The notes under the pieces were generated by a model. That model saw nothing but the letters and a program-made list of their open reading frames with translations, ran no database searches and was not told the DNA's origin. DNA of 64,000 nt from Maribacter algarum (ex Zhang et al. 2020) (GTDB lineage Bacteria > Bacteroidota > Bacteroidia > Flavobacteriales > Flavobacteriaceae): contig NZ_VATY01000003.1 in NCBI RefSeq assembly GCF_005885635.1, forward strand, positions 1 through 64,000, given 5' to 3'. Both the position numbers and the translations under genes were made by a program. Positions 1 to 64,000 of this stretch are shown here, piece by piece. The first letter of the stretch is position 1, and each line of letters begins with the position of its first letter.

Positions 1-1
1 T

Positions 2-205
2 ACCTCTTTAGCTTAAAAGGAAGAGCTGTGGTAAAAGCTATTGATCGTAGCCACGGAGTGATTGGAAGATGTTGTTAGCGGCGTGCCTGCTAATGAATAG
101 AATTTGCAGAAGCACCGAAATGGTCAAGAATCAAAGTAGGGAAGCGCATTTATAGCCGATCTGTTCGTTTCGACGAAAGTGCCAGTTCGAATCTGGCAAG
201 AGGTA
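2..205 (+). ncRNA. tRNA-like RNA with expanded anticodon region
   Basis: The ends fold as a tRNA. Acceptor strands 2-8 (ACCTCTT) and 198-204 (AAGAGGT) pair over 7 bp. T9 and A10 match U8/A9. The D-arm is 11-14 with 23-26 and its loop carries the conserved GG. The T-arm is 181-185/193-197 with loop TTCGAAT. A UUCG-capped hairpin (164-168/173-177) sits where a class II variable arm would be. Between the D-arm and that hairpin are about 137 bases instead of about 17. They contain a hairpin at 83-90/106-115 (GTGC+CTGC pairing GCAG+GCAC) and a possible 5-bp closing stem GATCG (43-47) with CGATC (157-161). No CCA is encoded. It could be an intron-bearing tRNA, a tRNA mimic like a Y RNA, or a decayed tRNA with an insertion. 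The tRNA-like ends are certain; the function is unknown. Confidence 0.6.
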
Positions 206-224
206 CAAAGTTCATTGAAAATAA

Positions 225-245
225 AATTCCCGCCTTCGCGGGAAC
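225..245. repeat. REP-like palindrome
   Basis: TTCCCGC (227-233), loop CTTC, GCGGGAA (238-244). The same core (ATTCCCGCCTnCGC..GGAA) recurs at 44965-44984, so it looks like a dispersed extragenic palindrome. A second hairpin, ACAAGA 244-249 with TCTTGT 261-266, follows directly. No T-run follows, so it is not a convincing terminator. Confidence 0.5.
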
Positions 246-364
246 AAGATATCAAGCTTGTCTTGTTGGGTGTTTCTGTATAGCACTATTGTGTGAAGTT
301 TTGCTGAGAAGTATTAGGTCTTCATATACAACTTGACTTGAAGGTTTTGGCTGTTTTCCAAAAA

Positions 365-462
365 ATAGTCCCGACTCTATAGGTCGTGGGTTCGATTCCC
401 ACCTTCCCCTCTAATTATACAGGAAAAATGGGGAAGTAGCTCAGTAGGTTAGAGCGATAGAC
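365..462 (+). tRNA. circularly permuted tRNA (3' half before 5' half), identity unclear
   Basis: The 3' half comes first: anticodon-stem strand TCTAT (376-380), variable region AGGTC, T-arm 386-390/398-402 with loop TTCGATT, acceptor strand CTTCCCC (403-409) and discriminator T410. After a 19-base linker the 5' half follows: acceptor GGGGAAG (430-436), TA, D-arm 439-442/452-455 with a GG-containing loop, and anticodon-stem strand ATAGA (457-461). Joined 5' to 3', all four stems close, including 7/7 acceptor and 5/5 anticodon-stem pairs, so the halves belong together. The break lies in the anticodon loop, and the anticodon cannot be read safely. The word ATAG occurs at both break points (365-368 and 457-460). 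No CCA is encoded. It may be a functional permuted gene, a decoy, or debris of a rearranged tRNA array. Confidence 0.6.
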
Positions 463-543
463 GTAGGTGTCGCGGGTTCGACTCCCGCTCCTATTACGAT
501 AGGATAGCTCAGTTGGTTAGAGCACTACACTTTTAATGTAGGT
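463..543 (+). tRNA. circularly permuted tRNA-Lys(UUU)
   Basis: The 3' half comes first: GTAG, variable region GTGTC, T-arm 472-476/484-488 with loop TTCGACT, acceptor TCCTATT (489-495) and discriminator A496. A single C later the 5' half begins: acceptor GATAGGA (498-504), TA, D-arm 507-510/520-523, and a complete anticodon arm CTACA-CTTTTAA-TGTAG (525-541) with anticodon TTT. Read as 498-543 followed by 469-496, it is a textbook tRNA-Lys. GTAGGT flanks the unit as a direct repeat (463-468 and 538-543), giving an exact 75-bp period, as if a one-gene circle had been inserted or a tandem array cut mid-gene. It directly abuts the 5' half of the preceding permuted tRNA. Confidence 0.65.
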
Positions 544-544
544 T

Positions 545-561
545 ATGGACTCAAAATCCAT
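545..561 (+). other. isolated Leu(CAA)-like anticodon arm
   Basis: ATGGA, loop CTCAAAA, TCCAT form a 5-bp stem and 7-base loop with U33 and anticodon CAA, as in tRNA-Leu(CAA). There is no matching T-arm or acceptor strand next to it. The run GATAGACG (456-463) resembles the end of a tRNA-Leu D-loop, so a Leu gene interrupted by the Lys unit is possible, but weakly supported. Confidence 0.4.
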
Positions 562-943
562 TTTCAACAAGAAGGTCACTTGTAAAAAGACCACCGGACG
601 GTCACTCCGTATAATTGACAAAAAGCCGTAGGTATAGGTCGGTTGGTTTTTCTTCGGATGAATCAACAGTCTTGAAACTACTTTGAAATACTGAATTTTT
701 GATGTGAAAGGCAATTTCTTTTTTGAATATCCTTCCCTCGGAAAAACCAATAAATAGTATTGGAAACACCGACCGAAGCATACCAAAAAACAAATCGTAA
801 CGAACTTCGAAAACCAATATTTCCGTATCGAATAGATGAGTTATAGTTGCGGTTTTTTAAAAGAGAATAAACCAATTAATAATAAATGAAAATAGTTTAA
901 CCCGTTCGTCCGTCAATCGACTGGCGGACACAAATTTTAAGTA
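562..943 (+). other. structured leader upstream of the slipin gene
   Basis: No gene is supported here. Reverse-strand open frames over this stretch look like chance. Long-range pairing is striking: GGTAT 631-635 with ATACC 780-784, GGTCGG 637-642 with CCGACC 769-774, and TTGGTTTTTC 643-652 with GAAAAACCAA 741-750. This closes a domain of about 154 bases. Smaller hairpins lie at 602-610 (ACGG..CCGT area) and 908-912/925-929 (GTCCG/CGGAC), the latter just before the start codon at 944. It may be a small RNA or a cis-acting leader. Confidence 0.5.
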
Positions 944-2044
944 ATGAAAAGAGTAAGAATCAATGCAGGAAAAGTAGGTTTGGTCTTCAAAAGAGGCGAT
1001 TACCAAAAAGTTATTACCCAAGGTACACACTGGGTGGGCTTTCAAAATATGGTTAAGGTCTATGACCTTACCAAGGCCTTTGTTGCTCCTATAGCATTAG
1101 AAATCTTGCTACAGGACCAAGGCTTGGAAGCTATGTTGCATATCATCGAAGTTAAGGATGCCGAATTGGCCTTGGTTTCTGAAAACGGAAACTTGAAACA
1201 AGTCCTTACCGCTGGTAAGTACGCTTTCTGGAAAGGTCTAATAAACTTCGAGTTCGTTATGGCGGACCTGAGTAAGATCTACATCACAGAAGCTATCAGT
1301 AAAGCGATGCTAAGCCATCCTCAGTTGCGAGCGTATGTTCGTACTTTAGAAGTTGCGGCATATGAGAAAGCTGTCCTCTTGGTTGATGATGTTTATGTCA
1401 AAACACTGGAAAGTGGTACCTACCATTTCTGGAAGAACGACATCTCCATCAAAATTGCCAGAGCGGATATGCGTCAATTGCAATTGGAAATTTCTGGTCA
1501 AGAATTGTTGACTAAAGACAAGGCGGCTATTCGTATCAACTTCTATACACAGTATAAAGTTGTTGATATTGAAAAGGCTTTGCTAGGCAGCAAAGACTAT
1601 GAAAAGCAATTGTACATTGCAATGCAGTTGGTATTGCGTGCCTATATTGGCACCTATACCTTGGATGAGCTTCTAGAGCGAAAAGAAAGCATCGCAGAAG
1701 CCGTATTTGCAGATATCAAAACAGCAGCTACCCAATTGGGTGTTGAAGTTTTGAGCTGTGGTATTCGTGATGTAATCTTAACTGGTGAAATGAAAGACAT
1801 CATGAACCAGGTTTTGGTTGCCCAAAAGAGAGCTCAGGCGAATATCATTACCCGACGTGAAGAGACTGCGTCTACCAGAAGCTTGCTGAACACCGCAAAG
1901 TTGATGGAAGACAACGAAATGCTCTTCAAGTTGAAGGAAATGGAATACGTTGAGAAGATCGCTGAGAAAATCGGTGAGATTACCGTCTCCGGCAACGGAG
2001 GTATGGTAAAGCAATTGAAGGAGATTTTCTCCGTCAATAAGTAG
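944..2044 (+). CDS. slipin-like SPFH/band-7 protein without membrane anchor
   Basis: A 366-residue protein with an N-terminal repeat-like region (about 1-130) and a band-7/SPFH core (about 135-310), ending in a charged helical tail. The tail includes RREETASTRSLLNTAKLMED, typical of slipins and stomatin-like scaffolds, which assemble into rings on membranes. Most family members start with a transmembrane segment; none is visible here. The N-terminal motif VGLVFKRGDY recurs in degenerate form around residues 140-170, suggesting an internal duplication. From memory, membrane-free slipins occur in some rtcB-type RNA-repair operons, which would fit the tRNA fragments just upstream; no rtcB is visible in this window. 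The ATG at 944 lacks a clear Shine-Dalgarno, as usual in this phylum. Family call strong; role inferred. Confidence 0.8.
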   Translation: MKRVRINAGKVGLVFKRGDYQKVITQGTHWVGFQNMVKVYDLTKAFVAPIALEILLQDQGLEAMLHIIEVKDAELALVSENGNLKQVLTAGKYAFWKGLINFEFVMADLSKIYITEAISKAMLSHPQLRAYVRTLEVAAYEKAVLLVDDVYVKTLESGTYHFWKNDISIKIARADMRQLQLEISGQELLTKDKAAIRINFYTQYKVVDIEKALLGSKDYEKQLYIAMQLVLRAYIGTYTLDELLERKESIAEAVFADIKTAATQLGVEVLSCGIRDVILTGEMKDIMNQVLVAQKRAQANIITRREETASTRSLLNTAKLMEDNEMLFKLKEMEYVEKIAEKIGEITVSGNGGMVKQLKEIFSVNK

Positions 2045-2098
2045 GTTGGTTAGAATGCGTCAATGTGAGTTGGCGCATTTTTTATTGAAGGCTATAAT

Positions 2099-2827
2099 TC
2101 AATTTCTTCCTTTTTCGTTAGGATATAATTCAGTCAAACTATCACTTTGCCAATATTCCTTTGTATCTATGTTTAAGACAGTTAGTTTGCCCGTAAATGC
2201 CGCCCCAGTATCTATATTCCATAGATTTATAGAATTCATTGGCACTATTTCTCCATAATTAGTAGTTGGCGTATGCCCAATATAGATTTCATTATATAGA
2301 CCTAATCGAGTTTCCAATTCGGGTTGTTTTTCTTCTTTAACATGCTTCAATATTCTTGCCGCCTCCCAAAGTGTTCTATCCCAGTAGAAATCATTTTCAT
2401 TATATTCTTTTTCTACTCCGTGCATTGAAGTAAAACCTGCATGCACAAAAAGACGATTATTATTATCTATGTAATAATTTTTCAAACCACTGAAAAAATT
2501 TCGATGACTCTCTTGAGTTATATAACCAGTCTTTATATAACTATCAATAGTGCCTTGCCCCCCATGAGCAAGCCAAATAGGGTTAGTTGCTCCTTTTTCT
2601 AGCCAAAGCTTACACCACAAATCGTGGTTTCCTAAAATGAAAACACAGTTCTGTTTCCCTGAGAGTTCAATTAAATATTCAATGGTTTGAGCAGATTCAC
2701 TCCAACCATCAACATAGTCTCCTAGAAAAATTAAAGTATCTTCAGGTGTAACTTTTGCTCGTTCTAAAACTTGAGTTAAGGCTTTTAAACCACCATGGAT
2801 ATCACCAATCACTAATCTTCGTTTCAC
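2099..2827 (-). CDS. PPP-family metallophosphatase
   Basis: A 242-residue calcineurin-like phosphoesterase of the lambda/PrpA serine-threonine phosphatase type. The metal-binding signatures are in order: GDIHG (about 8-12), GDYVDG (about 36-41), GNHD (about 65-68), then later histidines in LFVHAGF and YIGHTPTT. It is the last gene of the nadV operon. Its start overlaps the kptA stop by 4 bases (ATGA), so translation is probably coupled. In an RNA-repair setting it could act on phosphate ends or on nucleotides such as ADP-ribose phosphates; diadenosine tetraphosphate or phosphoprotein substrates are equally possible. The substrate cannot be told from sequence. No signal peptide, so cytoplasmic. 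Confidence 0.85.
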   Translation of the reverse strand: MKRRLVIGDIHGGLKALTQVLERAKVTPEDTLIFLGDYVDGWSESAQTIEYLIELSGKQNCVFILGNHDLWCKLWLEKGATNPIWLAHGGQGTIDSYIKTGYITQESHRNFFSGLKNYYIDNNNRLFVHAGFTSMHGVEKEYNENDFYWDRTLWEAARILKHVKEEKQPELETRLGLYNEIYIGHTPTTNYGEIVPMNSINLWNIDTGAAFTGKLTVLNIDTKEYWQSDSLTELYPNEKGRN

Positions 2828-3378
2828 GTTTTATCTTTAAAATCAATAAATCTTGGCGGTACATTATCTGTCAACCAAACACCGTTCTCCGACATAAAGA
2901 ACTTATGCCCTTCATGATGCATATCTAAAGCACTAATACTTAATATTATTGGTTTTCCTCTTCTAGCACCCACTTTTGTTGCTGTTTCTATATCTACACT
3001 TAAATGTACATGGTGTCTTTTCATTTTCAGCAAGCCTTTCTCTCTTATCGGTTTTATAAATTTAACCGGAGTGCCATGGTATAAAAACTCTGGGGGCTTT
3101 ACAGCTTCATAATCCAAATTTATTGATATCGAGTGACCTTGACTAGCTCTTATCTGTGTCTTGTCTTCATTAAAGGCAAAACGTTGTTTATCATTACTTT
3201 TCACCACAAATTCTAACTGTTCAAAAGTTATCGCTTTGCTTTCTCTTTGCATACGCTTTAGCAATACTTCAACATCCGCCCATCCATTCTCATCTAATAC
3301 TAAATCTAGCAATTGCGGTTTATGTCTTAGTACCAGGCTTAGGAATTTGCTGATCTGTTTTGCTTGTTTCTCTGTCAT
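2824..3378 (-). CDS. kptA: RNA 2'-phosphotransferase (Tpt1/KptA)
   Basis: A 184-residue, full-length member of the Tpt1/KptA family. These enzymes transfer an internal RNA 2'-phosphate to NAD+, releasing nicotinamide and ADP-ribose 1''-2'' cyclic phosphate. Conserved blocks are clear: KFLSLVLRHKP (about 11-21), LDENGW (about 28-33), IRASQGHS (about 77-84), LYHGT (about 99-103) and HHVHLS (about 121-126). Bacteria usually lack the tRNA splicing pathway that makes 2'-phosphate junctions, so the natural substrate in bacteria is an open question. Here it sits in an operon with NAD salvage genes, which could recycle the nicotinamide it releases, and about 2.3 kb from permuted and expanded tRNA-like genes. 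It overlaps the phosphatase start by 4 bases and lies 49 bases after the LOG gene. Confidence 0.93.
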   Translation of the reverse strand: MTEKQAKQISKFLSLVLRHKPQLLDLVLDENGWADVEVLLKRMQRESKAITFEQLEFVVKSNDKQRFAFNEDKTQIRASQGHSISINLDYEAVKPPEFLYHGTPVKFIKPIREKGLLKMKRHHVHLSVDIETATKVGARRGKPIILSISALDMHHEGHKFFMSENGVWLTDNVPPRFIDFKDKT

Positions 3379-3427
3379 TTCTCTAATAATTCTTTATAAA
3401 TTCTATAGTTCTCTTCAATGGCAATTT

Positions 3428-3952
3428 TTAATTTGCTGAAAAATCCATTAACATTCTCTCTCGGAGTTCTTGAGAATTTTCAACAATTTGAAACAGGTCA
3501 TGTTCATAATCTGGAATTAAATTTGCTTTCAAACTAACGATTAAATCCTTCCAAATGGCGCCAATGAAATACAACTTAGGTCGCTCCTCTTTGGGTTCTT
3601 TACGGATTAAAAAAACCTCCGACAAAGTTCCTATTCCTCCTCTTTGAACAATAAAGACGGAAGTGCCTTCGAGCAATATTTTGAGTCTGTCAAACAATTT
3701 TTCTGTTACGATTGTCTCACTTAAATACTTGTTTCCTTCTGAAGAACCTACTTGTTTACAAGTTACTCCAATGGATTTACCTCCAGATTGGACTGCTCCT
3801 TTTGAAACAGCTTCCATCATTCCACCATAGCCACCATTTTTTACTATATAATCTTGTTTAGCTAAAAAAGAACCGATCCGTATGGTCTCTAGATATTCTT
3901 TAGATTCAGTATTGTTTCCAGAACCACCAAATAGTGCTGCGTATTTTATCAT
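3428..3952 (-). CDS. LOG/SLOG-family nucleotide-binding protein
   Basis: A 174-residue Rossmann-type protein of the LOG (lysine decarboxylase-like) family. It has the glycine-rich GGYGGMMEAVSKGA (about 41-54) and RGGIGTLSEV (about 104-113), a variant of the PGGxGTxxE signature of phosphoribohydrolases that split nucleoside monophosphates into base and ribose phosphate. The usual proline is replaced by arginine. The wider SLOG superfamily also includes binders of NAD- or ADP-ribose-derived signals. Here it lies inside a NAD/ADP-ribose operon and overlaps the NADAR start by 4 bases. Either nucleotide hydrolysis or ligand sensing is plausible. Confidence 0.8.
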   Translation of the reverse strand: MIKYAALFGGSGNNTESKEYLETIRIGSFLAKQDYIVKNGGYGGMMEAVSKGAVQSGGKSIGVTCKQVGSSEGNKYLSETIVTEKLFDRLKILLEGTSVFIVQRGGIGTLSEVFLIRKEPKEERPKLYFIGAIWKDLIVSLKANLIPDYEHDLFQIVENSQELRERMLMDFSAN

Positions 3953-4503
3953 AGGTTACTATTTATATCATCTCGTACCTCCATTAAAGCAAAACCTAAC
4001 AGATTTTCACCCTGCCACAAATTTGGATTCTGAGCGTCTGAATCATTCTGTGCCAATCCGATACCCCAAATGGCATCAACCGGACTAGCTTCAACAAGAA
4101 TTCTATCTTTTGTATTTAACAAAAACTCTTTCAAATCTGTATGTTGAGAAAACTTAAGATAATTTGCTTCTTTGACGATTGCATATTTCTCTTCATTCCA
4201 AATTTTGGGGTCAAAATTCGCTACTTTTCGCCCTAGCTTTTTCGCTTCAGCCGGATGCTCACAAGCTATAATTTTAGCTCTGATCTCTAAATCTTTAAAA
4301 AGACGAGCTTTTTCAGCCATCATAAAATGTTCCGCTGTTTTATAGGTTTCATTTTCTTTTGTAAAAGATGACCGCCACCATTGACTAAAACAGCTTTTGA
4401 TAACAGAACCATCCTTGCTTGGTGTATGACCCCAGAAGAATAAGAATTTTAAATTTTCGTTTTGATCAAATTCTTGTTTGATTATGTCTAGTGTATATTT
4501 CAT
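3949..4503 (-). CDS. NADAR-family protein (YbiA-like)
   Basis: A 184-residue NADAR domain protein. Signatures: FLFFWGH (about 20-26), CFSQWW (about 38-43), YKTAEHFMMAEKA (about 53-65), ASPVDAIWGIGL (about 138-149) and NLWQGENLLGFALMEVRD near the end. NADAR proteins handle ADP-ribose-linked or ribose-linked substrates: YbiA acts on riboflavin pathway intermediates, and others remove ADP-ribose from guanine in nucleic acid. It overlaps neighbours by 4 bases at both ends, so it is co-translated within the operon. Next to kptA it could clear ADP-ribosylated products, which is inference. Confidence 0.88.
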   Translation of the reverse strand: MKYTLDIIKQEFDQNENLKFLFFWGHTPSKDGSVIKSCFSQWWRSSFTKENETYKTAEHFMMAEKARLFKDLEIRAKIIACEHPAEAKKLGRKVANFDPKIWNEEKYAIVKEANYLKFSQHTDLKEFLLNTKDRILVEASPVDAIWGIGLAQNDSDAQNPNLWQGENLLGFALMEVRDDINSNL

Positions 4504-4955
4504 TTCATTCTCGTTTTGACTTCGTTAATCAATTCCTTCAAGCTTTGAACTTGTGGGATGCCATATCTGGCACAAACAATATCTACATTACCTTTCCTCC
4601 AAAAACCATCAGGACAGCAAACAATTAGTTTTCCACTCTTCGCAAATAGTCCAAGTTCTAATAGCGATATTGGTGATTTAGTACTTTTATCAAAATACAT
4701 GATAATTAAATCTACTTTCTCAAGTGCTACTAACTCCCAGCTTACTTGTTCATTAAATTTCGGATTATTGATGTCTTGTTTCCAACTGGCATCCCAGGCA
4801 TCTCTTCTTGGGTTTACCAAAATCACCTGTTTACTCGCCAACCTTTCAATAACAATATCTTGCCATTTTTGTGCTGTGTCACCTTCGATACTACCTGCTA
4901 AAAAAACACTGTAGCTGTTTAGAAGAAGTTTTTCTGGTGCAGTAATTACATTCAT
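4500..4955 (-). CDS. nucleoside 2-deoxyribosyltransferase-like protein
   Basis: A 151-residue protein of the nucleoside deoxyribosyltransferase-like fold. Visible motifs are FLAGSIE (about 18-24), VNPRRDAWDASW (about 48-59), ELVALEKVDLIIMYF (about 73-87) and SPISLLELGLFAKSGK (about 93-108), with the glutamate in LLELG as probable catalytic residue. Classical members exchange bases on deoxyribonucleosides; relatives cleave N-glycosidic bonds in nucleotides. It overlaps the PRPP-synthetase-like gene and NADAR by 4 bases each. Its presence among NAD enzymes suggests cleavage of a nucleoside or NAD-derived ligand, but the substrate is unknown. Confidence 0.75.
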   Translation of the reverse strand: MNVITAPEKLLLNSYSVFLAGSIEGDTAQKWQDIVIERLASKQVILVNPRRDAWDASWKQDINNPKFNEQVSWELVALEKVDLIIMYFDKSTKSPISLLELGLFAKSGKLIVCCPDGFWRKGNVDIVCARYGIPQVQSLKELINEVKTRMK

Positions 4956-5710
4956 ATCACTTTAAACTGTGTCACAAACTCGTCCTCAATTTTCTTGAAA
5001 CTATTAGTACAATACACATGGTCAATTGTTTCTTTCAATTCATCGAAACCATAGTTAAACTGACCATGAGTGACATATAAAAAAACCTTAGCTGCGCCTT
5101 GTTTTTTTAAGGCGTCAGCAAGAAATTTAAACGTTCGCCCGCCATCAGCTAAATCATCAACAATAAGACAGTCTTTATCTTTTACATCGCCCTGGATACT
5201 AATTTGAGGGATGCCATCTACACGAACCTTGTTAGACGGAACCAAATCGGCCTCAAGCTTTTCAGCAATCTCGTGAGTAGTTTTATAAGCTCCTGCATCT
5301 GGACTAACCAATACAGGGTTTCCAATAGCCTCAAAGGTTTTTTTAACATAAGGAAAATGGGATAATTTACTTGCGTTTTCTATCAAGGCCAAAGAAATAG
5401 GACTATGAGGATGTAAAATTTCTACCTTATCAAAAGCCATTGAATTAATGAAATTTGCAATGACCTTTAAATCAAAAGATTCTTTTGCATTAAAGCGCCT
5501 ATCCGAACGTTGCCCAATTAAACAATAGATTGATAGGGTTGCAGTTGCAGTCTTATTCATACTATTTTCAGCATCCCAAGCTTCCTTTATGGCTGCGATG
5601 GCAAATAAATCATCATAACTATTCCCACGTATGTGAACATCAAGATTACCTTCCTCTAGAATTTTAGCGGCAACTTGCCCGTCTTTAAATTTCTTTATTT
5701 CGTATTTCAT
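4952..5710 (-). CDS. short PRPP-synthetase-like protein
   Basis: A 252-residue protein of the ribose-phosphate pyrophosphokinase/phosphoribosyltransferase fold. The PRPP or ribose-phosphate loop is clear: CLIVDDLADGGRTF (about 176-189). GQRSDRRF (about 68-75) replaces the usual catalytic RQDR-type region. Housekeeping PRPP synthetases are about 310-320 residues, so this is a shorter, divergent relative. Paired with nadV it could supply PRPP for nicotinamide salvage. Alternatively the pair resembles the phage NARP1 system, where a PRPP-synthetase-like enzyme pyrophosphorylates ADP-ribose and a NAMPT-like enzyme adds nicotinamide to rebuild NAD+. Sequence alone cannot decide. It lies 31 bases after nadV. 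Confidence 0.8.
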   Translation of the reverse strand: MKYEIKKFKDGQVAAKILEEGNLDVHIRGNSYDDLFAIAAIKEAWDAENSMNKTATATLSIYCLIGQRSDRRFNAKESFDLKVIANFINSMAFDKVEILHPHSPISLALIENASKLSHFPYVKKTFEAIGNPVLVSPDAGAYKTTHEIAEKLEADLVPSNKVRVDGIPQISIQGDVKDKDCLIVDDLADGGRTFKFLADALKKQGAAKVFLYVTHGQFNYGFDELKETIDHVYCTNSFKKIEDEFVTQFKVI

Positions 5711-5741
5711 TTTACTGATTTTAATGGGTCAATAATTAGCT

Positions 5742-7196
5742 TTAAAGGTGTTCATTTATTCGAGCTCGAATTTCTTCAATGGAAGTTCTACTTACGAACT
5801 TCCCATCTTCAAAAATAATTTTCAACTCTCCTTTTTCCTCTTCCGCTTCTGGTACTTCATCAACTAAAACGTAATCTCCGTTTACTTTATCGACGCGAAT
5901 CAATCCTTTTGCAGATTTCTTAACACCATCATCAGTGATTGGGTCTTTGAAAATTTCTCTTCGTTCGCCATTAACAACAACCGAGGTTGCTTTCATAGCA
6001 AAGCCAAAGGTATCTCTAGTGTTGAATTGATAGGTAAAAGAACCAATCCCCAATACAACATTGGTAGATGCAAAACCTTTATCATGTAAACGCTGGCAAA
6101 TATCTTCTGAACGAATAAGTGTAATACTATCACCATAAATCGCACCAATATGAGGGTCTAAAACTTTAAAACCTTCTTTGTTAACTGAACCACCAAAAAC
6201 GTCCCAAAGTAGTTCTACGACTCCCTTTTCTGATGGACTACCGTCACCAAGTCTTCCATTTGTTCCACAGATAATATCTACAGGATCTCCACTATCAGGT
6301 CGAATTACCAATTTACCATTACGACCTAATATTTCTTCTTTCAAAGCAGGAAGATAGTCGGTGAGTACTTTCCATAAATCCCAAGTATCACTTACTACTG
6401 ATAATATTCCCGTTGGATACGTTTCCATCAATTGACGAAAAGTTCCGATTTCATCATCTTTGGTACCCGCGCACATTACGGAGTGTTCGGTTGCATTTAC
6501 AGAACCAACCACAAAACCTTCTGCTTGATAGTATTTTTTAAGTCCATGAATCACGGGTAAAGTATCAGACCCTAGAAATACAGAAGCATGACCCATACCG
6601 GAAGCTACAGCACTCTGAAGACCACCCATTCCTCGCATCGAGAAATCATGTCCTTGAAAATCAATAAATGGCAAATTTTCAGCATCAGTTTTTAAAGCCC
6701 ATTTTTTAAAAATACGTTTATAGGTCAATGCAATAGATGCTGATGTCATTGGTAACCATAACATGGTTGACAAAATGGTTTCTAAGAAGTTGGTCACCCA
6801 ATAAAACTCTTTTTTAGTATTTACAACGGTTAACATAGGCACACGAATAGGAACTTCAACACCTTCAGGTAAAGACTTCACGCGAATTGGCAAATAGCCT
6901 AAATCATGCAGCTCTTCAAAATGAGTAACATCGTAAGGCGCATTTAGATATAACGAAAGTTCTTCCTTCAGTTCAGCACAAACGGTTGCTTTTGGTTTAG
7001 AGAAGAAATTATCTTCAAAATAATCATGTAACCATTGCATTACATATTGTTGCCCAAAAGAAAGGACTTTATCACAGCCTTTCGGAGCATATTTATTACT
7101 TCTTGGAGTCCAGTTAGAATATACTTCTTCTGTTCCCTTGGGGTATTGCTGATGATGTCCCGTTTTATATCCGTCTGTAAGTAGTAATCCGTTCAT
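5742..7196 (-). CDS. nadV: nicotinamide phosphoribosyltransferase
   Basis: A 484-residue NAMPT/NadV protein, the normal family length. It joins nicotinamide and PRPP to form NMN, the first step of NAD+ salvage. Family hallmarks are LTDGYKTGHHQQYP at the N-terminus, HDFSMRGM (about 183-190), the catalytic histidine in NATEHSVM (about 234-241) and IRPDSGDP (about 297-304). It is the first gene of a seven-gene minus-strand operon. Two NrtR-like dyads lie 80 and 133 bases upstream of its start, each placed between -33 and -7 like sequences, so it is probably repressed when NAD or ADP-ribose signals are adequate. Its partner gene suggests a possible ADP-ribose-based variant reaction. Confidence 0.93.
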   Translation of the reverse strand: MNGLLLTDGYKTGHHQQYPKGTEEVYSNWTPRSNKYAPKGCDKVLSFGQQYVMQWLHDYFEDNFFSKPKATVCAELKEELSLYLNAPYDVTHFEELHDLGYLPIRVKSLPEGVEVPIRVPMLTVVNTKKEFYWVTNFLETILSTMLWLPMTSASIALTYKRIFKKWALKTDAENLPFIDFQGHDFSMRGMGGLQSAVASGMGHASVFLGSDTLPVIHGLKKYYQAEGFVVGSVNATEHSVMCAGTKDDEIGTFRQLMETYPTGILSVVSDTWDLWKVLTDYLPALKEEILGRNGKLVIRPDSGDPVDIICGTNGRLGDGSPSEKGVVELLWDVFGGSVNKEGFKVLDPHIGAIYGDSITLIRSEDICQRLHDKGFASTNVVLGIGSFTYQFNTRDTFGFAMKATSVVVNGERREIFKDPITDDGVKKSAKGLIRVDKVNGDYVLVDEVPEAEEEKGELKIIFEDGKFVSRTSIEEIRARINEHL

Positions 7197-7263
7197 AGTT
7201 TTAGTTTTTATCTGTTGGTGGAAATATGGTATTTGTACATAACGATACTTCCTTTGAAATATT

Positions 7264-7294
7264 TAAATCTAATTTTGTGTATTTATTACGCAAA
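7264..7294 (-). promoter_or_regulatory. putative proximal promoter of the nadV operon
   Basis: Minus strand: TTTG (7294-7291), 19-base spacer, TAGATTTA (7271-7264), close to the Bacteroidetes TTTG-N19-TAnnTTTG consensus and about 67 bases before the start codon. The NrtR-like dyad occupies almost the whole spacer. Confidence 0.5.
7276..7292. promoter_or_regulatory. NrtR-type operator 1
   Basis: TGTGTA-TTTAT-TACGCA, a 17-bp imperfect dyad sharing spacing and half-sites with the two other copies. It overlaps the spacer of the proximal nadV promoter. Confidence 0.65.
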
Positions 7295-7318
7295 TATAAA
7301 ATGTGTTTTTGAATCACA

Positions 7319-7347
7319 CAAGATATTTTGTGTTTTTTTTACGCAAA
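7319..7347 (-). promoter_or_regulatory. putative distal promoter of the nadV operon
   Basis: Minus strand: TTTG (7347-7344), 18-base spacer, TATCTTG (7325-7319). It repeats the layout of the proximal promoter, again with the operator between the two elements. Confidence 0.4.
7329..7345. promoter_or_regulatory. NrtR-type operator 2
   Basis: TGTGTT-TTTTT-TACGCA, same 17-bp layout as operators 1 and 3. A further TGTGT/ACACA pair (7302-7320) lies between operators 1 and 2 with different spacing and may be incidental. Confidence 0.6.
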
Positions 7348-7373
7348 TTAAAATTCAAAGCTTGTAGATAAGG

Positions 7374-8048
7374 CTATATTTCGAAGATGATACCTTCCTT
7401 TTTTAGTTGGAAATAACGTTTCTTATTAAAGCTAAAAAGGCTTGCAGGCCTACCTCTGCCTATAGAAACCTTCTCGTCTAATTCATCTAAAACTTTCAGG
7501 CTAGTAATTTTCTTTTTGAAATTTCTTCTGTCAATTTCACGATCCAGCAGGGTGGTGTAAAGCTTTTCTAAATCGGAAAAAGGGAACTTTTTATCGAGTA
7601 ATTCAAATCCGATAGGCTCATATGTAATCTTTCCTTGTAGTCTTTCAATGGCAATTTTTAAGATTTTTTTGTGGTCAAATGCCAACTTAGGCAACTTTTT
7701 GATATCGAACCATTCTGCTTTTTTTGCATCAGTAGATGCGGTCAACTTGAAGGCATTTGGTTTGACCAATCCGAAGTAAGCTACTGAGACTACTCTACCC
7801 CTTGGGTCTCGCCCTAAATCCCCAAAGGTGTACAATTGTTCCAAGTAGTTAATTCTAGCACCCGTCTCTTCCGACAATTCTCTTTGAACTGCTTGCTCTA
7901 AATCTTCATTTTCCAATACAAAGCCTCCTGGTAAAGCCCAACCATCTTTGAAGGGTTCGTATTTGCGTTTGACCAGAAGTACAGATATATTCCCCGAATC
8001 ATAACCAAACACTACTGCGTCGACGGTAAGTTTAATTTTGCTTTTCAT
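7374..8048 (-). CDS. nrtR: NrtR-type Nudix transcriptional repressor
   Basis: From the ATG at 8048 the protein has 224 residues, starting MKSKIKLTVDAVVFGYD; the longer open frame adds 18 unlikely residues that would translate the operator. Residues about 5-140 are a Nudix fold with a good box (GGFVLENEDLE... QRELSEETGA), and about 145-224 form a winged-helix C-terminal domain with GRGRPASLFSF, the NrtR arrangement. NrtR proteins bind ADP-ribose or related ligands through the Nudix-like domain and repress NAD synthesis genes. It is transcribed in the same direction as the nadV operon, 177 bases upstream of nadV. A dyad identical in layout to the nadV operators sits 5 bases before its start, implying autoregulation. 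Residual Nudix hydrolase activity is possible because the box is intact. Confidence 0.85.
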   Translation of the reverse strand: MKSKIKLTVDAVVFGYDSGNISVLLVKRKYEPFKDGWALPGGFVLENEDLEQAVQRELSEETGARINYLEQLYTFGDLGRDPRGRVVSVAYFGLVKPNAFKLTASTDAKKAEWFDIKKLPKLAFDHKKILKIAIERLQGKITYEPIGFELLDKKFPFSDLEKLYTTLLDREIDRRNFKKKITSLKVLDELDEKVSIGRGRPASLFSFNKKRYFQLKKEGIIFEI

Positions 8049-8052
8049 TATA

Positions 8053-8069
8053 TGTGTAAAATATACACA
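8053..8069. promoter_or_regulatory. NrtR-type operator 3
   Basis: TGTGTA-AAATA-TACACA, the most symmetric of three copies, ending 5 bases upstream of the nrtR ATG. It lies in the divergent region between nrtR and the SWIM gene (8202). Confidence 0.65.
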
Positions 8070-8201
8070 AATATAACCAAAATAAAGTGCATTTATCTTC
8101 AAACTGATCGCTTACAGAAATAATATTCTATTTCAACCAGAAAATTCTTAGCAATAAAAATATACCTGTATTTTTAAGTGTATTTATCCAAACCCTTAAC
8201 T

Positions 8202-9548
8202 ATGGCTTCAGATACACTTAACTATCAATACAAAACTGCATCCTCCCTAAAAAAGGAAAATGGCAAAGAGAGTCTACTACTATCAAAATTTAGCGAGGTA
8301 GAAAAAGGAAGTTCTCCTTGTTTCTTTTGGGGTACCTTAAATCAACCTTATGAACTATCAAGGTGCTTGATTACCCTTTCGAATATTGTACAGTCCAGTT
8401 TTAATCTTTCACCTTTCCAATTAGCCTTACTCAAGGACCCTATTGTAACCGCTGGAAATGAACAAATTCGTTTTGAAGGATTTTCTCATTGTGCCGGAGT
8501 ATATGCCAGAGTCGATGTTTTAGACAGCGGCCAAGATGGGGAATTCATTGAAAATGGCACAACCAATGTCGATTTCAATACACCACTAATCTCGGAATTA
8601 GGAAAAATCCAAAAAAATGACAATCTGGTGCTTTCTGTTGGCCAAAAAGAGGTTGGGTTCCATAAAGATGGAAAAAGCACTATAGAACGTAAAGTTCCTT
8701 TACCAGCAAAATGGATAAAAGGTTTAACAACCGTTCAACATTTCTTTTCAGAATCAGAGTATGGACTTACTCTCAATAGAATACAAGCTATTCAGTTATT
8801 TAAGACTATACCGAATGGTAAGGTGAAAACAGACTATTTTCTGTTAAAAAGAGGAAATCGCTATTCCTTTTCACCCTTAAAATCTAAAGATGCGATTTGT
8901 ATCGGAGGTATTCATCGGTTACGTTTATTAAATCATCTCATTCCATTAATTAATGAACTTAAAATATATCCTCATAAAGATTTACAGTCTGTTAGCTTAA
9001 TTATGTGTTTCGACCATGTCAATTTTACATTTTCGGTATCACGAGATTTTTGGAGAGGTTTTTCTGGTGAAGGAGCCGCTCTTGAAGAACTAATAGAAGA
9101 CTTACCTGATTCGCTTATTCAAGCCTTTGATAATTATTCTTATGCAAATCAAGAGTTTAATCCTGCTTTAATTGCTTTGGAAGAAAACATTGATTTGAGC
9201 AAAATAGAGAAACTATCTACCAAATTATCAGCCATGGGTCTTCTAGGTTATGATTTAGAAAAAAATGGGTTTTTCTACCGACGATTGCCTTTCAAACTTA
9301 GTAGAATATTATCCTTAAACCCAAGACTGAAGGGCGCTGAAAAACTGTTACTGGAAGACAAGGTTAATATTACTTCAAATAAAGAAAACCAGATAGAGGC
9401 TAAAGTTGAAGGTAGCGGAGTTCATCACTATGTAGTTATTAAGGATTCAATGGAAAAGTGTACCTGTACCTGGTACAGCAAGAATCAAGGTGAACGCGGA
9501 GTATGCAAACATATATTAGCCGTAAAGAAAAAAGCCAAATCCAATTAA
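8202..9548 (+). CDS. SWIM zinc-finger protein
   Basis: From the ATG at 8202 (an upstream GTG at 8178 is possible) the product has 448 residues. The C-terminus carries a SWIM zinc-finger: CTCTW, then GVCKHIL, that is CxC-Xn-CxH, at about 415-440. The rest is an uncharacterised alpha/beta region. SWIM domains bind nucleic acid or protein partners. In Bacteroidota such proteins often lie next to large HEAT-like (DUF6493-type) proteins, and related SWIM genes belong to MoxR-ATPase/von Willebrand conflict systems. Here the next gene begins 1 base after the stop, so the two are translationally coupled. No MoxR or VWA gene is present. Confidence 0.8.
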   Translation: MASDTLNYQYKTASSLKKENGKESLLLSKFSEVEKGSSPCFFWGTLNQPYELSRCLITLSNIVQSSFNLSPFQLALLKDPIVTAGNEQIRFEGFSHCAGVYARVDVLDSGQDGEFIENGTTNVDFNTPLISELGKIQKNDNLVLSVGQKEVGFHKDGKSTIERKVPLPAKWIKGLTTVQHFFSESEYGLTLNRIQAIQLFKTIPNGKVKTDYFLLKRGNRYSFSPLKSKDAICIGGIHRLRLLNHLIPLINELKIYPHKDLQSVSLIMCFDHVNFTFSVSRDFWRGFSGEGAALEELIEDLPDSLIQAFDNYSYANQEFNPALIALEENIDLSKIEKLSTKLSAMGLLGYDLEKNGFFYRRLPFKLSRILSLNPRLKGAEKLLLEDKVNITSNKENQIEAKVEGSGVHHYVVIKDSMEKCTCTWYSKNQGERGVCKHILAVKKKAKSN

Positions 9549-9549
9549 T

Positions 9550-12492
9550 ATGCTTGAAAAAGAATTAGAAGAAATTATTATCAAAGAGAAAAGTATTATC
9601 ACCTTCTTAAAAAAACTCAGTCCAAAAGATAAAAGAGAACTTGTTCCTTTTCTAAAAAAGCTAAAAGAGAGAGTATTTGAACTAAAGACTATAGAGGAAA
9701 AATCCAAATGGGGCTTATCTTATACTTATGAACATACTCATACTGAAAAACAAAGGGCGCTAATGCATAAAGCGTGTTATGTTTGTTTCAATAAAACAGA
9801 TATAAAAAGGGCACTTTTCAATGTTAGTAATCTTTCTGTAAGTGATGATTATTTAAAAAATATCATTCCTTGGTATACTCCAAATTGGTACGGCGACTTG
9901 ATTAATGAAGATATGCCTTGGGAATTGACCTACGACAAGACAATGCGATTATGTAAAGACGGCTTACTAGAACCATCTCATGCATTACTTCTAAACAAAC
10001 TTCCAAGTGCAATAGTCGAATACGAGTGGAAGGATAAGAAAAGGCTTAGTTATTACAAACCTGAAGTTTTATTCAATCATAAAAAAACCTTAGACGAGCA
10101 CATTTGGTTATTGTTTGAGGAAGATTCTAGTATAAATAATTATTACAACTATCTACATCTAGAAAATTATAAAGGAGGTAATGATATTTGGATTGATACC
10201 ATTTGCAATTTAGTTCATGATGAGAAACTCAATCGAAAAAAAGTTTTACGGGCAACCATATATACATCTACTAAAGGGTTTAACAAGACATTAAGTGGTT
10301 GGTTCTTCGATTTGCTCTTAAAATTAAATCTAACTGAGGAGGAAATATTGAGTTTGCAAAATGAACTATTTGCAGCATTGAATTCACCTCATTCTAAAGT
10401 AATAAATACAGTTCTAAAATATTTTAAATCTGTCTCCAATCTTAAAAAGTTTAAGCATAAAACTTTTATTGAGAACTCGTCGTTACTATTAAATTCCGAA
10501 ACGAAGTCCGTTGTTAACTCAACTTTGATGATTTTAGATAAAATCGCTAAAATTCACCCTTCTTCAAAATTATCAGCTTGTCAAAAAGCTTCAGAAGCTT
10601 TGATCAATATCGATGAAAAAATTCAATTAAGGGCGGCCAAAATAATTGAGAAATACGGAAATCCAAAAAAAGTGGAACTTCTTGATGAAATCAATTTGTA
10701 CGCTGACAATCTGTTTTATACATCCAAGGAAGTACTGCACGAATACTTAACTCAGCAAGAAGAAGTTGAAGCCTACAATTATGAGGTGGAAGAATCAAAG
10801 GTGATATCTGAAGAAAATAAGTTGTCATCTTACAAAACGTTTGACGAGTTAATCTTTTTTGTAAGTCAGGCTCTTGACAATAACGAAGTATATCATATCG
10901 ATTTACTCTTAAGCTATTTACCCAAATTGAATGTTCTTTTGAACAAGGATAATGTCGGGAAATTGGAACCTATTTTTAAGCGATCTTTCGACCTTTCGAT
11001 GAGCTTTGACTGGAATAGCCAAATTGGTAATTTAGAATCAGAGGCAGCTCTCTATATGAATGACTTTGCGGAAATTTTAATGAGAAAGTTTCCTGCTGAG
11101 CTAGATAGCTTCCGAAAGGCGAAGGACAAAAAAATAAAAAAACTCAAGGAGGACAGGTATTATAGCTCACATTACAAGCAAAATTTGAAGGAGATAGAAA
11201 AACAACCTATTCCTGATTATATCTACCAAATCCATCATTTTCTATTCATAAAATCCAAGGCCTTAATTAAAAAAAGTTTAACCTTAGAATTGTTATCCAC
11301 ACCAACTCATAGTCCTTGTTGGATTGACCCGAAGGTACTTATTGAAAGAATTTTGGCGTACGAGAGAAGTAACGAGGTAATGGATTTATATGATTTTCAA
11401 TTAGCTCTAGGGCGGTTACCGATAAATAATCAGGGCCAAGATGTAACTGGACTTATTCAGAGTATAAAGGATGAGGACTCTAAAAAAATTCTACAATATC
11501 ACTTTAATCTACTTGATATTAATAATGAAAAAATTACCAGACCTGAATTATGGCTTCAAAGCGTATTGAGCAGAAATAAGGATTCAGAAGTTTCATTTTT
11601 TCAAGAGTACTTGGCTAATTCCTTACAAAAGGAAAAAGGGGCATATGTCTGGGATTGCGAAATGAAGGACCATTTTTATAAAGAATATGATTATTCCCTT
11701 GGTAAGCAGGTACAGAAAAAAATGGTTAGAAAAGAATTGGGGTTTAAAGATTTTAATCTTCAAAAAGCCAAGCCTGATTCCCTTGTTGATGGCCTCAAGG
11801 GATTTTTTGGCAGAAATAAAAAAACGATAAAAATCAATAGCATTTATAACTACATCCACTTCAAAAAACAAAAATATTACACTACCATACAACCAAATGA
11901 TGAAATAAAATTCTTGTACTTATCTCCAAATAATCCAAGTATGTTCTTAAGTCATGTTATTCATAATAACCTTAAAGAATCTACTTTTTTTGATGAGAGC
12001 AGTAAAAAGAATATGGTTAATTTATTGAAAGGCTTACACGAAATTTGGATTAGACCTGATTTTAAGGAATCGACCTATTTATTTTTAGCTTCAGGGCTTT
12101 TATGCAGTGATAAAGTCTCTAGAGAACTCGCTGCAGAAGTATGGATTAAAGCAAGTGCTGAAGGAAACATGAACAGTTTATTATTAGGTCAAATCGTTGG
12201 AAAACTTCAGAAGGGAGAATACGCGCCCCTTAAACGGTTTACAGACTTAATGACTATGAGCCTTTTCAATGTTTCCAAGGGACATAACGAATCTCTCTAT
12301 AGGCTTTTGGATAATATGATTGGTAACATGAATAATGTTCCTATTAGGGGTGTAAAAAAATTGTTGGAAATATTTTTAGAATTAAAACGTAGCTTTCCCC
12401 GGTCTGAAATAAGTGAATTATCGCTAGAGAAACTATCAGTATGGCAAGAGACAAAAACAATAAAATCGGTTATAAATAAGATTATTCAATAG
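9550..12492 (+). CDS. large HEAT-like helical protein, DUF6493-type
   Basis: A 980-residue, lysine-rich, predominantly helical protein without signal peptide. Regularly spaced helical pairs are visible, for example around KVINTVLKYFKSVSNLKKF and STLMILDKIAKIHP, as in HEAT or ARM solenoids. Composition and layout resemble the DUF6493 proteins of Bacteroidota that accompany SWIM-domain proteins. No catalytic motif is seen. It probably works with the SWIM protein encoded 1 base upstream as a nucleic-acid or protein scaffold, perhaps in stress or conflict responses. Family match is by pattern and moderately certain; function unknown. Confidence 0.7.
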   Translation: MLEKELEEIIIKEKSIITFLKKLSPKDKRELVPFLKKLKERVFELKTIEEKSKWGLSYTYEHTHTEKQRALMHKACYVCFNKTDIKRALFNVSNLSVSDDYLKNIIPWYTPNWYGDLINEDMPWELTYDKTMRLCKDGLLEPSHALLLNKLPSAIVEYEWKDKKRLSYYKPEVLFNHKKTLDEHIWLLFEEDSSINNYYNYLHLENYKGGNDIWIDTICNLVHDEKLNRKKVLRATIYTSTKGFNKTLSGWFFDLLLKLNLTEEEILSLQNELFAALNSPHSKVINTVLKYFKSVSNLKKFKHKTFIENSSLLLNSETKSVVNSTLMILDKIAKIHPSSKLSACQKASEALINIDEKIQLRAAKIIEKYGNPKKVELLDEINLYADNLFYTSKEVLHEYLTQQEEVEAYNYEVEESKVISEENKLSSYKTFDELIFFVSQALDNNEVYHIDLLLSYLPKLNVLLNKDNVGKLEPIFKRSFDLSMSFDWNSQIGNLESEAALYMNDFAEILMRKFPAELDSFRKAKDKKIKKLKEDRYYSSHYKQNLKEIEKQPIPDYIYQIHHFLFIKSKALIKKSLTLELLSTPTHSPCWIDPKVLIERILAYERSNEVMDLYDFQLALGRLPINNQGQDVTGLIQSIKDEDSKKILQYHFNLLDINNEKITRPELWLQSVLSRNKDSEVSFFQEYLANSLQKEKGAYVWDCEMKDHFYKEYDYSLGKQVQKKMVRKELGFKDFNLQKAKPDSLVDGLKGFFGRNKKTIKINSIYNYIHFKKQKYYTTIQPNDEIKFLYLSPNNPSMFLSHVIHNNLKESTFFDESSKKNMVNLLKGLHEIWIRPDFKESTYLFLASGLLCSDKVSRELAAEVWIKASAEGNMNSLLLGQIVGKLQKGEYAPLKRFTDLMTMSLFNVSKGHNESLYRLLDNMIGNMNNVPIRGVKKLLEIFLELKRSFPRSEISELSLEKLSVWQETKTIKSVINKIIQ

Positions 12493-12505
12493 TTAAGAGA
12501 GCAAG

Positions 12506-12520
12506 CGAAACGAAGTTTCG
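12506..12520. terminator. hairpin after the SWIM/HEAT unit
   Basis: CGAAAC-GAA-GTTTCG, a perfect 6-bp stem 14 bases after the stop codon at 12492. There is no T-run, so termination strength is uncertain. Confidence 0.35.
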
Positions 12521-12578
12521 TGCTGCAAGTCCCAAATCCTTACCAAACTAATCTGCTTGCGAGGCATCTTGTTTCATA

Positions 12579-13124
12579 TCAATTTGTAAATTGACGTTTA
12601 AGTTTAGCCAATTCCATCGGACTTATTTCTATTTTCAGGTATGGTTTCCCAAATCGTGGTTCTATCTTTTGAACCTTATTCAAAGTGTTTAAAATTATCT
12701 CCATATTGGAATCGTTTTTTTCCTTAAGCTGGTCATACTTGATTCGCGAGACCTTGTTTTCCTTTTTGTTCCATTCTTCCCTTGTGAGCTTCTCGAACTT
12801 CGTTTCTACCAATTTCGGCTCTTTTCTTTTTCGTACGATTTCATGCTTTCCGAACAAAGCTTCTAACATAATATTCGTTGGCAGGGTCTGTGTCTTTTCA
12901 ATGTTCCGGATTATAGCTATCGTTGCCTCTACCCTCTTTCTTGTCTTCTGTTCTTCCTTGTTGATTTGTTCTGCATAGCGGTTTGATGGCTGTATTCCAT
13001 GCCATTCGAAAAAGTCCATAACAGCTTCTAAGGTCTCCGAATAGGAACTTTTAAATTTCCTTGAAAACCCCTTGAACCTTTTGATGGTTCTATCATGTAG
13101 CCTTATGGTACCGAATCCGTCCAT
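12579..13124 (-). CDS. BfmA/BtgA-like mobilisation protein
   Basis: A 181-residue basic protein beginning MDGFGTIRLHDRTIKRFKGF and continuing with YSETLEAVMDFFEWHG, the recognisable start of the BfmA/BtgA family carried by mobilisable elements of Bacteroidetes. The middle is a charged coiled region (about 65-150). These proteins are thought to assist relaxase-dependent DNA transfer. No relaxase or MobA-type gene is present, so this is probably a leftover of an integrated element. It lies downstream of the integrase on the same strand, 330 bases away. Confidence 0.7.
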   Translation of the reverse strand: MDGFGTIRLHDRTIKRFKGFSRKFKSSYSETLEAVMDFFEWHGIQPSNRYAEQINKEEQKTRKRVEATIAIIRNIEKTQTLPTNIMLEALFGKHEIVRKRKEPKLVETKFEKLTREEWNKKENKVSRIKYDQLKEKNDSNMEIILNTLNKVQKIEPRFGKPYLKIEISPMELAKLKRQFTN

Positions 13125-13454
13125 TTTTCACTTCTTTTTCGAACGATTGTTACAATTTATTCCTGTATTCATAGAGGTTTTATTGCTGATTGTTACAATT
13201 TTGACAATTTCTATGGTTTTAGAGTTTGTTTTAATATATTGATATTCAGTGATTTGAATCAATAATTAAATACACAACGTCGCTTTAGCGCGTTGTCCTC
13301 TTGCTATTCAAATCTTCTTCGTTCCACTCCTAAGTTTTGAATACCCTATACAGGGCTCTTCAATAACCAAAAAAGTAGGATGCGCCCTATTCTATTTTTG
13401 CTTCACGCTTACCTATCGGGACGCTACAAAAATCCAACAGGGACCTTGCGCATT
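13125..13454. other. gap between integrase and BfmA/BtgA gene
   Basis: No gene is supported; the open frame reaching into 13380-13760 is the shadow of the integrase. A clear hairpin is present at 13274-13296: ACAACG, bulged T, CGC-TTTA-GCG, CGTTGT. Its place beside a mobilisation gene makes it a candidate oriT or a terminator, undecided. Confidence 0.45.
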
Positions 13455-14717
13455 TCAGTTATGGTAAGATTTGGGGGCTTCGCTTCTTTGTTTCTCCTTT
13501 GCTTCAAAAAGGTCCATCAGGTCTTGCATATCCTCCCCTACTTTCTTTTCCAATACCCGTGCATAGATTTGGGTAGTTGTCAGCTTGGCATGGCCCAACA
13601 TTTTGGAAACCGTTTCTATGGGTACTCCATTGGAAAGTGTTACCGTCGTAGCGAACGTATGTCGAGCGGAATGGAAGGTAATGTTCTTATGAATTCCGCA
13701 AGCTTTGGTAATTACCTTCAAATAGCTGTTCACTTTTTGATTGCTAAAAACTGGGAGTAATTTACCACTTGGACTATTTTTCACTTCATCAGCATATTTC
13801 TCGATTATGGCTTTTGCTTTTGGCAACAATGGAATCTTTACAATTTCATCCGTCTTTGCCCTTTTCGTATGTAACCAGTAATTGCCGTCTATTCCCAGGA
13901 CTAATTGTTCTTGAAATAGTTCTTTGACGTCGACATAAGATAGACCCGTGTAACAGGAAAATAGAAATATATTCCTCACCTTTTCATAGCCCGCTTTAAA
14001 AGTGGTCTCCTCTATCAATTGCAGTTCTCTTTCGGAGAGGTAGCTTCGATTGTGTTTCTGGAAGTTGAGCTTGTATTGATGGAAAGGATCCTTCTCCAAC
14101 CATTCCAGTTTCACTGCTAGATTTGTCATTTTCATGAGGCGCTCCAAATGTTTCATTGCACCATTATTAGAACAGGTTTTTCTAGCCTTCTCTGGACGAT
14201 AGTTCAAAAGGTACTGTTCAAAGTCTACGATGAACCTATAATTCAATTGTTTTAGGTAGACGTCGGGGGAACTGAATTTGTCGCTTATGAACCTATGCAG
14301 ATAGCGTTCAGTGGAATAGTAGTTTTTCATCGTTCCATATTTCAGCACCGAGTTCATGGTGGTATTGTGGTATTTCACAAGTTCTTTGAGTGTTTTGTGC
14401 TGCTCATCCTGCCCCAGAAAACGGGCCTTCACGGCCTGTGCGGTAATTACCTTGCCTTCCCTTAAAAGCTGTTTATGTGCGTCGAGAATCTGAACATATA
14501 CCTCGTCCAAATAGCTATTGAGCAACCTGGCCTTTGAAGTCGTTCCGATGACCCTTCCCTTGGAAACGTCCCAAACATTCACCGATGTATACCTCTTTAA
14601 ACTGATTTCGGCACGCCTTCCATCGACAGTTATACGTGCATAAATCGTGAGCTTATCAGGATTGTAATTGATGTCCCTTGTGAAAATGAGTACTGCTAAA
14701 GTGCTGTTGTTGCGCAT
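13455..14717 (-). CDS. tyrosine integrase, IntDOT-like
   Basis: A 420-residue tyrosine recombinase with an arm-binding N-terminal region (about 1-100), a SAM-like core-binding domain (about 105-215) and a catalytic domain (about 220-395). Catalytic residues seen: HSARHTF (His and Arg), LGHAKLTTTQIYAR (His and the nucleophile Tyr). At the first catalytic arginine the motif reads TGLSYVDV, so Ser replaces Arg, as reported for IntDOT of Bacteroides conjugative transposons. It lies about 220 bases from a tRNA 3'-end fragment, the expected place for an integrase next to its attachment site. It appears intact and may still be active. Confidence 0.93.
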   Translation of the reverse strand: MRNNSTLAVLIFTRDINYNPDKLTIYARITVDGRRAEISLKRYTSVNVWDVSKGRVIGTTSKARLLNSYLDEVYVQILDAHKQLLREGKVITAQAVKARFLGQDEQHKTLKELVKYHNTTMNSVLKYGTMKNYYSTERYLHRFISDKFSSPDVYLKQLNYRFIVDFEQYLLNYRPEKARKTCSNNGAMKHLERLMKMTNLAVKLEWLEKDPFHQYKLNFQKHNRSYLSERELQLIEETTFKAGYEKVRNIFLFSCYTGLSYVDVKELFQEQLVLGIDGNYWLHTKRAKTDEIVKIPLLPKAKAIIEKYADEVKNSPSGKLLPVFSNQKVNSYLKVITKACGIHKNITFHSARHTFATTVTLSNGVPIETVSKMLGHAKLTTTQIYARVLEKKVGEDMQDLMDLFEAKEKQRSEAPKSYHN

Positions 14718-14880
14718 GATACGAGTCTTTTAAGTTGAACAAACCTTGTTTGCAAAGACGACTATAAATAGCCCTATTCACTACCAAAATTATGCACAAC
14801 CATCGTACCAATCCATTCACCGAACTCTACACCTTTTATATGATATTAGATGATATCAGATGAATTCACTAAAAATGAAA

Positions 14881-14910
14881 AGCACTGTCAACCAGTCAGT
14901 TAACAGTGCT
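14881..14910. terminator. strong hairpin next to the att site
   Basis: AGCACTGT (14881-14888) pairs with ACAGTGCT (14903-14910) over 8 bp with a 14-base loop. On the minus strand it would follow the original tRNA gene and could have been its terminator. Confidence 0.4.
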
Positions 14911-14933
14911 TTGATACCACTTGAAAAGTGGTT

Positions 14934-14970
14934 CGTCGGGGTGGCAGGATTCGAAATCCTACCCTATACC
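14934..14970 (-). mobile_element. tRNA 3'-end fragment, putative att site
   Basis: On the minus strand the stretch reads TTCGAATCCTGCCACCCCGA followed by CGAA, a tRNA T-loop plus 3' acceptor half. The 5' side is disrupted: the T-stem strand is followed by two extra bases, and no D-arm or anticodon arm exists further upstream. It is therefore a partial copy such as integrases leave at one end of an element. The integrase lies on its downstream side. Confidence 0.6.
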
Positions 14971-15375
14971 CTTATAAATCAATATTTTACATTTAGATTT
15001 TTAAAATAGGACACCCAAAAGGACACCCAACACAACGCTTTGACGCTTTCGTTAAATAAAGATAACAAATCGGTATTAAATCAACTCAAATTCAATTAGG
15101 TGATAATCGGTTACAATCTTTATGTTCATACCATTATCTTTCTTTTCTCCAATCAATTCAACTCTCTGAAATTTGAATACTGTTTAGCAACCAATATTTA
15201 GATAATTCCTGTTTCGAGTAGAGACTCTATTTTATCTTATCTACGCGGTAGATTTATGGTTAAATGTTTCTTCAAATAAATAAAAAAGGGTTAAAATAGA
15301 GCTATCAGGGGATAAATTCCGCAAATCATTGCGGGGCGGTTATCTGTATTCTTGTATTGAATAACACACTTTAAA

Positions 15376-16794
15376 ATGAAAAGACTTCTTCCACTCCTAT
15401 TTGTTGTTTACTTTCCTCTAGGCTGTTCAGCGCAACAATCGCCCCCTATTGAAACACCGAAGCAACCAAATATCATTTTACTTTTTGCTGATGATGCGGG
15501 TTATGCAGATTTTGGTTTTCACGGGAGTAAAGAAATGATTACGCCTAATTTAGATAAACTGGCATCTCAGGGTGTTCGTTTTCAACAAGCCTATGTAACC
15601 CATCCCACTTGCGGGCCATCTCGTGCAGGTCTAATCACCGGAAAATCGCAATACCGTTTTGGCTACGAGGAGAACAACGTACCAACTTTTATGAGCTCAG
15701 TTTCTGCTGCCGATGGAGCTGAAATGGGACTCCCAGTCGAAGAGAAAACCATGGGTGAATATTTACAGGAACGTGGGTATTCAACTGCCGTTTATGGCAA
15801 GTGGCATTTGGGGGGTGCCGATAGATTCCATCCCACAAAAAGAGGATTTGATGAATTTTACGGATTTCGTGGAGGTGCGCGTAGCTACTTTCCTTATGAA
15901 AAACCACCAGCAGATCCCATGAACTTGATGGAACGCGGTTTTGCTAATTTTGAGGAATCCAAAGTGTATTTGACCGATGCGATTGCTGACGAATCCATAA
16001 AATTTATTGAAAAGAATGCGAAGGCGAACAAACCGTTCTTTGCGTTTCTTTCGTTCAATGCTGTGCATACACCGATGGATGCCACGGAAGAAGATTTGGC
16101 TAAATTTCCTAATCTTTCTGGAGACCGCAAAATTGTTGCGGCGATGACACTGGCTTTGGATAGAGCTACCGGAAAAGTAATGGACAAGCTCGAAGAACTG
16201 GGTATAGCTAAAAATACCATAGTTGTTTTCACAAACGACAATGGTGGGCCTACGGACAAAAATGCCTCTAGCAACCTTCCGTTAAGCGGTATAAAATCAA
16301 CCCACTTAGAAGGTGGTGTACGTGTACCTCTCATAATAAAATATCCCGGAAAAATAGAGGCAAATTCAACCTACAACTTTCCAATCAGCACGTTTGATTT
16401 ACTGCCCACCTTTTTCGCTGCCGCTGGAGGAAACACCAATGATTTGAAGGAGGTAGATGGGGTAGATCTACTTCCCTATATCAATGGACAAAATATAACG
16501 CGGCCACATGAAACGCTATTTTGGAAACGTGATGCAAGAGCGGCCATTCGAAAAGGCGATTGGAAATTGATTCGATTTCCTGATCGCCCAGCTGAGTTAT
16601 TTTATATTCCTGAGGATGAAAGTGAATTGAATGATTTAGCGGCTAAAGAACCGGAACGTTACAGAACAATGTACAAAGAACTTTTTGCTTGGGAGGCCAG
16701 TATAGAAAGACCGCGATGGCTGCTAAAAAAACAGTTTGAATGGCAAGATGTACAACGTATGGATAAGTATTGGTCGAAAACAAACACCCAGTAA
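15376..16794 (+). CDS. S1-family sulfatase (lipoprotein)
   Basis: A 472-residue formylglycine-dependent sulfatase. Residues 1-17 are a lipoprotein signal ending LGC. The nucleophile motif CGPSR (about 79-83), followed by GLITGKSQ, is intact for conversion to formylglycine. Other active-site blocks are [15 protein letters not shown] (metal aspartates, about 34-48), GKWHLGG (about 140) and FTNDNGGP (about 288). The type resembles N-acetylgalactosamine-6-sulfatases, as do many carrageenan sulfatases. It should remove sulfate esters from oligosaccharides on the periplasmic or surface side. It starts the long plus-strand locus, 8 bases before the GH127 gene. Confidence 0.92.
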
Positions 16795-16802
16795 ACTGAG
16801 AT

Positions 16803-18893
16803 ATGAGTGTTGCAAAAACTTTAAGATTGTGCGCACAGACCATTTGCCTGGTACTAATTATTGTATCCTGTAATAATTCCAAAGATAAATCCCAGAAAAC
16901 AAAACAAAACAAACCTATTGCCATGATAAAAGATAACGCCAAAGGTATTATCAATAATACCAACAGTCCGAATGTAAAGTTAAAAAGTATCGATATAGGT
17001 GATTGTCAATGGACGGAAGGCTTTTGGTCCGAAAAATGGAAACAGGCCGAAGAAACCATGGTACCGTATATGGGAAGCTTATTGAAAGGTGATACCGGGC
17101 ATGGTTTAAATAATTTCAAAATCGCTGCCGGACTGAAGGATGGTGAACACAAAGGTTGGTGGTGGCATGATGGTGATTTCTATAAATGGATGGAAGCCAG
17201 CATGTACATCTATGCTGTTAACAAGGACGAGAAAATCATCCAAGAAATGGATGAAATTATCGATATCATCGGACAGGCTCAACTTGAAAATGGATATTTA
17301 TCCACACCAAGCATCATTGATAAGAACATAAAGCCATTTTCGAATAGAAGATATCACGAATTGTATAACAGTGGACATTTGCTGACCAGTGCTTGTATAC
17401 ATCATCGTGTTACCGGAAAGACCAATTTCTTGGATATCGCTATAAAACATGCAGATTACCTTTATGACCTTTTTGTGCCGATTACTCCAGAACTACAACG
17501 TTTCGGTTTCAATCAAACACAAATCATGGGTCTGGTTGAATTATATAGAACTGTTGGAGATAAGCGCTATTTAGAACTTGCCGAACAATTTATCAATCTT
17601 AGAGGTTCCTTTGACATTGTTGAAGATTCGACCACTGAGGGATATCCTATTGGCGATATGGTACAAGAACGAGTTCCGTTACGTGAAGAAACCGAAGCGG
17701 TTGGCCATGCGGTTCTTGCCCTGTACTATTATGCCGGTGCGGCCGATGTATATGCTGAAACAGGGGAAAAAGCTCTGATAGATGCCTTAAACAGACTATG
17801 GGACAATGTGACCAACAAAAAAATGTATTTGACAGGCGCTGTAGGGCAAACACATTATGGAAGGTCTTCTCGTTTGGATAAAATAGAAGAAGGTTTTATC
17901 GACGAATATATGATGCCGAATATGACTGCCTACAATGAAACTTGTGCTAATATTTGCAATTCCATGTTCAATTATCGCATGTTGACTTTAACAGGTGACT
18001 CGAAACACGGTGATGTCATGGAACTGGTTTTACATAACAGCGGACTATCTGGTATTGGTGTTGGAGGAAAAGATTATTACTATTCGAATCCCTTGCGAAA
18101 AATCGATGGAGCTTTGGATTATGAAAACATGAATGTGGAATTCCCAGAAAGGCAACCCTATTTAGAGTGTTTTTGCTGCCCGCCAAACTTGGTGCGTACA
18201 ATTGCAAAGTCTCCCGCATGGGCCTACAGTAAAACCGGAAACGGCCTTGCAATAAATCTATATGGAGGAAATAAATTGGAAACTACTTTAATCGATGGTT
18301 CTTCGATTAAACTATCCCAAAAAAGTAATTACCCTTGGGATGGTGCTGTGGAAATCATAATTCACGAGAGTAAATCAGAACCTTTTGAAATGTTATTGAG
18401 AATTCCTGCCTGGGCAAAAGGAAGCACGGTAAAAGTAAATGGTCAATCTATTGAAAATGTTAGCCCAGGAAGTTTTGTAACAATTGAACGTCAATGGTCG
18501 GCTGGTGATATCGTTTCTTTGAACATGCCTATGGAACCTAAATTCATTGAAGGGCATCGAAGAATTGAGGAGGTTAGAAATCAAGTGGCCGTAAAAAGAG
18601 GCCCTGTAGTATACACCTTAGAAACTGCTGACCTTCCAAAAAACACAGCAATTACCGATGTCTATATTGCAAGTTCTAAGGAATTAAAACCAGTCCACAA
18701 GGCTGATTTGTTTGGTGGAGTGACCACAATAGAAACCGATTTTCTCATCCGAAAAGACAAAGCCAAAGGGATGTACAATGAAGTAAGTAAACCAGAAATG
18801 GAAACCTATCAAACACAGTTGATTCCATATTACACCTGGAGCAATCGCGGGCAGGGAGAAATGACCGTTTTTCTACCTATCATTTGGGAATGA
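16803..18893 (+). CDS. GH127 glycoside hydrolase, probable 3,6-anhydro-D-galactosidase
   Basis: A 696-residue GH127 (DUF1680) protein with a lipoprotein signal (LIIVSC, Cys about 23). The zinc-cysteine site of the family is visible: YNETCANICN (about 376-385) supplies Glu and Cys, and FCCPPNL (about 455-461) supplies the paired Cys. GH127 was first described as beta-L-arabinofuranosidase. In the carrageenan system of Zobellia, GH127 and GH129 members release 3,6-anhydro-D-galactose from desulfated neocarrabiose oligosaccharides. Surrounding sulfatases and the DauA-D-like pathway downstream favour that role here. Eight bases separate it from the upstream sulfatase. Confidence 0.85.
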   Translation: MSVAKTLRLCAQTICLVLIIVSCNNSKDKSQKTKQNKPIAMIKDNAKGIINNTNSPNVKLKSIDIGDCQWTEGFWSEKWKQAEETMVPYMGSLLKGDTGHGLNNFKIAAGLKDGEHKGWWWHDGDFYKWMEASMYIYAVNKDEKIIQEMDEIIDIIGQAQLENGYLSTPSIIDKNIKPFSNRRYHELYNSGHLLTSACIHHRVTGKTNFLDIAIKHADYLYDLFVPITPELQRFGFNQTQIMGLVELYRTVGDKRYLELAEQFINLRGSFDIVEDSTTEGYPIGDMVQERVPLREETEAVGHAVLALYYYAGAADVYAETGEKALIDALNRLWDNVTNKKMYLTGAVGQTHYGRSSRLDKIEEGFIDEYMMPNMTAYNETCANICNSMFNYRMLTLTGDSKHGDVMELVLHNSGLSGIGVGGKDYYYSNPLRKIDGALDYENMNVEFPERQPYLECFCCPPNLVRTIAKSPAWAYSKTGNGLAINLYGGNKLETTLIDGSSIKLSQKSNYPWDGAVEIIIHESKSEPFEMLLRIPAWAKGSTVKVNGQSIENVSPGSFVTIERQWSAGDIVSLNMPMEPKFIEGHRRIEEVRNQVAVKRGPVVYTLETADLPKNTAITDVYIASSKELKPVHKADLFGGVTTIETDFLIRKDKAKGMYNEVSKPEMETYQTQLIPYYTWSNRGQGEMTVFLPIIWE

Positions 18894-18928
18894 ACCGTTT
18901 AAATCAAACAACCAAAACAAGATAAACT

Positions 18929-20500
18929 ATGGCTTCGTACAAAAAAAATGCATATACCTACGCAACTATCGTGGCCATGGGAGGCTTTGTTTTTGGCTTA
19001 GATGCCGCATTGATTTCAGGAACTACAAAATTCATCACCAAAGACTTTGGGCTAAACGAGTTAGAATTGGGTTCGGTGGTAGGAGCTCCAGCAATGGGGG
19101 TTTTACTCGCTCTGCTTTTTGTAGGTTATGCATGTAATAAGTATGGTCGAAAAACTGCCTTAATAATCGCGGCGGCTTTCTATTTGTTATCTGCCATTTG
19201 TTCTGCAATAGCGCCTTCATATTGGACCTTGATTACAGCTCGTTTTTTGGGAGGGCTTGCCTTTAGTTCTATTTCTATGGCATCGATGTACATTGGAGAA
19301 ATAGCTCCGCCTAAATGGAGAGGAAAATTGGTTTCAATGACACAGATTAATATTGTGGTAGGTCTTTCAGCAGCCTATTTTATAAACTATCTTATTTTAG
19401 GGTTGGCAGATTCGGAAGCTTCCTGGGTGCAGACCTTGGGCATTAACGAACATACTTGGCGTTGGATGTTAGGTGCCGAAGTCATATTCGCCTTGTTATG
19501 GTTGATCCTTTTATTCTTTATCCCTAGAAGTCCAGCATGGTTGGTTTATAAAGGAAGAACCAAACAGGCTGAGGCAACGTTGCGAAAGCTAATTCCTGAA
19601 GACCAAGTTTCTGAACAGATTATCGAAATGCAACAGAGTCTTGAGAATAGCAATCAAGATAGGTCTACTATGGCGCAGTTAAAAGAGATTTTCAGCAAAC
19701 CTATGCGAATTACCTTTATAATCGCCATGACCATTGCCATTGCACAACAGGCCACGGGTATAAACGCTATTTTATTTTATGCTCCTACTATTTTTGAACA
19801 ATTGGGCATCGGTACTGACGCTGCATTTGCACAAGCAATTTGGATAGGGTTGGTCAGTATCATTTTCACCATCTTAGGCTTATTATTGGTAGATAAAATT
19901 GGCCGAAGACCCATGATTATTTGGGGAATGTTTTGGATAGTTCTGAGCTTAGGTATTTGTTATTATGGCTTTAAGACTGCTGACTATTCCATCTCAAAAG
20001 AAGCGTTGACCGAGCTTTCAGAAATACCAAATGCTGAACGGCTCAACCCACTAGTAGATTTATCTTATGACAGTGATATTGATTTTAAAGCTGCATTAAT
20101 AGAAGCTATTGGAGAATCAGATGCTAGGAATTATTCGGGGCTTTTACTCGAAAAGGCAGCAAACATAAATGGTATTTTAATTCTAATCGGGATATTAAGT
20201 TTTATTGCTGCATTTCACTTTTCTGTAGGTCCTGTAATGTGGGTCCTATTCTCTGAAATATTTCCAATTTCAAATCGTGGTATTGCAATTCCCTTTTTTG
20301 TGTTAGTTACAAGTACCGTGAGCTGGTTAGTGCAAAAGTTCTTCCCTTGGCAATTGGCGACTATGGGAATCAGTTCCACTCTACTATTTTACGCGATTAT
20401 CGTGACAATTGGTTTAGTTATTCTCTACTTCTACTTACGAGAAACCAAAAATATGACTATTGAAGAAGTCCAGTTAGCTCTGGCACCAAAGAAGAAATAA
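18929..20500 (+). CDS. MFS sugar:H+ symporter
   Basis: A 523-residue, 12-helix major facilitator of the sugar porter family. Hallmarks: GGFVFGLDAALISG (about 13-26), GRKTALI after helix 2, PRSPAWLVYKGR after helix 6 and QQATGINAILFYAPTIF (about 270-286). It would move a monosaccharide, likely galactose or 3,6-anhydro-D-galactose released by the GH127 and beta-galactosidase, across the inner membrane. The loop before helix 11 (about 355-400) is longer than usual. It follows the GH127 gene by 35 bases in the same direction. Confidence 0.88.
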   Translation: MASYKKNAYTYATIVAMGGFVFGLDAALISGTTKFITKDFGLNELELGSVVGAPAMGVLLALLFVGYACNKYGRKTALIIAAAFYLLSAICSAIAPSYWTLITARFLGGLAFSSISMASMYIGEIAPPKWRGKLVSMTQINIVVGLSAAYFINYLILGLADSEASWVQTLGINEHTWRWMLGAEVIFALLWLILLFFIPRSPAWLVYKGRTKQAEATLRKLIPEDQVSEQIIEMQQSLENSNQDRSTMAQLKEIFSKPMRITFIIAMTIAIAQQATGINAILFYAPTIFEQLGIGTDAAFAQAIWIGLVSIIFTILGLLLVDKIGRRPMIIWGMFWIVLSLGICYYGFKTADYSISKEALTELSEIPNAERLNPLVDLSYDSDIDFKAALIEAIGESDARNYSGLLLEKAANINGILILIGILSFIAAFHFSVGPVMWVLFSEIFPISNRGIAIPFFVLVTSTVSWLVQKFFPWQLATMGISSTLLFYAIIVTIGLVILYFYLRETKNMTIEEVQLALAPKKK

Positions 20501-20712
20501 AACTGAAGACTAATATTCTACAGGTATTCTAGCCGACTGAGATTTTAAATACGCATCATCAATCTGCACTAAACATATTCTAACTCATTCAACCAATTAT
20601 TTTAAAATTAAAGATAATTAATTGCTATCTTAGTTGATAATTTTGATTTACACCCATTTTATAGTAACATGGGTGTACTTGTTTGAAAACCATCAGACTG
20701 TTCTAACACACT

Positions 20713-21606
20713 ATGAAGCTTACTTACAAACAATCAGATAGAAGACCTGAGAACTCTTTTTTAGCAAGGCAAGATACGATGCCTTGTATTGAACAAGATT
20801 GGCATTTTCATCCAGAAATTGAACTAATTTACTTTTTAAAAAGTACAGGAACAAGGTATGTCGGAAATTCTGTGGGAAATTTTGAAGCAGGTGAATTGTA
20901 CCTTATTGGGGGTAATGTTCCTCATCTTTTTAGAAATCATCGTGAGTATTATGACAATGTTGATGAGCAAAACGAGGCAGTTGACCTAATTGTGGTTAAA
21001 TTCGAGCGTGATTTTCTAGGAGAAGTGTTTAAGGAATTACCAGAAGCAAAGCGTTTAGAAACATTATTCGACAATGCTAATAGGGGCCTTAAATTTTCAA
21101 AAGCGGCTACCTATCTCGTTCATACACATATGATGGGCCTAGTATGGTCTAAGGGTCTTTCACGAATTGTTGGGCTTTTGAAAATTCTTGATATTCTCTC
21201 GATTAGTGAAAATTATGGTTTTTTGTGTTCAAATGGATTTGATAATTCGTACAAGAAAAATGAAAAAGAGCGAATGGCCCGTATCATATCTTATTTAAAC
21301 GAGAACTTTGAGAATAAAATTGAGCTAGAGACTGTAGCCGGAATTGCGCATATGGCTCCAAATGCCTTCTGTCGTTATTTCAAGAAAAGAACCCAAAAAT
21401 CATTTATTCAATATTTAAATGAAATAAGAATTGGTAATGCCTGTAAGCTTTTAATTGAAGGAGATTTACAGATAACCAATGTTTGCTACCAATCTGGTTT
21501 TAATACCTTAACGAATTTCAATAGACAGTTCAAAAGTATCATGAACATGACTCCAACAGAATATATGGATCAGTATCAGGTAAAGATGGAATTAGAAACC
21601 GCCTGA
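20713..21606 (+). CDS. AraC-family regulator with cupin sensor
   Basis: A 297-residue regulator. About 15-130 is a cupin ligand domain (DWHFHPEIELIYFLK, GELYLIGGNVPHLF). About 190-290 is the double helix-turn-helix with LETVAGIAHMAPNAFCRYFK and ITNVCYQSGFNTLTNFNRQF. It probably senses a sugar from the locus and activates it; an AraC regulator is also present in the Zobellia carrageenan locus. It is separately spaced (212 bases before, 492 after) and is followed by a strong terminator, so it forms its own unit. Confidence 0.9.
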   Translation: MKLTYKQSDRRPENSFLARQDTMPCIEQDWHFHPEIELIYFLKSTGTRYVGNSVGNFEAGELYLIGGNVPHLFRNHREYYDNVDEQNEAVDLIVVKFERDFLGEVFKELPEAKRLETLFDNANRGLKFSKAATYLVHTHMMGLVWSKGLSRIVGLLKILDILSISENYGFLCSNGFDNSYKKNEKERMARIISYLNENFENKIELETVAGIAHMAPNAFCRYFKKRTQKSFIQYLNEIRIGNACKLLIEGDLQITNVCYQSGFNTLTNFNRQFKSIMNMTPTEYMDQYQVKMELETA

Positions 21607-22098
21607 TCTAAACCAATATCAAAAGCAATTTTTTCAACTATTGATAAAATAGTGTAAGTGCCAGTTAATTATTACCTATAATAAAATAGTAATAAGTCAG
21701 TACTTTGCTTTATAAGTTGTAAGTATGATTCCATTGTAATCTATTATAATGCGAATTGTTGAGTTAGTTTGATTAGTTTAACAACGGCGATAGGAAATTT
21801 ATTTCTTATCGCCGTTTTTGGTATTTTCATATCAATAACATGATTCTAAATAAAAGCCATCTTAATCCTCAATAATATTCCCTAGTATCGTTCAGGCACA
21901 GAAATCTTTGAATAATATTCTAATTAAAATAAAATGTTAGAATAATGCTAAGGGTGGGTAATTTAATGAAAACATAAGACCTGTTCTTCGCTTTCTTTTG
22001 TGTGGGAGGGAAAACTTTATCTCTGATCATTGAAAATAAGGTGCTTTCCAACAAAATTCTTTTACTCAACTTAATTAAACCTTAAACTACAAAGAATT
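21607..22098 (+). other. leader region of the SusC/SusD operon
   Basis: No gene is seen. A strong terminator for the AraC gene lies at 21783-21819. The remaining 280 bases are AT-rich and should hold the susC promoter and leader; no element could be assigned with confidence. Confidence 0.5.
21783..21819 (+). terminator. intrinsic terminator after araC-type gene
   Basis: AACGGCGATA (21783-21792) pairs perfectly with TATCGCCGTT (21807-21816) over 10 bp, followed by TTT. Confidence 0.85.
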
Positions 22099-25000
22099 AT
22101 GAAGAAAATGAGAAAACCACGAGCTAGGATAACCCATTCACCATGGTGTTATTTGAGTTTTGGAAGTGTTTTAAAAAATGTACTGGCATTTCTATTTTGT
22201 CTTACCATGTTTTCCAACACATTCGCAAATGAAATATTATTATCAAAACTGACGATAGAAAAACTAATTCCGCAATCTACAGTCACTGGTACGGTTTCGG
22301 ATAGTAACGGACCTTTACCCGGGGCTAGTGTCGTGGAAAAGGGAACTACCAACGGCACCCAGACTGATTTTGACGGGAATTATTCTTTAGAACTTAGCAA
22401 TCCTGATGCGGTACTTGTTGTATCCTATATTGGACATGCTACTCAAGAAATCCCAGTGGGTAACCAAACAGTGATAAATATTGCACTACTGGAAGATGCT
22501 TCTAAGCTTGACGAAGTGGTTGTGGTTGGGTACGGCACTAAAAAACGTGGTGAAGTTACCGGTTCTATAAGTACACTTAAGGCTGAAGATATAGAAAGCA
22601 CATCCAATAGGGAAGTTGCCAAATCCTTGGCAGGTAGAGTGACCGGTTTGGTGGTTTCTGATAGAGGGGGGTTACCCGGTTCTAATGATGATGTTAATCT
22701 GCTAATTAGGGGTCAAGCGACATTAAACAATAATGCTCCACTAATACTTATAGATGGTTTTCCAACAGGAGTGGGTACGTTTAACCAATTAGCACCTCAA
22801 GATATAGACAATATAAGTATCTTGAAAGATGGGGCAGCTGCTGTCTATGGAAATAGAGCTGCTAACGGAGTTATTTTGGTGACCACAAAAAGAGGCAAAT
22901 CTGGTAAACCAACAATTAATTTTTCCACATCTTATAGTGTTTCTTCTTTTTCAGCAAAACCAGAATTGATGAGTTCGGAACAGTTTGCTATTCATGAGAA
23001 TGAAATTGCGGATAGGTTTGGCAATGAATTACCTTTCTCACAGGAAAATATAAATAATTTTGCATCCGGCTCTGACCCAATAAATTTTCCAAACACGAAT
23101 TGGTTTGATGCCACTTTTGCAGATTCTGCTCCAGAAAGAAGAAACTCTATTTCAATTTCTGGAGGTACACAGAAATCTAAATATTTTATCAGCTTAGACA
23201 ACTTGCAAAGAGAAGGCTTATTTGAATCTGGAGATACAGATTTCAAACAAAATCAAGTCAGATCAAATATTGATGTAAATATTACGGACGATATAAAAAT
23301 AGGTTTAGATTTATCTGGCAGATTTGCAAAGAGCAGAGCACCAGGTGTTCCAGTAAGTTTTATATACAAACACGTTTACACAAACTTACCAACAGATATT
23401 GACGTATTTCCAAATGGATTACTCGCGGTAGGTGGAGAGAACGGTGCAAATCCAATAGTCATGTCTAGCAGAACTGCTGGGTTCAATGATGATGACGTGA
23501 ATGACCTTAGAGGTAGATTATCTTTTGATTGGAAATTGGATAAAATAACTAAAGGTCTAAGTATTAATGCTTTCGCAGGACTTAGAAAAACCGTATCCAG
23601 TCAAAAAGATTTTTATAACCCTTGGACGTACTATGCCTTGAATCAGGCGACCAATGAGTTCGAAGCTAATACAGGATTCTCACAACAAGGCTCCGTCAAT
23701 ATATTAAGAGATACCTCTTTTGAGTTTGATGAAACTTTACTGAACGGTTCTTTACGTTATAAAAATATATTTGCAGATACGCATTCTCTAAGCGCAATGA
23801 TAGCTGCTGAGCAAATTACAACTGAATCGAGTACTACCTTTGCCCAGGCTAACAATTTGCCAACTGATCAACTACCTTTTCTATTTGCAGGTGATCCGGA
23901 AACGGCAATTAATGGAGGTACGGCCTCTGAACTAGCACTCTTGAGTTATTTTGGAACACTTTCTTATGATTACGACAAGAGGTACTTCATAGATTTAATG
24001 CTTAGAAGAGATGGTTCAAGTAGGTTTGGCCCAGGCAAGCAATTTGGCACTTTCTACAGTGTTGGTGGTAACTGGGCCCTAGGTAACGAGAAATTCTTGG
24101 AGAACGTGTCTTGGTTAGATGCCTTGAATATTAAAGGATCGTACTCTGTAATGGGTAACGATCGAATTCCTCCTTTCCAATTCCTTTCACAGTTTAGTTT
24201 TGGAAATAATAACCCAAATAATGCAAGACCTAACTATTACATTTTTGGAGAATCTGGAGCTATTTTTAATGGCTTTAGAACAGGAGTTGCTCCAAACCCA
24301 AATGTTACTTGGGAAACTGCGGAAATGAGCAACATTGCCTTCGTGTTTTCAATGCTTAATAATAGATTATCTGGTGAAGTCAATTTTTATAATCAAAAAA
24401 GGTCTGATATCTTAGTTTCAAACGAAGGGGCGATTCCTGACTTTACCGGTGTACAATTGCCCGATGAAAATCTAGGTCGAGTAGACAGTAAAGGGTATGA
24501 GATTACACTTGGCTGGGCAGATAAGATTGGAAAAAATGTCAATTATAATTTAGGATTCAATTTTACCCAAGCTCAAAATGAAGTGATCTTTCTACCTCAA
24601 CCGGAAAATACCCCGGAAAGACAGGATATCACAGGCTTTAGAATAGGTTCTTATGTTGTAGCTCCTACTAACGGAATATTTCAAGATCAAAGTCAAGTAG
24701 ATAATGCTAGTGCCGTAATTGAAAATACGGTTGAAGGGGAACCATTTTATGCGGACACGAATAACGATGGTGTAATAAACAATGAAGATTGGGTAAGAAT
24801 AAATTCTTCAAATATTCCTGAAATTCAATATGGTTTTACTGGTGGGGTGAATTACAAGAATGTTAATTTGAACTTCCTATTTCAGGGGCAAGCAAAAGCG
24901 AAAGTTCTGCTATTCTTTGATCAAATTGGTTCTAAACCTGAATATGTATTTACGGACAGGTGGACTTCAAACAATAGAAATGCAAGATATCCAAGGGCAT

Positions 25001-25311
25001 TTGGGTTAAATGATGAGTTTAGCGGTCCTCAAGGAACCCGCCCTAATGGTGACAATGTATTTGCAGACTTATGGTATCATGATGCTTCTTTCTTAAGATT
25101 AAAAGAATTGGAGATTGGCTATACGCTGACCAAAGAGAAAATAGGCCTTGCGGATATAAAGTTTTTTGCAAGAGGGCTCAACCTCCTAACCATGTTCTCA
25201 GACGTACAAAAACTAGGATTAGATCCCGAAGCAGCAGGATATGACAATTTTAGAAACTCCACGTACCCATCATTAAAGATGTATACGTTTGGATTGAATT
25301 TCACCTTTTAA
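22099..25311 (+). CDS. SusC-type TonB-dependent receptor
   Basis: A 1070-residue outer-membrane importer. An extended N-terminus with a hydrophobic segment (about 25-44) precedes a carboxypeptidase-regulatory-like beta domain (about 57-125, GPLPGASVVEKGTTNGTQTD). The plug domain begins near 137 with EVVVVGYGTKKRGE and the 22-strand barrel runs to the terminal aromatic residue (GLNFTF). With the SusD protein encoded 26 bases later it should import oligosaccharides, here probably carrageenan fragments, using TonB energy. The first 25 residues are unusually basic, so the true start could be further in. Confidence 0.95.
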   Translation: MKKMRKPRARITHSPWCYLSFGSVLKNVLAFLFCLTMFSNTFANEILLSKLTIEKLIPQSTVTGTVSDSNGPLPGASVVEKGTTNGTQTDFDGNYSLELSNPDAVLVVSYIGHATQEIPVGNQTVINIALLEDASKLDEVVVVGYGTKKRGEVTGSISTLKAEDIESTSNREVAKSLAGRVTGLVVSDRGGLPGSNDDVNLLIRGQATLNNNAPLILIDGFPTGVGTFNQLAPQDIDNISILKDGAAAVYGNRAANGVILVTTKRGKSGKPTINFSTSYSVSSFSAKPELMSSEQFAIHENEIADRFGNELPFSQENINNFASGSDPINFPNTNWFDATFADSAPERRNSISISGGTQKSKYFISLDNLQREGLFESGDTDFKQNQVRSNIDVNITDDIKIGLDLSGRFAKSRAPGVPVSFIYKHVYTNLPTDIDVFPNGLLAVGGENGANPIVMSSRTAGFNDDDVNDLRGRLSFDWKLDKITKGLSINAFAGLRKTVSSQKDFYNPWTYYALNQATNEFEANTGFSQQGSVNILRDTSFEFDETLLNGSLRYKNIFADTHSLSAMIAAEQITTESSTTFAQANNLPTDQLPFLFAGDPETAINGGTASELALLSYFGTLSYDYDKRYFIDLMLRRDGSSRFGPGKQFGTFYSVGGNWALGNEKFLENVSWLDALNIKGSYSVMGNDRIPPFQFLSQFSFGNNNPNNARPNYYIFGESGAIFNGFRTGVAPNPNVTWETAEMSNIAFVFSMLNNRLSGEVNFYNQKRSDILVSNEGAIPDFTGVQLPDENLGRVDSKGYEITLGWADKIGKNVNYNLGFNFTQAQNEVIFLPQPENTPERQDITGFRIGSYVVAPTNGIFQDQSQVDNASAVIENTVEGEPFYADTNNDGVINNEDWVRINSSNIPEIQYGFTGGVNYKNVNLNFLFQGQAKAKVLLFFDQIGSKPEYVFTDRWTSNNRNARYPRAFGLNDEFSGPQGTRPNGDNVFADLWYHDASFLRLKELEIGYTLTKEKIGLADIKFFARGLNLLTMFSDVQKLGLDPEAAGYDNFRNSTYPSLKMYTFGLNFTF

Positions 25312-25337
25312 TATATTGAATAAAAAAAATAAAAATT

Positions 25338-27056
25338 ATGAATCAGACAAAGAAAATGTTTTTACTTCTTGTTTCAGTTTTAACAATAACAAGTTGTGAA
25401 GATGTATTAGACACGGATAATCTTGGCGCCTATTCGGAAGACACCGTATATAGTGACCCTGACCTGTTAGAAAGAGTGGTTTTTTCTGCTTACAATAGTA
25501 CAGAAGGATGGGCTCTGAATAAAACCATTTGGTGGTCGAGAAGATATAACATTGAAGCGGGCTCCTTTGAAGCTAAATTCAACTTTAGGGATTTGGATAG
25601 ATTGCGTTTAAGAGGCAATGGATGGACCGCTCAAAATGAAGGGGATTTTAGAAATAAATGGCGCGATAATTTTCGTTTTATTAACGAAATCAATCAATTT
25701 TTAGACAATGTAGACGATAGTCAGGCGATGGCTGATGACCCAGAAAAAGTAAATTCCTTAAAAGCGGAAATGAAATTTTTAAGAGCCAATATTTACACGA
25801 AAATGATAAAAATGTATGGTGGGGTTCCTATTTTTACCACGGCCTTCGGATTAGATTCAGATTTCGATGTTACCAGGAATACGTATGAGGAATGTGTGGA
25901 TTTTATCGTAAAAGAATTAGATGAGGCCGCTGCTGTCCTACCTGAAACCAGACCAGCAGGAGAGTTTGGAAGAGCCACTAAATTGGCGGCTTTGGCTGTT
26001 AAGAGTAGAACATTGCTTTTTGCCGCAAGTAGTCTGCATGATTCCTCTACTGAACCTAGCGGGCCGCTATACGATTATTCAAAAGCAACCAAATGGCAAG
26101 ACGCAGCAGACGCTGCCAAAGAAATAATAGATATCGTTGGAGCCAAAGATTTAATCGCTACACCTGATGCACAGTCCTACAGGAATTTATTCTTGTCACC
26201 AAATGAGGATATATTATTTGCAAGGGCTTACGGCGGTGATTTATATGATTTTGGATTAGATGCCAATTCTTTGATAGACCAAACACAATCACCACCTGGT
26301 TATGGCGGTTGGGCGATATCTTCGCCAAGTCACAATTTCGCGTTGGAGTTTAATATGGCCGATGGCACTTCTACTGATGGTGCAACTTTTGACCCTGCAG
26401 ATCCAAATGCTAATAGAGAGATGAGGTATTATGCGATTTTAAATTTTCAAGGAGCTAATTTTAGAGGGCGTCCTATTGATTATGCCTTGTCACCAGATAA
26501 TCCCGCCCTACATGGTTTAGATTCTCCGGAAGGTTCTACTGCTGGTAGCCCAGGTAATGATTTACACTCTTCTAAAACCGGTTATAACATCAGGAAATTT
26601 CATAATGAAAGTTTAGCATCTATAAATGAGACTACTCCTGGCAGACCCTATATTCTATATCGTTTGGCAGAAATTTATCTAAATTATGCAGAAGCAAAAG
26701 CAGAACTAGGAGATGAAGTGGAAGCGCTTGCCTTCTTAAATAAAGTTTCTACCCGAGCCTTGCAGCCGGAGATAACTGCGTCCGGTACGGATTTATTGGA
26801 AGCAATTAAAAGGGAAAGAAGAATTGAACTCGCTTTTGAGGGTCATAACTTTTGGGACGAAAGAAGATGGATGAATACTGAACATTTAGGTTTTGACATC
26901 AAAGGCCTACAATGGGAGAAAGATGCCACAGGTAATTTAACCCATACCGAATATACAGTTGTTACAAGACCTTGGTTTGATAAGCAGTATTATTTGCCAA
27001 TTCCTAATAATGAGATTTTAAAAGCACCCTCTTTAATTCAGAATGCCGGATATTAA
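25338..27056 (+). CDS. SusD-type glycan-binding lipoprotein
   Basis: A 572-residue SusD/RagB protein with lipobox LTITSC (Cys about 20). It has the TPR-like helical scaffold and the typical C-terminal region RRIELAFEGHNFWDERRW (about 493-510) with YYLPIPNNEI near the end. It sits on the cell surface over the SusC channel and captures oligosaccharides. Paired with the SusC gene 26 bases upstream. Confidence 0.95.
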   Translation: MNQTKKMFLLLVSVLTITSCEDVLDTDNLGAYSEDTVYSDPDLLERVVFSAYNSTEGWALNKTIWWSRRYNIEAGSFEAKFNFRDLDRLRLRGNGWTAQNEGDFRNKWRDNFRFINEINQFLDNVDDSQAMADDPEKVNSLKAEMKFLRANIYTKMIKMYGGVPIFTTAFGLDSDFDVTRNTYEECVDFIVKELDEAAAVLPETRPAGEFGRATKLAALAVKSRTLLFAASSLHDSSTEPSGPLYDYSKATKWQDAADAAKEIIDIVGAKDLIATPDAQSYRNLFLSPNEDILFARAYGGDLYDFGLDANSLIDQTQSPPGYGGWAISSPSHNFALEFNMADGTSTDGATFDPADPNANREMRYYAILNFQGANFRGRPIDYALSPDNPALHGLDSPEGSTAGSPGNDLHSSKTGYNIRKFHNESLASINETTPGRPYILYRLAEIYLNYAEAKAELGDEVEALAFLNKVSTRALQPEITASGTDLLEAIKRERRIELAFEGHNFWDERRWMNTEHLGFDIKGLQWEKDATGNLTHTEYTVVTRPWFDKQYYLPIPNNEILKAPSLIQNAGY

Positions 27057-27089
27057 TTAACTTTCTTTAATTACCAAAGTTAGCGTTAT

Positions 27090-27122
27090 AAATACCGGAG
27101 GTTTACCTCTGGTATTTTTTTT
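27090..27122 (+). terminator. intrinsic terminator after SusD
   Basis: AAATACC-G-GAGGT, loop TT, ACCTC-T-GGTATTT, then a run of Ts. It separates the SusC/SusD unit from the downstream transporter, so surface import genes can be expressed at a different level. Confidence 0.8.
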
Positions 27123-27181
27123 ACGCTGTAATGCTTTATTTCAAACAACCGCTTTCTAAAGCAGTTAAGCACCGAATTAAA

Positions 27182-28462
27182 ATGGCAAAAAAAAGACGTA
27201 ACATTTTAGCATTGATTTTTGGTGCCGTTGTTATCAATTATTTAGATAGAACAAATATTTCAGTGGCCGCCCCCGCCATCAGTGAAGACTTAGAACTGAG
27301 TTCGGTTCAATTGGGACTCATATTTTCAGCCTTCGCTTGGACGTATGCCGCACTGCAAATTCCCGGGGGAATCGTAGTTGACAAAGTTGGCACACGATTG
27401 CTTTATAGTATTATGCTATTCTTTTGGTCCATCGCTACCCTAATTCAAGGCTTTGTCAATTCTTTTGTTGTACTGTTAGGTCTTCGCGCCAGCATCGGTA
27501 TTTTCGAAGCTCCGGCTTACCCTGCCAATAATGCCATCGTGACCAAATGGTTTCCTGAAAATGAAAGGGCATCGGCAATTGCCATTTATACCTCTGGACA
27601 ATTTATTGGTTTAGCACTCTTATTTCCAGTGCTTGCGGTTATTCAAGACCAACTCGGTTGGCGCGGTCTCTTTATTGTTTCGGGACTTTTAGGTATTGTT
27701 TATGCTGTAGTCTGGTACTTTTTCTATCGCGACCCTCAAGACCATAAGACCGTTTCAAAAGACGAACTTAATTTAATCGAAAAAGGGGGCGGACTCGCCT
27801 TAAGCAAAGGGAAAGCTATGGAGAAAACAAAATTTAACTGGTCCGATTTAGCGGAAGCTTTCAAATATAAAAAATTATGGGGTGTATACCTTGGTCAGTT
27901 TTGTCTTGGTTCCGTATCTATATTTTTCTTGACATGGTTTCCGACCTATTTAGTCGAATATCGTGGTCTGGATTTTATCAAATCAGGTTTTTTGGCTTCT
28001 GTTCCTTTTTTGGCGGCTTTTGTTGGAGTGCTATTAGCGGGGTTTACTTCTGATTATCTGGTAAAAAAAGGATATTCAGTAGAAGTTTCTAGAAAAGCAC
28101 CCGTACTCTGCGGACTTTTACTATCCGTATCTGTAATCGGAGCCAATTTTACCGATGACACCTTTTATATCATTTTCTTTTTGGCCTTGGCTTTTTTTGG
28201 GAATGGTCTAGCATCAATTACCTGGGTATTTGTGTCGCTTATGGCGCCAAAACATCTGATTGGTCTGGTAGGAGGTGTATTTAACTTAATTGGTGGGCTT
28301 TCGGCCGTAGTCGTTCCAGTTATGATTGGCTTTTTGGTAAAGGATGGTGATTTTAGTCCCGCATTATATTTTATCGGGGGAATAACCCTTTTGGGTTTTT
28401 TATCTTTCCTTCTGGTTGTAGGAGAAGTAAAACGAATTGAAATCGACGACCCATTGAAATAA
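27182..28462 (+). CDS. MFS transporter, anion:cation symporter type (hexuronate/galactonate-like)
   Basis: From the ATG at 27182 the protein has 426 residues. The upstream start at 27131 would leave little room after the terminator. It shows the major facilitator pattern of the ACS family: INYLDRTNISVAAPAI in helix 1, GGIVVDKVGTRLLYS between helices 2 and 3, and WFPENERASAIAIYTSGQF near helix 4. Family members carry galactonate, glucarate or hexuronates. It lies 9 bases before a galactonate dehydratase-like gene, which supports sugar-acid uptake. Confidence 0.85.
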   Translation: MAKKRRNILALIFGAVVINYLDRTNISVAAPAISEDLELSSVQLGLIFSAFAWTYAALQIPGGIVVDKVGTRLLYSIMLFFWSIATLIQGFVNSFVVLLGLRASIGIFEAPAYPANNAIVTKWFPENERASAIAIYTSGQFIGLALLFPVLAVIQDQLGWRGLFIVSGLLGIVYAVVWYFFYRDPQDHKTVSKDELNLIEKGGGLALSKGKAMEKTKFNWSDLAEAFKYKKLWGVYLGQFCLGSVSIFFLTWFPTYLVEYRGLDFIKSGFLASVPFLAAFVGVLLAGFTSDYLVKKGYSVEVSRKAPVLCGLLLSVSVIGANFTDDTFYIIFFLALAFFGNGLASITWVFVSLMAPKHLIGLVGGVFNLIGGLSAVVVPVMIGFLVKDGDFSPALYFIGGITLLGFLSFLLVVGEVKRIEIDDPLK

Positions 28463-28471
28463 CTAATACTT

Positions 28472-29629
28472 ATGAAAATTACCGCTGTAAAAACATTTCC
28501 CATCAACATTGGTTTTGGAAGCCAATTGGTTATCAAAATAGAAACCGATACCGGAATTTACGGTTGGGGTGCATCCGGACTTTCAGGAAGGGAGTTCGCC
28601 GTTATGGGTGCCATTGACCATTTCCGCCCGAATATAGTTGGAAAAGACCCCAATCAAATTGGCGCCATTTGGCAAGATTTGTATCGCGGTCAGTATTTTG
28701 AAGGCGGTCGTGTACTAACAGCTGCAATTTCAGCTATCGATATTGCATTATATGATATCAAAGGAAAAGCTTTGGGTGTTCCCGTCTATGAACTTTTAGG
28801 GGGAAAACAACGAGATTATGTCGATTGTTTTGCTTCTCTACGTTTTACTTCGGAAGAAGAACTACTGACCAGAGCAAAAATTTTAATCAAGGAGGGATGG
28901 AATGTCCTTCGCCTCGCTCCTGCTGAGTATGAAGCTAACAGCAAAGGCACTTTTGAACCCCGCGAGTCTATTGCCAAGGTTGCCAAATGGGTAATGCGAT
29001 TGCGAAAGGAAGTGGGTAGTGCACCTACCATTGGCATCGATTACCACCATCGCTTGACTGCAGCAGAAACGTTTTCTTTTATGGCTAAAATGCCGCAAGG
29101 AACGCTTGATTTCATAGAAGAACCTATTCGTGATGAAACTTCTGAGGCTTATGAAAGTCTTCGTAAAATGATAAATGTGCCCTTTGCCATTGGCGAAGAA
29201 TTTGCAAGTAAATGGCAGTTCTTGCCCTATATCGAAAGAGGCATAACCCAATTTGCCAGAGTTGATGTCTGTAATGTTGGCGGAATCACTGAGGCTATGA
29301 AGGTCGCTGCCATGGCTGAAGCACACTATATCGATTTAATGCCGCACAATCCCCTAGGGCCAATTTGTACGGCAGCATCCATTCACTTGGCTGCTGCGTG
29401 TCCGAATGTCGCTTGGTTGGAAGAGGTCAATACGCCTGCCGAACAACCAGGCACCAATAGCAAAGAATTTTACCCCGAACAACCCGAATTAGATGGCGCT
29501 CGCTATATCGTTTCTACTGCACCAGGCTTGGGGGTTGATTTTAATGAAGAACTTGTGCTCTCCAAAAAATTTGAACCAGTTGAAACACCCCGATTAAAAA
29601 GGGGCGATGGCTCCTACACCAATTGGTAA
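28472..29629 (+). CDS. enolase-superfamily sugar-acid dehydratase, galactonate dehydratase-like
   Basis: A 385-residue mandelate racemase/muconate lactonising enzyme relative. Pattern matches D-galactonate dehydratase (DgoD): IGIDYHHRL (metal Asp plus His, about 188-196), FIEEPI (about 213-218), IGEEF (about 238-242) and HNPLGPICTAASIHLAA (catalytic His region, about 290-306). The reaction would give 2-keto-3-deoxy-galactonate, the same intermediate as the anhydrogalactose route. The upstream transporter gene supports a sugar-acid substrate. A second, different enolase-superfamily gene lies at 41572, so the two should not be merged in function. Confidence 0.8.
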   Translation: MKITAVKTFPINIGFGSQLVIKIETDTGIYGWGASGLSGREFAVMGAIDHFRPNIVGKDPNQIGAIWQDLYRGQYFEGGRVLTAAISAIDIALYDIKGKALGVPVYELLGGKQRDYVDCFASLRFTSEEELLTRAKILIKEGWNVLRLAPAEYEANSKGTFEPRESIAKVAKWVMRLRKEVGSAPTIGIDYHHRLTAAETFSFMAKMPQGTLDFIEEPIRDETSEAYESLRKMINVPFAIGEEFASKWQFLPYIERGITQFARVDVCNVGGITEAMKVAAMAEAHYIDLMPHNPLGPICTAASIHLAAACPNVAWLEEVNTPAEQPGTNSKEFYPEQPELDGARYIVSTAPGLGVDFNEELVLSKKFEPVETPRLKRGDGSYTNW

Positions 29630-29658
29630 AAATGAAGTATGTATTAAAGAACTATAGT

Positions 29659-31434
29659 ATGAAACTAAAAAGAGAATTTTCCTTACTTGTATTTTTTGTT
29701 CTATGGATATCTTTTTTTGTGCAGGCCCAAGACCGACCAAATATCATCCTTATGATGAGTGATGACCAAGGGTATGGCGATATTGGCGCACACGGAAATC
29801 CGTATTTAAAAACACCCAATATTGAGGCTATTGGAGAAGAAGGGGTAGAAATGACCCATTTTTTTGCCTACCCCAATTGCTCTGCTTCCCGCGCAGCGAT
29901 TTTAACGGGGCGCTACCCGTACAGAACTGGTGTAACGGCAGTTACTCAGGTGGACCATTTTATGAATACCCAAGAAACGACCATTGCTGAAATTTTGAGC
30001 GATAATGGCTACCGAACAGGAATTTTCGGAAAATGGCATCTGGGCGATAATGCGCCAATGCGACCCACCGACCAAGGTTTTCAAGAAGCTTTGGTGCATA
30101 AAGGTGGAGGAATCGGTCAAGCAGCAGGACCAGCAGGTAACACCTATTTTGACCCTATTCTCGAGCACAATAATGTCTCCAAAAAGTATGAAGGCTATTG
30201 TGATGATATCTTTACCGATGCTGCCATTGATTTTATAAGTAAAAAGGGGAAACAGCCTTTTTTCGCCTATTTGGCGACCAATCTGCCGCACTTTCCGTTG
30301 CAAGTCCCTGATGAGAAAGCGCAGCCTTTCCGCGAAATGGGTTTGCATGAAGACAATGCATTGACCTACGGAATGTTGGATAATATTGATGGTAATGTGG
30401 GTCGGGTTTTAAAGCGATTGAAAAAATTAGGCATCGAAGAAAACACTATAGTTATTTTCCTATCGGATAATGGTCCACGGACTCGACGGACAAAAAATGA
30501 TACGTATCCTGGCCGGTGGGTTGCTAATTTAAGGGGGACAAAAACAAGTGCTTACGATAATGGAATTCGGGTTCCATTTTATGTGAAATGGCCCAAAGCT
30601 TTCAAAAAGGGAATCACTACCAACCAAATGGGAACGGCCATCGATATTCTACCTACGCTATTAGATGCGTGTAACATTCCTGTTACAAAAGAATTGAAGG
30701 TTGATGGTCAATCACTACTACCACTGTGGAAAGGCGAAACCAATACTTTAAAGAAGCGGACGTATTTTGTACAAATGCACTACGGCCCTACTCCGTTTAA
30801 ATACATGCACTTTTCTGCCAGAACGCAAAAATATAAATTGGTTAGTCCTCATAATTTCCCGCACGGTATCGTACATCAACCTACCGATTTTGAACTAAAA
30901 AACGTCCTGAAAAATCTTGAGTTATACGATGTTGAAAACGACCCAAGTGAACGAAAAAACATCGCAGGACAACATCCTGAGATTGTTGACCAACTATTGG
31001 AAGAATATGATACTTGGTTTGATGAAGTTACCGAAGAGCGCGATGCGAGCGGCATTCAACGCATCCACTTAGGAACCAAGGCGCAGTTGCATACCAATTT
31101 ATCACGTTTTGATTGGGGCGGCCCCAGAGTCATTTCTCGTTTTGATTATGGCGGACCAAGAGTTATCGAGGACAATCAATTAGGGTATTGGCAAGTAACC
31201 ACCGAAGCAGGCAATTATGAGGTTTCGTATGACCTTCCAGAAGTTCCTAAGGATGGAATAGCACACTTAAAATATAATGACATTCACTTAAAACAAGCGA
31301 TTAGCAAAGGGCAAAAAAAGGTTGTTTTTAAGGATGTGCAATTACCAAAGGGCGAAGGAAATTTTCACGCCTATTTTAAAACAGACCGTTTGGCAACAGG
31401 ACCTCTTTTTGTGGATATTACTAAAACCAAATAA
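29659..31434 (+). CDS. S1-family sulfatase with C-terminal extra domain
   Basis: The start is taken at the ATG 29659, giving a clean signal peptide (MKLKREFSLLVFF... VQAQD) and 591 residues; the ATG at 29632 is also possible. The nucleophile motif is CSASR (about 74-78), with Ala in place of the usual Pro but the Cys and Arg kept. Metal and active-site blocks IILMMSDDQGYGDIG, GKWHLGD and FLSDNGPR are present. After the sulfatase core an added C-terminal part (about 480-591) follows, opening with an 11-residue tandem repeat (RFDWGGPRVIS, RFDYGGPRVIE) and continuing as a beta-rich region. It is likely a periplasmic carrageenan-oligosaccharide sulfatase; the position attacked is unknown. Confidence 0.9.
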   Translation: MKLKREFSLLVFFVLWISFFVQAQDRPNIILMMSDDQGYGDIGAHGNPYLKTPNIEAIGEEGVEMTHFFAYPNCSASRAAILTGRYPYRTGVTAVTQVDHFMNTQETTIAEILSDNGYRTGIFGKWHLGDNAPMRPTDQGFQEALVHKGGGIGQAAGPAGNTYFDPILEHNNVSKKYEGYCDDIFTDAAIDFISKKGKQPFFAYLATNLPHFPLQVPDEKAQPFREMGLHEDNALTYGMLDNIDGNVGRVLKRLKKLGIEENTIVIFLSDNGPRTRRTKNDTYPGRWVANLRGTKTSAYDNGIRVPFYVKWPKAFKKGITTNQMGTAIDILPTLLDACNIPVTKELKVDGQSLLPLWKGETNTLKKRTYFVQMHYGPTPFKYMHFSARTQKYKLVSPHNFPHGIVHQPTDFELKNVLKNLELYDVENDPSERKNIAGQHPEIVDQLLEEYDTWFDEVTEERDASGIQRIHLGTKAQLHTNLSRFDWGGPRVISRFDYGGPRVIEDNQLGYWQVTTEAGNYEVSYDLPEVPKDGIAHLKYNDIHLKQAISKGQKKVVFKDVQLPKGEGNFHAYFKTDRLATGPLFVDITKTK

Positions 31435-31644
31435 GGGTAGTACTTTTAAGCTGCCTATTTTTAAAACCTGCCTTTTTGAGGGGTAAAATAGTGTAACTGT
31501 TGGTTAAAAATGACGCCCCTGGTGCTACTGTATTTTAGTTACTTGTATTAGCTTGTATTGCGTTTGTAACAACCCATCAAAAAAGGCTAAGGGCAGACCA
31601 ATGCACTGTTTAAATTATAATAATCGCCAAAACCAAGAATACCA

Positions 31645-33513
31645 ATGAATTTGAAAACACCGATTTTAAAAGTGCTTTGCTTCTGTCTTTTGGTATTTAT
31701 TTCTGTTACATCCTCAGCGCAAATACAGAAAGAAGCTTCAGTGCAGTTTGATGAAGTTTTTAAAGAATTCCCTAGAAAAGAAAAAGACCTCAGAAAATGG
31801 GACTCCCCCGTTGTGGCAGATTTAGACCAAGACGGTTATCCTGATTTAATTTTGAATGACCACGGACTAGGCATCAATATTTCATGGAACAACAAAGGAA
31901 AGTTCGCCAAACCCTACGACCTGATTATGGGCGATATTCACGGGGTTTCAGTTGGGGATTTTGATAAGGACGGTAATTTGGAATTGATTCTTTCCCGCGG
32001 CGGCGGTTCGGGTGCTAATGCCCGCAACTCCAAAATGTATCGTGTTGGCAAAAACCGAGAATTTACTGCACTCCCAGATTTTGATGTCCCTTTGGAAATG
32101 ATGCGCGGGCGTACTGTTAAATTCTTTGATGGTAACAATAATGGGCATTTAGATTTAATCAACTTCGCTTTTCCATCCAAAGAAAAAAAAGGAAAAAGCG
32201 AAAACTATATCTATGAGAATAATGGCAACGGACAACTAGTTTTAAACGGCACTATTCCGTCAATAAAAAAAGATGGTCAAAAAACGCTGTTGACCGATTT
32301 TAATAATGACCACATTGCAGATATTGTTCTGTTTGGCGATGGTCCAATTAAAGCCTACCAAGGCGATGGAAAGCTCAACTTTACTGAGGTTACCAATACA
32401 ATTCTTTCCAAAGAAATAAACCATGCTACTGCTATTGCAGAACTGGATTTTGATAACGACGGCGATATGGACTTATATATAGCCCGCGGTAAAGAATTTG
32501 AAATTGGGGAAACTTTTTATAACAAGACCACCAAAACCTGGGGGTTTTTCAGCAGAAGAGGAAAGTCTGAGTTTAAAGATATTCTTGTGGGCGATGTATT
32601 GCAAATGCATAATTTTCAGAGCCAATGGCCTTTTAATGACGCCTATTATATTGGCGAATCGGCCTACACTTATGAGTTTCCGGGAGAAACGCATTCTGGG
32701 AAAAACATTCGTTTGGTAAATAGCAATGCTTTGGGTTTTCCGGATAATTTAAATGAAGACGGTGGTATTCATGTAGGATACGTTGGGAACGAGAAATGGC
32801 GCATTGCTGTTGATACATGGTCGCCAACTACTGGGACTGTAAAGGGAGTTTTGGACTATCCTAAGTATGAACATCCAGCGGGACTCTCCGATATCCTTTT
32901 AGAAAATAAAAATGGTACCTATATCAATGTAAGTACAAAGATGGGCTTCATAGAAAAAGAGCATACGGTTGGTGTTTCAATTGCCGATATGGATAATAAT
33001 GGCTATCCTGATATTTTGGTGGTTAAAAGAGGTAATCTAGTTTTTGAGAACGAGGCGCTTTTGTATCTCAATCAAAATGGAAAGACCTTTTCAAAAGCTC
33101 AAAATCATGGTATTACTACCGCAGATATGGGCGCAGTGGGCATGGCCCTAGAAGTATTGGACTATGATTTGGATGGCGATATGGATGCTATTCTCGGCAA
33201 TGAGCGCGGCAAATGGCATTTATTTCAAAACAATACCCCAGAAAATAAATCCGTAACAATAACCATCGACCACTCCCCTTCTAAAAAAGCGACTGCCTTG
33301 GGCGCAGTGGTTACGGTAAAAGGATGCACAGGAAAACAAACCAAACGTATTGGCAGCTCTGGCTCGCAATACTCGCTAAGTTTCGATACCAATGTTCACT
33401 TTGGGCTGGGTGCATGTTCAAAAGCTGTTACCGTGGAAGTCCGTTGGACGAATGGAGAAACCAAAAAAATGAAAATAACGAACGGGAAAACTACTATAAA
33501 CATTGGTAGTTAA
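31645..33513 (+). CDS. FG-GAP/VCBS repeat protein with ASPIC/UnbV domain
   Basis: A 622-residue secreted protein (signal to about residue 26, SSAQ). Seven calcium-loop repeats are visible, such as DLDQDGYPDLI, DFDKDGNLELI, DFDNDGDMDLY and DMDNNGYPDIL, as in integrin-like beta-propellers. The C-terminus (about 535-620) is an ASPIC/UnbV domain with HFGLGACSKAVTVEVRW. Such proteins in Bacteroidetes glycan loci have no settled enzyme activity; glycan binding, adhesion or an unrecognised lyase or hydrolase role are options. It lies between two sulfatase genes with a 210-base gap upstream. Confidence 0.82.
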   Translation: MNLKTPILKVLCFCLLVFISVTSSAQIQKEASVQFDEVFKEFPRKEKDLRKWDSPVVADLDQDGYPDLILNDHGLGINISWNNKGKFAKPYDLIMGDIHGVSVGDFDKDGNLELILSRGGGSGANARNSKMYRVGKNREFTALPDFDVPLEMMRGRTVKFFDGNNNGHLDLINFAFPSKEKKGKSENYIYENNGNGQLVLNGTIPSIKKDGQKTLLTDFNNDHIADIVLFGDGPIKAYQGDGKLNFTEVTNTILSKEINHATAIAELDFDNDGDMDLYIARGKEFEIGETFYNKTTKTWGFFSRRGKSEFKDILVGDVLQMHNFQSQWPFNDAYYIGESAYTYEFPGETHSGKNIRLVNSNALGFPDNLNEDGGIHVGYVGNEKWRIAVDTWSPTTGTVKGVLDYPKYEHPAGLSDILLENKNGTYINVSTKMGFIEKEHTVGVSIADMDNNGYPDILVVKRGNLVFENEALLYLNQNGKTFSKAQNHGITTADMGAVGMALEVLDYDLDGDMDAILGNERGKWHLFQNNTPENKSVTITIDHSPSKKATALGAVVTVKGCTGKQTKRIGSSGSQYSLSFDTNVHFGLGACSKAVTVEVRWTNGETKKMKITNGKTTINIGS

Positions 33514-33545
33514 ATTCAGATGATTCTTATAAATTGATATATAAA

Positions 33546-35216
33546 ATGACCAAATTCTTGAATCAATATTCGCAACAATTTCTGCTTATCGCACTAGTGT
33601 CCTTGGTTTTTCTAGGATGTAAAAATTCAACTGAACAACCCAAAGAAGAACCTGCAAAAAAGCCGAATATTTTATTTATTGCAATAGATGATTTACGGCC
33701 TGAATTGGGTGCTTACGGTTCAGAAATTGCCATTACGCCAAATATGGATGCCTTAGCGGCAGACGGACTCCTTTTCAACAACGCCTATTGCCAAGAAGCA
33801 ATTTGCAGTCCGTCTCGAGCAAGTATCATGACCGGCGCACGACCGGAAACCATCAATGTGATTGAGAATTTTACCTACTTCCGTGATGAGAATCCAGATA
33901 TTGTTACCCTTCCGCAACACCTTTGGGCAAACGGTTACGAAACTGTGTATACGGGTAAAATTTTCCATCCTGGATATACCGATGAAGAAAAATCATGGAG
34001 TAGAAAACCCTATTCGGGACCGGATGTTTCTCCAATTCCTAAAAGAATACGTGGTTACGTTTTAGAGGAAAATCAAGAAATGTTCAAGAAAAACCGAGAA
34101 GAAGTTATTGCCAAATATGGTAAGAACGCCCCAAGAAATGGTTTAGGAAAAGGCCCTTCGTATGAATTTGCCGACGCGCCAGACCATACCTATGACGACG
34201 GTCACAGCACCGATTTAGCTATTGCGACGATGAAAGAAATGGCTGGCGAAGACAAACCCTTCTTTTTAGGGCTAGGCTTTAAAAAACCACATTTGGAATG
34301 GATTGCCCCAAAAAAATATTGGGATATGTACGAGGGAGTCGATATGCAAATGACCGATTTAGACCAAGGCCCGAAAGATGGCGCTGCAATGGGATTACAT
34401 GCCTCCTTTGAGTTACGCGCCCGAGCGGATATTCCTAATTATGGCAACATTCCTGCTGAGCAAGCCAAAAACTTAAAACGTGCCTATTTGGCAACCGTAA
34501 GTTATGTAGATGCGCAGATAGGCAAAATGCTAAAAGCCTTGGAAGCAGAAGGACTCAAAGAAAATACCATAGTAATGCTATGGAGCGACCACGGCTGGCA
34601 TTTGGGCGATATGGGCATTTGGGGCAAGGCCACCAACTATGAAATTGCAACCCGTGTTCCCTTGATAGTTTCTCCGCCCAACATGCCAAAGGAAGTCCGA
34701 GGAAAAAAGACAGATGCCTTAGTAGAATTGGTTGACATGTACCCCACGCTCTGTGATATGGTAGGAATCCCGATTCCAGAGCATACTGAAGGACAAAGTT
34801 TTAAACCCTTATTGAGCAATCCGGAACAAGCTTGGAAAACGGCTGCATTTATGCAGTTTCCGAATCCCGCATTACGAGAATGGGCAGCAAACCCATTATC
34901 TCCGGGAATGCGTGAAACTTATTTCGGAAAGCTCTTAAAAGATGTAGAAGCCCGCATCAAAGTACAACAAGGAGATACCTGGGATAGAGATTTGTTTGAG
35001 AATCGATTAATGGGCTATTCCATGCGTACGGCAGACCACAGATTTACGGTTTGGAAAGACTATACAAACCCAGAGGCAGCTCCTATTTTCTTTGAACTCT
35101 ATGACCATAAAACAGACCCTAATGAAACGGTAAATATTGCCAATGACCAACCTGAACTCGTTGCTAGCCTATTGGAGCAATTTAATAAAGGATGGGAAGG
35201 AAATCTCGCAAAATAA
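33546..35216 (+). CDS. S1-family sulfatase, iduronate-sulfatase-like (lipoprotein)
   Basis: Start taken at the ATG 33546 (an upstream TTG at 33534 is less likely). 556 residues with lipobox VFLGC (Cys about 24). Nucleophile motif CSPSR (about 87-91). Metal and active-site blocks: ILFIAIDDLRPELGAYG (about 39-55), GKIFHPG (about 136), KKPHLEW (about 245) and WSDHGWHLGD (about 346). The IDDLRPELG and HGWHLGD pattern is that of iduronate-2-sulfatase-like enzymes (subfamily S1_7 type). In Zobellia an S1_7 enzyme acts on carrageenan; I use that as analogy only. Confidence 0.9.
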   Translation: MTKFLNQYSQQFLLIALVSLVFLGCKNSTEQPKEEPAKKPNILFIAIDDLRPELGAYGSEIAITPNMDALAADGLLFNNAYCQEAICSPSRASIMTGARPETINVIENFTYFRDENPDIVTLPQHLWANGYETVYTGKIFHPGYTDEEKSWSRKPYSGPDVSPIPKRIRGYVLEENQEMFKKNREEVIAKYGKNAPRNGLGKGPSYEFADAPDHTYDDGHSTDLAIATMKEMAGEDKPFFLGLGFKKPHLEWIAPKKYWDMYEGVDMQMTDLDQGPKDGAAMGLHASFELRARADIPNYGNIPAEQAKNLKRAYLATVSYVDAQIGKMLKALEAEGLKENTIVMLWSDHGWHLGDMGIWGKATNYEIATRVPLIVSPPNMPKEVRGKKTDALVELVDMYPTLCDMVGIPIPEHTEGQSFKPLLSNPEQAWKTAAFMQFPNPALREWAANPLSPGMRETYFGKLLKDVEARIKVQQGDTWDRDLFENRLMGYSMRTADHRFTVWKDYTNPEAAPIFFELYDHKTDPNETVNIANDQPELVASLLEQFNKGWEGNLAK

Positions 35217-35261
35217 TACCATTTCAACAACAAATAACACCAGCTATTTAAAACATAAAAA

Positions 35262-37634
35262 ATGATAAAAAAGAGAAGTTCAGCTATATTGAGTTTGTTA
35301 ATGCTAGCACTATTCATTGCCTGCGAAGCACAAAAAACGCTGGAAGAAGAAGCTTTGGCGAAAATTGAAACCTTAGAATCTTTGATGGCAGAAGCCAAAG
35401 AAAAAGACATTGATGTGCAACGTGAGGAGACCGTGCTTTGGTTTTCGAATCAGTTTATAAAATTTGCCAATTGGGATGAAGCCAATAAGGATGCCATTGA
35501 AAAATTGTATGGCTATGAGCGTTATTACGCCCCGAACAAGGCACAATTAGCGGCAGAATTACCCGATTTTGAGCGTAAAAAAGTCATTGAAATTTTAGAT
35601 CACGGGATTGCGGAGTTAAAAAAAGAACTCGCAGGTGAAATAACCCGAAGACCTGTTAATACGGTTGATTGGCAAAACGCCAAGGCAGGCGATAATATGT
35701 TTGTGAGCAATGGAAAACCATCCTTCCCTTACGACTATTTCTCTAAAACTGTTGGGCAACCCTTGACCAATGAAGAGGTGTACAATGACCATTTGGGAGC
35801 GATTTATCACGGTGGCGAAAACTTATATCCGGTAGACCATGACCGTGCTATAAATTCCTTCTTATTGAATGAAGATGGCACCTTTGATGAAGAATTAATG
35901 CAAGAACTTACAGGTATTCCTGATACCAATATTGGCTTTTTGATTTACTGGTCTATGGGTATTCCGGAATGGGTGGAAGCCAAGGAACCTGAAATTAGAA
36001 AAGGGCGTTCTTTATTTACTGGTTTTGATATTGATAATCCCCTCGCACGTGATGTTTGGGGGAAAATTATCCGTAAAACGGGGGAATTGACCAAAGGAAA
36101 AAAGGTCACAGAACTAGGTTATATTTTCGCCAATGAACCGCATTGGTATTCTGAAAAAGGCCACTGGACAGGCAAGTACCAAGAGATGAATGCCATTTCA
36201 TCGTATACTTTGAATAAATTCAGAAGCTGGTTAAAAAACAAATACGAAGGCAATCTAAAAGCACTGAATGCCAACTGGGAAAGTAATTTCAAAAGTTTTG
36301 AAACAGTTGAGATTGAAATCCCTATGGATATCGCCCTAACGGGAAAACCCATCTGGTATGATTGGAATAGATATCACATGGATAGAACTACCGACTGGTT
36401 TACCTTCAACCAAGACAATCTGCATGCTGTGAATCCGGAAGCGGATACCCACATTAAAATATTCCCAAGAACTTTTTACGAAGATTCTCGTTCGCACGGA
36501 ATGGATATTGAAGCCCTAACCGAATTAACCACCATGATAGGCCATGATGCCAAAGCTTTGGGTAGTAAAAGTATTCGACCGCATATTAATTCTGATTTCA
36601 TCAAAAAGTATGCGTACAAGTGGGACGGTATGGCTATTTTACATGACTTTTTGGAATCTGTTAGTCCGGATAAAATCAATGTAAACTCAGAATCGCATTT
36701 CCTTTCTTCGGGGCAGTGGCGTGACTTAAATGCTCGTACCAGTTATGTTCGAAATGTCTATTGGTTATCTACCCTAATGGGTATGGATGCCAATATGGGA
36801 TGGTTTTGGGCACGTGACCCAGATGGTTCTCCAGAAGACCGTTTAGAGGGAGAATTGAATTTCTTTGACCCCGGTTTAGGGGGTGCCTATGCAGGTTCAA
36901 ATAATATGCAACCGCATATCGCTAATGAGGTAACACAAGTGATGTATGATTTAAATACGTTTTCTGAAGAAATCATTGCCCTGCGTGAGCAAAAGCGTCC
37001 GTTGCGTTTATTTTATTCAGAAACCTCAGCGATTAATACGGCTGATTATATGACAGAAGCCACTAAACTATATAAGTCGCTCTTTTTTGAAGGTTTACCG
37101 TTGGGCTTTGTCACCAAGAACATTATCGAAAAACAAGGCAATAGTACTTGGAATACCGTAGTGGTATACAAAAGCAAGTTTGTAACCGATACCGAATTTG
37201 CAGCCCTACAAACCTATTTAGATAATGGAGGTACTGTAATTTTAGATTCCGAAGAAAGTCTCTCAATGAATGAATACGGGAAAAAACGGAGTCAAAAACT
37301 ATCCGCAGGAAAAGGGAAACTCATTCCTCTAAATGGCGCTGCGGTTGAAGAAATTAAAAAAACAGCTTTGGCTGAAGTTGCCGACCAAATGCCAGAGGTT
37401 CGGGTTACTTCTGATAATGGGGAAATTTTTAAAACCACCATATCTCGAGTAGTAAAACAAGAAGATGGTTCGTACCTCGTTAATTTGTTGAATGTAGGTC
37501 ATAATGCTGCGAAAATAAAATTGGAACTCGCTTCTGGCGCTGCTATGAAGATTACAAATTTAATGACCTCCAATCCGGTTGAAGCAGAATTTAGTTTGGC
37601 TTCAGAAGAAGTATTGCTTTTGGAGATAAAATAA
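35262..37634 (+). CDS. clan GH-A glycosidase, GH42/GH167-like beta-galactosidase candidate
   Basis: A 790-residue lipoprotein (LFIAC, Cys about 21). An N-terminal helical extension (about 25-120) precedes a TIM barrel. YIFANEPHW (about 287-295) places the acid/base Glu after Asn, and INVNSESHF (about 470-478) supplies the likely nucleophile Glu, the clan GH-A pair. A flavodoxin-like trimerisation domain follows (about 600-680, VVVYKSKFVTDTEFAALQ), then a small beta domain. The layout resembles GH42 beta-galactosidases and the related carrageenan-active GH167 family. GH50 is an alternative. The likely role is exo-removal of galactose or disaccharide units from carrageenan oligosaccharides. It sits between two sulfatase genes. 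Confidence 0.7.
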   Translation: MIKKRSSAILSLLMLALFIACEAQKTLEEEALAKIETLESLMAEAKEKDIDVQREETVLWFSNQFIKFANWDEANKDAIEKLYGYERYYAPNKAQLAAELPDFERKKVIEILDHGIAELKKELAGEITRRPVNTVDWQNAKAGDNMFVSNGKPSFPYDYFSKTVGQPLTNEEVYNDHLGAIYHGGENLYPVDHDRAINSFLLNEDGTFDEELMQELTGIPDTNIGFLIYWSMGIPEWVEAKEPEIRKGRSLFTGFDIDNPLARDVWGKIIRKTGELTKGKKVTELGYIFANEPHWYSEKGHWTGKYQEMNAISSYTLNKFRSWLKNKYEGNLKALNANWESNFKSFETVEIEIPMDIALTGKPIWYDWNRYHMDRTTDWFTFNQDNLHAVNPEADTHIKIFPRTFYEDSRSHGMDIEALTELTTMIGHDAKALGSKSIRPHINSDFIKKYAYKWDGMAILHDFLESVSPDKINVNSESHFLSSGQWRDLNARTSYVRNVYWLSTLMGMDANMGWFWARDPDGSPEDRLEGELNFFDPGLGGAYAGSNNMQPHIANEVTQVMYDLNTFSEEIIALREQKRPLRLFYSETSAINTADYMTEATKLYKSLFFEGLPLGFVTKNIIEKQGNSTWNTVVVYKSKFVTDTEFAALQTYLDNGGTVILDSEESLSMNEYGKKRSQKLSAGKGKLIPLNGAAVEEIKKTALAEVADQMPEVRVTSDNGEIFKTTISRVVKQEDGSYLVNLLNVGHNAAKIKLELASGAAMKITNLMTSNPVEAEFSLASEEVLLLEIK

Positions 37635-37638
37635 TAAT

Positions 37639-39117
37639 ATGTACGTAAAGTTAAAAACACCTTTAATAGCCTATTTTCTATTAATAAGCTTCGTTGCTTG
37701 TAAAGAAAAGCAAAAGCTTACAGAAAACTCAACAGTTGATAATAGACCTAACATAATTCTGGTCATCACCGATGATTTAGGTTATTCTGATGTAGGTTTT
37801 AATGGGGCCAAGGATATTTCAACTCCTAATCTTGATGAACTGGCGCGCAACGGTACCATTTTTTCCTCGGCTTACGTAGCGCATCCATTTTGCGGCCCTA
37901 GTCGGGCGGCGTTGATGACTGGCCGCTATCCGCACACCATAGGCTCGCAATTTAACCTACCCGCCAATAGTGAAGTGCATGTGGGTAAAGGGATTACCTT
38001 AGAAGAAACCTTTATGAGCAAGATGTTGCAAGATGCCGGTTATTATACCAGTGCGGTAGGTAAATGGCATTTAGGTGCGGTTCCTAAGTACCATCCTAAC
38101 GACAGGGGCTTCAATGATTTTTATGGATTTTTAGGGGGAGGTCATAAATATTTTCCAGAAGAGTATACAGCTAAATATACAAAGCAAAAAGCGGCAGGAA
38201 GGGAAGTCATTTTTGACTATCTAAAACCTTTGGAACATAATGGAAAAATCATTGAAAATCCAACTGAATATTTAACGGATGAGCTTTCCCGTAAAGCAAT
38301 CGATTTTGTAAACGTAGCAAGTAAGAAGGATAGTCCTTTCTTTATGTATTTGGCCTATAATGCTCCGCACGTTCCCTTGGAAGCTAAAGAAGAAGATTTA
38401 AAGATATTTGAACATATTGAGGACACGGACAGAAGAACTTATGCGGCAATGGTTTATGCCGTCGACCGAGGAATTGGAGACTTGGCAAGGGCTCTTAAGC
38501 TAAATGGAGAATATGACAATACGCTAGTTGTTTTTTTAAGCGATAACGGTGGTCATACGGGGAAGGGGGCTACCAACAATCCGCTTACTGGACGTAAGGG
38601 AGATACTTGGGAAGGTGGGTATCGTGTTCCTATGCTCTTCCATTGGCCAAAGAAGGTTGCTCAGGGAAAAATATTTTCCTACCCTGTCTCCGCTCTGGAT
38701 TTTTATCCAACTTTTGCCCATTTGGCAAAAGCGGAAATACCAAGTTCTAAAATACTTGACGGAAGAAATGTATGGGAAGCGATTGGCAACGACCAAAATT
38801 TCAGAAAAGATGAAATGGTATTTGTACTGAGACATCGCGAGGGGTACAGTGATGTAGGCGTTCGTCAAAATCAGTTTAAGGCGCTAAAGACAAATCAAAA
38901 TAAATGGCAGTTGTTTGACATTGGTGTTGACATTGGTGAAACCAATGATATTAGCGAGCAACACCCTGAACAGCTAAAAAAAATGGTTGCAGCTGTAGAA
39001 AAATGGAGTAAATCCCATACAAAACCCCAATGGTTTGACCCCGAAGAATTAAGTATAGATTGGAAAGAAAAACAAATGGGGGAGTTTGGAAGTACCTTTA
39101 AATTGGAAATGAAATGA
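37639..39117 (+). CDS. S1-family sulfatase (lipoprotein)
   Basis: A 492-residue sulfatase with lipobox ISFVAC (Cys about 21). Nucleophile motif CGPSR (about 84-88) and blocks IILVITDDLGYSDVG (about 39-53), GKWHLGA (about 140) and FLSDNGGH (about 302). It is closest in layout to the first sulfatase of the locus (15376), N-acetylgalactosamine-6-sulfatase-like, but clearly distinct. Its stop overlaps the galK start by 4 bases, tying desulfation and galactose use into one transcript. Confidence 0.92.
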   Translation: MYVKLKTPLIAYFLLISFVACKEKQKLTENSTVDNRPNIILVITDDLGYSDVGFNGAKDISTPNLDELARNGTIFSSAYVAHPFCGPSRAALMTGRYPHTIGSQFNLPANSEVHVGKGITLEETFMSKMLQDAGYYTSAVGKWHLGAVPKYHPNDRGFNDFYGFLGGGHKYFPEEYTAKYTKQKAAGREVIFDYLKPLEHNGKIIENPTEYLTDELSRKAIDFVNVASKKDSPFFMYLAYNAPHVPLEAKEEDLKIFEHIEDTDRRTYAAMVYAVDRGIGDLARALKLNGEYDNTLVVFLSDNGGHTGKGATNNPLTGRKGDTWEGGYRVPMLFHWPKKVAQGKIFSYPVSALDFYPTFAHLAKAEIPSSKILDGRNVWEAIGNDQNFRKDEMVFVLRHREGYSDVGVRQNQFKALKTNQNKWQLFDIGVDIGETNDISEQHPEQLKKMVAAVEKWSKSHTKPQWFDPEELSIDWKEKQMGEFGSTFKLEMK

Positions 39118-40241
39118 TCGAGGCAAATGGTAATCAATTAATTCTTCGCTCCCCTGGCAGAATCAATTTGATCGGTGAGCATGTAGATTATAATGATGGT
39201 TTTGTGCTACCAGCGGCCATTGACAAGAGCATCACAATGACACTTAGGAAAAATGGCTCCAAAAGTCGCTGTACTATTAAGAGCAAAGGTTTTGATAGTG
39301 TTTTGGTTGCAGACCTTTACAGTCTCAAACCTGGAACTGAGGGCTGGCACAATTATGCTTTAGGTGTTTTGCACGAAATACAAGTATTGAATCCGGGATT
39401 GAAAGGATTCGACTGTGAGATGGAATCGAATGTTCCAGTTGGTTCTGGTGTCAGCTCATCAGCGGCATTGGAATGTGGTTTAGCCTTTGGTCTAAATGAG
39501 CTCTTTGAATTGGGATTTGACAAATTGGAATTGATAAAAATCGGTCAGAATGCCGAGCACAATTTTGTGGGTACAAAATGTGGAATCATGGACCAGTTTG
39601 CCTCTGTTATGGGGAAAGAGAATCATGCCATGCTTTTAGACTGTCAATCGTTGCACTTTGAATATATCCCAATAAAACTAGAGCCTTACCGACTGTTAAT
39701 GCTCAATACCAATGTTTCCCACAATCTTTCCACGGGAGAATATAATATAAGACGTGAACAATGTGAAGAAGGACTGGAACTACTTGTAAAAAAATATGGT
39801 ATTGAAAGCTCGTTTAGAGATGTTTCCATGAAAAAATTGGATGAATCAAAAAAGGAACTAGGACCAATCATCTATAATCGCTGTTCTTATGTTGTTGAAG
39901 AAATCAGAAGGGTGCAAGAAGCGGTTGCGGCTCTTAAAAATGATAATCTTGGATTATTTGGTCGACTCATGTTTGAAACCCATCGGGGCCTGAGCAAAAA
40001 ATACGAAGTCAGTTGCCCAGAGTTGGATTTTCTCGTAGAGTTGGCCAAGACCGAACCTCAAATACTAGGGGCTAGAATGATGGGTGGAGGTTTTGGCGGA
40101 TGCACCCTAAATATCATTCATAAAAGAAGTGTCGATTATTTTATTAACAAGGTTTCGGTGGCTTACAGGAATAAATTTGGAATAGATCTTTCATATTTTG
40201 TAACCGTGCCAAGCGATGGTACCTATTTAATCGAGGAATGA
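39114..40241 (+). CDS. galK: galactokinase
   Basis: A 375-residue GHMP kinase that phosphorylates galactose at C1. Signatures: RSPGRINLIGEHVDYNDGF (about 11-29), the phosphate loop VPVGSGVSSSAALE (about 106-119), CGIMDQFASVMG (about 154-165) and GARMMGGGFGGCT (about 321-333). Start and stop overlap the flanking sulfatase and galT by 4 bases (ATGA), so coupled translation is expected. It would use galactose freed from carrageenan, entering the Leloir pathway. Confidence 0.95.
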   Translation: MIEANGNQLILRSPGRINLIGEHVDYNDGFVLPAAIDKSITMTLRKNGSKSRCTIKSKGFDSVLVADLYSLKPGTEGWHNYALGVLHEIQVLNPGLKGFDCEMESNVPVGSGVSSSAALECGLAFGLNELFELGFDKLELIKIGQNAEHNFVGTKCGIMDQFASVMGKENHAMLLDCQSLHFEYIPIKLEPYRLLMLNTNVSHNLSTGEYNIRREQCEEGLELLVKKYGIESSFRDVSMKKLDESKKELGPIIYNRCSYVVEEIRRVQEAVAALKNDNLGLFGRLMFETHRGLSKKYEVSCPELDFLVELAKTEPQILGARMMGGGFGGCTLNIIHKRSVDYFINKVSVAYRNKFGIDLSYFVTVPSDGTYLIEE

Positions 40242-41281
40242 TGAAGTTAGACCTTAACGAACAACCTCACAGACGTTATAATATCCTGACTGGAGAATGG
40301 GTATTGGTCTCTCCTCACAGAACAAAGAGACCATGGCAAGGGAAGCAAGAAAAGACAGTAACCGATGATTGGCCTTCCTATGACAAAGCTTGCTATTTAT
40401 GTCCTGGAAATGAAAGAGCTAGCGGGGATATCAATCCAAAATATACATCAGTCTATAGTTTTAAAAACGACTTTTCCGCGCTTTTGGAAGACACTCCATC
40501 GACAACAGTTGAAGATGGCCTTTTAGTCGCAAAAGGAGAAAAGGGCATTTGTAAAGTGGTCTGTTTTTCACCTAATCATTCGTTGACTTTACCACTTATG
40601 TCGGTTCCTAGTATTGAAGATGTTATTACTATTTGGCAAAAGGAGTTTGATGAACTAGGAGCTATAAGGGATATTAATTATGTTCAAATTTTTGAAAACA
40701 AGGGAGCTTTAATGGGTTGTAGTAACCCACATCCACATGGGCAAATTTGGTCCCAGAATTCAATTCCCCAAGAGGCTGTAAAAAAAGGGGAACAACAATT
40801 GAGGTATTGGCAAACCAATACAAAAAGTCTTTTAGGGGACTATTTAAAACAAGAAATAAAAGCCAACGAGCGCATCATCTGGCAAGATGAATACTTCATA
40901 GCGGTTGTTCCCTATTGGGCCATATGGCCATATGAAGTCATTATAGCACCTAAAAGGCATTTTCAAAGAATAACAGATTTGACGGATAAAGAAAAAGCGA
41001 GCTTCGCAATGGCCATAAAAGTTATCACCACCAAATATGATAATCTTTTTGAAACATCATTTCCTTATTCTTCGGGTATTCATCAAGCACCTACTAATGG
41101 GTTAGCATATGACGAATGGCATTTGCATATGTCATTTTATCCACCATTATTACGTTCAGCTACAATTAAGAAATTTATGGTGGGGTATGAAATGTTTGCA
41201 AACCCTCAACGTGATATCACAGCTGAACAGGCTGCGCAAACGCTACGGTCCTTATCTAAAACTCATTACCTTTCTTCTTAA
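40238..41281 (+). CDS. galT: galactose-1-phosphate uridylyltransferase
   Basis: A 347-residue HIT-superfamily enzyme exchanging UMP between UDP-glucose and galactose-1-phosphate. The active site NPHPHGQIW (about 166-174) with catalytic His is clear, as are the zinc-type residues CYLCPGN (about 51-57). It overlaps galK by 4 bases. No galE is in the window. Confidence 0.95.
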   Translation: MMKLDLNEQPHRRYNILTGEWVLVSPHRTKRPWQGKQEKTVTDDWPSYDKACYLCPGNERASGDINPKYTSVYSFKNDFSALLEDTPSTTVEDGLLVAKGEKGICKVVCFSPNHSLTLPLMSVPSIEDVITIWQKEFDELGAIRDINYVQIFENKGALMGCSNPHPHGQIWSQNSIPQEAVKKGEQQLRYWQTNTKSLLGDYLKQEIKANERIIWQDEYFIAVVPYWAIWPYEVIIAPKRHFQRITDLTDKEKASFAMAIKVITTKYDNLFETSFPYSSGIHQAPTNGLAYDEWHLHMSFYPPLLRSATIKKFMVGYEMFANPQRDITAEQAAQTLRSLSKTHYLSS

Positions 41282-41571
41282 AATAAGTATTGCTTTAAAA
41301 ATATGCAGGATTCCCTTTGAAAGTGAAGCCACGGTTGTACTACTTGAAATCGAGTCTTTTAACGTTGTAACTGAGTTTTAGCAAGTGCCCAGTGCAACAA
41401 CTATAAAAATTTTGGGTTGAGTGAACTAAATGAAGTCACTTAAAAGAGGGAATTAAAAATCAAAATTAGGGTTAAAATAATGTTAGTCACAGATAATTAC
41501 CATCCAATGTAATCGAATTGCCTTTTCTAATTTTATTTTTTTGTTATACCTGCCATTAATACTTTAAAATA

Positions 41572-42711
41572 ATGAAAATAGCCAAAGTCGAAACATTCGT
41601 CTTATCAAATCAATTAAAAGAAACTTTTTTCTTTTCACAATGGGCTTATAGCGAAAGACGCATTTGCATAGTAAAAATCACCACCAACAATGGTAAGGTA
41701 GGCTGGGGTGAAGGTTACGGCCCTGCAGATGTAATTAAAGCGGGTATTCAGATGGTTACTCCTTTAATAATTGGAGAAAACCCATTGCAGAATGAAACTT
41801 TATGGTACAAGATGTATCGAAAAACACTGGATTTTGCTAGACGCGGAGTCTTAGCTGCCTCAATAAGTGCTATCGATGTCGCCCTTTGGGATTTGAAAGG
41901 TAAAATATTAAACCAACCGGTGAGCGTTCTAATGGGAGGCCAACATCGTAAAAGGGTAGTGCCCTATGCGACCGGACTTTATTTTTCTGAAAGTGATGAC
42001 CTATCAGCTAAGTTGGTCGCAGAGGCCAAAACTTATGTTAAGCTGGGCTTTAAGGCTATGAAAATGAAAGTAGGCCTTTCCGTAGATCAAGATATCGCTT
42101 TGGTTAAAGCCATTCGAGAGGCTATCGGAGATGAGATTAAATTAATGATAGATTCAAATCACGCCTACTCACTTCGGGAAGCTGCCGAGTTATCGCGTGC
42201 CGTCGAACAGTATAATATCGGCTTTTTCGAAGAGCCTGTTTCGCCAGAATACTACCATCATTATAAGGAATTGAGAACAAAAACGACTATTCCCATAGCG
42301 GGAGGTGAATGTGAATATTTGCGCTATGGATTTAAAACGCTTTTGGAAAATGATTGCGTAGATATTCTTCAAGTAGATATATGCGGAGCAGGTGGACTTA
42401 GTGAGGCAAAACGAATTTCTACCTTGGCAAATACAAGAGGGGTAGAAATAATACCACATGTTTGGGGCACGGGAATCGCCTTTCATGCGGCGTTGCATTT
42501 TATTGCGAATCTTGAACCAATTCCAGGTCGTATGTATCCGCCCGATATGTATATTGAATATGATCGTACGGAAAACGATATACGCGAATCTCTTACATCA
42601 CCTTCAATAGCAATGAAAAACGGATTTATTGATATTCCACAAGGCCCAGGTTTGGGCATAGAAGTGGACGAAGAGGTAGTGCGAAACTTTTCTTCGGAAA
42701 TTCTTATTTAA
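41572..42711 (+). CDS. dauB: 3,6-anhydro-galactonate cycloisomerase-like enolase-superfamily enzyme
   Basis: A 379-residue enolase-superfamily protein. Metal and catalytic residues: KAMKMKVGL (Lys, about 160-168), MIDSNHAY (Asp, about 193-200), FFEEPV (Glu, about 220-225), GGECEY (Glu, about 246-251) and PHVWGTG (His, about 303-309). The set matches the anhydrogalactonate cycloisomerase group rather than the dehydratase at 28472. It would open 3,6-anhydro-D-galactonate to 2-keto-3-deoxy-galactonate. The dehydrogenase gene follows 17 bases later, supporting the pairing. The 290-base gap upstream suggests a separate promoter. Confidence 0.78.
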   Translation: MKIAKVETFVLSNQLKETFFFSQWAYSERRICIVKITTNNGKVGWGEGYGPADVIKAGIQMVTPLIIGENPLQNETLWYKMYRKTLDFARRGVLAASISAIDVALWDLKGKILNQPVSVLMGGQHRKRVVPYATGLYFSESDDLSAKLVAEAKTYVKLGFKAMKMKVGLSVDQDIALVKAIREAIGDEIKLMIDSNHAYSLREAAELSRAVEQYNIGFFEEPVSPEYYHHYKELRTKTTIPIAGGECEYLRYGFKTLLENDCVDILQVDICGAGGLSEAKRISTLANTRGVEIIPHVWGTGIAFHAALHFIANLEPIPGRMYPPDMYIEYDRTENDIRESLTSPSIAMKNGFIDIPQGPGLGIEVDEEVVRNFSSEILI

Positions 42712-42728
42712 ATTAAGCAAAGAATACT

Positions 42729-44165
42729 ATGGATTTTGGATACCACAAATTATATATTGGGGGCAAATTGTTAGATGCTGTTTCTGGAAAACGATATGAA
42801 GTAATTTGTCCGGCCAACGAAGAGCGTACTGCTGAAATTGCTTGGGCCGGTGTGGAGGATGCCGAATTGGCCTTGATTGAAGCCAAAAAAGGGTTTGAAT
42901 ACTGGTCTAAATTATCATTGGCAGAACGTACCGAATGGATGCTAAAGTTGAGAAGCGCAGTGTTAGAAAATGAGCACGAATTACGAGCGGCCATGGTTTA
43001 CGAAATGGGTAAGACCTACAAAGGAGCTTGGGAAGATATTGAGGGAGTTATCAATGGCTTGGAATGGTACCCTGCTGCCATGAAGAACATGCGTGATGAG
43101 CAGATACCCGACTATGAAAATACCCATACCCACAAAATGGTGCATCAACCTGCTGGGGTTGCAGTGGCGTATTTGGCATGGAATTTCCCTTTGTTGAATG
43201 TTGGCTTTAAAATGGGCCCGGCATTGGCAAGTGGATGTTCTTTGATTATCAAACCCTCGGCAGCTTCTCCCCTTTCGGCCTATTTGATTGGAAAAATTTT
43301 ACATGACATTGATTTCCCTGCTGGAGTGGTCAATATTCTTTGCGGGCCTAGCAGTGAAGTCGCTCATACGATGACTACTAGTACGATTCCGGCTGTTCTG
43401 ACGATGATCGGTTCTACACAAACCGGACAAAAGGTAATAGCTGACAGTACTACTTCGATTAAGAAACTAGGAATGGAACTGGGCGGGAATGCACCATTCA
43501 TCGTCTTTGAAGATGCTGATTTCGATAAAGCCCTCGATTTGGCGATAGCCTTGAAATTTGGAAACTCAGGTCAAGTTTGTGTAGCAGCGAATCGAATATT
43601 CGTTCATAAAAGTATCTATGACAAATTCCTAAAAGCATATGTTAAAAGAGCTTCTGAATTAAAATTGGGTCACGGTGTGGATTCAGATGCCGATATGGGG
43701 CCTATGGTTTCCAAAAGGGACCGTGACCGTATGTTCGACTTGATTGAAGATGCTGTCAGCAAAGGAGCGAAATTGGAATGCGGTGGAAAAATTCCCCAAG
43801 GCATGGAAAAAGGCAATTGGATACAACCTACGGTACTTTCAGGAATGACACCCGAAATGGATGTGTTCAGAAAAGAGACTTTTGGTGCCTTAGGAGCTCT
43901 GATGCCATTCGATACCGATGATGAGGTTTTGGCTTTGGCGAACGATACGGAATACGGTTTGGCTTCCTATATTTTCACCAACAATCATCAACGCATTGAA
44001 CGCTTCTCACGGGATTTACAATTCGGTGAAATACAGATCAATGGCGTGAAATATTCTATTTATCTGCCTCATGGAGGAATCAAAAATAGCGGTATCGGAC
44101 ATGATTGTTCACATTTGGCTTTGGACGATTATCTGGTCAAAAAACGAATTTCAATGGCGATTTAG
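42729..44165 (+). CDS. dauA: aldehyde dehydrogenase, probable 3,6-anhydro-D-galactose dehydrogenase
   Basis: A 478-residue NAD(P)-dependent aldehyde dehydrogenase. Catalytic Glu in MELGGNAPF (about 251-259) and nucleophile Cys in SGQVCVAANR (about 280-289); AWNFPLLN (about 148-155) is the coenzyme-site block. In carrageenan degraders an enzyme of this family oxidises 3,6-anhydro-D-galactose to the acid, the step before the cycloisomerase encoded just upstream. Succinate-semialdehyde dehydrogenases look similar, so the assignment rests on context. Confidence 0.8.
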   Translation: MDFGYHKLYIGGKLLDAVSGKRYEVICPANEERTAEIAWAGVEDAELALIEAKKGFEYWSKLSLAERTEWMLKLRSAVLENEHELRAAMVYEMGKTYKGAWEDIEGVINGLEWYPAAMKNMRDEQIPDYENTHTHKMVHQPAGVAVAYLAWNFPLLNVGFKMGPALASGCSLIIKPSAASPLSAYLIGKILHDIDFPAGVVNILCGPSSEVAHTMTTSTIPAVLTMIGSTQTGQKVIADSTTSIKKLGMELGGNAPFIVFEDADFDKALDLAIALKFGNSGQVCVAANRIFVHKSIYDKFLKAYVKRASELKLGHGVDSDADMGPMVSKRDRDRMFDLIEDAVSKGAKLECGGKIPQGMEKGNWIQPTVLSGMTPEMDVFRKETFGALGALMPFDTDDEVLALANDTEYGLASYIFTNNHQRIERFSRDLQFGEIQINGVKYSIYLPHGGIKNSGIGHDCSHLALDDYLVKKRISMAI

Positions 44166-44268
44166 GTTTTTTTAAATTACATATGGTCAAGATTAGGTTT
44201 TGTCACCTACTGCATCATGGCAAAGTAGTATCTTCAGATAAATTTATTATCAAAACTAAAATTATAGT

Positions 44269-44940
44269 ATGCAGCCAATAGCGCAAAAGGCAATGTCGCC
44301 AGAATTAATTCAAAAAATAGATGATGCGGGCATCATTGCCGTCCTCATTGTTGATGAGGTAAAGCATGCCGTTCCATTGGCAAACGCGCTTCTCAAAGGA
44401 GGTGTAGATGCTATCGAATTGACGCTTCGTACACCAGCGGCTTTAGATGCTGCGAAGGCAATCAAAAAAGAAGTCCCAGAAATAACCTTGGGTTTTGGAA
44501 CTGTTTTGACCGTAGATCAGGTAAAAGCGGTAGTTGATGTGGGAGCGGATTTTGCTGTTTCCCCGGGTTGTAACCCTAAAATAATCGCCGAGGCCATTAA
44601 ACAAGGACTTCCATTTGCACCGGGTATTATGACTCCCTCGGATATTGAAATAGCGGTTCAGGAAGGCTGCCGTATCTTGAAATTTTTTCCAGCAGCTACC
44701 TCGGGTGGCATGAAGCATTTGGAAAGCATGTCGGCTCCGTATAATTATTTGGGATTGAAGTTTATTCCCTTAGGAGGCTGTAATCTAGAGAACGCACCCA
44801 GTTATTTAGAATCTGAGTTGATTACCGCCATCGGCGGTTCATGGGTCGCAAAACGCCCATTGATTCAATCGGAAAATTGGGAATCGATTACTAAAAATGC
44901 GCTAGAAATTAGAAATTTAATCACAAAAATCAGGTCTTAA
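44269..44940 (+). CDS. dauD: 2-keto-3-deoxy-6-phospho-hexonate aldolase
   Basis: A 223-residue class I KDPG/KDPGal aldolase. IELTLRT (catalytic Glu, about 43-49), LKFFPA (Schiff-base Lys, about 137-142) and a glycine-rich phosphate site near the end (IPLGGCN, AIGGSW). It splits 2-keto-3-deoxy-6-phospho-galactonate, or the gluconate epimer, into pyruvate and glyceraldehyde-3-phosphate. It precedes the kinase that would make its substrate. Context says galactonate; the second locus would supply the gluconate form too. Confidence 0.88.
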   Translation: MQPIAQKAMSPELIQKIDDAGIIAVLIVDEVKHAVPLANALLKGGVDAIELTLRTPAALDAAKAIKKEVPEITLGFGTVLTVDQVKAVVDVGADFAVSPGCNPKIIAEAIKQGLPFAPGIMTPSDIEIAVQEGCRILKFFPAATSGGMKHLESMSAPYNYLGLKFIPLGGCNLENAPSYLESELITAIGGSWVAKRPLIQSENWESITKNALEIRNLITKIRS

Positions 44941-44964
44941 AGAAATTCGAGATAGGAAAATTAG

Positions 44965-44984
44965 ATTCCCGCCTACGCAGGAAT
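44965..44984. repeat. REP-like palindrome before the kinase gene
   Basis: ATTCC-C-GC-CTAC-GC-A-GGAAT, the same core as at 225-245. It lies between the aldolase stop and the kinase start (45004) and includes a false start codon at 44983. Confidence 0.55.
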
Positions 44985-45003
44985 GACAATAAATTTATTA
45001 CAA

Positions 45004-46095
45004 ATGAAGAAAGTAGTAACCTTTGGAGAGATTATGGGGCGAATAGCTGCCCCTCATAACTTACGATTACGACAAACACGGCAATTTGAAGTTACCTATG
45101 CCGGTGCAGAGGCCAGTGTGGCGACTTCCATATGTAATTTTGGCGGAAAAGCCAGATATGTGACCGCACTTCCCAAGCATGCTTTGGGTGAAGCGACTAT
45201 GGATGCCGTTCGAGCTGTTGGAATCGACACCGATTATATTTTACGCACCGATGAAGGCCGATTGGGACTTTATTTCTTGGAAACGGGAGCGAACCAACGG
45301 CCTAGCAATGTAATTTATGACCGTGCCGATTCGGCCGTGTCCATTACGCCTGCCAGTGCATATGATTGGGGTAATATTTTTAAAGATGCTCAATGGTTAC
45401 ATCTCAGTGGAATTACTCCTGCGCTATCTAAGACTGCAGCCGAGGCTACTTTAGTTGCAGCACAAAAAGCAAAGGAAGCAGGAGCTTCGGTTTCCATTGA
45501 CTTAAACTTTAGAGGAAAGCTTTGGAATTGGGATTCGAATTATTCCGCCAAAGATTTGGCTCAAAAGACCATGCGAGAAATTTTGCCTTTTATTGATGTT
45601 GTCGTTGGCAATGAAGAAGACTGCCACGATGTTTTGGGAATACAAGCAGGTGATACTGATGTACATTCTGGAACGTTGGATACCTCCAGATACCCCGATG
45701 TTGCGAGACAGGTAATTCAACAATTTCCGAATGTGGGTAAAGTAGCCATTACGCTACGTGAAAGTCTTTCTGCAAGCCATAATAATTGGGGAGCAATGCT
45801 TTTCGATGCAGCTAGTGATTCACCTTCTTTTGCTCCTTTGGACGAAGATGGAAATTACAATCCGTATCAAATAAAAAATATTGTCGACCGTGTTGGTGGT
45901 GGAGATTCATTCGCCGGTGGATTGATTTTTGCCCTAACAACTCCAGAATTAAGTAGTGATTCTCAAACAGCTGTAAACTATGCCGTTGCAGCTTCTTGCT
46001 TAAAACATTCTATAAAAGGAGATTTCAATTATTCCACGCGAGCGGAAGTTGAACGATTAATGGGTGGAAATGCTTCCGGTAGGGTGGTAAGATAA
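45004..46095 (+). CDS. dauC: PfkB-family 2-keto-3-deoxy-sugar-acid kinase
   Basis: From the ATG at 45004 the protein has 363 residues; the ATG at 44983 lies in the palindrome. It is a PfkB/ribokinase-type kinase with the C-terminal signature VGGGDSFAGGLIFAL (about 297-311, catalytic Asp) and N-terminal TFGEIMGRI. It should phosphorylate 2-keto-3-deoxy-galactonate (or -gluconate), feeding the aldolase upstream. Spacing of 63 bases to the aldolase. Confidence 0.85.
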   Translation: MKKVVTFGEIMGRIAAPHNLRLRQTRQFEVTYAGAEASVATSICNFGGKARYVTALPKHALGEATMDAVRAVGIDTDYILRTDEGRLGLYFLETGANQRPSNVIYDRADSAVSITPASAYDWGNIFKDAQWLHLSGITPALSKTAAEATLVAAQKAKEAGASVSIDLNFRGKLWNWDSNYSAKDLAQKTMREILPFIDVVVGNEEDCHDVLGIQAGDTDVHSGTLDTSRYPDVARQVIQQFPNVGKVAITLRESLSASHNNWGAMLFDAASDSPSFAPLDEDGNYNPYQIKNIVDRVGGGDSFAGGLIFALTTPELSSDSQTAVNYAVAASCLKHSIKGDFNYSTRAEVERLMGGNASGRVVR

Positions 46096-46233
46096 TTTCC
46101 ATAAAGTTATTATTAAAATGCGATTATGTGAGGATTGACATTCTGGGCTTGTTTAGATTCCATAAAAAACTTTAGAAGCACAGAAAAATACGTATCAAAC
46201 TCAAATCAGAATTATTTACGCAAGTTAAAATAG

Positions 46234-47535
46234 ATGTCCGGTCTCTTTGTTTTAGTTGGGTGTATTGTATTGCTCATCGTAGCAATTACAATTTTTAAGA
46301 TACACCCAATTCCAGCACTTTTAATCGCAGGTTTAATTTTGGGCCTTGCATCAGGTAGTTCTGTTGAAACTGTAACAGAAAGCCTTCTAGGAGGATTTGG
46401 AAACACCCTAAAATGGATTGGCCTCGTTATTTTGTTCGGAACCTTACTTGGCGAGATACTCGCGGCAACCGGAGGTGCCGATGTTATCGCCGATAGTGTC
46501 ATTAAAGTCTTTGGAATCAAGCGTTTGCCTTTGGCGATGGCGGTTATCGGTTTCTTGGTCGGCATTCCCGTTTTTGTAGATGTGGCGTACCTTACACTGC
46601 TTCCAACCATTATTGCGCTTTCTAGAAAATCAGGTCATTCCGTTTTGGTATTAGGGCTTTCCTTAGCCAGTAGTTTAACAGTTGCTCATGCCCTGATTCC
46701 ACCCACTCCAGGGCCATTGGCCGTAGCTGCTATCTTGGAAACTGATATTGGTGGTATGATTCCTATTAACGTGATTGTCGGACTAGTTGCTGTTTTAGGA
46801 GGATTAGTTTGGATACAATTCAATAAAAAGAATTTGACAATTACACTACCAATAGAAGTTATCCATTACGAAACTAAAAATTCAATTAAAGGATTTAAGC
46901 GTGTTTTGCCCTTTGCCGCACTCTTGATTCCTTTAGTCTTAATGGGAATGGGGAATTTATTTTCTGGGGATAATCCATTTGTAGCTTTTATAAAAAATCC
47001 CGTTTGGGCACTGCTCATCGGCGTGGTTTTTGCCCTGCCCCTTTTAGACAAAAAAGACTTTTCAAAAAAACTAAACGATTTTTTTCAAACCGCAGGAGCA
47101 AAATCGGCAACGGTCATTTTGATAACAGGTACTGGCGGGGCGTTTGGTCAAGTCATTAAGGATACTGAAATTGTAAACGCTTTGCTACCCGAAGCTGGTG
47201 AACTTACAGCCTTTGGAATCATACTCCCCTTTTTATTGAGTTTTATGTTTACCACGGTTACAGGTTCGATTACAGTTTCCTTGATAACAACGGCATCCAT
47301 CATGGCACCAATGGTAACCAATGGTAGTCTCCCTGCTGAATTGACCGCGGCAGCAATTGGCGCTGGTTCATTGGGAATTATTCATTTAAACAGCAGTTTC
47401 TTCTGGCTATTCAAAGAAATCCACAATATTGGAACAACTAAGCTTTTAAAAACTTTTAGCACCCTAACTGCGGTAGTTTCAATTTCAGGAGGACTGATGG
47501 TTTTGCTATTACATTTCCTAAGTAAATTGCCTTGA
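46234..47535 (+). CDS. GntP-family gluconate/galactonate permease
   Basis: A 433-residue membrane protein of the GntP family, almost entirely hydrophobic helices. Conserved blocks are IHPIPALLIAGLILGLASG (about 22-40), GIPVFVDVAYLTLLPT (about 109-124) and HALIPPTPGPLAVAAI (about 150-165). It would import sugar acids such as gluconate or galactonate, which fits the galactonate dehydratase-like gene and the kinase and aldolase just upstream. It is the last gene of the plus-strand locus. Confidence 0.92.
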   Translation: MSGLFVLVGCIVLLIVAITIFKIHPIPALLIAGLILGLASGSSVETVTESLLGGFGNTLKWIGLVILFGTLLGEILAATGGADVIADSVIKVFGIKRLPLAMAVIGFLVGIPVFVDVAYLTLLPTIIALSRKSGHSVLVLGLSLASSLTVAHALIPPTPGPLAVAAILETDIGGMIPINVIVGLVAVLGGLVWIQFNKKNLTITLPIEVIHYETKNSIKGFKRVLPFAALLIPLVLMGMGNLFSGDNPFVAFIKNPVWALLIGVVFALPLLDKKDFSKKLNDFFQTAGAKSATVILITGTGGAFGQVIKDTEIVNALLPEAGELTAFGIILPFLLSFMFTTVTGSITVSLITTASIMAPMVTNGSLPAELTAAAIGAGSLGIIHLNSSFFWLFKEIHNIGTTKLLKTFSTLTAVVSISGGLMVLLLHFLSKLP

Positions 47536-48050
47536 AAAAGCGAGAGCCAAAAACAAAAAAGCCAGCTATTGCAGAGTTTTGACGCTTTCGTAACTTAAAG
47601 AGAGGAAAGGTTTATCAAAACTATACAAAGTACACCGATTTTAATTTAGCAGGAGAATCAGCTGCTATGATTAGTTTGATTTTTCTTGTTCGATTTGCAT
47701 TTGAAAAAAGATAATTTTAATAAAGCCTCCATATTTCTTCATAGGAGTAAATTAGATTGCCGAACTTTTATTCCGGTTGCAAAAGTCCCTTGATATAAAT
47801 ATTACAGAATTTGAAGATTAAATATTAGTTCCATAATGGCCTAACTCAATCATTAGTTTTTAGGTAAAATACCTTTGCCATCGTACACTGTGCGTTACCG
47901 CCACGACAGGTTTCAATTTTACTGAGATTTGTATGAAGATTATCAAAATAATTTTGAATATTAAAATCTTGTATAGAGAAAGACGATTTGCCGCGGTACT
48001 GCTCATTATTAAAATATTATCACTAACCAGTAACCCGAACCGTCCGACAA
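47536..48050. other. gap between the two utilisation loci
   Basis: About 515 AT-rich bases between convergent genes. I see no gene, RNA or clear terminator. It marks the boundary between the plus-strand and minus-strand loci. Confidence 0.5.
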
Positions 48051-48812
48051 TTAAATTCCCAAACCTTGTCCACCACCCACTTGAATAGTTTCAGCCGTAA
48101 TGAACACCGCATCATCACTAGACAAGAATGAAACGACCGACGCCACATCCTCTGGTTCTCCCAATCTGCCCAATAAGATATTATTCTTCCAGGAAGCGAA
48201 AACTTCTGGCTTAGTTGATTTAATTTGTGAGTGAAAAGCGGTATCGATTGTACCAGGCGATACAGCATTCACTCGAATGCCATATTCAGAAAGGTCTTTT
48301 GCCAAAGCTCTTGTTAGCGCATGAACACCAGCTTTAGAAGTTCCGTAAATTCCAGCACCTGGTCCTCCTGCATTCCAACCTGCAATGGAGGTATAGTTTA
48401 TTATCGTCGCATTATTCCCTTTTTTAAGAAAGGGTATCGCCGCCCTTGAAGTGAAGAAAACTGAATCTAGGTTTAGGGCCATCACTGATCGGTAAAAATC
48501 AGTTGTCATTTCCTCAAATCTGGACCTACCCCCAAGGCCGCCGGCATTGTTAATCAACACATCAATTTTTCCGTACTTTTCTCCGATAACTTTAATGTTT
48601 GACCTAACAGCTTCTTCATCAGTAACATCAAAACCAAAGTACTCTGCATCAATTCCTTCTGCAGAAAGTTCCTTTACTTTTTCAGCTCCTAGAGAATCTT
48701 GGACACCGTTTAATATTACGGTAAATCCGTCTTTACCTAATCTTTTAGCTACTGCAAGTCCAATACCACTGGTGGCACCGGTAATTATTGCAATTTTTCC
48801 TTTTGAATTCAT
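48051..48812 (-). CDS. SDR-family oxidoreductase, probable 4-deoxy-uronate ketone reductase
   Basis: A 253-residue classical short-chain dehydrogenase. TGATSGIG (about 11-18) binds the coenzyme, NNAGG (about 89-93) and YGTSK (catalytic Tyr and Lys, about 158-162) complete the active site. In loci with GH88, such enzymes reduce the linear 4-deoxy-5-keto-uronate from unsaturated uronic acid to 2-keto-3-deoxygluconate, or act as KduD. It is downstream of the GH2 gene on the same strand but 383 bases away, so it may have its own promoter. Exact substrate uncertain. Confidence 0.75.
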   Translation of the reverse strand: MNSKGKIAIITGATSGIGLAVAKRLGKDGFTVILNGVQDSLGAEKVKELSAEGIDAEYFGFDVTDEEAVRSNIKVIGEKYGKIDVLINNAGGLGGRSRFEEMTTDFYRSVMALNLDSVFFTSRAAIPFLKKGNNATIINYTSIAGWNAGGPGAGIYGTSKAGVHALTRALAKDLSEYGIRVNAVSPGTIDTAFHSQIKSTKPEVFASWKNNILLGRLGEPEDVASVVSFLSSDDAVFITAETIQVGGGQGLGI

Positions 48813-49195
48813 AATTGATATATTAATTGACTTTTTGTGGTCTACTTAGGTTTACTATATTGGAGAATCAATTCTTCGGCACTTATAAGATTTGATTATC
48901 CTATCCATATTTATAACTTGTTTCATTCATAGAGGTATCGCAATCTACGTTTGACCGTAAAGTTCCAGTTACTTTTGGTTGTTCAACTTAAGTCCTTCGA
49001 ACAATATACTTGATTGACGAACACGCCCAAATCTTTCTTCAAGTTAATTATATCTCCATTTCTCCAGTTATTTTTATCTTTTCTATAAGGGTGAAAATTT
49101 AATCGATTGAAATTATTCGAAAGTTTAGAACTCATAAATACTATGCCCCTGGGAAAGGGGCATAGCACAAAAAACTAACTCAAACAAACTAACAA
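48813..49195. other. gap between SDR and GH2 genes
   Basis: No gene is supported. The stretch includes the hairpin at 49141-49165 near the GH2 stop and should include the promoter of the SDR gene; none could be fixed. Confidence 0.5.
49141..49165 (-). terminator. hairpin after GH2
   Basis: CTATGCCCCT (49141-49150) pairs with AGGGGCATAG (49156-49165), a perfect 10-bp stem about 30 bases after the GH2 stop on the minus strand. The following T content is modest, so terminator or stabilising hairpin. Confidence 0.6.
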
Positions 49196-51604
49196 TTATC
49201 GTTTTATACTTAAGAAGGATCCCTTAAAGTTCTGGTTCAAAACCATAACTTTGATATCAGTTTCCTTATCGTCTGGAACTACTTCAATAGCCGCTTTTCC
49301 GTTGGACATTGCAATAATTTCACTTCCAGTATAGGTGCCTTGGTTTTTCAATGTTTCACCCCCTTCAAGACATTGAAAATACACCTTGTCTTCATAGTCA
49401 AGACATCTCAACCCTTGTGAATCCTCTGCGATTGCGCTAATCAAATAATTCCCATTTTTCAGTTTTTCAGAGGAAAGTGTCAACCTTTTTGCCGGGCCAT
49501 TTTTTGCATATCTATAGTTTATGGCCAAAGTGTCTGTAACAGATCCGTCCTTGGTATTTGCAATAGCGATTAATTCATTGTTTCCTTCTTTAAATTGAAC
49601 ATCCCAGACTAGACCTGAGGCTGGAAAACTGGAAATATCTTTAACTCGTTTGCCTAGGTTTTTACCGTTATGTAACAAGGTTACTTCTTTGCAATTACTA
49701 AAAACATTAATACTTCTAGATAAGTTCTTCGGCCCCTGTCTTTCCGTCCAGGTTTTGGACTCTATATAAACAAATGGGTCATCCGCCCAGTAGCTTTTGA
49801 AAACATAAAATGAATCCTTAGGATTGCCGTTACGGTCTACCAACCCCTTTTGATTTATATATGGAATGTCATTTTCAGGTCTAAGCGGCGTTCCAAAATC
49901 TTTGAATGCCCATTGTGCATTACCCGTAAAGGTTGAGTCGGTTTCAGATATTCTTAAATGCCAATCAAATAAATCAACAATATAGTTTTCGCTCCAATCC
50001 CCAATTTTGGCAATGTTGTCGACATGATTTTGAACGATTGCCTCTTCCCATCCATCAGATTTTATAAGACCTTCCCCTGTAACAGGTGCTTCTGAGTGCC
50101 TTCCTAAATGACTTGAACCGCCGTATTCGGTATGTAAAAAGTGTTTGTATTGAGGTTTATAAGTATCTATTGCTTTTTGATAACTCTTATAACTTCCAGA
50201 ATACCAACCTGACCAAATAGAGGGTGAAAAAACGTCAACAATTTCAGCTCCCTCATAGTATTTTCTGATAGCAGTTTTCCTAGACGGATCCATTTCATGG
50301 GCAATAGTATTCAACTCTTTAAGGAACTTATTCATTCTAGCTGTATTATCTCCATCTTCGAAATCTGGCAACCAATACATTTCATTCCCTAAAGACCAAA
50401 TAATTATGCTGGGATGATTATAATTTTGATCTATAATCTCTCTCAGCATATTCTTGGTATTTGACTGCCAGACCTCTTCACCCATTCCTCCACGACACCA
50501 AGGTAATTCGTCCCAAAGCAGTATACCTAGTTCATCACATGCTTTATAAATCTCAGGGTCTTGGGGATAGTGCGCCAAACGAACAAAATTTGCTCCCATC
50601 GCTTTTATGAGTTCCATATCTTTTCTGTGAAGTTCATTTGACATGGCAGCACCAAAACCTGCATGCTCTTCATGCCGATGCGTACCACGCAAAAGTAAAC
50701 GTTCACCATTTAGGTAAAAGGGTCCGTGTTCTTTAAATTCAAACCATCGAAACCCTACTTTTTCAGAAATTGCATCTATCTCTTTATCATCCTTTAAAAG
50801 AGAGAGCTTTACCGTATATAAGTTAGGGGTTTTGGTATCCCACAGCTTTGGTTTCCTTATATTATCCATAATAAGCTCTTGCTCTGGAGAGGTAATTTCA
50901 ACAATCTTAATGCTTACTTCATTACCATCAGGGCTATCCAATGTAGCTTTTACTTTAAGATTCGATGCCTTTATATCGTTATCTATAGGAACCATTATTT
51001 TTAAATCGGCACTTTCATTGGAAACCTTTGGTGTTGTAATTTTAACTTTTCCTATCGCGATATCGGGTTTGGTTATCAACCAGACATCCCTTGTCAATCC
51101 ACCATAAATATAAAAGTCGCTTTTTTGCGAGGGAATAATATCTCGATTGTACTCATTATCAACACGTACATATACCACGTTGTTCCCATCTCTTAAATAC
51201 GCTGTAATATCAATTTCAAAACCGATATATCCACCTATGTGACCACCGGCCTCTTTCCCATTTACATAAACGTTCGTAGTTATATTCGCCCCTTCAAAAT
51301 AGAGTAGGTATTTTTGGTTTTGAACAACATTCGCAATGGCAATATCCTTTTTGTACCAACTTGCACTTCTTCGATAACCCGGTATGTTGTCTGTGGCATC
51401 CTCGTTGTTCCAGGTGTGAGGTAAATCTATTAAAACCCAATTCAGTTCATTTTGAATAGCATTTTGATCTGAAGTAGGATTTTCAGCATAGTGCCATTGG
51501 GCATTGATATTCATAACCGTACGTGCAGGCAAGTTATCTTGTTGTTGTGCCCAAGAGGTAATCCCAATTAGCCCTAAAAGAATTGTAAGTATCGATTTTA
51601 GCAC
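49196..51604 (-). CDS. GH2 glycoside hydrolase
   Basis: An 802-residue GH2 enzyme with signal peptide (ending TSWAQQ). Jelly-roll sugar-binding domain (about 25-175), Ig-like domain (about 180-290) and TIM barrel (about 295-590). The acid/base Glu is in WSLGNEMYW (about 402-410) and the nucleophile Glu in HTEYGGSS (about 491-498). C-terminal beta domains follow. GH2 covers beta-galactosidases, beta-glucuronidases and beta-mannosidases; the neighbours GH88 and uxuA hint at a uronic-acid-linked substrate. It starts 10 bases after the GH88 stop. Confidence 0.9.
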   Translation of the reverse strand: MLKSILTILLGLIGITSWAQQQDNLPARTVMNINAQWHYAENPTSDQNAIQNELNWVLIDLPHTWNNEDATDNIPGYRRSASWYKKDIAIANVVQNQKYLLYFEGANITTNVYVNGKEAGGHIGGYIGFEIDITAYLRDGNNVVYVRVDNEYNRDIIPSQKSDFYIYGGLTRDVWLITKPDIAIGKVKITTPKVSNESADLKIMVPIDNDIKASNLKVKATLDSPDGNEVSIKIVEITSPEQELIMDNIRKPKLWDTKTPNLYTVKLSLLKDDKEIDAISEKVGFRWFEFKEHGPFYLNGERLLLRGTHRHEEHAGFGAAMSNELHRKDMELIKAMGANFVRLAHYPQDPEIYKACDELGILLWDELPWCRGGMGEEVWQSNTKNMLREIIDQNYNHPSIIIWSLGNEMYWLPDFEDGDNTARMNKFLKELNTIAHEMDPSRKTAIRKYYEGAEIVDVFSPSIWSGWYSGSYKSYQKAIDTYKPQYKHFLHTEYGGSSHLGRHSEAPVTGEGLIKSDGWEEAIVQNHVDNIAKIGDWSENYIVDLFDWHLRISETDSTFTGNAQWAFKDFGTPLRPENDIPYINQKGLVDRNGNPKDSFYVFKSYWADDPFVYIESKTWTERQGPKNLSRSINVFSNCKEVTLLHNGKNLGKRVKDISSFPASGLVWDVQFKEGNNELIAIANTKDGSVTDTLAINYRYAKNGPAKRLTLSSEKLKNGNYLISAIAEDSQGLRCLDYEDKVYFQCLEGGETLKNQGTYTGSEIIAMSNGKAAIEVVPDDKETDIKVMVLNQNFKGSFLSIKR

Positions 51605-51614
51605 AAGTGTTCGG

Positions 51615-52805
51615 TTATGGTTGGTTAGATTTTGTTCTCAATAAAGCCTCCAGAAAATAGTAATCTCCATAGACAATTGGTTCATCCATCTCATCTTTCT
51701 TTGGCCAATTACCTGTACTATGATCTAAAATAAACGGTGCGATTAATTTGTTATTTATAAGATACTCTTTGGATTGAAGAGCATTCAAAACTTTGTGGGA
51801 ATATGATAAATACTCTGAGCTTTTATGATACGTTGCCAATTCAAGCAATGCCGAGGCAACTATAGACCCAGCGGATACATCTCTGGGAGCATTTGGAATT
51901 GCAGGATCGTCAAAATCCCAGTAGGGAATACCATCTTGAGGCAAATTAGGGTGATTTAAGAAAAAAGCCGTAGCGGCTTTAGCTTTTTCCAAGTACGCCG
52001 GATTCTTGGTATACCTATAACTCATAGTGAAACCATAAATACCCCAGGCCTGACCTCTAGCCCATGAAGATTCATCCGTAAGACCTTGATGGGTGACTTT
52101 CTCTTTTACAGCGCCAGTGATAGTATCATAGACAACGACATGAACACTACTATTGTCTTCTCTGTAATGATTTTTCAAGGTAGTATTCGCATGTCTAACA
52201 GCCATCTTGTGATAAGTACTATCCCCAGTTATTCTAGTCGCCTCAAATAGAAGTTCTAAATTCATCATATTGTCTATGATTACTGGAAACTCCCATGCAT
52301 CACGGTTAAAATCCCATGATCTTATACTACTAACGTTTTCATTAAAACGAGTACTCAACGTTTGTGCACTCCTAACTATGACTTCTTTATACTTCTCATC
52401 AGCAGTAATTTCATAGCCGTTACCGAAGCTACAGTAGATTTTGAAACCCATATCATGTGTACCCCCATTATTCTTTTCTTTTTCCATTAAGGCTGTCCAT
52501 TCAATAGCCTTAATTTTATAGGCTTCATTTCCGGTAAGCATATACAATTGCCATAGGTTACCGGGGAAAAAACCACTAGTCCAATCCTTTGACGGGACTT
52601 TTCTGGTAGTACTTGTGCTTTTTGTAAAGCTTCTAGGAAATGACACAGAATCCACAGGATATTCCAATAGTTTTTGGTAACGTAATTGCAATAGCGAGTC
52701 AACGGAAACAGAATCACTAACAGGCTTATCCTTGACATCATTTTTACATGCCAAAAAAAGGCCAATAAGTAAAATGGCCAAAAGAGAATGATGAAGTTTA
52801 GTCAT
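51615..52805 (-). CDS. GH88 unsaturated glucuronyl hydrolase (lipoprotein)
   Basis: A 396-residue GH88 protein with lipobox LFLAC (Cys about 20). An alpha/alpha toroid with blocks DWTSGFFPGNLWQLY (about 75-89), HDMGFKIYCSFG (about 117-128) and SSWARGQAWGIYGF (about 242-255), typical of enzymes that hydrate and remove a 4,5-unsaturated glucuronic acid left by a polysaccharide lyase. No lyase gene is in the window, so the cut must come from elsewhere. Confidence 0.9.
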   Translation of the reverse strand: MTKLHHSLLAILLIGLFLACKNDVKDKPVSDSVSVDSLLQLRYQKLLEYPVDSVSFPRSFTKSTSTTRKVPSKDWTSGFFPGNLWQLYMLTGNEAYKIKAIEWTALMEKEKNNGGTHDMGFKIYCSFGNGYEITADEKYKEVIVRSAQTLSTRFNENVSSIRSWDFNRDAWEFPVIIDNMMNLELLFEATRITGDSTYHKMAVRHANTTLKNHYREDNSSVHVVVYDTITGAVKEKVTHQGLTDESSWARGQAWGIYGFTMSYRYTKNPAYLEKAKAATAFFLNHPNLPQDGIPYWDFDDPAIPNAPRDVSAGSIVASALLELATYHKSSEYLSYSHKVLNALQSKEYLINNKLIAPFILDHSTGNWPKKDEMDEPIVYGDYYFLEALLRTKSNQP

Positions 52806-52830
52806 TGAGTAGATTTAAAAAACCCATATG

Positions 52831-52860
52831 AGGTACGGCTTAGTTAACGAAGCCGTACCT
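52831..52860 (-). terminator. intercistronic hairpin between SusD and GH88
   Basis: AGGTACGGCTT (52831-52841) pairs perfectly with AAGCCGTACCT (52850-52860), 11 bp. On the minus strand a run of six Ts follows a few bases later. It lies just after the SusD stop and would let SusC/SusD be expressed more than the enzymes. Confidence 0.75.
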
Positions 52861-52875
52861 TAATGAGCCAAATGG

Positions 52876-54387
52876 TTAGTACCCTGGATTGTTCGGCGCT
52901 AAATTAGGATTCCGATCCAATTCATCGAAAGGTAAGGGAAATAGATAATCCCTAGCCGGATCAAAGCTTGGCTGCGGCTCCAAACCGCCCAGGCCAAATG
53001 CTTCCATACCTAGCTGTCTCCTTTTAATATCGTACCATCTCTTAAACTCAAAAGCAAGCTCCCACCTGCGCTCTTCCAAAACCATATCCCTAAAATCAGC
53101 TTGCGACATGCCAGAGGTAACATTGGCAGGAAAATCAGAGCCATTACCATTGCGTGCTCTTTCACGAACACGATTAACATAACCCTCGGCTTCAATTGTT
53201 CCAGGATTAATTTCGTTCAATGCTTCTGCAGCAATTAGCAAAACTTCCGCATATCGCATTAGATTATAATCTAAACTAGATGCACGGCCATTTCCCGTAC
53301 CTGTGGCCCCAACGAATCTCGTGTATTTAGCGATATATGCACTTTGGATGTTTCGAGAGTCAAAATCCGGGAATTTGGTGAAAGGTTCCTCAACACCATT
53401 GAAAATTCCCGTAGTATCTAAACTGACAGCTTTTCTATAATCACGTCCATCCCAAGCATTGTATACATTTATCGTAGGGACTGCAACTGACCATCCGCCC
53501 CCGATATTTCCTCGCTCGTTAGCTCGAATACCCGTAAGAGCGGGTGCATAATCCCTTCCCGTATCCCCATCACTAAAACCATTGAAATCAAGAGTTAATA
53601 AAGGCTCATTGCTTTTCACGCCAGAATTGAATAAATCTTGATAATCAGCTTCTAGAACCAGTCCGAATTCACCTTCGTTATCAATCACATACTTGGCTTC
53701 ATCATATGCCTTTTGATAATCTCCTAGAGTTAAGTATACAGAGGCAAGGTATGCCGCAGCTGTTCCTTTAGAAGGTAATGCTCTTGAAGGCTGCGTTGCC
53801 GGTAAATTAAGCTTGGCTTCTTCAAGGTCTGCGATGATATTGGAGTATACTTCAGCAGCAGAAGTCTTTGATATCGTTAACGCCGCATCTACATCAAGAA
53901 CAGGTGCGTCTAAATAGGGGATATCACCAAAAAGGCGCACCAAATGGTAATAGGTATACGCTCTAAAAAAATGAGCTTGAGCTGTCACGGGATCGAGTTG
54001 TGCAGGATCCGCATCTAAAGTGGCAGCAGATGCAATAGCTTCATTTGTGCCTGCTATTACTTCATATGCCTTCGGCCATAGCGCTGTTACCATTCCATTA
54101 TCGGCACCCATCGAAAAATTATTCACTTCTTGTCTACGCCCAGGTGTTCCCAAATCTCCGATGGAAACCATATCACTCCTCAACATTATGGGCAATGACA
54201 ATTTTCTGCCCCAATATCTCTCCGTAGCCATATTACCAATGGCACCATTAATTAAGGTTTGAACATCTGCCGGGGACTGAACCAATCCATCTGGGGAGAG
54301 TCTACCTACCGGCACCTCCTCTAAATCAGAGCACGCTACTATTGCAATAAGTGCTAAAAAAATCGATAAATATTTTAAATTTCTCAT
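52876..54387 (-). CDS. SusD-type glycan-binding lipoprotein
   Basis: A 503-residue SusD/RagB protein with lipobox IAIVAC (Cys about 19). Helical scaffold with HFFRAYTYYHLVRLFGDIPY (about 139-158) and the C-terminal ERRWELAFEFKRWYDIKR region (about 443-460). It partners the SusC encoded 11 bases upstream. Sequence is clearly different from the SusD at 25338, in line with a different glycan. Confidence 0.95.
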   Translation of the reverse strand: MRNLKYLSIFLALIAIVACSDLEEVPVGRLSPDGLVQSPADVQTLINGAIGNMATERYWGRKLSLPIMLRSDMVSIGDLGTPGRRQEVNNFSMGADNGMVTALWPKAYEVIAGTNEAIASAATLDADPAQLDPVTAQAHFFRAYTYYHLVRLFGDIPYLDAPVLDVDAALTISKTSAAEVYSNIIADLEEAKLNLPATQPSRALPSKGTAAAYLASVYLTLGDYQKAYDEAKYVIDNEGEFGLVLEADYQDLFNSGVKSNEPLLTLDFNGFSDGDTGRDYAPALTGIRANERGNIGGGWSVAVPTINVYNAWDGRDYRKAVSLDTTGIFNGVEEPFTKFPDFDSRNIQSAYIAKYTRFVGATGTGNGRASSLDYNLMRYAEVLLIAAEALNEINPGTIEAEGYVNRVRERARNGNGSDFPANVTSGMSQADFRDMVLEERRWELAFEFKRWYDIKRRQLGMEAFGLGGLEPQPSFDPARDYLFPLPFDELDRNPNLAPNNPGY

Positions 54388-54398
54388 AGTAGTTTTTT

Positions 54399-57300
54399 TT
54401 AGAATTTTAGATTTACTGATAATGTATATGATCTGATATTCGGATAGCTACCATAATCAAATCCCCTATTTACGTTGCTGTCTTGTGAGCCTTGGCTTCT
54501 GTATTGTGCCTCAGGGTCCGTACCAGGAAAATCAGTAAAGGTCAATAAGTTTTGCCCACTTAGACTAAGTCGAATTCCTTGAAATCCTATCTTATCAACA
54601 ACATCAACCGGTAAGTTGTAGCCTAAAGACAGGTTTTTCAAACGCACATAACTTCCATCGTATACAAAACGATCAGTGATACGCTTTTCACGAACTGCTG
54701 CCGAAGGCACGTCGGTATTTGTATTGGTAGGTGTCCAAGCATTAAGCACCTCTGGTGTAGCATTTGATTCACCGGAGGCAAGTTCAAGAAAGGTGTAACT
54801 ATAGATATCACCTCCTACTGATGCTTGAAAGAATACGTTCATATCAAAGTTCTTATACCTAAAATTATTATTCAAACCGGCAATCCAATCAGGATTGGGG
54901 TCACCTATGATTTTACGATCATCACCGGTTATGACGTCGTCTCCGTTCAAATCTGTAAATAACTCATCTCCTGCGCCTGTTTCAGCATATCCTGCGGTAC
55001 CTGCTTCTGGTGTTCCTTGATTGACGCCTCTATACTCGTATCCCCAGAAAACCCCAACTGGCTCTCCCTCTCGTAATAAGTGGGTCTCATCCTGTAAAAA
55101 AGAACCTGGCGATGAATCTAAGAATATATCCTGGCCATCAATTAGTTGTACCACTTCCACCTGATTGGTCGACCAATTTAAATCTGTGGTCCATGAAAAG
55201 TCTTCATTTAGTACATTTTTGGTCGAAAGGGTAATCTCGAAACCAGTATTGTTGATTTCACCCACATTCTGAAAAGGATTGCTCAAGAGACCTGCATATT
55301 CTGGCAAACCTGAATTACGTAATATAAGATCTTTGGTATCTATCGAATAATAATCAAACGTTGCCGTAATACGGTCATTGGCAAACCCGATATCCAAACC
55401 TAAGTTGGTCTGATATGAAGATTCCCATTTTAAATCAGGGTTCGCGATTAAGTCGGGCACAACAGCTCCCACGGTTTGATCACCAACATTGGCATATATC
55501 GGTTGGAAATTAGCCAAAGATTGATAGGGAGTAATCGATGGATTACCGGTCACACCATAACTTGCTCTCAATTTTAGATTAGAAAGCGTTTTATTATCCT
55601 TTAAAAACCCTTCGTTCGAAATTCTCCACCCAATCGCCCCCGATGGAAAAAATGCGTATTTATTGTTCTTCGCAAAATTGGAAGCACCATCACGCCTTGC
55701 GGTAAAGGTTAATAAATATCGGTCATCATATTCATAATTGAGTCTGCCGAAAAGTGAAACAATTTCCCGTTCAGACAGCGATGAGAACGGCGTTTGTATG
55801 TCAGAACCTGCATTGAGTGCATAATACGACAAGCTATTGCTCAGGAAGCCTTGAGCACCAGTACTGTATCTTTCCGTCCGGTCTTTCTGATATGAATATC
55901 CTGCCAATAATGTTAAGTTACCCTTACCAAGTTCAGCATTATAGGTCAGATAGTTTTCAGAAAGAATATTAGTTCCCTTTACGGATGCAATGCTCGCAAT
56001 ACCCCCCTGAGTACCAGCCTGACCGATTAATGTTGAAGGTTGAAACCTTCCACGGGTTTGATTTTCGGTACTGAAGCCAAAAGTTGTCTTAAAATTCAAC
56101 CCTTTTAAAAGTTCGTAGTCTGCATAAAAATTAGCGCGATATTCATCAGTTTTGGTTTCATCGACCGATTCCGTAGCGATAGCAAAAGGGTTGTCGAATT
56201 GATCACCCACAGGATTGGTGGTATTAACTCCATTAGCGTCTTGAATGGGCGTGTCTGGCGCAAAACGATAGGCCGTTGAGATGACATCCCCACCGCCGCT
56301 ACCACCACTGCCAGCTTGACTTTGTATACCATTTTTGTTTCCTCTATTGGCGTATGCGTTAAAACCTAATTTTAATCTTTCAGTCGCCTGTACGTCAACA
56401 TTGCTCAAAAATGAGAATCTTTCGAAACCTGAATTGATCACCCCCCCTTTTTGATTGAAATAATTACCTGAAACATAGTAGTTTATATTTTCACTACCAC
56501 CAGAAAAAGAAAGTTGATGATTTGAAATGTTTCCAGTTCTATAAATCAAGTCTTGCCAATCTGTCTCTGTTCCTCCTTGAACGTAAGCCGGATTGATCGC
56601 CTGTCTATAGGCCGCAAATTGATTCGCATTCAAAAGTTCTATTCTTTCAGTGGTATTCTGTGTCGCATAGGTCGAATTTATTTCGACCACCATTTTACCT
56701 TTTTTTCCTTTTTTAGTGGTTACCATTATGACACCGTTAGCACCTCTAGAACCGTAAATGGCCGTTGCGGAAGCATCTTTAAGGATTTCTATGGATTCGA
56801 TATCCGTAGGTTGTGGCAACGCACCACCAACGAAGCCATCTACCACTACCAAGGCCGCACTACTTGAGCCAATAGAGGTATTTCCCCTAATACTTATATT
56901 GATAGGTGCACCGGGCTCCCCACCATTGTTCGATTGTACGGCCACACCGGCAGCACGACCCTGAAGTGCCTGCTCTGCACTAAGCACCGGAAATGCGGCA
57001 AGTTCTTCGGATTTGACCGAGGAAACAGAACCAGTAATGTCGGATTTCTTTGTGGTTCCGTAACCGACTACAACAACCTCCTCCAGGGCATTCACATCTA
57101 CTTCCAAAGTGATGTTCATCGAAGAGCTACCGGTAACGCTACGCTCTTGGGATACATAGCCTATGTAACTAAATATCAAAACCGCATCCTCCGCAACATT
57201 GATGGAGTAGTTGCCATCAAAGTCTGAAGAAGTGCCATTTTGAGTGCCCTTTTCTACGATGTTCACCCCGGGAATACCGATTCCGTCATCGTTGGAAACG

Positions 57301-57407
57301 ATTGTTCCGGTTACTGTTTTTTGCTGACCGTATCCAACAGATATGGTTAGGAGAAAAATACCGGTAACAAGTGTTTTTAACCAATTTTTCATCTTGTTTT
57401 TCAACAT
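54399..57407 (-). CDS. SusC-type TonB-dependent receptor
   Basis: A 1002-residue receptor: signal peptide (to about 28, SVGYGQQ), carboxypeptidase-regulatory-like domain (about 30-105), plug starting at EEVVVVGYGTTKKSD (about 110) and a barrel to the C-terminus (SVNLKF). A Met at residue 6 is an alternative start. First structural gene of the second locus, 212 bases from the HTCS stop. Confidence 0.95.
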   Translation of the reverse strand: MLKNKMKNWLKTLVTGIFLLTISVGYGQQKTVTGTIVSNDDGIGIPGVNIVEKGTQNGTSSDFDGNYSINVAEDAVLIFSYIGYVSQERSVTGSSSMNITLEVDVNALEEVVVVGYGTTKKSDITGSVSSVKSEELAAFPVLSAEQALQGRAAGVAVQSNNGGEPGAPINISIRGNTSIGSSSAALVVVDGFVGGALPQPTDIESIEILKDASATAIYGSRGANGVIMVTTKKGKKGKMVVEINSTYATQNTTERIELLNANQFAAYRQAINPAYVQGGTETDWQDLIYRTGNISNHQLSFSGGSENINYYVSGNYFNQKGGVINSGFERFSFLSNVDVQATERLKLGFNAYANRGNKNGIQSQAGSGGSGGGDVISTAYRFAPDTPIQDANGVNTTNPVGDQFDNPFAIATESVDETKTDEYRANFYADYELLKGLNFKTTFGFSTENQTRGRFQPSTLIGQAGTQGGIASIASVKGTNILSENYLTYNAELGKGNLTLLAGYSYQKDRTERYSTGAQGFLSNSLSYYALNAGSDIQTPFSSLSEREIVSLFGRLNYEYDDRYLLTFTARRDGASNFAKNNKYAFFPSGAIGWRISNEGFLKDNKTLSNLKLRASYGVTGNPSITPYQSLANFQPIYANVGDQTVGAVVPDLIANPDLKWESSYQTNLGLDIGFANDRITATFDYYSIDTKDLILRNSGLPEYAGLLSNPFQNVGEINNTGFEITLSTKNVLNEDFSWTTDLNWSTNQVEVVQLIDGQDIFLDSSPGSFLQDETHLLREGEPVGVFWGYEYRGVNQGTPEAGTAGYAETGAGDELFTDLNGDDVITGDDRKIIGDPNPDWIAGLNNNFRYKNFDMNVFFQASVGGDIYSYTFLELASGESNATPEVLNAWTPTNTNTDVPSAAVREKRITDRFVYDGSYVRLKNLSLGYNLPVDVVDKIGFQGIRLSLSGQNLLTFTDFPGTDPEAQYRSQGSQDSNVNRGFDYGSYPNIRSYTLSVNLKF

Positions 57408-57619
57408 AGTTCTAATTTTGAGTTAGTTTAACTTTTAATGGTTTACCAATCATCCCATGGCCCTTGCTTTAACGCGCTAGAACAAAACCGAAGGATTTGA
57501 ATTGGAGTTCTTTAATCTTTGTTTTCAAAATTAAGGCAGACTATGGAGATGAAAATCCAGAAGTAGGGTGCTAAAAGTCCAGAATTCAATGTTTTTGGGG
57601 TCCGTGGGCAATATCTTCC

Positions 57620-60600
57620 TTACTCTAAGTAACTTCCATAGAATTTTTCTTGATATATCGTGGGGCTAGCACCAAACTTTTTTTGGAAACATTTACTAAA
57701 GTACTTTGGGTTTTTAAAACCTACCTTGTAGCTAATTTCAGAAATATTGAGTTTACCCTGCTCTATTAGCTGAGCGGCCCTTTTCATTCTTATTTCTTGA
57801 ATGAACTCATTTGGTGTAAAATTTGTCCAAGCCTTTATTTTTGTAAATAAAAGTGTACGGCTTACACCTAGTTCGGAACTGAACATGGGAATATCGAACT
57901 GCTCATTACCCACGTTATCTTCTACGATTTGCAATGCCTTCTTTAACAATTGCTCGTCTATTGAAGAAACCACTATCTCATTCGGGGTAAAACGCTGTTC
58001 TGATGAAAATTTATGACGTAACCTTTTCGAAGAGTCTATCAAATTTTTGATCCTTAACTGAAACTCACGCACGTCAAATGGTTTACTTATATAATCGTCC
58101 GCTCCACTTTCGAGCCCCTCGAATTTGTAGAGTAAAGAAGTACGTGATGTCAATAGCACTAGCGGTATATGGCTCGTTTTAAGATTACCCTTTATTTTCG
58201 AACAAAGTTCGGTGCCCACCATAAGGGGCATGATCACATCGGATACAATCAAATCAGGTACATGCTTTAGGGCCTTTTTGAATGCCTCTTGTCCATCACC
58301 CGCCACTAGAACATTATACGTTTCCTTAAGCAAATCCTTCATGAAGTTTCTTAGGGGAACATTATCCTCGACCAAGAGAATCGTCGCCTTTTCATAATCC
58401 AACATCAGCTCACCAGCTTTGTCATTTCTTTTATCGGTAGCCAAGGTAGGTTGCGACTCGTAAAATTCAAGATCATCACTGAACTTAAAATCTTTTATAA
58501 TTTGCTTGTCTTTTAAATGTGCCCTGCCCAACGGAAGACTGACTTTAAAGACGCTACCTCCAGTCGGGTTGTTAATTACAAATATCGACCCTTTATGCAT
58601 ATCAACGATACTTTTTGCAATCGATAGCCCTATTCCTGTTCCTGTTCCCTGTCCGTTTTTTGACTTTTTATAATCCGGAATTTCAAAAAAACGATCAAAA
58701 ACCTTATCTCTATATTCATCTGCAATACCCGGTCCGGAATCACTGATATCAACAGTAATGCTATCTGCGCCTTTACGCACTGTTATGGCGACTTCACCTT
58801 CAGGAAGTGTATATTTGAAGGCATTGGAAATTAAGTTGAAAAAAACCTGTTCCAATTTTGGTCTATCATAAAACACCGATATCTCCTCATTATCGGTATC
58901 AAAACTATACCGGTACCCGTTACATTTGGCAAATTCCGAGAAAGAAAGGTAGATTTCCCGTAGAAACTTGACCATATTTCCTTCAGCGGTTTCAATATCA
59001 TAATCCTTGTACTCAAGCTTCCTAAAATCCATTAACCTATTGATAAGTTGCAAGAGGTGTTTGGCATTACTCTCGATAACCAATAATTTCTTGTAAACCA
59101 CACTACTACCCTTATAATCGATTAAGATTTGTTGTAACGGTCCAGTAATCAAAGTCAATGGTGTTCTAAATTCGTGTGATATATTGGTGAAAAAACGCAG
59201 TTTCGCATCATTGATTTCCTGATTGCGCTCACTCTCCACAAGCTCTAATTGTAGTTCATGCTTTAATTTGGTTCGGGAACGAATCATGTTGCCCAAACCT
59301 ATAATTGCACCCAAAATTAAAAACCCATAAAGTGCAAACGCCCATCCACTCAGCCATGGAGCGGGTTTAACCATTATTTTCAAGGCAGTTGCATGCGTAT
59401 TCCAAACCCCATCATTGTTCGCACCCTTAACCTCAAAAATATAATTCCCTGGCTTTTGAATGGTGTAATTGGCCTGCGTTTGCTCGGTTATGGTCCAGTT
59501 TTCATCCAGGCCCACCATACGATATTGATATTGATTACTTCCCGGATTGATAAAATTGGGTATGGCATAGTTTATTGAAAAATTCGCCCTGTCATATGTT
59601 AACGATACTTCCTCCGTATACGGTAGACTTGCGGATAGTATATTGTTTTCATCCTTCGGGGAGACAGGTTCATTCTTGATTCGAAAACCTGTTAAGATTA
59701 CCTGAGGGGCAAAGTCATTTATATCAATATTGTCAGAATCAAAACTGGATACCCCTGCCACGCCTCCAAAATAGAAGTTGGATTCCCCTATTTTTAAGGC
59801 AGCATCGCTACTAAATTCATTACCTATCAAACCGTCTTTTTGGGTGTACACCGCTGAATTACCCGTATTGATTTCGTATCGAATCAAACCTTGATTGCTG
59901 CTCATCCACAATACACCATCGTCTTCTTGCAGAATTGCATAGATCGAAGTAATCATTTTTCCGGTATTGATGGGGATATGAAGAAAATCATTGCCATCAA
60001 ACTTATAGAGACCTTTCGCCCGAATACCAACCCAAATAGTACCGGAATTATCTTGAAAAATAGAAAGTACATCATCTCCGGAGCCCATTTCCGTATCATA
60101 AAAAAAGCGGGAAATATTCTTTGATTTATATCCTTCTGACGAATAAGGCAAAAGGTTGAGTCCGCTTTGAGTGCCCACCCAAACATTGGCCGAATTATCG
60201 ATCATTAAGCTACGAATTCGATTGCTCGACAGGCTGTTGGGCTCGGCTGCCTCGTTTTTAAAAACAGAACTAACTTTCTCCTTTAAATCGAGCAACACGA
60301 GACCATCCCCAAATGTTCCTATCCATAATTGATTGTCGAATCCTTTTCTTATGGCATATACCCCGGCATCTGAGAGTAAGCTTTTTGCGTGTTCAGGTAT
60401 TACAGAATCATCAAATCGTTGACGCCCAATATCATAGACCTTCAATCCCTTATTAAAGGTACCTACCCACAACAATTCGTTATCATAGTACAAAGACTTG
60501 ATATTATTTGTCAAAAGAGCCTGGGAATTCGAAGTAGTAAGATACTGTGGCTGTTGCCCTCCGGATTTAAAAATGGTAATTCCTCCGCCTTCAGTACCAA

Positions 60601-61717
60601 AATAGAGGCTGCCTTTATCATCTGCAACTATCGAACTTACAACTTTCGAACTAAGTCGGTTCTTTTCTGAGAACTCCCCAAAATTTATAAAATTCGTGTT
60701 GGAATCGTCCCAAATGTCAATACCGCCGTAATACGAACCTATCCATATAGAACCCTTTTTATCGGTGTAAATCGATTTGATATAGTTTTGGCTAAGGCTA
60801 CCATCTTCATACGGTTGATTTACGAGTTTTTGGGATTTACCCTTAGCATTGATTACTACAACCCCGTTGGAAGTACCTACCCACAACGAACCATTTTTTT
60901 CTTCTGCTATCGCCCTAACATCTTTATCAGGACCATTGTAAATATCAGGGATGAAACGTTCGGAAATTAAATCAAACTTTAATAATCCCATATTTTTGGT
61001 TCCAATACAAAGGCTATTACCATTACAGGCTTTAATAGACTGTACAAAAGGAACTTCTCTTTTATCTTCTGGCCAAAAACTTTGAAAAGTAATTTGATTG
61101 TCCAATTGTACCACCTTGCAAAAACCTTTAGAGGTGCCCACCCAGATTTCACCACTATTGCTTTGTTCAACACTCAAGACATAGTTCGACGGAAGACTGT
61201 TTTTAGAATTAGAACTGTAGACTGAGGTAAAGCTATCTTTGTTCTTGTCGTAAATGGAAAGTCCGTTGGATGTGCCTACCCATATTTCACCATCATTCGT
61301 CTCCGTAATGGCCCAGACCGTATTATTGCATAATGAATTTTCCTCATTGGAATGGAAGTATCTCTTAAAAATTTCCTTAGCCGGGTCATACCGATTCAAC
61401 CCATTATACGTACCTATCCAAATGTAACCTTCAGCGTCTTCCATAATGGCCAAAATATCACTACTACTTATGCTTGTAGAGTCGTTGACATTAAGCCGAA
61501 ACACCTTGAAATCGGTTCCGTCGTAAAGGTTCAGACCATCACGGGTACCTACCCACATTCTTCCTAATGTATCTTGTTCCATTGCAATGACAGAACTTTG
61601 TGAAAGTCCGTCGTTGGTATTCAAATGTTTGAATTTATAAGTGGTCTTCTTTTCTTGAGCAATTCCCAAGCCAAAACTGGTAAGAAAAAACAATACAATT
61701 AGATACCTTATTTTCAT
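57620..61717 (-). CDS. hybrid two-component system sensor/regulator (HTCS)
   Basis: From the ATG at 61717 the protein has 1365 residues. Signal peptide (about 1-20); periplasmic two-propeller region of repeated GxIWVGT-type motifs (about 30-690); a Y_Y_Y domain (about 695-785); one membrane helix (about 790-812); HisKA with NISHEFRTPLTL (phospho-His, about 842); ATPase with GTGIGLSIAKS; receiver with LLVEDN and VSDVIMP (about 1110-1225); and a C-terminal AraC helix-turn-helix (about 1260-1365). It senses an oligosaccharide in the periplasm and activates the adjacent SusC/SusD operon transcribed in the same direction. Confidence 0.95.
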   Translation of the reverse strand: MKIRYLIVLFFLTSFGLGIAQEKKTTYKFKHLNTNDGLSQSSVIAMEQDTLGRMWVGTRDGLNLYDGTDFKVFRLNVNDSTSISSSDILAIMEDAEGYIWIGTYNGLNRYDPAKEIFKRYFHSNEENSLCNNTVWAITETNDGEIWVGTSNGLSIYDKNKDSFTSVYSSNSKNSLPSNYVLSVEQSNSGEIWVGTSKGFCKVVQLDNQITFQSFWPEDKREVPFVQSIKACNGNSLCIGTKNMGLLKFDLISERFIPDIYNGPDKDVRAIAEEKNGSLWVGTSNGVVVINAKGKSQKLVNQPYEDGSLSQNYIKSIYTDKKGSIWIGSYYGGIDIWDDSNTNFINFGEFSEKNRLSSKVVSSIVADDKGSLYFGTEGGGITIFKSGGQQPQYLTTSNSQALLTNNIKSLYYDNELLWVGTFNKGLKVYDIGRQRFDDSVIPEHAKSLLSDAGVYAIRKGFDNQLWIGTFGDGLVLLDLKEKVSSVFKNEAAEPNSLSSNRIRSLMIDNSANVWVGTQSGLNLLPYSSEGYKSKNISRFFYDTEMGSGDDVLSIFQDNSGTIWVGIRAKGLYKFDGNDFLHIPINTGKMITSIYAILQEDDGVLWMSSNQGLIRYEINTGNSAVYTQKDGLIGNEFSSDAALKIGESNFYFGGVAGVSSFDSDNIDINDFAPQVILTGFRIKNEPVSPKDENNILSASLPYTEEVSLTYDRANFSINYAIPNFINPGSNQYQYRMVGLDENWTITEQTQANYTIQKPGNYIFEVKGANNDGVWNTHATALKIMVKPAPWLSGWAFALYGFLILGAIIGLGNMIRSRTKLKHELQLELVESERNQEINDAKLRFFTNISHEFRTPLTLITGPLQQILIDYKGSSVVYKKLLVIESNAKHLLQLINRLMDFRKLEYKDYDIETAEGNMVKFLREIYLSFSEFAKCNGYRYSFDTDNEEISVFYDRPKLEQVFFNLISNAFKYTLPEGEVAITVRKGADSITVDISDSGPGIADEYRDKVFDRFFEIPDYKKSKNGQGTGTGIGLSIAKSIVDMHKGSIFVINNPTGGSVFKVSLPLGRAHLKDKQIIKDFKFSDDLEFYESQPTLATDKRNDKAGELMLDYEKATILLVEDNVPLRNFMKDLLKETYNVLVAGDGQEAFKKALKHVPDLIVSDVIMPLMVGTELCSKIKGNLKTSHIPLVLLTSRTSLLYKFEGLESGADDYISKPFDVREFQLRIKNLIDSSKRLRHKFSSEQRFTPNEIVVSSIDEQLLKKALQIVEDNVGNEQFDIPMFSSELGVSRTLLFTKIKAWTNFTPNEFIQEIRMKRAAQLIEQGKLNISEISYKVGFKNPKYFSKCFQKKFGASPTIYQEKFYGSYLE

Positions 61718-62143
61718 AAATCTCAAACCTATCCCTTTTTTACGCTCTAATTAAAGGTATTAAAATGAAACAATCAAAACCTACGTAACCTCAACTTTAA
61801 CTGATAATCATCCAAAAGGGGACATTAAGCATTGGGTTACTTTTCCATTTAAAATCTAAACAAAGACGAATTGATTTCTGAAAAAGTCAACCAGGTTAGT
61901 ATGAATTTCTTGTTTTGAAAACACTTGAAAAAACCTATGTTGTTTTCTTGTACAAGATAGCACAGGACGGATGTATTTTCTATTGCCTTTACATTTAAGG
62001 TTATCCAAATGGACTTAATTACACCCTTTGTGTACTATTGTTTATTGCTATGATTAGTCCGTTTAAATTAAAAAAATGAAATTTGAGAAAAAGGTAGTGC
62101 AAATAGCATATTACCATCTAAATAGGATATTAAACAGTACTAT
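61718..62143. other. divergent control region between HTCS and SDR
   Basis: About 425 bases between divergent starts. AT-rich with TTTG-rich stretches, as expected for two promoters facing apart, but no element could be assigned with confidence. No gene or RNA is seen. Confidence 0.5.
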
Positions 62144-62974
62144 ATGAGTAAAAAAGTCGTTGTTCTAACAGGTGCGGGAGGTGTCCTGTGTAGTACCTTA
62201 GCACAGGCATTAGCCAAAGAAGGTCACAAAATTGCTGTCTTAGATTTAAACATAGAAGCTGCCAATATGGTTGTAGATTCTATTAACTCTTACGAAGGTG
62301 AAGCCATAGGCGTAAAGGCCAATGTATTGAAAAAAGAATCGTTGGATTTGGCAAAAAAGGAAGTAAACAGGCAGCTAGGGCCATGTGATATTTTGATTAA
62401 TGGAGCGGGAGGCAATCATCCCTTGGGAACAACAAGCAACCCTTACTTAAAAGAAGAAGACCTCAAAAACACAGCGGAGGGTTTTAAAACTTTTTTTGAC
62501 TTAGATGCTGATGGCATTCAATTCACCTTCAATCTCAATTTTATAGGAACACTTTTACCAACTCAGGTTTTTGCTAGAGACATGGTGGGCAGAGAGGGAT
62601 GTAGCATTCTCAATATTTCCTCTATGAATGCATTTACTCCCTTGACCAAAATTCCTGCATATAGCGGCGCTAAAGCAGCTGTGTCTAATTTTACGCAATG
62701 GTTGGCGGTTCACTTTTCAAAAGTCGGTATCAGGGTTAATGCCTTGGCTCCAGGGTTTTTCTTAACCGACCAAAATAGAGCACTGTTAACCGACAAAGAT
62801 GGTTCGTTAACGTCTAGGGGGAATACCATCATAGGTCAGACACCTATGGGAAGGTTTGGGGAGCCAGAAGACCTTATCGGAACAACATTGTGGCTTTGTA
62901 GCGAAGGGGCCTCGTTTGTGACCGGAGTTGTAGTACCCGTTGATGGCGGGTTTAGCGCTTTTAGTGGAGTATAA
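62144..62974 (+). CDS. SDR-family oxidoreductase, probable mannonate oxidoreductase (UxuB-type)
   Basis: A 276-residue short-chain dehydrogenase with [12 protein letters not shown] (coenzyme loop, about 9-20), NGAGGNHP (about 86-93) and YSGAK (catalytic, about 176-180). The insertion around 95-125 ([20 protein letters not shown]) is typical of the SDR enzymes that reduce fructuronate to mannonate. It is followed 20 bases later by uxuA, which takes mannonate onward, so the pair makes one pathway from glucuronate to 2-keto-3-deoxygluconate. Confidence 0.8.
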
Positions 62975-62994
62975 TTGAATTTAACGAACATAAA

Positions 62995-64000
62995 ATGAAT
63001 TTGACATTGGAACAAACTTGGCGCTGGTACGGGCCCAATGACCCAGTATCTTTAGAAGATATAAAACAGGCGGGTGCTACTGGGGTAGTCTCCGCATTAC
63101 ATCACATACCCAACGGGCAGATATGGACCGTCTCGGAAATTAATAAAAGAAAGAATGAAATAGAAGCTGCCGGACTTAGTTGGTCCGTTGTGGAAAGTGT
63201 TCCGATTCATGAGGCTATCAAAACACAGGCAGATGGATATATGGCATATATTGAAAACTACAAAAAAACACTTTCCAATTTAGGTGTTTGTGGAATTGAT
63301 ATCGTTTGCTACAATTTCATGCCCGTTTTAGATTGGACACGTACGAACCTGAATTACGAAGTTGATGATGGGTCTACCGCTTTACGATTTGAGGCTGCCG
63401 CGTTTGCTGCATTTGAGCTCTATTTATTGAAAAGACCTGGAGCCGAAGAAACGTACAACGACAAACAAAAAGAGGCTGCAAAGTCGTATTACAATAAACT
63501 TACGGCCGAAGAAAGACAACAACTCTCCAACAATATTATAGCTGGTCTGCCTGGTGCGGAAGAAGGTTATTCGTTGGATGAATTCAACAATATTCTCGCA
63601 ACCTATGGGGCCATTGGGCCAACACAGCTCAAAAAACACCTGTTCGAATTTCTAGGGCACATTATCCCTGCAGCGGAGAACGCTGGGGTCTTGATGTGCA
63701 TCCACCCCGATGACCCCCCTTATCCAATATTAGGATTGCCGAGAGTGGTCAGTACCGAAAATGATATTATTGAGCTATACAACGCAGTTGATAGCCCAAA
63801 TAACGGACTTACTTTTTGCACAGGTTCGTTTGGTGTTCGCGAGGACAATGATTTGGCCGGTATGGTAGAACGTTTGGGCTGTCGTATTCATTTTATTCAT
63901 CTTAGAAGTACAAAACGTGATGAGGAAGGTAATTTTCACGAAGCCAATCATCTAGAAGGTGATGTTGACATGTACGCTGTTATGAAAGCTTTGGTGAAAG
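62995..64000 (+). CDS. uxuA: mannonate dehydratase, 3' end cut by window
   Basis: The ATG at 62995 opens a frame that runs without stop to the window end (335 codons); the family length is about 390-400, so about 60 residues are missing. It shows [11 protein letters not shown] at the start, [34 protein letters not shown] (metal Cys and His) and HFIHLRS (metal His). It dehydrates D-mannonate to 2-keto-3-deoxygluconate, the substrate type of the kinase at 45004. Confidence 0.95.

Follow-up and report, generated by a model that had tools for sequence, protein, structure and literature searches.

The element at nt 463–543 of the window (the 64,000 nt stretch of Maribacter algarum DNA analysed here, which forms the start of contig C14 in a 5.1 Mb genome assembly that is 99.9% complete) is probably a tRNA-like module of the YrlA (bacterial Y RNA) type in circularly permuted order, the second in a tandem pair that lies in a structured RNA just upstream of an SPFH gene. 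In this element the T arm and an acceptor strand come ahead of the D and anticodon arms, and the sequence GTAGGT occurs at both ends (463–468 and 538–543), a spacing of 75 nt. When 498–543 is joined to 469–496, ARAGORN calls a tRNA-Lys(ttt); in the native order of the window, no tRNA was found by this program. The first-pass annotation of this DNA had described the permuted order, the repeat and its 75 nt period, and the reading of the reordered string as tRNA-Lys(UUU), and all three are borne out. It had also placed the two halves one base apart. Their order stands, but base 497 is not a spacer: it belongs to a 4 nt loop (UACG, 495–498) that caps the acceptor stem.

This module (module B, 463–541, plus strand) consists of a T arm (472–488), the capped acceptor hairpin (489–494/499–504) and a D arm (507–523), followed by an anticodon-arm hairpin (ASL1, 525–541) with the triplet UUU. 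The strand 525–528 can pair either with 463–466, giving a closing stem like that of YrlA, or with 538–541, within the anticodon arm, and the alternative might conceivably act as a switch; the minimum-energy fold of 366–600 favours pairing within the anticodon arm. Immediately upstream is a similar unit (module A, 376–461, plus strand), recognised by a structural descriptor, with a closing stem (376–380/457–461), a T arm (386–402), an acceptor hairpin (403–409/430–436) with a 20 nt loop, and a D arm (439–455). Its T, acceptor and D hairpins are present in the minimum-energy fold of 366–600, from which its closing stem is absent and in which it shows no anticodon arm.

Folded as a single sequence, 366–600 gives the T, acceptor and D hairpins twice in succession, followed by two hairpins with 5 bp stems and 7 nt loops (z-score −2.3; 2 of 200 shuffled sequences were at least as stable). 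The second of these is a free anticodon-arm-like hairpin (ASL2, 545–561, plus strand; AUGGA-CUCAAAA-UCCAU, triplet CAA), which is also seen on comparison across loci. Module A, this hairpin and a linear-order tRNA-like RNA at 1–206, described below, had escaped the earlier reading. The Rfam model for linear tRNA matches 498–569 at 42 bits against a cut-off of 29, the acceptor being poorly paired.

The arm order of the modules is that of YrlA. The YrlA consensus (RF02553) carries a T arm, a capped acceptor hairpin and a D arm within a four-pair stem, the same permuted order as found here, and in a permissive search of nt 1–1000 the model matched 464–530 (45.8 bits, E 7.9e-9), a score below the Rfam cut-off of 69 and an alignment spanning positions 23–88 of the 114 in the model. 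Besides the order of the arms, the two RNAs share a short closing stem and the frequent proximity of RtcB genes. The window differs from YrlA in having a tandem pair of modules ahead of an SPFH gene, with extra anticodon-arm-like hairpins, and in the lack of a matched Rsr-binding stem, of Rsr in the genome and of a score above the cut-off. No long basal stem of the kind that binds Rsr/Ro60 appeared in the fold of 366–600, and none was matched in the window. A permuted tmRNA (RF04321) was considered and discarded, as it reached 24 bits at 386–438 against a cut-off of 47.

Eleven loci beside SPFH genes all matched YrlA at E ≤ 0.005, eight of them over the tRNA-like part alone and three over positions 1–114. 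The weakest matches say little, because a linear tRNA junction (L177) also scores 33.6 bits with this model, and the modules of one relative (L067) had no YrlA match at E 0.01. A distant member of the phylum (L200, 1320–2077) has YrlA matches in five tandem copies, next to Rsr and an RtcB-like gene; two of the five score above the Rfam cut-off, and no others did so among the scanned relatives. The rsr gene (TROVE domain) is lacking in this genome. Among 149 genomes of the family, TROVE was found in one (and in none of the 125 good ones), and the SPFH orthologue in 15; a single genome (G114) has both, with TROVE about 850 bp downstream of SPFH, so 14 of the 15 SPFH-bearing genomes sampled in the family, this one counted, lack Rsr. 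TROVE was seen in the flanks of three of 86 loci (L107, L114 and L116, the last being, by its content, the contig of G114). These counts indicate that the modules mostly occur without Rsr, yet that the two systems touch. Neither Y RNA modules ahead of SPFH genes nor a tandem YrlA lacking Rsr turned up in a literature search, which did not extend to the main Y RNA papers or the RNA-repair survey and is weak evidence of novelty.

Relatives were fetched by means of the SPFH protein (Band_7), and the best 80 of 532 loci, mostly from Flavobacteriaceae, were searched with the descriptor outside tRNAs called by ARAGORN. This gave 130 modules in 76 of the 80 loci, positioned 340–900 nt upstream of the SPFH gene: two modules in 50 loci, one in 24 and three in 2. 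The count was taken after 28 descriptor matches inside linear tRNAs and 10 outside the 340–900 nt range had been dropped, and a few of the 130 are doubtful (e.g., L081 at −398, L110 at −360 and L116 at −626). Three of the four loci without a module have less than 500 nt of upstream sequence, and the fourth (L124) is a true miss, with 10 kb upstream and no module. The D-loop GG is present in 127 of the 130, although the descriptor favoured GG by a bonus. An earlier, looser descriptor gave 0.05 to 0.4 matches per 2.5 kb of shuffled sequence, and also matched linear tRNA junctions.

Seventy-two modules (3 from this genome and 69 from relatives, the latter chosen by an acceptor loop of at most 8 nt and a TA ahead of the D arm) were aligned with MAFFT. 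RNAalifold predicted exactly the T, acceptor and D arms, with compensatory change in 13 of 15 pairs. In this alignment 97.8% of cells were paired, against 70.1% after shuffling, and the covariation was 0.826, compared to 0.258 in shuffled alignments (0 of 500 shuffles reached it) and 0.09–0.21 with slid partners; these covariation values are inflated by the selection of 69 of the 72 rows with a descriptor that requires the hairpins. Since members of the alignment had been chosen by their hairpins, a count that starts from the T arms is the fair test. Of the T arms within 900 nt of SPFH that are not part of linear tRNAs, 117 of 179 are followed directly by a strict Watson–Crick hairpin of at least 5 bp, which is lacking in the other 62, while the figure for T arms of linear tRNAs at the same 80 loci is 17 of 316. 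For hairpins of at least 6 bp, the counts are 74 of 179 outside linear tRNAs versus 4 of 316 within them.

A covariance model of the module (R1) scored 88.4 bits on module B, which is itself part of the model's alignment, 58.2 on module A and 35.1 on the best linear tRNA junction of the same genome. Across 296 genomes of the phylum, under stricter filters, nine besides this one reached at least 60 bits, and the best locus in each of the nine adjoins the SPFH orthologue. Twenty further loci (L184–L203) scored 51.2–58.6 bits, with two of them found by SPFH, five (L200 included) by TROVE (Rsr), and the remaining 13 being neighbouring linear tRNAs; the model is unspecific below about 58 bits, as neighbouring linear tRNAs reach 57.7. 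Taken at the level of predicted structure, these comparisons show that a capped, permuted tRNA-like fold, usually in tandem, is conserved upstream of SPFH genes, often near RNA-repair genes.

Two other origins for the permuted order had been proposed in the first-pass annotation, and neither fits well. A genuine permuted tRNA-Lys gene, yielding a working tRNA once its transcript had been cut between the acceptor strands and rejoined, perhaps by an RtcB, would agree with the ARAGORN call on the reordered string and with the RtcB-family genes found in many relatives' loci and near two contig ends of this genome. Like the circularly permuted tRNA genes covered in a review (PMC3978253, of which a part was available), module B has its 3′ half encoded ahead of the 5′ half; unlike them, as far as that part goes, its acceptor strands are joined by a 4 nt loop and a normal tRNA-Lys exists elsewhere. 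Judged by loop length alone, the acceptor ends would not readily be freed by processing: in a loop this short (3–5 nt in 79 of the 130 modules, with GNRA in 11), there is scarcely space for a free 3′ end. Module A lacks an anticodon arm, the genome holds a normal tRNA-Lys(UUU), the permuted domain is the one described by the YrlA model, and the triplets collected over the loci include AAA and UUA, which are unusual as anticodons. A permuted tRNA gene is thus highly improbable. Debris, left by a tandem tRNA-Lys array cut in mid-gene or by an inserted tRNA circle, would account for the 75 nt repeat frame with GTAGGT at both ends, and linear tRNAs do lie upstream in many relatives. Against it stand the recurrence of the order in 76 of 80 loci, alongside independent linear tRNAs in those loci that have them, the compensatory changes, the adjoining second module of different sequence, and the wide difference between the reordered string and the genomic tRNA-Lys. 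The conserved order also speaks against simple deletion from an array, and an origin as debris is less probable still than a permuted gene.

The hairpins that follow the modules resemble free anticodon arms. In the stretch after the last T arm, examined in 82 of 86 loci, hairpins of 5 bp and 7 nt found without any rule on the loop number 1.52 per locus, against 0.215 in shuffled segments, and the anticodon-loop frame of tRNAs (pyrimidine 32, U33, purine 37) is present in 99 of 125. The ASL1 triplets (63 loci, in a set selected by this frame) are UUU in 22, CAU in 11, UAG in 7, UCG in 5, GUU in 4 and others in 14. ASL2 hairpins picked by their stem alone were found in 43 loci, with loops CUCAAAA (17), CUGAAAA (7) and 14 others, and of the 38 cases in which this stem has a loop of 5–9 nt, 37 have one of 7 nt.

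The variation of the ASL2 triplet is the strangest result of this analysis. Mapped onto the SPFH tree of 42 loci, positions 34, 35 and 36 of the stem-selected hairpins change 18, 8 and 9 times, and positions 32, 33, 37 and 38 change 5, 3, 2 and 5 times; the triplet as a whole shows at least 23 changes over the 42 loci, and evolves at about three times the per-site rate of the rest of the loop. With hairpins taken by position alone (44 loci, 43 of them in the tree), the triplet positions change 17, 8 and 10 times and the others 2 to 8 times (mean 6), a less marked contrast. A selection by stem and loop letters together (over 39 loci, 18 changes in the triplet, 8 in the stem and 3 in the loop frame) had overstated the contrast and is superseded by these counts. 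The changing triplet may reflect diversifying selection, or loose constraint within a kept frame.

Downstream of the anticodon hairpins, a conserved motif (569–592, plus strand; AAG, then GGTCA/CTT, TAAAA and GACC), also found in relatives, is possibly a pseudoknot. The remaining leader (593–943) runs up to the gene of the SPFH/Band-7 protein (944–2044, plus strand; 366 aa, Pfam PF01145), the gene by which relatives were found, and the whole of 207–943 has a fold z-score of −5.1 (20 shuffles). No relaxed Bacteroidota-type promoter was found in the 1.5 kb before SPFH, and the last 1 kb of 86 loci gave 0 relaxed matches versus 5.6 expected. A terminator-like site occurs within the last 480 nt before SPFH in three of 86 loci, and 593–943 contains neither a promoter-like nor a terminator-like site by the scans used. 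A long helix between about 630–655 and 735–785, spotted by eye, was unsupported, since C14 and the paralogous contig C18 differ on one side only.

The linear-order tRNA-like RNA (T1, 1–206, plus strand) starts at the contig edge. It has acceptor, D and T arms in linear order, and a conserved domain of about 150 nt in place of the anticodon arm; an alignment of 17 sequences predicts 50 pairs, 19 with compensatory change. It matched none of the Rfam families. T1 is present at full length (at least 80% identity) in 17 of 86 loci, the window counted, and in two pieces in L107, and among 296 genomes of the phylum it was full or near full length in two and partial in three. No copy was found in phages or plasmids by blastn, and viral contigs gave no exact match to the T1 pattern. 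A phage origin of the region found no favour elsewhere either, as nt 1–12,000 of the window had no similar phage DNA by megablast and viral contigs no SPFH relative.

The flanks of the loci often hold genes of RNA repair. In tblastn searches of up to 10 kb on each side of 86 loci, a TPR protein was found in 54, the RtcB family, to which YrlA is linked, in 51 (some matches being at 26–30% identity), the release factor PrfH in 27 and an NrtR-type regulator in 8. The PrfH of one relative (L046) is above the TIGR03072 cut-off and its RtcB matches PF01139. At that locus (4130–9563, genome G013), integrase-like and AbiEi-like genes, both recognised by eye, lie in the flanks, together with AbiEii (PADLOC) and a Mutator-family transposase (Pfam). 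A long minus-strand protein occurs in 31 loci, and a protein at the end of C18 that begins similarly has a WYL match. Within 3.5 kb upstream, ARAGORN called 361 tRNAs in 80 loci: five or more in 30, one to four in 31 and none in 19. Neither a tRNA array nor PrfH was seen in this genome, in which the contig ends before any array, and no RtcB lies within 20 kb on the contig of the window, which begins at base 1. Two RtcB-family genes do lie near contig ends elsewhere (C18:96178–96945 and C12:529–1296). Near the edge of C12 (L050, 3560–3694), some 2.3 kb from that contig's RtcB-family gene, a 45 aa stretch resembles the end of the SPFH protein (67% identity). A comparable set of genes is known from Anabaena, where a spare-tRNA operon (trn), RtcB and a slipin (SPFH) gene are under one repressor, TrcR (PMC10272220, available in part); the genes are scattered there and linked here, and the part of that paper at hand makes no mention of permuted modules.

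What the YrlA-type modules do can be proposed from their placement and fold. They would be transcribed together with SPFH, as neither a promoter nor a terminator was found between, and would form an L-shaped mimic of tRNA, one that could not be charged. As such they could be a bait for, or a sensor of, tRNA-attacking or tRNA-binding enzymes, whereby real tRNAs are spared or repair genes are switched on. Such a role is possible but somewhat doubtful, and its weight was lowered by the fairer hairpin counts. A fuller version is less probable: an RNA bait of tandem uncharged mimics with exchangeable anticodon stem-loops, the triplets diversifying to match the anticodon nucleases or ribotoxins of each lineage, which would link the sensing of an attack on tRNAs with a spare-tRNA array, RtcB and an SPFH membrane protein, with no Ro60 involved. 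Given the hairpins with differing anticodons, the link to an anticodon nuclease that the first-pass annotation raised with PrrC is possible. For Salmonella YrlA, the available part of one study suggests, as one possibility, that it competitively inhibits an anticodon nuclease, and reports that no YrlA fragments were seen (PMC7790460).

By analogy with YrlA and PNPase, a scaffold is about as likely as a bait or sensor, and is likewise put forward tentatively. The modules would then be docking sites on the leader for PNPase, for a tRNA-modifying enzyme, or for the SPFH or repair proteins. The fold is shared with YrlA, whose tRNA-like domain is reported to bind PNPase and to be modified by TruB and DusA (review PMC8394870, available in part), but Rsr, the partner in the YrlA/PNPase machine, is missing from nearly all the SPFH-bearing genomes counted above, and a scaffold alone leaves the differing triplets unexplained. 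It is rather unlikely that the RNA instead controls the SPFH gene as a cis-regulatory leader, by sensing tRNA that is uncharged or damaged. The position upstream of SPFH, uninterrupted by a recognisable promoter or terminator, and the hairpins with differing triplets would suit such a leader; the scarcity of terminator-like sites does not, nor does the failure to match a T-box or any other Rfam leader family, either at cut-off in the window or at E 5 in 1–1000.

The modules join topics that have mostly been described apart, namely Y RNA tRNA mimics, tRNA arrays, GOLLD RNA and RtcB repair, and suggest that YrlA-like tRNA mimicry extends beyond the Ro60 machine. A kept frame with a changing triplet yields a testable prediction on the tRNA-cutting enzymes that a lineage faces. 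They also give a reason for caution, as an apparent permuted tRNA in bacteria can be a mimic of the Y RNA type.

The genome carries a paralogous locus on contig C18. C18:1–223 is 98% identical to window 1–223, and C18:1153–1928 is 92% identical to window 207–1000; the repeat AAAGTTCATTGAAA borders the difference between the two, and the two contigs have a common starting base. Both this and the absence of an array would be explained if the island had been duplicated and its near-identical array lost in assembly. In the C18 modules, the acceptor stems differ in sequence with pairing kept. YrlA gives 44.1 bits at this locus (L009), below the cut-off, and aligns over positions 1–114 with several of them unpaired. 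On the minus strand at L009 3010–8422 are genes for DUF4291 and a second SPFH protein and, by eye or similarity, an ADP-ribosylglycohydrolase, NADAR and NrtR.

The interval between the shared parts of C18 includes a match to GOLLD RNA (RF02032) at C18:600–1074 (122 bits, E 5e-33, below the cut-off of 150); the window has no GOLLD match. Four relatives were scanned for GOLLD because they have an extra permuted module farther upstream, and in all four that module lies inside a GOLLD match (116–136 bits, also below the cut-off). These chromosomal GOLLD-like RNAs (L009 600–1074, L051 8717–9199, L067 8714–9215, L068 708–1210 and L076 8615–9096) each hold a permuted tRNA-like module in the variable linker. 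Model R1 gives 42–51 bits on the GOLLD modules and 28.6 on that of C18, all within its unspecific range. GOLLD and the modules resemble each other in adjoining tRNA arrays and in the permuted tRNA-like module, held in the linker in the paralogue and four relatives, and differ in that the window is without GOLLD.

On the minus strand next to the SPFH gene of the window (2099–8102) lie genes for a metallophosphatase, an RNA 2′-phosphotransferase (KptA), SLOG and NADAR, and further a nucleoside deoxyribosyltransferase-like protein, a phosphoribosyltransferase, NAMPT/NAPRTase and an NrtR-type regulator.
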